Virus record (IMG/VR): IMGVR_UViG_3300019458_000364
Coordinates: 1 to 22,089 of that record
Length of the DNA: 22,089 bases
Strand: one strand, 5' to 3'
Source: a virus
A program made the translations under genes and the position numbers. Below the pieces are notes generated by a model, which had not been told where the DNA came from, made no database searches, and saw nothing but the letters and a program-made list of their open reading frames with translations. This document shows, one piece after another, positions 1 through 22,089 of the stretch (its first letter is position 1; each line of letters starts with the position of its first letter).

Positions 1-368
1 ATCGCCTTGTTGGCGACGCCAACTAGCGGGTTCGCAACGGCGTTTCCGTTCGTGGTCTTGATCATCAACCCGCGCGTCAGCTCATCTCTCTTCGCCATCT
101 CGGCGATGGCGCGCTCGGCCCGCCCCCAACGGGAATAGACCTGGCAGTAGGCGGCGAGCGCAGCGCGATCGATCTCAGCCAAGCAGCCGAGAGCGTAGAG
201 CTGCTCTGAGACGCGACCCCACTCGACCTTGGCCTCGTCATCGAGATGCGGCGGTGGGCTCGGCAGCGAAGCCTCAGGCTTAGGCTCGTTCTCGTTGAGA
301 GCCCGCTTGCCCGGATTGCCCGCGACCAGCTTCAGATGCGTGGGCTTTGGCTTGCGGCCGCGCGACAT
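1..368 (-). CDS. Phage terminase small subunit, P27 family (partial)
   Basis: This gene starts with ATG at 368 and is cut by the left edge, so only about 122 residues are visible. The N-terminus is basic (MSRGRKPKPTHLKLV) and is followed by GNPGKR, the usual opening of P27-type terminase small subunits. A helical stretch with AEIDRAALAAYC and YSRWGRAE follows, which also fits the family. Terminase small subunits bind the packaging-initiation site on phage DNA and load the large subunit onto it. The large subunit would be expected just beyond the left edge. The HNH nuclease and ParB-methyltransferase upstream on the same strand are common neighbours of this gene in tailed phages, but here a cargo block (411-3122) separates them. 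The family call is from recognised pattern and is fairly secure. Confidence 0.85.
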   Translation of the reverse strand, partial: MSRGRKPKPTHLKLVAGNPGKRALNENEPKPEASLPSPPPHLDDEAKVEWGRVSEQLYALGCLAEIDRAALAAYCQVYSRWGRAERAIAEMAKRDELTRGLMIKTTNGNAVANPLVGVANKA

Positions 369-410
369 TCTCACACCAACGTGCCGAATACACTCGAGCC
401 CGGCTCTAAC

Positions 411-2216
411 TCACTCACCGGCCTGCCCGGGCCCGGGCTTGGCCTCCGCTTCGAGCACCCCCTTTGCGCGTTCCTCGTCGCAGGACTTGACGCGGCTCAG
501 ATTGGTCGCGTCCATGTCCTTAAGCTTGTCGGCGGGGACACAGGCGGGCAGACCGGCCTTGCGTGCGCCATTGACGAACAACTCGGCCTGCTTTTCCGCG
601 GCGCCAAAGAGATAGCGTTCCGCGATCCATGTGGGATCTAGCTTGTTGACGTTAGCGGCAGCCGCCTCTGCCTTGCCCGTTCGACCCAGATATGCATAAG
701 CCATGGCCAGGAAACCGTAGTCGACAGCGACGGGTTCCTTCACGAGCAATAGGTATTTGATAGACTTATCGTATTGCTCTGCAAAAAAGTGCAACACACC
801 AAGCCCTTGATTGTACCAGTCGGGATAATGAGGGTTTAGCGCCAGCGATCGATCCGCTAGGCTGACTGCACGTGCCGCTTCACTAAAATAAGAGATCGCC
901 CATGCGATATTGAGAAGGAGGTCTGCATCGGAGGGCGAAAGAGCTTCTGCCCTGTCAAACTCCGCAAGTGCTTGCTCCAATTTCCCGTGAAAATTGTAGG
1001 CGAGGCCAAGAGCGTAGTGCGTGGCACCGTCGTCGGGATCCAGCTGCACCGCTTTCTTGCCCGCCTCCATCATCTTTGACAGCGCCTCCTCGACAGATGG
1101 GGCAAAACCGAGGTCGATCAAATAGCATTGGACGTCGGCCAAGCCGACGTAAGCGCGTGCCAATTGCGGATCGAGTTGCAGAGCTTTGCGAAACAGGCCT
1201 TCTGCTTCGATCAAACCTTCCTTGGTCACCTTGTTATAAGCTTCAACTCCCAGCAAGTAGGTGTCGAAGGCAGATAGGCTCGCGGGCGGCTTGCGCCTGA
1301 GAAGACGGCGCTCGGCTTGCGCAACAACCCCGCCCCGCGTGTAGCCGGTGAGAGTGGCGGCGATCTTCTGCGTGACATCGTTCTGCACCACGAACAGGTC
1401 GTCTGCAGGCCGGTCGTAACGCTCAGACCAGACGTGACCGCCGGAGGCAACTTCTATGAGCTGGGCGTTCACCCGAATCTGGTCGCCCATCGATTGGATG
1501 CTGCCCTGGAGAACATATTTCACATTGAGTTCGCGACCGACCTGGCGAAGGTCGATCGGCTTGCCCTTGTAGGGCTCGGTGGAATTGCGAGCAATGACGA
1601 CTAAGTCTTTAGAGCTGGAGAGATCGGTAATGACGTCATCGGTCATCCCATTTGCTAGGCGATCCCATTTGGGATCGGCCCCAATATTGTCGAAGGGCAA
1701 GACAGCAACAGAGGGTTTATCGGGGAGCGACGGACCGGAGGTCCAGTACTGCAATCCCCAGAGGGCTGCCGCGATGATCAGCAGCACAGCCCCGGCTAAT
1801 ATCCCCAGCTGCTTGGTGGAAGCCGCTCGATCCGGACGAGGATCAAGCGTCGGCGCCCGTCTGAACTCGATGTGCGGCGTGTAGGTGCCCTTTGGTAGCG
1901 AGATACGAATGGAATCGCCTTGGCCGTCGCCGTCGTAATACTCGCGAAGCCTGTCGCGCAGACGGCCGGCCTCCAAGCGGACGATGGGGTCGATGTTAGA
2001 GTCGAACGTTTCAGCACGATCGAAGACCGCCTGAGCGATGTTATAGCCTTTCAACCGCTCGCCGCGCCCCTCCAGCGCTTCGTTGACAATGTACTCCAAG
2101 AACCGTTGCCGGCGTTGCGCCTGATGGAATGGGCCGCTGTTAAGGATGCGAACCAGTTGCTCGCGAATGGCCTTTTGGTCGGGTTCGCTCCAGTCATTGG
2201 GCTTAATTGCTGTCAC
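411..2216 (-). CDS. Membrane-anchored TolB-like/TPR protein
   Basis: I chose the GTG at 2216 (601 residues) because GGAG lies 7 bases upstream; an in-frame ATG at 2303 would add 29 unconvincing residues. Residues about 10-120 form a conserved cytoplasmic region including PIVRLEAGRLRDRL and ISLPKGTY, found ahead of TolB/TPR modules in many Bradyrhizobium proteins. One membrane helix lies near residues 136-158 (LGILAGAVLLIIAAALWGL). A TolB-like/FlgO-type domain follows (SVAVLPFDNIG, VLQGSIQ, HVWSERYDR; about 169-290), then TPR repeats to about residue 560. Such proteins resemble adenylate cyclase-associated or CadC-like sensors, but no cyclase domain is present. The role is probably protein-protein interaction at the inner membrane. 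It is not a typical phage gene, and together with the two genes to its right it looks like cargo. Confidence 0.75.
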   Translation of the reverse strand: MTAIKPNDWSEPDQKAIREQLVRILNSGPFHQAQRRQRFLEYIVNEALEGRGERLKGYNIAQAVFDRAETFDSNIDPIVRLEAGRLRDRLREYYDGDGQGDSIRISLPKGTYTPHIEFRRAPTLDPRPDRAASTKQLGILAGAVLLIIAAALWGLQYWTSGPSLPDKPSVAVLPFDNIGADPKWDRLANGMTDDVITDLSSSKDLVVIARNSTEPYKGKPIDLRQVGRELNVKYVLQGSIQSMGDQIRVNAQLIEVASGGHVWSERYDRPADDLFVVQNDVTQKIAATLTGYTRGGVVAQAERRLLRRKPPASLSAFDTYLLGVEAYNKVTKEGLIEAEGLFRKALQLDPQLARAYVGLADVQCYLIDLGFAPSVEEALSKMMEAGKKAVQLDPDDGATHYALGLAYNFHGKLEQALAEFDRAEALSPSDADLLLNIAWAISYFSEAARAVSLADRSLALNPHYPDWYNQGLGVLHFFAEQYDKSIKYLLLVKEPVAVDYGFLAMAYAYLGRTGKAEAAAANVNKLDPTWIAERYLFGAAEKQAELFVNGARKAGLPACVPADKLKDMDATNLSRVKSCDEERAKGVLEAEAKPGPGQAGE

Positions 2217-2373
2217 GCTCCAACTCCAGAACGCTGAAAAGAGGCCGGCGCCCTGCGGCGTAGGGGCAGTTACGTACGGTAGCTTACTACAACTAATCGG
2301 CAAGGACTGCCATTCTCACGGCTGAAGATGAGCACTGAGATTCCAACGGAGCACTAGCCCTGAGGAGGAGAAA
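2217..2373. promoter_or_regulatory. Divergent intergenic region
   Basis: This 157-base gap separates the leftward TolB/TPR gene from the rightward DUF2188 gene and should hold both promoters. GAGGAGGAG just before the ATG at 2374 is a strong ribosome binding site. I could not assign -35/-10 boxes with confidence. Confidence 0.35.
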
Positions 2374-2655
2374 ATGACTCACACTCCGTACATTGTTTTT
2401 CGTGAACAAGGTCAATGGGCAATCAAGTCAAATGGCATGCATTACGGACCGTTTCCAACTCAGAGAGACGCTATCCGTGCTGCTATAGACGCCGCGTACG
2501 AGGCGGGCGAAAAGGGCCTTAACGGCCAAGTCCTGCTTGAGGGTCGAGTGCGGCCGAGTGGACTTACGGAAAAGACCCGTATCCGCCGAAGAGCTCAGAC
2601 TACCTACGCTGAGAACCCCAGAATGGATGTCCTCGAAGGGAGGGTACTGAGATGA
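2374..2655 (+). pseudogene. DUF2188-like small protein, apparently frameshifted
   Basis: The start at 2374 follows an excellent ribosome binding site (GAGGAGGAG). The first 60 or so residues look like DUF2188 (IVFREQGQWAIK, YGPFPTQRDAIRAAIDAA, GQVLLEG). The family usually ends in EWTYG-DPYPP. That ending is present, as EWTYGKDPYPPKSSDYLR and a stop at 2610-2612, but in another frame beginning at 2556. Adding one G in the GCGGCCG run near 2551-2555 would restore VRAEWTYG and a protein of about 79 residues. As it stands, the frame runs on with an unrelated tail (SGLTEKTRIRRRAQ...) to 2655. The tail's stop overlaps the next start codon by 4 bases, which could be chance. DUF2188 function is unknown. 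The lesion may be real or a sequencing error. Confidence 0.7.
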
Positions 2656-3122
2656 AATCGATGCTCGCTTTGACGGCTGTCGTTCTTACGTTTTGCGCCG
2701 ATCCAGTACTATCTGCGGAGTTTCCGAAGACCGGGGAGGCGGAATACGTCGCATACTGTGTAGATAACCCTGTCGAAAAAATCGATAGCGGAGTGGGCAC
2801 GGGGACAATCCTTGACGAGACTTGCATCACCCGCAATGTCAAAGGAGAAGGCCCGTTCCATGACATGTCTGTTCGCTGCCTCTATCACTGGAGCGTGGTG
2901 GGAGAGACAAACCGCCAGAACGGAAGCTGCGTTGATACCGACAAAGATGGCGACAACGTATTCATTACCTTCGACGACAAAAACCTCTATTTCATGGGTG
3001 GTACGGGGAAATATAAAGGTATGACGGGAACGGCTGCCTACACTTTCGTGGCGCTTCATGACACAGTCGGCGGTCGCCCGGCCCTTGTCATCAACCACAA
3101 GGCCAAGTGGGAGATCAAATAA
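2652..3122 (+). CDS. Small secreted protein of unknown function
   Basis: A 156-residue protein starting at the ATG at 2652, with GGGAGG about 8 bases upstream. Residues 1-22 look like a Sec signal peptide: MKS, a hydrophobic core (MLALTAVVLTF), then a probable cleavage after VLSA. The predicted mature part of about 134 residues has four cysteines (AYC, ETC, VRC, GSC), enough for two disulfides in the periplasm. The C-terminal half (FMGGTGKYKGMTGTAAYTF) has the glycine-rich hairpin look of small beta-barrel proteins such as the allene-oxide-cyclase or dirigent-like group, but this is only a resemblance. It is probably co-transcribed with the DUF2188 gene. Nothing ties it to phage growth, so I regard it as cargo. 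Confidence 0.65.
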   Translation: MKSMLALTAVVLTFCADPVLSAEFPKTGEAEYVAYCVDNPVEKIDSGVGTGTILDETCITRNVKGEGPFHDMSVRCLYHWSVVGETNRQNGSCVDTDKDGDNVFITFDDKNLYFMGGTGKYKGMTGTAAYTFVALHDTVGGRPALVINHKAKWEIK

Positions 3123-3427
3123 CAAATGGCAGACTGCTGACTGACTAATGAGCCATGCCAAGGCGTTGACAGGCGGATTTCAACGGGCCCACCAAACTGT
3201 ACCAGTCTGATCAAGGCTACGACCGCGCTGAACAGGTGATGGTTGATGTCCGCTTCTCTAATCGGCCGTCCGGGGTCAAGCACGTCAGACTGTCCACGAC
3301 TGCGGTGTCGATGTCGCTCACGCACAATCGGCACTTCCGCGACATGCACGGGCTCGGTCAGCTCGTCCACAATATCGTACAAGAGAGACATTGGGCTAAA
3401 AGAGCAAAACGACCGGCGCGTTCGATG
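3123..3427. other. Intergenic region with no convincing gene
   Basis: About 305 bases lie between convergent genes (secreted protein and methyltransferase). The + frame from 3170 is open into the methyltransferase region and could encode a short peptide (QADFNGPTKLYQSDQGY..., then a GTG at 3236), but I recognise no family and see no good ribosome binding site. It may be a gene remnant. Base composition is lower in GC than the phage operon. No clear terminator hairpin was found by eye. Confidence 0.4.
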
Positions 3428-4672
3428 TTATGCAACGGATCTTGCATTTGAGATGATCTCATCGAAACTCTGTCCCGAGGCCTGAAGCTTGCCGGTTTCA
3501 CCCGTAAAGTCCTGCCACCGCTTCACCGTCACATCGACATAGGCCGGGTCGATTTCGATCGCGTGGCAGATGCGCCCCGTCATCTCGGCGGCGATGATAG
3601 TGGTGCCGGATCCGACGAAGGGGTCGTAGACAGCCTGGCCCGTAGAAGAATTGTTCTCGATCGGCCGGCGCATGCACTCGACCGGCTTTTGGGTGCCGTG
3701 GCCGTGACCCGAGTCATCCCGGGCAGGAATCGTCCATAGCGTCGACTGCGATCGCCCTCCCGACCAGTGACCCTTGGCGCCGTCGCGGACCGCGTACCAG
3801 CACGGTTCATGCTGCCAGTGATAATCGCCGCGACTGAGCGCAAAACGATCCTTGCCCCAGATGATCTGGGCCCGCAGCGTAAACCCGCAGGCCTCAAGGC
3901 TTGCCGCAACGATGCTTGCGAACCGGCCAGCATGCCAGACGTAGGCGACGTCGCCAGGAAACAGAGCCCACGCCTCGCGCCAATCGGCGCGATCGTCATT
4001 GTCGACCTTGCCGAGCTTGCGCTTGTTGAGGTTGACGCCGGCACGCGCCCGCCAAGCCGGATCATAAGCCACACCATAAGGCGGGTCCGTCACCATCAGG
4101 TGTGGCACCACGCCATTCAGGCATTCCTTCACAACAGCTGCATCAGTGCAGTCGCCGCACGCCAATCGGTGTTGACCGAGGAGCCAGATATCGCCTGGCT
4201 TTGAGACCGGCCGCTCTGGCAGATCGGGAACTTGGTCCGGATCGGTCAGGCCAGCATTAGTCCTGGCCGAGAGTGCCGCAAGCTCTTGTTCCGAGAAACC
4301 GATCAGCGAGAGATCGAACCCGCCGGTAAGTTCCTGCAGCTCAGAAGCCAACAGCTTGCGGTCCCAGCTGGCATTCTCGGCGAGCTTGTTATCGGCGATC
4401 ACGTAAGCGCGGATCTGCGCCTGGCTCCAGCCGCGGGCGATCATTACCGGGACTTCTTCGAGCCCTAACTTGCGTGCGGCCAGCACCCGCGCGTGGCCGG
4501 CGATGATCGTGCCGTCCTCGGCGATCAGAACCGGATTGGTAAAGCCCCACTCAGCAATCGAGCGCGCCACCTGCTCAATCTGCTCGTCGCTGTGGGTGCG
4601 GCTGTTCCGAGCAAAGGGAACAAGAGCCGACACGGCCTTGCGTTCGACCTCGTCGGCCGGCCATTCGGGCAT
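3428..4672 (-). CDS. ParB-domain DNA methyltransferase (N4/N6, beta-type order)
   Basis: The ATG at 4672 follows a G-rich stretch (GGGGGGTCAG) and gives 414 residues; a TTG at 4690 is the alternative. Residues about 15-130 form a ParB/Srx-type domain (PFARNSRTHSDEQI, IIAGHARVLAARKLG, YVIADNKLAENASWD). A methyltransferase domain follows, with the catalytic DPPY at residues 196-199 and the SAM-binding FVGSGT at 352-357, then EIDPAYVDVTVKRW. DPPY before FxGxGT is the order of beta-class amino-methyltransferases, which make N6-methyladenine or N4-methylcytosine. No restriction enzyme lies beside it, so it is probably an orphan phage methyltransferase protecting the phage genome or marking packaging DNA. 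The target sequence cannot be read from the protein. Confidence 0.9.
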   Translation of the reverse strand: MPEWPADEVERKAVSALVPFARNSRTHSDEQIEQVARSIAEWGFTNPVLIAEDGTIIAGHARVLAARKLGLEEVPVMIARGWSQAQIRAYVIADNKLAENASWDRKLLASELQELTGGFDLSLIGFSEQELAALSARTNAGLTDPDQVPDLPERPVSKPGDIWLLGQHRLACGDCTDAAVVKECLNGVVPHLMVTDPPYGVAYDPAWRARAGVNLNKRKLGKVDNDDRADWREAWALFPGDVAYVWHAGRFASIVAASLEACGFTLRAQIIWGKDRFALSRGDYHWQHEPCWYAVRDGAKGHWSGGRSQSTLWTIPARDDSGHGHGTQKPVECMRRPIENNSSTGQAVYDPFVGSGTTIIAAEMTGRICHAIEIDPAYVDVTVKRWQDFTGETGKLQASGQSFDEIISNARSVA

Positions 4673-4773
4673 CTGACCCCCCGGTGTCAATTTCGCGGTG
4701 TTTTGTGCAAACTACGCCCCGCCGGGTCCCGTCAATCGGCGCTAAAGATCGACCCACCCCCACGCTCGGCAGG

Positions 4774-5124
4774 CTAGGTCAACGCTCCCTCGACAGGCCA
4801 CCCGTCTGCACCGACCGGCACAAATCTGCTGCGCTCGTGCGACTGCTTGATCTTGTTGTGACAGGTTGCGCATAGGGACTGCAGATTCGCGGGATCGAAG
4901 AATAGCCCGCGATTGCCTCGATGCGCCCTGATGTGGTCGACGTGGCTTGCTCCGACTTGCTCACCCCTTGCCGCATGCATCCGGCACCAAGGCTCGCGCT
5001 TCAGATGCTCGGCCCGGATCTTTCGCCATGCAGGCGTGCGGTAGAGCATTCGCCACGGCTTTTCGACACGGCGCTTGGCATCGTGACGCCGGTCGCGCTC
5101 GCGTTTTGAGCCGGAACACATCAC
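4774..5124 (-). CDS. HNH endonuclease, packaging-associated type
   Basis: A 116-residue protein starting at ATG 5124 (a second ATG follows at 5121); the ribosome binding site is weak. After a basic N-terminus comes WRKIRAEHLKREPWC, then HVDHIRAHRG with the catalytic His pair, FFDPANLQSLCATCHNKIK with the Asn and His of the motif, and a CxxC zinc knuckle. The first zinc pair reads CRMH rather than CxxC, so a His may replace one Cys. Small HNH enzymes of this type lie next to terminase genes in HK97-like and related phages, where they assist DNA cleavage by terminase. Here the methyltransferase follows 101 bases downstream on the same strand and the terminase small subunit 4.4 kb further on. 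The family call is secure; the packaging role is inferred from context. Confidence 0.88.
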   Translation of the reverse strand: MMCSGSKRERDRRHDAKRRVEKPWRMLYRTPAWRKIRAEHLKREPWCRMHAARGEQVGASHVDHIRAHRGNRGLFFDPANLQSLCATCHNKIKQSHERSRFVPVGADGWPVEGALT

Positions 5125-5150
5125 ATCATCCGGACAGATAGCTGGTTTTT

Positions 5151-5171
5151 AGCTTGGTCCCAAGCTGGGAC
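5151..5171. promoter_or_regulatory. Palindromes upstream of higB, probable HigA operator
   Basis: AGCTTGG-TC-CCAAGCT (5151-5166) is a perfect 7-base inverted repeat. It overlaps a second one, GTCCCA-AGC-TGGGAC (5157-5171). Both lie 19-39 bases before the higB start and just upstream of a TATGCT that could be a -10 box. Type II antitoxins normally repress their own operon from such sites. Confidence 0.5.
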
Positions 5172-5189
5172 TATGCTAAAGGAATCGCG

Positions 5190-5492
5190 ATGCGAGTCAT
5201 CGCGCTCAGCACGCTCAGGGCGTTCTTGCAGAGCAAACCTGCATACGCCGAAGCGCGTGAACCCGTGATGGCTTGGTATCGGCAGGTCCGAGCAGCTGAT
5301 TGGGCGACACCGGCCGATTTGAAGCGGGACGTCCGCACGGCGAGCATCCTCAGAGACGGACGGGCCGTGTTCAACATCGCTGGCAACAAGTACCGCATTG
5401 TCGTGTGGATCAATTACCCGTATCGCGTCGTCTATGTACGCTTCATCGGCACTCACCGCCAATACGACAAGGTCGCTGCGCAGACGATTTGA
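5190..5492 (+). CDS. higB: HigB-family toxin (mRNA interferase)
   Basis: The ATG at 5190 is preceded by AAAGGA 6 bases upstream and gives 100 residues, typical for HigB; upstream in-frame starts extend into the palindromes. The sequence MRVIALSTLRAFLQ, AREPVMAWYRQVRAADWATPADLKRD, FNIAGNKYRIVVWINYPYRVVYVRFIGTHRQYDKV matches the HigB toxin family, a RelE-like fold that cuts mRNA on the ribosome. The GNKYRIV and RFIGTHxxYDK blocks are its signature. The antitoxin gene follows 13 bases downstream, and toxin-before-antitoxin order is usual for higBA. It probably helps keep the prophage in the host population or contributes to abortive defence. The pair is transcribed against the surrounding phage genes, consistent with expression in the lysogen. 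Confidence 0.92.
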   Translation: MRVIALSTLRAFLQSKPAYAEAREPVMAWYRQVRAADWATPADLKRDVRTASILRDGRAVFNIAGNKYRIVVWINYPYRVVYVRFIGTHRQYDKVAAQTI

Positions 5493-5505
5493 GGAGCAGA
5501 CATCA

Positions 5506-5877
5506 ATGGACGTTACACCAATCAAGACCAAGCGTGACTATCGCCGTGTACTCAAGGAGATTGAGGGGCTCATGGATGCGAAGCGGGGTACGCCCCAGGG
5601 TGATCGGCTCGACGTGCTGGTCACATTGATCGAGGCCTGGGAGGCCAAACACTATCCGATCGACCTGCCTGATCCGGTTGAAGCCATCAGATATCACATG
5701 GAGCAGAAGGGCCTTGAGCCTCGTGACCTCGTTCGTTACATCGGCAGCCGAAACCGCGTCTATGAGGTGCTCAATCGCAAACGGCCGTTGACGTTGCGGA
5801 TGATCTGGCAATTGCACCAAGGCCTCGGCATCCCAGCGGAATCGCTGATCAAGGTTCCAGAAGAGCACGCTGCCTAA
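5506..5877 (+). CDS. higA: HigA-family antitoxin (HTH)
   Basis: The ATG at 5506 has GAGGAG about 9 bases upstream and gives 123 residues. The N-terminal half (YRRVLKEIEGLMDAKRGTPQGDRLDVLVTLIEAWE) followed by YPIDLPDPVEAI is characteristic of the HigA antitoxins paired with this HigB type. The C-terminal half is an XRE-type helix-turn-helix (MEQKGLEPRDLVRYIGSRNRVYEVLNRKRPLTLRMIWQLHQGLGIPAESLI). It should bind and neutralise HigB and, with it, repress the operon, probably at the palindromes at 5151-5171. The adjoining toxin gene is intact, so the pair is likely functional. Confidence 0.92.
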   Translation: MDVTPIKTKRDYRRVLKEIEGLMDAKRGTPQGDRLDVLVTLIEAWEAKHYPIDLPDPVEAIRYHMEQKGLEPRDLVRYIGSRNRVYEVLNRKRPLTLRMIWQLHQGLGIPAESLIKVPEEHAA

Positions 5878-5998
5878 GTTCCGGATTTCTTAGTTAAGCC
5901 ACGGCGTAACGAAAGGATCAGCTACCTTCCTTTACTGCCTCGATTGGCCCGGGTCGATTGGCGGGGCAGATCACGTAATTGGCCGCCGCAGCCATCAG

Positions 5999-6406
5999 CT
6001 ACCGTAATAGCCGACTGACTGGCCAGCTGACTCGGTGGTGCTGAGCAAAGCGGTTACCGGGAGTGATACGAGCCAACGATTGTTCAATACGACGATGCTC
6101 CGATTGCTCCATGAGCTTGGCCATATCCTCCTGACAAATCCCCCATGTCCCGACGCGGCGGATCGAGTCTTCGACGAAACCTTCTGCGGCTGTCAGCGAC
6201 ACATTGAACCACTCGCCTCGGATCGCGGCAGGAGCGAAATGCTTTTTGAATGCTCGCTCGAGGCGGGCTGCAATTGGTCGACCAGGGAGCCACCAAAAGC
6301 GGTGGACCCGCAACTGTTCGAAGTTCGCATTTTGCAAGCCCGCGAGACGGCGCAGAGGATCTTGAGCGATCCCGACCTTTACGGGGAGGTCCCGCGCCGT
6401 CGTCAC
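5999..6406 (-). CDS. GIY-YIG-like nuclease domain protein, start uncertain
   Basis: The only standard start is GTG at 6406 (135 residues). The sequence has the T5orf172/GIY-YIG pattern: YLV-TT-RDLPVKVGIAQDPLRRLAGLQ, a Trp/Arg region (HRFWWLPGRPIAARLERAFKKHF) and IRGEWFNVS. The first beta strand (HSLYLV) is encoded immediately upstream of the GTG, in the same frame, so the GTG would remove part of the fold. No ATG, GTG or TTG lies between it and an in-frame TGA at 6470-6472. Either a rare start codon is used or the 5' end is damaged. GIY-YIG enzymes make DNA breaks and are often mobile in phages. It lies at the downstream end of the early operon and converges on higA. Confidence 0.7.
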   Translation of the reverse strand: MTTARDLPVKVGIAQDPLRRLAGLQNANFEQLRVHRFWWLPGRPIAARLERAFKKHFAPAAIRGEWFNVSLTAAEGFVEDSIRRVGTWGICQEDMAKLMEQSEHRRIEQSLARITPGNRFAQHHRVSWPVSRLLR

Positions 6407-6469
6407 GAGATACAGGCTGTGGAAACACTGCTCCTTGACGTAATCGCGGAAGCCGTGAGGTCGTGGGGG

Positions 6470-6613
6470 TCACCGACGGGTTTTCTTGGTTCTTTCGCGC
6501 GGGCCCTGAGCCGCTTCCGCCCGCGCGATCTTGAGGCTGACGCTTTCTATAGCTTCGGCACCCCCCGACTGTCTCACCTGCAAGTGTCTCACCGAAAATT
6601 GTCTCACGCTCAT
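6470..6613 (-). CDS. Possible small basic protein overlapping a repeat array
   Basis: A 47-residue frame begins at ATG 6613, three bases after the DUF6362 stop, and ends with TGA at 6470. The N-terminus is three copies of a five-residue unit beginning VR (VRQFS, VRHLQ, VRQSG) encoded by the 15-base repeats. The rest is amphipathic and basic (SLKIARAEAAQG, ending KKTRR). It is in frame with the GIY-YIG gene across the TGA, so the two might once have been one frame. No family is recognised and the frame may be non-coding. Confidence 0.3.
   Translation of the reverse strand: MSVRQFSVRHLQVRQSGGAEAIESVSLKIARAEAAQGPRERTKKTRR
6570..6607. repeat. Three TGTCTCAC repeats at exact 15-base spacing
   Basis: TGTCTCAC occurs at 6570-6577, 6585-6592 and 6600-6607, a strict 15-base period with different intervening bases. 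On the coding (-) strand the unit reads GTGAGACA. The array lies just after the DUF6362 stop and could be a protein-binding array, the eroded end of an insertion sequence, or a coding repeat. Confidence 0.75.
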
Positions 6614-6616
6614 CTT

Positions 6617-7054
6617 TCAGCTTGACAGCTGGCGTGCCTTTTCGACGACGAAACGGCGCGAGCGCTTCATCGGCGGCCGCTTGTCGTTGAGCCGCCACGC
6701 GATCACGCTCACGGCGAATTGCCAGCGCCGGTGCGCGGTGGCGCGGCTGATCCCGAACCGATAGCAGATCATCTTCCAACCTGTGCCCTCGGCGCGAGAC
6801 CATACGAGCTTTGCGTCTTCCGGTTCGAGCCAAGCGAGCCAGCCAAGCGTCGCCTCCATCCGGCTGATAGCCTCGGGGCTCGGCCTCGGACGGCTCAGCA
6901 GCTTCGGCTCCTGCTCAACGCGGTCACCAAAATCGTGGATGATCTTTGGCCAGGTGCTGAAATAGCCAGGCACCTTGACTTCGGGCAGCCGCTTCATCAC
7001 GTCGGCCGCCTCGACGAGGCGCTCTTCCACCATGTCAACGGTCCAGTGATCCAT
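6617..7054 (-). CDS. DUF6362 family phage protein with HTH
   Basis: A 145-residue protein from ATG 7054, whose first 20 bases overlap the end of the upstream gene. The N-terminus WTVDMVEERLVEAADVMKRLP followed by VKVPGYFSTWP matches DUF6362 as I know it from Hyphomicrobiales prophages. The C-terminal half contains a likely helix-turn-helix (GWKMICYRFGISRATAHRRWQFAVSVIAWRLN), similar in layout to sigma-factor region 4 or small terminase-like DNA-binding domains. The gene sits at the end of the early operon ahead of the packaging genes, the position expected for a late-gene regulator, but that role is an inference. It ends in a basic tail (KRPPMKRSRRF). Confidence 0.75.
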   Translation of the reverse strand: MDHWTVDMVEERLVEAADVMKRLPEVKVPGYFSTWPKIIHDFGDRVEQEPKLLSRPRPSPEAISRMEATLGWLAWLEPEDAKLVWSRAEGTGWKMICYRFGISRATAHRRWQFAVSVIAWRLNDKRPPMKRSRRFVVEKARQLSS

Positions 7055-7247
7055 GTCCTGCCTCTTGCCATTTCTGCACCTTGCCGTAGAGCTTCTCGCC
7101 GAGTTGACGCACGAGCTCGCGCTCGGGCCAGGTCAACCGCGGATCATTTGGGCTCACAACGAGGATGTTCTGCTCGCGCCAACCGTCTCGCTTGATGTCC
7201 TCGGGCGGGCGCCGTTCCCCGCCATAGCCTTTCGGGAACCGCCTCAC
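7035..7247 (-). CDS. Small conserved phage protein, unknown function
   Basis: The GTG at 7247 overlaps the stop of the upstream DUF6378 gene as GTGA and gives 70 residues: RFPKGYGGERRPPEDIKRDGW, ILVVSPNDPRLTWPERELVRQLGEKLYG. I associate this KGYGG...PEDIKRDGW pattern with short hypothetical proteins in alphaproteobacterial prophages. A longer frame extends to 7523, but that part is a shadow of the genes upstream. No domain or catalytic motif is visible. The 20-base overlap with DUF6362 suggests translational coupling. Confidence 0.65.
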   Translation of the reverse strand: MRRFPKGYGGERRPPEDIKRDGWREQNILVVSPNDPRLTWPERELVRQLGEKLYGKVQKWQEAGHGSLDR

Positions 7248-7501
7248 CGCGCGACCTCCTGCAGCACGGCCGCATAACCTGCGATATCGAGGATTGAGTC
7301 CTGGTGGCTCGGGTTGTGCCGGAGCCGCGTGAGCTTGAGATCGATCAGGCACAGCACGACTTCTGCCGGCGTGACCGGCCGGCCCAGCGTGATTGACCAG
7401 CGCCACGCAACCGCTTCCATCGAGGCAGCTGGATCGCCGTAGAGCTCGCGCCGCTCGGCGATGACATCCGCCGCGTGTCTCAGCATGGCTTCGCCACTCA
7501 C
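7244..7501 (-). CDS. DUF6378 family phage protein
   Basis: The GTG at 7501 overlaps the ruvC-like stop as GTGA and gives 85 residues; ATG 7486 is an alternative. The sequence RHAADVIAERRELYGDPAASMEAVAWRW, TPAEVVLCLIDLKLTRLRHNP and HQDSILDIAGYAAVLQEV matches the DUF6378 pattern found in phages. The D-x-DIAGYA arrangement and helical layout recall MazG-like nucleotide pyrophosphohydrolase relatives, but catalytic residues cannot be confirmed by eye. Function is unknown; context suggests a part in phage DNA metabolism. Confidence 0.75.
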   Translation of the reverse strand: MSGEAMLRHAADVIAERRELYGDPAASMEAVAWRWSITLGRPVTPAEVVLCLIDLKLTRLRHNPSHQDSILDIAGYAAVLQEVAR

Positions 7502-8250
7502 CGCACGCCTCCCTGCGTTTCAATGGCCCAGAGCAGGATGGCGATCGCGTCAGCTTCGTTATCGTCCTTGGGATTGAAGCCGCGCGCGCGGACGGCCGCG
7601 ATTACTGCTGCTTTGTCAGCGTTGCCCTTGCCAGTGACATGATGCTTGATGGTGCCTACGGGGACACCCTCATACGGGATGCCGCGCTGCTCACACCAGG
7701 CCGTCAACGTTGCCAAGAAGCCGCCATAGAGATGCGCTGCGTCGGTACCGAGGTGGCGGCGGACGCCTTCGTAATAGACCGCAGCGATGCCTCCGGTGAG
7801 TGCGGCGATGCTGTCGAGCCAGCCGCGGAAGCGCAGATAGCGCATGCCGCCGCCATCGTAGCGGCTTGGGCGGAAGGAGGTGGTGCTGCTCTCGATCTTG
7901 CCGCCGGCAAGCCGTACTGCCCAGCCCGTGGTGACGCCGAGGTCAAGAGCAAGAAGCGCACTCGACTGACGGTATGCGTCTCGATCTAGTGCGCTTGCGT
8001 CCTTTCCCGGTTCCTGCCCGACGGTCGTTGCGGGATGGGCAACGGTGGCAACGGTGGCAACACTCTGGCGTGGCGGCTGGAAGGGGCAATTTCTCGGCCA
8101 GTTTCCGGGCTTGGCAACGGTGGCAACGCTAGCAACGGTCTCTTGCAAACAATTTACCACGCGCCCGTGCGCGCACGTGCGCGCGCGCACGTTACACGTA
8201 TAGGAAAGACCGTTGTCACCGTTGCCTTCTAGGTAACCGGTTGCGTGCAT
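7498..8250 (-). CDS. RuvC-like Holliday junction resolvase with repeat-encoded N-terminus
   Basis: Residues about 98-245 form a RuvC/RNase H-fold nuclease: LLALDLGVTTGWA (Asp103), VYYEG (Glu161), PVGTIKHHVTGKGNADK and KDDNEADAIAI (Asp residues 229, 230 and 234). Such phage enzymes resolve branched recombination and replication intermediates before packaging. The start is the difficulty. The only ATG in frame close by is at 8250, with GGGAG 8 bases upstream, giving 250 residues. The first 75 residues are then encoded by the 9-base repeat clusters (repeated VATVA) and the GC-alternating tract (TCNVRARTCAHGR), so they are probably not a folded domain. GTG codons at 8190 and 8160 and a TTG at 8148 are alternatives. 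A much longer frame to 8538 overlaps the primase gene and is rejected. Confidence 0.85.
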   Translation of the reverse strand: MHATGYLEGNGDNGLSYTCNVRARTCAHGRVVNCLQETVASVATVAKPGNWPRNCPFQPPRQSVATVATVAHPATTVGQEPGKDASALDRDAYRQSSALLALDLGVTTGWAVRLAGGKIESSTTSFRPSRYDGGGMRYLRFRGWLDSIAALTGGIAAVYYEGVRRHLGTDAAHLYGGFLATLTAWCEQRGIPYEGVPVGTIKHHVTGKGNADKAAVIAAVRARGFNPKDDNEADAIAILLWAIETQGGVR

Positions 8251-8312
8251 TGAACAATCTCCCTTCTCATACCGTTGCCCAGACCGTTGCCCTAACCGTT
8301 GCCACCGTTGCC
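8038..8312. repeat. Opposed clusters of a 9-base GGCAACGGT motif, candidate origin/control region
   Basis: Rightward copies (GGCAACGGT) lie at 8038, 8047 and 8113, with one-mismatch copies at 8122 and 8131 and a partial copy at 8056. Leftward copies (ACCGTTGCC) lie at 8218, 8271, 8283, 8295 and 8304, with a one-mismatch copy at 8209. All right-half copies point against all left-half copies. Spacing is 9 or 12 bases within clusters. The last copy touches the stop codon of the primase gene (8312-8314). Confidence 0.85.
8167..8192. other. Alternating purine-pyrimidine tract with nested palindromes
   Basis: Twenty-six bases alternate strictly between purine and pyrimidine, containing the perfect palindromes GTGCGCGCAC and GTGCGCGCGCGCAC. 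Such DNA can form left-handed helix or cruciform under supercoiling. It lies almost exactly midway between the two opposed 9-base repeat clusters. Confidence 0.7.
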
Positions 8313-10669
8313 TAGTCCGTCGCGGAAGTCGTCCGGCCTCGCGCCGGAAAGTCGACAACGGTGCTGTCAGAGGCTTCGGGACGGCGATAGCGCTTTTCCC
8401 GCCGGCTCCCCCGGCGGGACCAGTAGAGCTTGAAGCCCATGCTGGTGAGGCAGCGGACGACACGGTTCTGATCGCCCTGTGTCCAGCGTCCGCGCTCCAG
8501 TCCGAGGGCCTGCTCGAGAACCTCACGCACGGAAACATCGCTCAGCGGCTGATTGCGCGGGAATGTGTGCTTGACGCGCTCGTGAAAGCCGTTGTCGGTC
8601 CACTGGAAATCATGGTCGAGCCATTCGCCGATGACCTCTTCCCAGGCATCCGCCTGATAGCGGTCTGCCTGTTGCTCGGCGGCGAGCCGGTCGAGCAGGG
8701 GAGTCTCCAGCCACCACGGCTCCCCTAGCAGGAAGCGCTCGCGGGCCTCGCCCCAGAGCTGGTTGCGATTTTGGGAGAGCGCCTCGAGTTTGATGGCTCG
8801 GCAGGCAATGGGCCAGAACCGCCTTCCGCCCGTTGCATCCTTGAGATAGCCGCCTTCGGGATTGATGCTGCCGGCGAACACGCACTGGCGCGGAAGATCG
8901 ACCAACCGCTTGCCATAGGGCGGCCGGAATCGGTCATGCGTGCGGGACATGAAGGCCTTGATCGAGCTCACTTCGGCTCTGGTCATGGTGTCGAGCTCGG
9001 CCACCTCGATGATCCAGACCCCGCGCGTCTCCATGGCCGCATCCTTGCTGCCGAGGTCGGAGAGGCGGTCGGTGAACCAGGGCTCGGCGAGCACTTTGAG
9101 TGCGGAGGATTTGCGGATGCCCTGCGGCCCTTCGAGGATAAGCACGCAATCGGCCTTGCAGCCCGGGCGGTAGATGCGCGCGACCGCGGAGATGAGCCAA
9201 CGTGGGCCGATGGCCCGCGTGTAGGGCGTGTCGGCGGCGTCGAGATAATGGATGAGCCAGGTGTCGAGGCGTGAGATGCCATCCCACGTCAGGCCGTCGA
9301 GATATTCCCGCACGGGATGGAAGGGGCGATCGCTGGCCACGGTCTCGACCGCTTGCCCGGCCACGGAGGCGGGCACCATGATGCCGTGGCGTTGCAGCCA
9401 TTCGGTGACGAGATAGTCGTCTCGATCCGACCAATTCTGATCTGTTGCTTGCGATGCGAGCGGCGCCCATGGCAGGGGTCTGCGGGCAACCGTTCGGGTT
9501 GCGAAGTCGTCATGCCAGAGAACCTCTTCCCATTCGCCCGCGCTACGCAGCGCATGGATGGCATTGGCAAGGATGGGAAGAATTTTGCCGTCTCGGCTGC
9601 GCAGCAGGCCTGTCTTCCAGGCCTGTGACCGGTCTTGCGGTGCTGTCTTGGCCTCCGTCGCAGCCATTACAAGAGCTCGCGCGGCGTTCGCGCCTTCGCG
9701 GAGCAACAGATCGTTGAAGTCGTCGCCTTGGCGCGGCGGCAGCGCGAGGAAGACCTGACGGCCATCCATGGCAAGCTTTGCCGCTGTGGCTTGAGCGGCA
9801 CGGCGTCCAGCATCGTCGTGATCGACGAGCAGAACCACGCGCGTGATGTCGGGTGGCAGGACGATGCTCTCCATGCCTTGCGCGGAGAGCGTCGCCCACG
9901 CGGGTAGATCCGGGCAGGCCGTCATGACGGCAAGAGCGGTCTCTATGCCTTCGGCAAGTCCGATGAGGCCGTCGCGGGGTTCGGCCAATCGCACGGCGCC
10001 GCCGCCGACGGATCCGAGCGTCTTGCGCGCGGGCGAGATCTCAGCCTTGGCGGGCTTCTGGGGATCGAGATAGGTGCGATGGAGCGCGAGCTGCTGGCCG
10101 GCTGCGTCACGGACGATGGCGACCATGCCGGGAAAGCCGCGCTTGACCTCCCAATGGGCAAGGTCGGGATGGAACAGGAGATCGGGCGAGGCGGGCGCCG
10201 TAATCCCGCGCGCAGCGAGATACGCTTCCGCGTGCGTGCCGACGAGAGGTCGGGCGTGCGAGAGGATGATGGTAATCTCCCGCGCGGTGTCTTCCGGCGA
10301 CTGCCGTTTCGGCTTTCCTGCTGGGCGCGGCGTGGACTGGGCGAGGCCTGCGACATCGGCCGCATAGGCGAAGAGCGGCGCTCCCTTGAGTCCGGTTGCC
10401 TCGCCGAGCGCGCTCAGAGGATCGCCGCCCTTCTGGCCATCGTGGTCGTACCAATCGCCAGCGTGCGCATCCTTCAGCGCAATAACGCAGGAGCCATTCT
10501 TGCGCGGGGCGCGACCAGAGATGTCGGCGAGCCGCCACTCGTCGCCCTCGCGTCGGCCGTTGGGGAAATGTCGTGGCACCCAGATCGCCGCCGTCTCGCG
10601 CAGGCGTGCGACGATCGCCTCGAGATCGAAGCGGGGTGGAGGGGCGCTAGCGTCATTGAGGTCGATCAT
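8312..10669 (-). CDS. Phage primase-helicase (Toprim + VapE-type ATPase)
   Basis: A 785-residue protein; the ATG at 10669 has GAGGGGG 6 bases upstream. Residues 20-110 resemble the N-terminal region of phage primases (GRAPRKNGSC, GDWYDHDGQKGGDPLSAL). A DUF7146/Toprim part follows at about 125-335, with the catalytic Glu240 in GLAEGIETALA and Asp283/285/286 in LVDHDDAGRRAA. The second half (about 405-690) is a VapE-type helicase: Walker A GPQGIRKSS at 514-522 (Arg in place of the usual last Gly), Walker B-like WIIEVAELD, then SRTHDRFRPPYGK, VFAGSINPE and DATGGRRFWPI. It should prime and unwind DNA at the phage origin. The 9-base repeat region lies directly downstream, which fits an origin there. 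Both domains appear intact. Confidence 0.92.
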   Translation of the reverse strand: MIDLNDASAPPPRFDLEAIVARLRETAAIWVPRHFPNGRREGDEWRLADISGRAPRKNGSCVIALKDAHAGDWYDHDGQKGGDPLSALGEATGLKGAPLFAYAADVAGLAQSTPRPAGKPKRQSPEDTAREITIILSHARPLVGTHAEAYLAARGITAPASPDLLFHPDLAHWEVKRGFPGMVAIVRDAAGQQLALHRTYLDPQKPAKAEISPARKTLGSVGGGAVRLAEPRDGLIGLAEGIETALAVMTACPDLPAWATLSAQGMESIVLPPDITRVVLLVDHDDAGRRAAQATAAKLAMDGRQVFLALPPRQGDDFNDLLLREGANAARALVMAATEAKTAPQDRSQAWKTGLLRSRDGKILPILANAIHALRSAGEWEEVLWHDDFATRTVARRPLPWAPLASQATDQNWSDRDDYLVTEWLQRHGIMVPASVAGQAVETVASDRPFHPVREYLDGLTWDGISRLDTWLIHYLDAADTPYTRAIGPRWLISAVARIYRPGCKADCVLILEGPQGIRKSSALKVLAEPWFTDRLSDLGSKDAAMETRGVWIIEVAELDTMTRAEVSSIKAFMSRTHDRFRPPYGKRLVDLPRQCVFAGSINPEGGYLKDATGGRRFWPIACRAIKLEALSQNRNQLWGEARERFLLGEPWWLETPLLDRLAAEQQADRYQADAWEEVIGEWLDHDFQWTDNGFHERVKHTFPRNQPLSDVSVREVLEQALGLERGRWTQGDQNRVVRCLTSMGFKLYWSRRGSRREKRYRRPEASDSTVVDFPARGRTTSATD

Positions 10670-10679
10670 GCGCGCCCCC

Positions 10680-12605
10680 TCAGTCCAGGATCACGAGCCC
10701 GCGCTCGGCGCGCGTGATGGCGGTGTAGAGCCAGTGCGCGCGATCTTCGGCGGTGCGGCCCAGCCCGTCGTCAAAGACGATTACGTTCTCCCACTGGCTT
10801 CCCTGTGCCTTGTGACAGGTGATCGCCCAGCCCCACACCGCCTCAATGATCGTTTTCTTCTTCCAGTGATCGCGACGCTGGCGCTCGGGATCGGGCGCGA
10901 CGTGGTCGGCGAAATATCCCTTGTAGATACGGAAGCGCTCGCGTGCGCCATTGGCCCCGCCGATCTTCTGGCCGTCCTCGGTGGTGATCACGGCACTGCA
11001 GGAGATGTCGTCCTCGTCCTTCACCTCGGTGAGGTCGAGGAACATGCCGTTGATGAGGCCGAGATCGTTGCGGTTCTTGAGGCAGATGATCTTTTCACCG
11101 CAGCCTGAGGGATAGACGCCGTCGAAGCCGGCCGCACGCTTCATGGCGAGATTGAGCTGCAACCGCGTCGCGTTCCTGCCGCAGATGACCTGGCCGCCGC
11201 AAAGCATCTGCGCCGGCGTGACCTCATCCCTCCGCATCTTCCAGACGAAGGTGTCGTGCTCACCGTAAGGAATGGGCTTGCCTTCGCGCGCGAGCGTGGC
11301 GAGGCGAATGATGGCGCTCTCGCCAGCCTGGCGGTGGATCTCAGTTAGCATCACGTCGGGCTTGGCTTGCGTGAACGCGCCTTCGCCCTTCACTGGCGGA
11401 AGCTGCCCGGGATCGCCGAGCACGAGGATCGGCTTGCCGAAGGCCAGCAGATCGCGCGCCATGGCGTCGCCGACCATCGACACCTCGTCTAGCACCAGAA
11501 GCTTGGCGTCGCGCAGGGCCGACTGCTCGTTGAGCACGAAGCGCGGCTTGTGGCTATCGGCGAGACGAAGCTCAAGCGAGCGAAGCTGCGATTCCGCGAA
11601 CAGACGCTCGGCGGCGCCCATAGCGGGCAGCTTCGCCTTGAGATCGGCGATTTCCTCCTTGATCCGCTCGATCTCGGCGGGGGTCGCTTCCGAGACCCGG
11701 TAGATCAGCGAATGGATGGTCGAAGCCGGCGTGCCCTTGCGGGTCATGACGAGGGCCGCCTTGCCGGTGAACGCCGAATACAGGACGCCGTTCGGACCGT
11801 CCTCCAGGCCCAGCTCCTCAATGGCGTGTCTCGTAATGGTTGTTTTTCCCGATCCCGCATAGCCAAACACGCGGAACACCTGCTGTTTTGCCGTGCGGTT
11901 GATGAACCAATCCTTGATCGCGGTGATGGCGCGCGTCTGGGCGTCGGACGGGGTGAAGCCGCTCATAAGTGGACCTCTCGGCAGAAGCATTTCAATGGAA
12001 TGGGATTCGATCAGCGTGTTGCTGTTCGAAGGTTGCTCGTCCGGAACGTGGCCCCAGCTTCTGCCGCGGATCACGTCGGAGACGGTCACGATGTGTATGC
12101 CGAATTTCTGTGCGATGGTCGCCAGTGAGGCCCCCGTTCGACGCATCGACCGAACTCGTGGAATATCGGCTTCCGTCAGTTTTGCTCCGCCCACCCGGCT
12201 TCCTTTTGGGGTGTTGCGGTTCCATCCCTTGTTCCGCATCCGGTCATTGTGGTTATCCAACCTTGTGCCCCACCTGAGGTTCTCAACCACATTGTTCGAC
12301 GGAACATCATCGAGGTGACGCACGATCGCATCGGGAGAAGGAGGCGGCCCAATGAACGCGAGCGCGACGAGCCGGTGAACCCATTGCTTCTTCGTATTTC
12401 CGTCGCGAACAAGCATTACGTACTGGTGTCCGCTACGACGTGAGACTGCTGGTTTCAGTTCATGTCCAGCAGGCCAATTGTGCTTTGCAACCGCGCGCCT
12501 GATACAGCCTCGATTACTCACCTCGTAGTTCGAATAATTGGGAACCTCGCGCCACTCCTCGGTCGCATCACCGTGCGCAATGACCGCAGGAGCGATACTG
12601 TTCAT
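10680..12605 (-). CDS. RecD/Dda-like helicase with N-terminal NUMOD4-HNH domain in frame
   Basis: The ATG at 12605 overlaps the upstream stop as ATGA and opens a 641-residue frame. Residues 17-65 look like NUMOD4 (EWREVPNYSNYEVSNRGCIRR). About 80-130 is an HNH_3 nuclease (VHRLVALAFIG, VRHLDDVPSNN, VENLRWGT, DNHNDR), and about 155-200 is a small DNA-binding helix-turn-helix (ATIAQKFGIHIVTVSDVIRGRSW). The helicase begins at residue 214, whose ATG (11966) has AGAGG upstream and could start a separate 428-residue protein. It has Walker A GYAGSGKTT, LVLDEVSMVGD, LGDPGQLPPV and WAITCHKAQGSQW, typical of superfamily 1 RecD-like enzymes. The first part has lower GC and reads as an inserted homing-type nuclease. 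Whether a fused protein, two proteins or both are made is open. Confidence 0.88.
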   Translation of the reverse strand: MNSIAPAVIAHGDATEEWREVPNYSNYEVSNRGCIRRAVAKHNWPAGHELKPAVSRRSGHQYVMLVRDGNTKKQWVHRLVALAFIGPPPSPDAIVRHLDDVPSNNVVENLRWGTRLDNHNDRMRNKGWNRNTPKGSRVGGAKLTEADIPRVRSMRRTGASLATIAQKFGIHIVTVSDVIRGRSWGHVPDEQPSNSNTLIESHSIEMLLPRGPLMSGFTPSDAQTRAITAIKDWFINRTAKQQVFRVFGYAGSGKTTITRHAIEELGLEDGPNGVLYSAFTGKAALVMTRKGTPASTIHSLIYRVSEATPAEIERIKEEIADLKAKLPAMGAAERLFAESQLRSLELRLADSHKPRFVLNEQSALRDAKLLVLDEVSMVGDAMARDLLAFGKPILVLGDPGQLPPVKGEGAFTQAKPDVMLTEIHRQAGESAIIRLATLAREGKPIPYGEHDTFVWKMRRDEVTPAQMLCGGQVICGRNATRLQLNLAMKRAAGFDGVYPSGCGEKIICLKNRNDLGLINGMFLDLTEVKDEDDISCSAVITTEDGQKIGGANGARERFRIYKGYFADHVAPDPERQRRDHWKKKTIIEAVWGWAITCHKAQGSQWENVIVFDDGLGRTAEDRAHWLYTAITRAERGLVILD

Positions 12606-13369
12606 CGGCCCATCTCCCAGCAACGGCCGGCATAAGGGCAGGCGCGGCAGAGATAGAAGTCGGAGGCGGCGGCAATTCGGGGCGGCAGCTCGCCCGCCTC
12701 GGCGGCGCGGATGATCTCGACTGCCTTGTCGGAGAGCGCCTGCGCCTCAACCGAATCGAAAGGAACGACCTCGTGGTGGAGGAGCTGATTGTCCTTATTG
12801 AGGGCAGTGAAGAGCGCGGCCTCGAGCTCCATGTAGGCCATGTAGAGCTGGACTTGCGCGAAGTAGAGCGGCTTCGAAGCGCGAAGGCCTCGCTTGACGA
12901 GCTCGTTCCAGGATTTGGCGTTGAGCGCCTTGTGCTCCCACAGGGCAGGCCAAAGGATGCCGATATCGGGCCCAGCGACGATCACGCCGTCGATATGGCC
13001 GCGGAGTCTGCCGCCGGCGGCCGAGAAACCGAATTGGCTGCCATCACGGCGTTCCGATCTGAGATCGAAGCCCGCGGCACGCAGCCAGCGGACCGACAGC
13101 GCCTCGAAACGGTGGCCGGCTTCGAAGATGCGCAAAGCCGCACCATCGATCTCGCGACCCTCATCCGGCGGCACATGGGTGATCTCGTAGACGAGCTTGC
13201 GCGCGCAGGGCTCGCCTATGCGACTTGCGCCCAGATAGTCGCGCGCTGGTTCCGCCTGTCGTTCGGCCAGCAACGCGGCATCGATCAGGCCGTTGATCCG
13301 GGCAGCGACGCTGTCGGCCCGAGCGCCGCCATAGGTGAAACCGGAAGTGTGATTGAGATCGACGAGCAT
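12602..13369 (-). CDS. PD-(D/E)XK nuclease, Cas4/RecB-like
   Basis: The ATG at 13369 with GAGG 8 bases upstream gives 255 residues; TTG 13381 is an alternative. The nuclease core shows GHIDGVIV (Asp127), LWEHKALNAKSW (Glu145, Lys147) and YFAQVQLYMAY (Gln172, Tyr176), the RecB/Cas4 arrangement. Cys55 in GEPCARKLVYE together with Cys241, Cys244 and Cys250 in CRACPYAGRC gives the four-cysteine pattern that holds an iron-sulfur cluster in Cas4 and AddB-type nucleases. In phages such enzymes act as exonucleases in recombination, next to an ATPase and an ssDNA-binding protein, as here. The helicase gene overlaps its stop by 4 bases. There are no CRISPR genes, so a Cas4 role in adaptation is not suggested. 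Confidence 0.88.
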   Translation of the reverse strand: MLVDLNHTSGFTYGGARADSVAARINGLIDAALLAERQAEPARDYLGASRIGEPCARKLVYEITHVPPDEGREIDGAALRIFEAGHRFEALSVRWLRAAGFDLRSERRDGSQFGFSAAGGRLRGHIDGVIVAGPDIGILWPALWEHKALNAKSWNELVKRGLRASKPLYFAQVQLYMAYMELEAALFTALNKDNQLLHHEVVPFDSVEAQALSDKAVEIIRAAEAGELPPRIAAASDFYLCRACPYAGRCWEMGR

Positions 13370-13377
13370 GCGCGGCC

Positions 13378-13746
13378 TCAAAAGGGAATGGGGTCGTTCA
13401 GATCGTCGCGGGACCGCTTCTCGGCGGCTTGGCGCTGTATCGAGTCCTGGAAGCCATCGATGCAGGCTTCGATCAGCCGATCGATCTCTTCGGCCTTGCG
13501 ATCATAGAAGGGCACCATAAGTCCGAGCTCGGTCAGTGCCTCGGCAAAGAACCGCCTGGCGTCCTTGATTGCTTGTTTTTCCAGGTCGGTCTTATCGATC
13601 ATGCCGTTCATCCCGTTCGCCAGCGCCGAGCCGGCATCGAGGCAGCGCATCGAGCAGAAGCGGTGGTGCGGAAACCATTCCCAGAGCAGCCGGTGGCAGT
13701 AGCCGAAACCGCGCGCCTCCCGCCCGCACAGCGCGCATGGCGTCAG
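13378..13746 (-). CDS. DUF6511 family phage protein, possible CTG start
   Basis: The C-terminal 120 residues look like DUF6511: PCALCGREARGFGYCHR, FCSMRCLDAGSA, MIDKTDLEKQAIKDARRFFAEALTELGLM, ending NDPIPF. The paired CxxC-like cysteines (CALC, then C and CSMRC) suggest zinc binding. No ATG or GTG exists near the start of the homology. A CTG at 13746 would overlap the upstream stop as CTGA, mirroring the ATGA/GTGA overlaps elsewhere in this operon. A TTG at 13785 is the other choice; a longer frame to 13965 is a shadow. Function is unknown; position in the recombination block suggests a DNA-related accessory role. Confidence 0.7.
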   Translation of the reverse strand: MTPCALCGREARGFGYCHRLLWEWFPHHRFCSMRCLDAGSALANGMNGMIDKTDLEKQAIKDARRFFAEALTELGLMVPFYDRKAEEIDRLIEACIDGFQDSIQRQAAEKRSRDDLNDPIPF

Positions 13747-13979
13747 CCGCGCAAGAGCTGCTCGATCGGGTCCTCGCTGGGCCAACCCTGGCCATGGAGA
13801 CGCTCCGACTGCAGTACGATCCAGCGGGAGATGGCATTGCTCGCCATCGCCTCGAGATCGGCCATGGTCAGAGAGGCGATTGGGCTTCGGAGCTTTCCAG
13901 CGCCTCTTGCTTCGAGCCAAGCGCCGATGGCCCTTGCGGCCTCGCGGGTGACGTGCGCCTGCCACGCGTCCTCGCTCAT
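13743..13979 (-). CDS. Small conserved phage protein, unknown function
   Basis: A 78-residue protein from ATG 13979: MSEDAWQAHVTREAARAIGAWLEARGAG, then LRSPIASLTMADLEAMASNAISRWIVLQSERL. It is mainly helical, acidic at the start, with no catalytic motif or membrane segment. I associate the pattern with hypothetical proteins in the same operon position in other alphaproteobacterial prophages. It begins 5 bases after the upstream stop, and its own stop is close to or overlaps the start of the DUF6511 gene. Confidence 0.65.
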   Translation of the reverse strand: MSEDAWQAHVTREAARAIGAWLEARGAGKLRSPIASLTMADLEAMASNAISRWIVLQSERLHGQGWPSEDPIEQLLRG

Positions 13980-13983
13980 CGGC

Positions 13984-14670
13984 CTAACCGTTGAGCCATG
14001 CCGGACCGGCAGGCTTGTTCGCCTGCGGCTGCGATTGCGGTGCTGCAGGCGCGGCTTTTTTGACCCAGGCGGGAGCTGCAGATGGTGCCGGTCCCTGTTG
14101 TGTCTGGGTGGCCGCCGCCCGGCGGCTTGGCCTTGGCGGAACGTCGCGACCTTCCATCACCGCCTTCCACTCCTTCTCATTCGGGAGCACCACGCGGTCG
14201 AGCCGGTTCTGATCGCCATAGCGGGCGTCGTCGCTCGGCTCGACCTTGATCTTGGCGACGAAGCTGATGCCGTTGAGATCGGCAAGCCCACGCAAAACAC
14301 GCTTTGTCTTTGCCGCCTCGCTCATGTCCTCTGGATCGAGCCCAAGCGCGCTGTCGATCATGGCACGGAAGGTGCTCTTGGAGATCTTCCAGCCGATCGA
14401 CACGCCGTTCTCGTCGACCTTGCCGCCCTTGACGGTGAACATCTGCCACAATTTGCGCCTGGCGTGCGGGCCCTCCAGCACCGTGAATTCGCAGTCGAGC
14501 ATGCGCACGTCGCTGGCGGGATCTCTTGGTGCCCGCAGCAGACTGCGGTCGAGCTCGCCCTCGCCATCGATCCCGGCGGGGCGGATGGTCATGGCCAGCT
14601 TGGCGAAGCTGCCGTCCGGAATGAGCTCGGAGCTTTTCTGCTGATCGGCATCGTTAAGGTCGAAACTCAT
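13984..14670 (-). CDS. Possible phage ssDNA-binding protein (DUF669-like)
   Basis: A 228-residue protein from ATG 14670, overlapping the upstream ATPase stop as ATGA. Residues 1-170 are an ordered domain (MSFDLNDADQQKSSELIPDG, LDCEFTVLEGPHARRKLWQMFTV, NGVSIGWKISKSTFRAMIDSALGLDP, ISFVAKIKVEP). A disordered tail rich in Ala, Pro and Gln follows, ending GPAWLNG. This resembles DUF669-like proteins that replace SSB beside phage RecA/Sak4-type ATPases, in both position and architecture. The tail lacks the acidic end of bacterial SSB. The ssDNA-binding role is inferred from resemblance and neighbours. Confidence 0.65.
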   Translation of the reverse strand: MSFDLNDADQQKSSELIPDGSFAKLAMTIRPAGIDGEGELDRSLLRAPRDPASDVRMLDCEFTVLEGPHARRKLWQMFTVKGGKVDENGVSIGWKISKSTFRAMIDSALGLDPEDMSEAAKTKRVLRGLADLNGISFVAKIKVEPSDDARYGDQNRLDRVVLPNEKEWKAVMEGRDVPPRPSRRAAATQTQQGPAPSAAPAWVKKAAPAAPQSQPQANKPAGPAWLNG

Positions 14671-15509
14671 GGCCTTCGTCCTTTCGTGGTTGCGTTGATC
14701 TTGGAAATGAGCGCGCCGAGGTCTGGCGGCTCGGTGAGATCGAGGCGCCCGGAGCGGTCCTTGGCGGGCAGGCCGTAAGGATTGCCGGCGCGGCAGACAA
14801 GGCGGCGCGCCTCGCCGCGCTCGGGCTCGTGCCGCCAGCCCTCGCCATCGGGGGCGAAAAAGCTCATGGTGATGACCTGGTCGACGATGCCGGGAAGCTC
14901 GCGCCCCGCCTTGCCGCCTTCGAGCTGCGGCTGCCAGGTCGTGCGGTTGAACTCGTCAGTGACCTTTTCCAGGATGCCGACGAAAATCACGGTCTTGGCC
15001 TGCGCGTGCTGCAGATGCTTGAGCAAGCCGATGACTTCGCGCGCCAGGAGCCCATAAGCGCCGCGCGTATCGGGCTTGCCGGTCTTTTCCGAGCAGGCCT
15101 CGGGCCGGGTCTTCGCCCAGGCCATGGCTTGGCGCGTGAGATCCGTGATCGAGTCGACGAAGATGGCCCGCTTCGAGGCGATCAGACGGACAAGATCGGG
15201 ATAGCCGGACGTGAGATGCTGGTAGTGGGCCTCAGAGAAGAACCCGTCGGGCGGCACCGCAGGATCGACGCCGCCGACGAGGCAGGCGATGTCGATCGCA
15301 TCGGCGAAGGTGCGCACGGGAATGCTGTCGCCGGGCCAGTCCTGGACCGACTTCATGCCTGCTTCGAGATCGATGCAGAGCGTTTCCTGTGCTGGCAGGG
15401 TCTTAAGGAGCGAGGTCTTGCCCACGCCGCTCGGGCCGAAGATCGCCATGGTGGTCTTGGCTTGGGCTTCTGACAGCCGCTCGTCGGCGGTGATGATCTT
15501 GAGCGCCAT
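14667..15509 (-). CDS. Phage RecA/Sak4-like ATPase (AAA_24)
   Basis: A 280-residue protein whose ATG (15509) overlaps the upstream stop by one base, with GGAGG upstream. Walker A GPSGVGKTS is at residues 25-33 and a Walker B strand RAIFVDS ends at Asp119. KTVIFVGILEKV and GRELPGIVDQVITM follow, as in the AAA_24 group of phage ATP-binding proteins. These are single-domain RecA relatives (Sak4-like) thought to promote annealing or strand exchange with a partner ssDNA-binding protein. That partner and the Cas4-like exonuclease are the next genes but a few, giving a complete recombination set. There is no N-terminal domain or C-terminal tail like bacterial RecA. The family is clear; the detailed activity is inferred. 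Confidence 0.85.
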   Translation of the reverse strand: MALKIITADERLSEAQAKTTMAIFGPSGVGKTSLLKTLPAQETLCIDLEAGMKSVQDWPGDSIPVRTFADAIDIACLVGGVDPAVPPDGFFSEAHYQHLTSGYPDLVRLIASKRAIFVDSITDLTRQAMAWAKTRPEACSEKTGKPDTRGAYGLLAREVIGLLKHLQHAQAKTVIFVGILEKVTDEFNRTTWQPQLEGGKAGRELPGIVDQVITMSFFAPDGEGWRHEPERGEARRLVCRAGNPYGLPAKDRSGRLDLTEPPDLGALISKINATTKGRRP

Positions 15510-15805
15510 CAGTGGCCTCCGTCGGCGGCGGCGATGGCGTCGATCGCGCGGTCGGCGCCGAGCGCGCCCGCTTGACGTGCAAGATTGTAGAGTTTGCGCA
15601 GCGCATGCAGTTGGTCGCCGATGGCGTTGAAGTCGGCCTCGAGACCGCGCATGGCGAAGGCGAGGTCATCAACCGTCGCCTCCGCGATCGCTTTGGAAAC
15701 GGAACCGTCCTGCGGAGCGCGCGCCAGGATGAGGATCCTCGTCGGTAGCGCTTCGAGCACGATATGGCGCTTGCGAAGCTCATCGATGGTTGCGGCTTTG
15801 GTCAT
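15509..15805 (-). CDS. Small phage protein, unknown function
   Basis: A 98-residue protein from ATG 15805 with AAGAAGG upstream. It is almost entirely helical: MTKAATIDELRKRHIVLEALPTRILILARAP, then TVDDLAFAMRGLEADFNAIGDQLHALRKLYNLARQAGA, which could form a coiled coil. No family is recognised. Translation is coupled to the ATPase by TGATG, so it may act with the recombination proteins. Confidence 0.55.
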   Translation of the reverse strand: MTKAATIDELRKRHIVLEALPTRILILARAPQDGSVSKAIAEATVDDLAFAMRGLEADFNAIGDQLHALRKLYNLARQAGALGADRAIDAIAAADGGH

Positions 15806-15842
15806 GAGGGCCTTCTTTCAGTCGTAGGGGAAGGGTTCTTCA

Positions 15843-16316
15843 TTACGCTGCCTCCGCCAGCACCAGCGCTGACAAGGAGACTGGAGCCGATCTCGGGCGG
15901 GGACGCGCAATCGCGAGGTAGCTGTAGTCATCAGGGCCGTGCCGTCGCTGCACGAGGTGCACAAAGTCCTGCTCAGCAGCCCACAAGGCGCGCCGTCCCA
16001 CACGGGCAAGCTCGGCGCGATCACGTTCGGAAAGACGGGAGCCGTGCCGCATGACGTCGAGAGCTAGAAATCCTCGGTGGTATTCGAGAACGTCACCCGG
16101 CCTTGCCTGACCAATCCAGGCGCAGAGCTCGATCTCCTTAAGATGGATGCGAATGGTGCGGGCGGGCAGGGGAACGTTCATCCCCATTGAAATACCGGCT
16201 TGCCCTTCCGGCACCAATTCGAATGATTTCGCTCTTCTTCGCCCGCGAACCGGAGAGAAAACAAAGTTATCGGAGCGGGCTGCTGCGTAGACGCGAGTGG
16301 GCGAGGTCGCGCTCAT
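15843..16316 (-). CDS. Early phage protein, unknown function
   Basis: A 157-residue protein from ATG 16316, overlapping the HTH gene stop as ATGA. A basic segment (RGRRRAKSFELVPEG) is followed by TIRIHLKEIELCAWIGQARPGDVLEYHRGFLALDVM, then RLSERDRAELARVGRRALWAAEQDFVHLVQRRHGPDDYSYLAIARPRP. The middle part has the look of a small beta-barrel and the rest of helices; no catalytic motif is seen. Its second place in the early operon suggests a regulatory or takeover role, which is inference only. Confidence 0.6.
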   Translation of the reverse strand: MSATSPTRVYAAARSDNFVFSPVRGRRRAKSFELVPEGQAGISMGMNVPLPARTIRIHLKEIELCAWIGQARPGDVLEYHRGFLALDVMRHGSRLSERDRAELARVGRRALWAAEQDFVHLVQRRHGPDDYSYLAIARPRPRSAPVSLSALVLAEAA

Positions 16317-16552
16317 CGACTGGGCTCCTGCAGCTTCTCGGCTTCAAAGGCTTCGATGTCTTCCAGCCGATAGACGACACGGCCTCCAATCTTGAGGTAG
16401 TGCGGTCCCTGGCCAAGCCAGCGCCACCGCTCCAGCGTGCGGGGGCTGATCCGCCAGCGCCGGGCGAGCTCAATCTGGGTGAGATGCCGGATCGGCTGCG
16501 GGGGCCTCGGAGCCGGTGCGGAGTGGCTGTGGTGGATGTTGTCCTGTGACAT
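16313..16552 (-). CDS. Excisionase/AlpA-like HTH protein
   Basis: A 79-residue protein from ATG 16552 with GAAGGA 4 bases upstream. After a disordered start comes LTQIELARRWRISPRTLERWRWLGQGPHYLKIGGRVVYRLEDIEAFEAEK, a complete MerR-like helix-turn-helix as in HTH_17, AlpA and phage excisionases. It is the first gene of the long leftward operon. It may direct excision with the serine recombinase encoded at 20339-21664 or control early transcription; the sequence does not decide between them. Confidence 0.85.
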   Translation of the reverse strand: MSQDNIHHSHSAPAPRPPQPIRHLTQIELARRWRISPRTLERWRWLGQGPHYLKIGGRVVYRLEDIEAFEAEKLQEPSR

Positions 16553-16734
16553 CGTCCTTCATCGCGAAACCTGCGCCCCTTTCGCCGCAGCTGGGGCGCG
16601 ACCGATTGATTTCGCGATAATTATCGGCGTCACGGCCGCGGGCTGATATTCTCCACGGCAAACAAAGATGTGACGCCGGACGATGGCGGTCCTAAGGATT
16701 CCTGAGGGCTTCGCGGGAAAGATGTGACATCGGC
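16553..16734. promoter_or_regulatory. Early-operon control region with palindromes and repeated motifs
   Basis: The region holds a perfect 12-base palindrome CGATAATTATCG (16615-16626). A 9-base inverted repeat, ATCGCGAAA (16561-16569) and TTTCGCGAT (16610-16618), has a 40-base spacer. AAAGATGTGAC occurs twice (16664-16674 and 16718-16728). The motif GTGACATC occurs at 16546, 16724 and 16745, with its reverse complement at 16768. These are good candidates for repressor or activator sites governing the operon that begins at 16552. No confident -35/-10 pair was identified. Confidence 0.55.
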
Positions 16735-18660
16735 TCAGGCAGCCGTGACATCCGCAGCCGGTACAGCGATGTCACGAATTTGCGCAGGGTGAACACGAAG
16801 CAGATAGGGATTGAGCCGGTAGCCGCGCCAAGGGTCGTTCTCGATCACGTCGTTCGTATCCAGCTGGACATCGAGTGCGTTGAGGAATTTCCTTTCGAGC
16901 TCTCTGCGGAGCCTCGTAAGCCGCTGGCGGAGCACTTGCCCATCAATCTTCAGACGCTTGCTCAGCGCATCCGCCGGCACGAAGCGGAACTCCTCTCTCG
17001 GACGCCCAGCATTTACATCTTCCTCAAATTCTCGTGCCAGTTCCTGCACGAGCTCAAAGCCGGCCCCTTTCACTTCGATGGCTCCACGGAAGAGGATGCG
17101 CTTCCGCTCCTCGTCAATGGCAAAGACCAAAGGCAGTGCAACGGTTGGCCGGATGTCTTGCGCGGCCTGTTCAGATATGGGTGCCTCTATCTCGGTTTGA
17201 TCGACCAGGTCGGGCAGACGCACAGACGCCGACTGCACTAGCATGAGGAGAGATGTCCTTGGCAAAGATAGAGACTGGATCAGAGTCGCGTGGTGTCGGA
17301 GTTCTTGGCTGACGACTTCCTGAACCATCTGACCGTGACGCCGATGCAGCTCATAGAGCTTGCGAGCGTTTTCCTCGTGTGGCCCTGGCAGATACGGGAG
17401 AATGCGAAAGATTTGCCCGAATGCACTGAAGAATGCCTGTTCTGACATGCTCGACAGCTTGAGGGCCTGGAGCACATAGGATTCTGCCATGACCACGTCC
17501 AGCCCAGGCTTTCGCTCTCCACGAAACAAGTCCACGACATAAGCGTCTGCCGGCTCATATTCGCCGAGCTTCGCGCCGAGGATCCCAAGTCGGCGATCGA
17601 GGCACTGAGAGCAGGCACCGCAATGCCGCCTCCGCCTCGTTGCCTCGCGCACGCGCGTACAGCTGAAAGTGTCAGCGATCAGATCGGCGCAGCCGTTATC
17701 GGCGACGATGCTGACGACCTCGGCCTTGGTGCGCCAGAAGTAGGGGTTTTCAACCGCGATCGGCTCCTCGAGCAACAGCGAGAAGAGGCGGCTAAAGTCA
17801 GCGAGCGCCTTGGGATGTGTCGTGCGTGTCGCCCGGGTTCCAAGCACATGTCCGGCCACCGGCAGATTCACGCTCACAACGCCGTTCTCGTAGAACTGCA
17901 CCACATTCTTCCGGAAAAGGCGCGCGACGACTACGCCCAATGTTGCAAACAGAAACGAGCGCGTCCTCTGGGTAAACTCGACCGCCTCTTCGTGTCCCTT
18001 GTTGATGCTGACCGGCACATGGAAGAGCTGTCTGGGCTTGGTCCGGTCGCGCAGTGCCGCCACGAGGCCATTTTGCTTCGACATGACCATGGGCGAGGCT
18101 CGATGGCTGACGAGGGCAACTTGGCGGCCGCGGCCAACCAGATTCTCGACCGCTCCCGCAAAGGAGTCGAGACCGCCCGAGAACAGGATGACGTCGTCGG
18201 GAATGAACCCCGACTCCACCGAATCGCCGAAGTCCAGATACGGCTGCAGGCCGGTCGGCTGCCGTTCCGGATGTGGCACGAAGTCGAAGTCGAACCGGTC
18301 GTCCGACAGGAAGGTAAGCGCCTCGATTAACGCCTCGCGAATGTCTGCGCGCCGCCAGAGATCGATCTGCCGAACGGGAATCCTGAAGCGGAGCCGGCGG
18401 AACCAATCCTTGCCCATGTCTGGCATGGTGTCCCCGCCGCGCCTCGTGAACTGGTCGGCGCAGTACACATAGGCTGCGATCTCGATCAGATCTGCGAGGA
18501 CGTGTGGCAGGTCTTCGACCATCCGCGCGGAAAGATCGCCGAGCTTCAGATTGACGCGATTTACAGACCCCTCTGACGCGTTGACGTCGAGCTTCAGTAC
18601 GTCATCCTTGCTTGATGCTGGAACCGGCAGCCCACCGCAAATGACGAGGCGTTCAGCCAT
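16735..18660 (-). CDS. QueC-like ATP-pyrophosphatase with winged-helix-like C-terminus, candidate defence enzyme
   Basis: The ATG at 18660 overlaps the upstream gene by 8 bases and follows AGGAAGGCGG, giving 641 residues. QueC itself, which makes the 7-deazaguanine base preQ0 using ATP and ammonia, is about 220 residues. The core here has SGGLDS (161-166, the ATP-pyrophosphatase loop) and Cys334, 347, 350 and 353 in the C-x12-CxxCxxC spacing of the QueC zinc site (CGACSQCLDRR). About 155 residues precede the core and 280 follow. The last 80 or so (ADALSKRLKIDGQVLRQRLTRLRREL ... WRGYRLNPYLL) look like a winged helix-turn-helix. No other queuosine genes are present. QueC-like proteins serve in the Qat and type IV CBASS defence systems, so a defence role with the upstream partner is likely but inferred. 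Confidence 0.8.
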   Translation of the reverse strand: MAERLVICGGLPVPASSKDDVLKLDVNASEGSVNRVNLKLGDLSARMVEDLPHVLADLIEIAAYVYCADQFTRRGGDTMPDMGKDWFRRLRFRIPVRQIDLWRRADIREALIEALTFLSDDRFDFDFVPHPERQPTGLQPYLDFGDSVESGFIPDDVILFSGGLDSFAGAVENLVGRGRQVALVSHRASPMVMSKQNGLVAALRDRTKPRQLFHVPVSINKGHEEAVEFTQRTRSFLFATLGVVVARLFRKNVVQFYENGVVSVNLPVAGHVLGTRATRTTHPKALADFSRLFSLLLEEPIAVENPYFWRTKAEVVSIVADNGCADLIADTFSCTRVREATRRRRHCGACSQCLDRRLGILGAKLGEYEPADAYVVDLFRGERKPGLDVVMAESYVLQALKLSSMSEQAFFSAFGQIFRILPYLPGPHEENARKLYELHRRHGQMVQEVVSQELRHHATLIQSLSLPRTSLLMLVQSASVRLPDLVDQTEIEAPISEQAAQDIRPTVALPLVFAIDEERKRILFRGAIEVKGAGFELVQELAREFEEDVNAGRPREEFRFVPADALSKRLKIDGQVLRQRLTRLRRELERKFLNALDVQLDTNDVIENDPWRGYRLNPYLLRVHPAQIRDIAVPAADVTAA

Positions 18661-19432
18661 CCGCCTTCCTCCGTATACGTAGTTCTCTTCGGATCTTGTC
18701 GAAGGCGACATGCACGAAGCCCTTAGCCTTCTCGGGCGTGATCCCACCTTCGTAGGTATGCTTGGAGAACCACTCCCCGGAGAACTCCTTCACGATCCGT
18801 GCAGTCTCGCGACAATGGGTCTCCAGCGCCTTGTCGAACTCGTTATGCTCCCTGATCGTTTGGAATCGTTTTCTGACTCCTACGTGCTTGGGGAGTTCTC
18901 GGCTGAGGTAGTAGTCGAGATGGCGGCGCGTGAGCCGGCTGAAGAAGTCGCAGGAGAGCAGACCAAACTGCTTGACCGTCGCTAGTCCGGCCAGGGCTTT
19001 TTTGACGTCGTCTGTCGTTACGCCGAAGAGCGTCGGAAGCTCCCTGCCGGCGACGGCGTTGAGACTCTCCGCTGCTGCAAGCTGGACGATTTCGCCGAAA
19101 TTCGTACGCCCGCCATTTGCACGCACCTCCCGGTCTACGGCTTCCGTAAACGCTGAGACGATCTCCATGAGCGACGGCTGTGCGCCCACGCGCAGGCCCA
19201 AACTGTGGAGCCCGGCGACGAAATGCTCCTTTCGCGCCGCCAGCAGAACCTGGGCGAGCAGAAAGAAGGCTGAGCGGATGGCTGGATCTTTCGCGGCATC
19301 GGTCATGCTGCGCTCTGCGGCCGCGGAGACCGCCGAGGCAATGTCCCGGACGTCCGCGCCGCCGCTGACGAGCTCGACGACGCGCTGCCATTTTCGCGAC
19401 TGCGGTAGTGTGCCGAGGCGCTGATGCCCCAT
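18653..19432 (-). CDS. Partner protein of the QueC-like enzyme, unknown family
   Basis: The ATG at 19432 with AGAGG 7 bases upstream gives 259 residues beginning MGHQRLGTLPQSRKWQRVV; a start at 19489 adds 19 basic residues and lacks support. The protein is soluble and mostly helical. Notable blocks are LLAARKEHFVAGLHSLGL, GGRTNFGEIVQLAAAESLNAV, FFSRLTRRHLDYYLSREL and HCRETARIVKEFSGEWFSK, then GGITPEKAKGFVHVAFDKIRREL. No nuclease, membrane or ATPase motif is visible. Met followed by Gly would expose an N-terminal glycine after processing, as in QatB, the partner of the QueC-like QatC. The 8-base overlap with the enzyme gene implies coupled translation and a joint function, perhaps as its substrate or effector. 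I do not recognise the family. Confidence 0.65.
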   Translation of the reverse strand: MGHQRLGTLPQSRKWQRVVELVSGGADVRDIASAVSAAAERSMTDAAKDPAIRSAFFLLAQVLLAARKEHFVAGLHSLGLRVGAQPSLMEIVSAFTEAVDREVRANGGRTNFGEIVQLAAAESLNAVAGRELPTLFGVTTDDVKKALAGLATVKQFGLLSCDFFSRLTRRHLDYYLSRELPKHVGVRKRFQTIREHNEFDKALETHCRETARIVKEFSGEWFSKHTYEGGITPEKAKGFVHVAFDKIRRELRIRRKADG

Positions 19433-19656
19433 CCGGGTACCTCTTCGGGAACCCTTCTCGTTGGTCGTGCGCGCGATAGTCAATCGCAATCTACGAGCGG
19501 TTGCGTGCAGCCTCCTTTGTTTGCGCGGAAATGCGATAAGCCTTTGACTTTGCTTCTCTTTCCGAGCGGCCTCGATTACCCTCCCGTAATCAGAGCGCGG
19601 ATAGTCCCCCCATGCCTTCGAGCCAGGCTGGCCCCAATGCCATTCATCCCGAGCGA
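19433..19656. promoter_or_regulatory. Divergent control region between cargo unit and recombinase operon
   Basis: This 224-base region should contain promoters for the leftward QueC-like unit and the rightward integration operon. GATTAC-CCTCCC-GTAATC (19574-19591) is a perfect 6-base inverted repeat 66 bases before the chosen start at 19657 and may be an operator. TTGACT at 19544 could be a -35 box, but no matching -10 was found at the usual spacing. Confidence 0.4.
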
Positions 19657-19833
19657 ATGACGCCCAGAGAACGCCTGGTCGAAGTGAGTCGAATTCTCGC
19701 CTTGGGTCTCATGCGACTCAAAGCGCGAAAGTCCAGTCATTTATTTGCCGAAAGCGGAGACAGTTCGCTCGACTTCCTGCCCCTGAAGAGCCGTCGTGAT
19801 GGCCAACCAAGACGGCGGGTTGGAGGCTCATGA
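19657..19833 (+). CDS. Small protein at the head of the recombinase operon
   Basis: I chose ATG 19657 (58 residues: MTPRERLVEVSRILALGLMRLKARKSS, GDSSLDFLPLKSRRDGQPRR); ATG 19612 adds 15 residues but has no ribosome binding site. It starts with an amphipathic helix and has a basic middle. Similar short proteins precede DUF2924-recombinase pairs in Hyphomicrobiales prophages. The stop overlaps the DUF2924 start (ATGATG). Function unknown; a recombination accessory is plausible. Confidence 0.6.
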   Translation: MTPRERLVEVSRILALGLMRLKARKSSHLFAESGDSSLDFLPLKSRRDGQPRRRVGGS

Positions 19834-20342
19834 TGCGGGGTGCATTGAAGAGGGTAGAGCAGGGCCCGCCGCGGCCGGGGGAGGACAAGGCGATCGACGC
19901 GTCCGCCCTCGCGCAGGTGGCAGCGCTCAAGCAGATGACGGTGAATGAGCTGAAGGCCAAGTGGGAGACGCTGTTTGCCGCGCCGGCGCCCAACAACAGC
20001 CGGAGCTATCTCGAGCTCAGATTGTCCTGCCGCATCCAGGAACTGACCTATGGCGGCCCGCCCCGGGAAACGACGAGGACGCTCGATCTCCTGGCCGATG
20101 AGGTCGCCGGCAAACCGGTGCGGAAGGCGACCATCTCGGATCCGCGCAACCCGGTTATCGGCACGAGGCTCCTGCGCGAGTGGGACGGGGTCGAGCACAC
20201 CGTCACCGTGCTCAAGGACGGCTTCGATTGGCAGGGCCGCAAATACAAGTCGCTCTCGGCGGTGGCGCGGGCCATCACCGGCACGCAGTGGAACGGCTGG
20301 CGCTTCTTCGGCCTGCGCGAAGCGCGCAAGGGCGGCCGATGA
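19830..20342 (+). CDS. DUF2924 protein, recombinase-associated
   Basis: A 170-residue protein from ATG 19830, overlapping the previous stop. The DUF2924 pattern is clear: QVAALKQMTVNELKAKWETLFAAPAPNNSRSYLELRLSCRIQELTYGG, GTRLLREWDGVEHTVTVLKDGFDWQGRKYKSLSAVARAITGTQWNGWRFFGL. The C-terminal part resembles a small beta-rich DNA- or chromatin-binding module with WxGxxYKSLSxxA, as in restriction-associated DUF4357-like domains. DUF2924 is found almost always directly before a serine recombinase, as here with a 4-base overlap, and may be its directionality or accessory factor. That role is inferred from association. Confidence 0.88.
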   Translation: MMRGALKRVEQGPPRPGEDKAIDASALAQVAALKQMTVNELKAKWETLFAAPAPNNSRSYLELRLSCRIQELTYGGPPRETTRTLDLLADEVAGKPVRKATISDPRNPVIGTRLLREWDGVEHTVTVLKDGFDWQGRKYKSLSAVARAITGTQWNGWRFFGLREARKGGR

Positions 20343-21664
20343 GCCGCGTCATCGCCATGACGAAGCGCCAGCGCTGCGCCATCTACACCCGCAAGTCGAG
20401 CGAGGAAGGCCTCGACATGGAGTTCAATAGCCTCGACGCCCAGCGCGAGGCTTGCGAGGCCTATGTGGCGAGCCAGAAGGCGGAAGGCTGGGCGGCAATC
20501 CGCGAGCGCTATGACGATGGCGGCTTCTCCGGCGCCACGCTGGAGCGGCCGGCGCTGAGGCAGCTGATCGCCGATCTCGAGGCGGGGCTGATCGATGTCG
20601 TCGTCGTCTACAAGATCGACCGCCTGAGCCGCTCGCTGATGGACTTCGCCAGGCTCATCGAGACCTTCGACCGCCACAAGGTGACCTTTGTCAGCGTCAC
20701 CCAGTCGTTCAATACCACCACCTCGATGGGGCGGCTTACTTTGAACATCCTGCTCTCCTTCGCCCAGTTCGAGCGCGAGGTCACTGCCGAGCGCATCCGC
20801 GACAAGGTGGCCGCCTCGCGCAAGAAGGGAATGTGGATGGGAGGCTTCGTGCCAATGGGCTACGACGCCAAGGACCGCAAGCTCGTCGTCAATGAGGCTG
20901 AGGCCGCCACCGTCAGAATGATCTTCGAGCGGTTCCTCAGCATCGGCTCGGCCACCATCCTAGCCAAGGCGCTCGCCGCAGAGGGTGCTCGCAACAAGCG
21001 CAGCAGGTTGATCGACAAGGGCTTCCTCTACAAGCTCCTCAACAACCGCGTCTATCTCGGCGAGGCCGTACACAAGGGAACCGCGTATCGGGGAGAGCAC
21101 GAAGCGATCATCAGCCGCGACCTCTGGGATAAGGTCCACGCCATCCTCAAGGAGAGCCCGCGCAAGCGGGCCGCCAACACCCGCACCCAGCAACCGGCAC
21201 TGCTGAAGGGTCTCATCTTTACCGAGAGCGGCACGGCCATGACGCCGACTGCGACCAAGAAGGGCAGCCGCCTGTACTGCTATTACACCTCCATGGACCT
21301 GATCCAGAACCGGGCGACCGGCGATGCCTCGGGACCGCTGCGGCTTGCGGCCGGCATGGTCGAGAGCGTGGTGATCGGCGAGATCCGCCGCATGATCCGC
21401 GCGCCGGAAATTGCGGCGCGGATGGCAGACGCGTTGCGCCAACAGGGAGAAGCGGTCGATGAGCAATCCATCGTCGCGGCGCTTTCGAGCTTCGATCGGT
21501 TGTGGACCTCTCTGTTCCCCGCCGAACAGGCTCGGATCGTGCGGCTTCTAGTCGAACGCGTCACCGTCGGCGCCGAAGGGATCGCCGTCGACCTGCGCAA
21601 TGACGGGCTCGGATCCCTCGTGCGGGACATGATCGCGCCGCATAAGGAGCAGGCTCTGGCATGA
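20339..21664 (+). CDS. Serine recombinase (probable prophage integrase)
   Basis: The ATG at 20339 overlaps the DUF2924 stop as ATGA and gives 441 residues. The resolvase domain (residues about 12-160) has IYTRKSS with the nucleophile expected at Ser20, EFNSLDAQREACEAY, DRLSRSLMDFARLIE and NILLSFAQFEREVTAERIRDK. The Recombinase domain follows (GFVPMGYDAKDRKLVVNEAEAATVRMIF, YKLLNNRVYLGEAVHKG). A zinc-ribbon-like segment (LLKGLIFTESGTAMTP ... YCYYTS) lacks the usual CxxC, as is common in this subgroup. It is shorter than most large phage serine integrases (450-600). It probably integrates and excises the element; the att site should lie near the right edge. All catalytic landmarks are present, so it is likely active. 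Confidence 0.93.
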   Translation: MSRVIAMTKRQRCAIYTRKSSEEGLDMEFNSLDAQREACEAYVASQKAEGWAAIRERYDDGGFSGATLERPALRQLIADLEAGLIDVVVVYKIDRLSRSLMDFARLIETFDRHKVTFVSVTQSFNTTTSMGRLTLNILLSFAQFEREVTAERIRDKVAASRKKGMWMGGFVPMGYDAKDRKLVVNEAEAATVRMIFERFLSIGSATILAKALAAEGARNKRSRLIDKGFLYKLLNNRVYLGEAVHKGTAYRGEHEAIISRDLWDKVHAILKESPRKRAANTRTQQPALLKGLIFTESGTAMTPTATKKGSRLYCYYTSMDLIQNRATGDASGPLRLAAGMVESVVIGEIRRMIRAPEIAARMADALRQQGEAVDEQSIVAALSSFDRLWTSLFPAEQARIVRLLVERVTVGAEGIAVDLRNDGLGSLVRDMIAPHKEQALA

Positions 21665-22047
21665 GCGAGGCATCGACCACCATCCGCGTCTTCATCCCGC
21701 TCGCCTTCCGCAAGAAGAACGGTCGGCCGCGCATTCTGCCGCCAGCCGATATCGCCCCGATGGAAGAGCGCAGGCAGGACCCGCATGTGCTGCGTGCCAT
21801 GGCGCGGGCATGGAGCTGGCGGCGCAAGATCGAGACGGGCGAGGTCGCCACGCTCAGCGATCTGGCCAAGACCGAAGGCGTGACGCTCTCCTTCGTCAGC
21901 CGTTACCTGCGCCTCGCCTACCTCTCGCCGGTCGTCTTGGAACTGCTGGTCACCGAGCGGCGACCCTGCGCGATCTCGATCGAGGCGCTGGCAAGCGCGG
22001 CTACCTTGCCATGGGCGGAACAGGTCGAGGCCGTGTTCGCCAACTAA
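21661..22047 (+). CDS. Recombinase-linked HTH (KorB/ParB-like) protein
   Basis: A 128-residue protein from ATG 21661, overlapping the recombinase stop as ATGA. An N-terminal basic region (IPLAFRKKNGRPRILPP) is followed by DPHVLRAMARAWSWRRKIETGEVATLSDLAKTEGVTLSFVSRYLRLAYLSPVVLELL, a helix-turn-helix of the ParB/KorB type. It is regularly the last gene of the DUF2924-recombinase operon in related prophages, as I recall, and may bind att or regulate the operon. Nothing after it is coding up to the window end. Confidence 0.8.
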   Translation: MSEASTTIRVFIPLAFRKKNGRPRILPPADIAPMEERRQDPHVLRAMARAWSWRRKIETGEVATLSDLAKTEGVTLSFVSRYLRLAYLSPVVLELLVTERRPCAISIEALASAATLPWAEQVEAVFAN

Positions 22048-22089
22048 TAGTTTGTCCGGTACCCAGTTTTGCAAACGAGAACTTCCGGA
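22048..22089. other. Possible element boundary
   Basis: The last 42 bases follow the integration operon and are richer in A and T. They hold a short inverted pair (TCCGG ... CCGGA). This is where an attachment site of the element could lie, but the other end is not in the window, so no att core can be named. Confidence 0.2.

Follow-up and report, generated by a model that had tools for sequence, protein, structure and literature searches.

A symmetric iteron array beside a phage primase-helicase gene is a probable replication origin matched to the winged helix of the helicase

We suggest that the repeat array at 8038–8312 of the window (the whole stretch of virus DNA analysed here, 22,089 nucleotides) is very probably a phage replication origin, in which twelve 9-bp iterons would be bound by the C-terminal winged helices of the adjacent primase-helicase. 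The initial annotation had proposed an origin at this place, and the proposal is supported by the conserved layout of the array and by the covariation of its motif with the C-terminal winged helix of the helicase. The layout, its conservation and the coupling between repeat and winged helix are well supported by the sequence comparisons presented below. From these we infer physical binding, a double hexamer, melting of the centre and origin activity.

Results

Twelve iterons in two opposed arms

The array is built of eleven 9-mers and a degenerate twelfth copy, which gives six copies per arm, with the arms opposed and separated by a 69-nt centre. The eleven copies had already been reported, and our re-scan recovered all of them at the same coordinates and in the same orientations. 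The left arm lies on the plus strand. It begins with the outer iterons GGCAACGGT, exact at 8038 and 8047 (within 8038–8064), which are followed by the degenerate copy GGCAACACT at 8056–8064 with two mismatches. The inner triplet of this arm has 9-bp spacing and occupies 8113–8139 (8113 exact; 8122 and 8131 with one mismatch each). The right arm lies on the minus strand, with inner iterons at 8209–8226 (8209 with one mismatch, and 8218) and outer iterons at 8271–8312 (8271, 8283, 8295 and 8304). The whole window contains 22 matches to the motif at ≤1 mismatch, compared with 5.0 ± 2.3 in shuffles, none of 100 of which attains 22, and half of these matches are held by the 275 bp of the array. A lone copy with one mismatch, GACAACGGT, lies outside the array at 8354–8362, within the 3′ end of the primase-helicase gene. 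GC skew is nearly flat over 3 kb on each side of the array (−0.018 vs +0.009) and is of no help; we also considered it as an origin indicator across arrays and rejected it, since the signal is too weak to use.

The central region (8140–8208) is not AT-rich. Its GC content is 59% and the lowest 30-nt value is 0.40. It carries a strictly alternating, Z-prone purine-pyrimidine tract of 27 nt at 8166–8192, with nested perfect palindromes at 8166–8177, 8169–8184 and 8175–8192, so that the alternating centre with palindromes described earlier is borne out. This is the longest alternating run of the window (the runner-up has 16 nt), and it is placed at relative position 0.48 of the array.

Neighbouring genes

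The array is located directly 3′ of the gene of the primase-helicase P0001 (8312–10669, minus strand), the proposed initiator, and its last iteron (8304–8312) touches the stop codon of this gene. The primase half of P0001 comprises DUF7146 and Toprim domains. The helicase half is VapE-like (PF05272, 258.7 bits against a curated cut-off of 25). On the other side lies the gene of a RuvC-like resolvase (7498–8250, minus strand). Its frame stays open across the whole array, and the nearest good start is the ATG at 8250, within the array, which is preceded by the likely Shine-Dalgarno sequence AGAAGGGAG at 8260–8268 (minus strand), between the inner and outer iterons. Hence, the RuvC N-terminus may be encoded within the array. 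The initial annotation had placed the array between the two genes. The two genes share the minus strand, however, which puts the array downstream of the primase-helicase, and the RuvC frame runs through it.

To the right of the array, the primase-helicase is joined by an HNH/Dda-like helicase ORF, a Cas4-type exonuclease and a Sak4-like protein; the RuvC-like resolvase is encoded on the left, and all of these genes are on the minus strand. The ORF at 10680–12623 combines a NUMOD4/HNH endonuclease-like part (residues ~20–195) with a Dda-like helicase part (residues 220–645), possibly through fusion with, or invasion by, a homing endonuclease. A ParB-like N-terminal domain fused to an N6/N4 DNA methyltransferase is encoded at 3428–4690. 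Capsid and tail families were absent from the scanned ORFs of this 22-kb IMG/VR virus record, which may be a fragment.

The layout is conserved among relatives and the motif is not

We compared the window with two groups of helicases. Group A comprises VapE helicases resembling that of the window. In group B the Toprim primase half is the same, and the helicase joined to it is a different one, which Pfam does not recognise. The window protein is a mosaic, whose primase half shares 59% identity with group B and whose helicase half shares ~70% with the Roseomonas branch of group A.

Clusters of GGCAACGGT were absent from the corresponding junction in the 43 loci with P0001 relatives, from which we suspected that the origin reading was refuted. 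A motif-blind scan for repeated 8-mers then revealed arrays with other motifs in 37 of the 43 loci. The remaining six end short of the expected array site, so that every locus reaching far enough has an array. Roseomonas, Erythrobacter and Parvibaculum are represented among the loci. The absence of any such repeat from related prophages had been named as evidence against an origin, and the outcome is the opposite. Of the expected likeness to related loci, the exact motif is missing, but an array of equal size and equal layout is present. The 37 arrays hold 5–12 exact 8-mers and adjoin the helicase gene or lie at its 3′ end. Further scans raised the number to >100 arrays with many different motifs, among them GGGGAACGT, TGTGAACCT, GTGAATGT, GGGGACCT, GGTCCGGGT, TGGTCCCAGT and GTTGGTGAC. 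Similar repeat clusters are also found beside VapE genes in Marinobacter phage PS3 and in Roseomonas and Komagataeibacter plasmids.

With copies counted at ≤1 mismatch, arrays of both groups most often have 12 copies in total (12–13 in most of group B) and six in an arm. Two inner runs, each of three copies ~9 bp apart, flank the central gap, whose median length is 86 bp in group A and 66 bp in group B. In group B this gap contains an extended alternating tract, with a median length of 26 nt (control windows average 8 nt), at relative position 0.53 of the array. In the L067–L094 clade of group A the centres are mostly AT-rich, which is the classical arrangement.

The place of the array relative to the gene varies. 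In the Roseomonas branch it starts 4–36 nt past the helicase stop codon, and in other members of group A it lies up to 4218 nt from the helicase gene. In group B it is found, with few exceptions, within the last ~330 nt of the helicase ORF, where the frame is kept and a conserved PDWLKEVL-like tail follows the array. The possible array-encoded N-terminal extension of RuvC in the window parallels group B, where the array encodes the helicase C-terminus.

A search with the C-terminal domain of the window helicase returned one contig, already in the set, and no near twin. An exact 18-mer search of viral contigs gave 89 stretches, most of which form no dense array and several of which are same-strand clusters. 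Dense arrays with both orientations in balance are confined to L294 and L314. At 4027–4263 of L294, eight GGCAACGGT-like copies, in both orientations, surround an AT-rich centre, and the end of a VapE-type helicase is at 1371; here the same iteron was apparently arrived at independently. L314 has a GGCGACGGT/GGCAACGGT array in both orientations at 258–573, also with an AT-rich centre, and no helicase in the fetched piece.

Several other repeats were seen in the course of the scans. L067, L068 and L070 have, at ~9.0–9.6 kb, clusters of GGTTTCCA/GGTTACCA ~2.8 kb downstream of the helicase, which are unlike the expected iterons and are possibly a second site for another protein. Array families TGGCCACA, AGTTGCCA/AAGTTGCC and CTTCCGCC lie upstream of RuvC relatives in L181, L197–L204, L225–L232, L242 and L256, in part with other replication genes. 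A tandem CAAGCCAA/GCCAAGCC repeat of 6–7 copies at 11818–11878 of L102 (a contig shared with L022) is unrelated to the origin array.

The motif changes together with the winged helix

In group B the winged helix immediately upstream of the array varies along with the motif. This is seen already in a near-identical pair, where L103 has a GTYQGV wing with GTGGACGT and L115 a GVKHQA wing with GGGGAACGT. Residue 855 predicts motif position 2 in 67 of 68 sequences (His with G in 43/44; Arg, Gln or Ser with T in 24/24). Residue 857 predicts position 4, again in 67/68 (Ala with A in 54/55; Thr, Val or Ser with G in 13/13), and residue 825 predicts position 6 (Thr with C in 56/57; Ile with T in 8/8). 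Step counts were made on FastTree trees with midpoint rooting, for group B on a tree of residues 1–790, i.e. of the rest of the protein. Motif, residue and joint state require 13, 13 and 14 steps for 855 and position 2, 10, 9 and 10 for 857 and position 4, and 11, 10 and 11 for 825 and position 6. These counts indicate repeated, nearly simultaneous switches rather than one inherited difference. Among the top 30 column-motif couplings of the whole group B protein, 17 fall in residues 800–862, where 2 are expected. All but one of the remaining 13 are in the array-encoded tail, where couplings are trivial. With this tail set aside, the winged helix takes 17 of the 18 strongest couplings.

For group A, mutual information with APC over the whole protein, with the window included, was confounded by clades. 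The ranking was dominated by clade-specific and window-only residues, and 6 of the top 20 columns were in the winged helix (2.5 expected). We replaced it by a ranking per motif position without the window, combined with step counts on the tree; the motif register was set by hand. The best of ~450 helicase columns are then 731 for position 2, 759 for position 3 and 750 for positions 6/7, all within the winged helix. The pairings are Q-C, R-T and K-G at residue 731, R-C and W-T at 759, and R/K-GA and Q-TG at 750. With the window included, the steps for motif, residue and joint state are 7/7/7 for 731, 2/2/2 for 759 and 6/6/6 for 750. The same rule holds for group A arrays as far as 4.2 kb from their helicase gene.

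In the window the winged helix (residues 714–763, with covarying residues 731, 738, 750 and 759) is encoded at 8381–8530 on the minus strand. Its AlphaFold2 model has the recognition helix at residues 731–743 and the wing strands at 747–753 and 756–762. In the models of the helicases of both families (mean pLDDT 76 and 80) the covarying residues fall in the recognition helix and the beta-hairpin wing. Gln731 and Lys759 of the window match the rule, by which C is predicted at positions 2 and 3 of ACCGTTGCC (ACC...); Trp750 has no precedent. As no close relative with GGCAACGGT at the junction was found, the pairing of the window itself rests on rules from other sequences. Since the repeats change together with residues of the recognition helix and wing on the tree of the remaining protein, we suggest that the primase-helicase very probably reads the repeats through its C-terminal winged helix.

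Discussion

Proposed mechanism

Step 1: The winged helices of the helicase would bind the six iterons of each arm, and each arm would assemble one hexamer. With six iterons in each arm, a single hexamer per arm is the most parsimonious assumption.

Step 2: The two rings would face one another over the centre and then open it.

Step 3: The rings would load onto the separated strands, and the first primers would presumably be made by the fused Toprim primase.

A GC-rich, Z-prone tract in place of an AT-rich one is surprising. Its conservation at the exact centre of the array argues for a role, which may be unwinding, cruciform formation, a priming hairpin or spacing. It is possible, although we hold it for doubtful as a whole, that these arrays form a class of origins in which two hexamers, each held by six iterons, open an alternating-GC tract prone to Z-DNA or cruciforms instead of an AT-rich element, for example by opening at a B-Z junction or by Toprim priming from a hairpin. 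In such a class a simple code from winged-helix residues to bases would let iterons and initiator switch together, and the origin would sometimes lie inside the initiator gene.

Other explanations of the array

Iteron initiators often regulate their own operons, and the RuvC gene starts within or downstream of the array. The helicase-bound repeats could thus be mainly an operator, or a copy-control or handcuffing site, tuning RuvC and other downstream genes while replication starts elsewhere. We consider this unlikely. The promoter and terminator scan was negative, with no sigma-70-like promoter in 7900–8500, and arrays of group A that are kilobases off still keep the motif predicted by their helicase. 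The array of group B is inside the helicase gene, far from the promoter of that gene, and the 6+6 symmetry with a central gap is better suited to helicase loading. An operator role may nevertheless exist alongside origin function. Still less likely is that the repeats are sites of another phage protein and that the link to the helicase is hitch-hiking. Further DNA-binding proteins are indeed encoded nearby, such as a DUF6362 sigma-like protein and an excisionase-type HTH protein. However, the rest of the helicase is equally tightly linked and lacks the coupling, which beyond the tail is concentrated in the winged helix, and on the tree of the remaining protein the coupled residues and the motif switch together. 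Hitch-hiking leaves unexplained why these residues fall in the winged helix of the helicase.

The initial annotation had also pointed out that the two arms can pair and that a structural RNA was possible. Such pairing in the helicase-RuvC operon transcript might control translation or stability. The predicted fold is far stabler than in shuffles (−153 vs −108 kcal/mol, z −8.2), but inverted repeats yield such a fold automatically. Many arms of group B mix orientations (e.g. --+---|+++--+) and still have about six copies. In addition, the repeats and residues of a DNA-binding domain have switched together many times independently, and nothing in an RNA hairpin calls for this; such covariation fits origin iterons and is unexpected for a structural RNA, to which we give very little weight. 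Just as improbable in our view is a recombination or resolution site worked by the adjoining RuvC-like resolvase. RuvC adjoins the array in many loci and cruciform extrusion from the central palindromes is possible, but the VapE-adjacent clusters of Marinobacter phage PS3 and of the two plasmids have no annotated RuvC beside them, and the identity of the iteron goes with the helicase. An origin read by the primase-helicase is therefore the explanation that we prefer.

Relation to known systems

By sequence, the helicase half of the window protein matches VapE/PriRep1 of SaPI (PDB 7pds, solved with dsDNA) with E 5e-63, and this is also its best fold match. The proposed origin resembles the Pri-Rep origins of SaPIs and PICIs (PMC6092414; PMC7581432), where a helicase, often fused to a primase, reads short iterons through its C-terminal domain, as the sequence suggests for the window. 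In both, the origin is directly 3′ of the initiator gene (here in the window and its Roseomonas-group relatives) and the central segment has a set of iterons on either side, with six copies per arm in the window. PICI origins have an AT-rich centre, the proposed site of melting (PMC6092414), whereas the centre of the window is alternating GC and a part of its family has the array in coding sequence. The PICI layout was stated to be common to no other known element (PMC6092414), and the arrays described here widen it beyond that statement. Unlike SaPIs and PICIs, the window comes from a virus record whose replication and recombination genes are of phage type, and it is no recognised PICI.

The O protein of phage lambda has iterons inside its own initiator gene and forms type-specific initiator-origin pairs. 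Group B is similar in that its iterons sit in the coding sequence of their own proposed initiator; lambda O differs in not being a helicase and in having four iterons and an adjacent AT-rich segment. The alpha protein of satellite phage P4 is a fusion of primase, helicase and initiator which recognises short repeats of the origin with its C-terminal part. The P4 sites ori and crr are two separate ones with other repeats, while here there is one symmetric 6+6 array and the primase half is of Toprim (DnaG-like) type. The alpha protein and its cognate site are mentioned in PMC6092414. In the RepA_N/ori system of PLE (PMC7145576, PMC8263062) the DNA-binding domain likewise varies along with the origin, and the two are exchanged together as a module; that initiator has neither helicase nor primase, and its iterons are of ~30 bp. 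Cch2 of SCCmec (PMC7581432), a helicase of initiator type, uses its C-terminal domain to bind iterons located downstream of its own gene, as would be the case in the window, but it has three 5-nt iterons and a separate primase-polymerase. In the literature searched, with partial coverage, we found no account of such arrays in phages and none of Z-DNA with iterons.

Significance

In principle, this is an ordinary origin of the initiator-helicase kind. New are the layout in phages and prophages, the centre of alternating GC instead of AT-rich DNA, the arrays within coding sequence and the readable recognition code. With this analysis, a large set of poorly annotated phages, prophages and related plasmids gains a probable origin and a probable initiator, and the PICI-style layout of origins seems to extend beyond PICIs. 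Whether such an origin can open without an AT-rich element is a question raised by the conserved alternating-GC centre. Last, the arrays provide a natural series of initiator-origin pairs with a specificity readable from a few residues (H855, A857 and T825 in group B; 731, 750 and 759 in group A), so that origin recognition by self-loading helicases becomes testable by predicted swaps.
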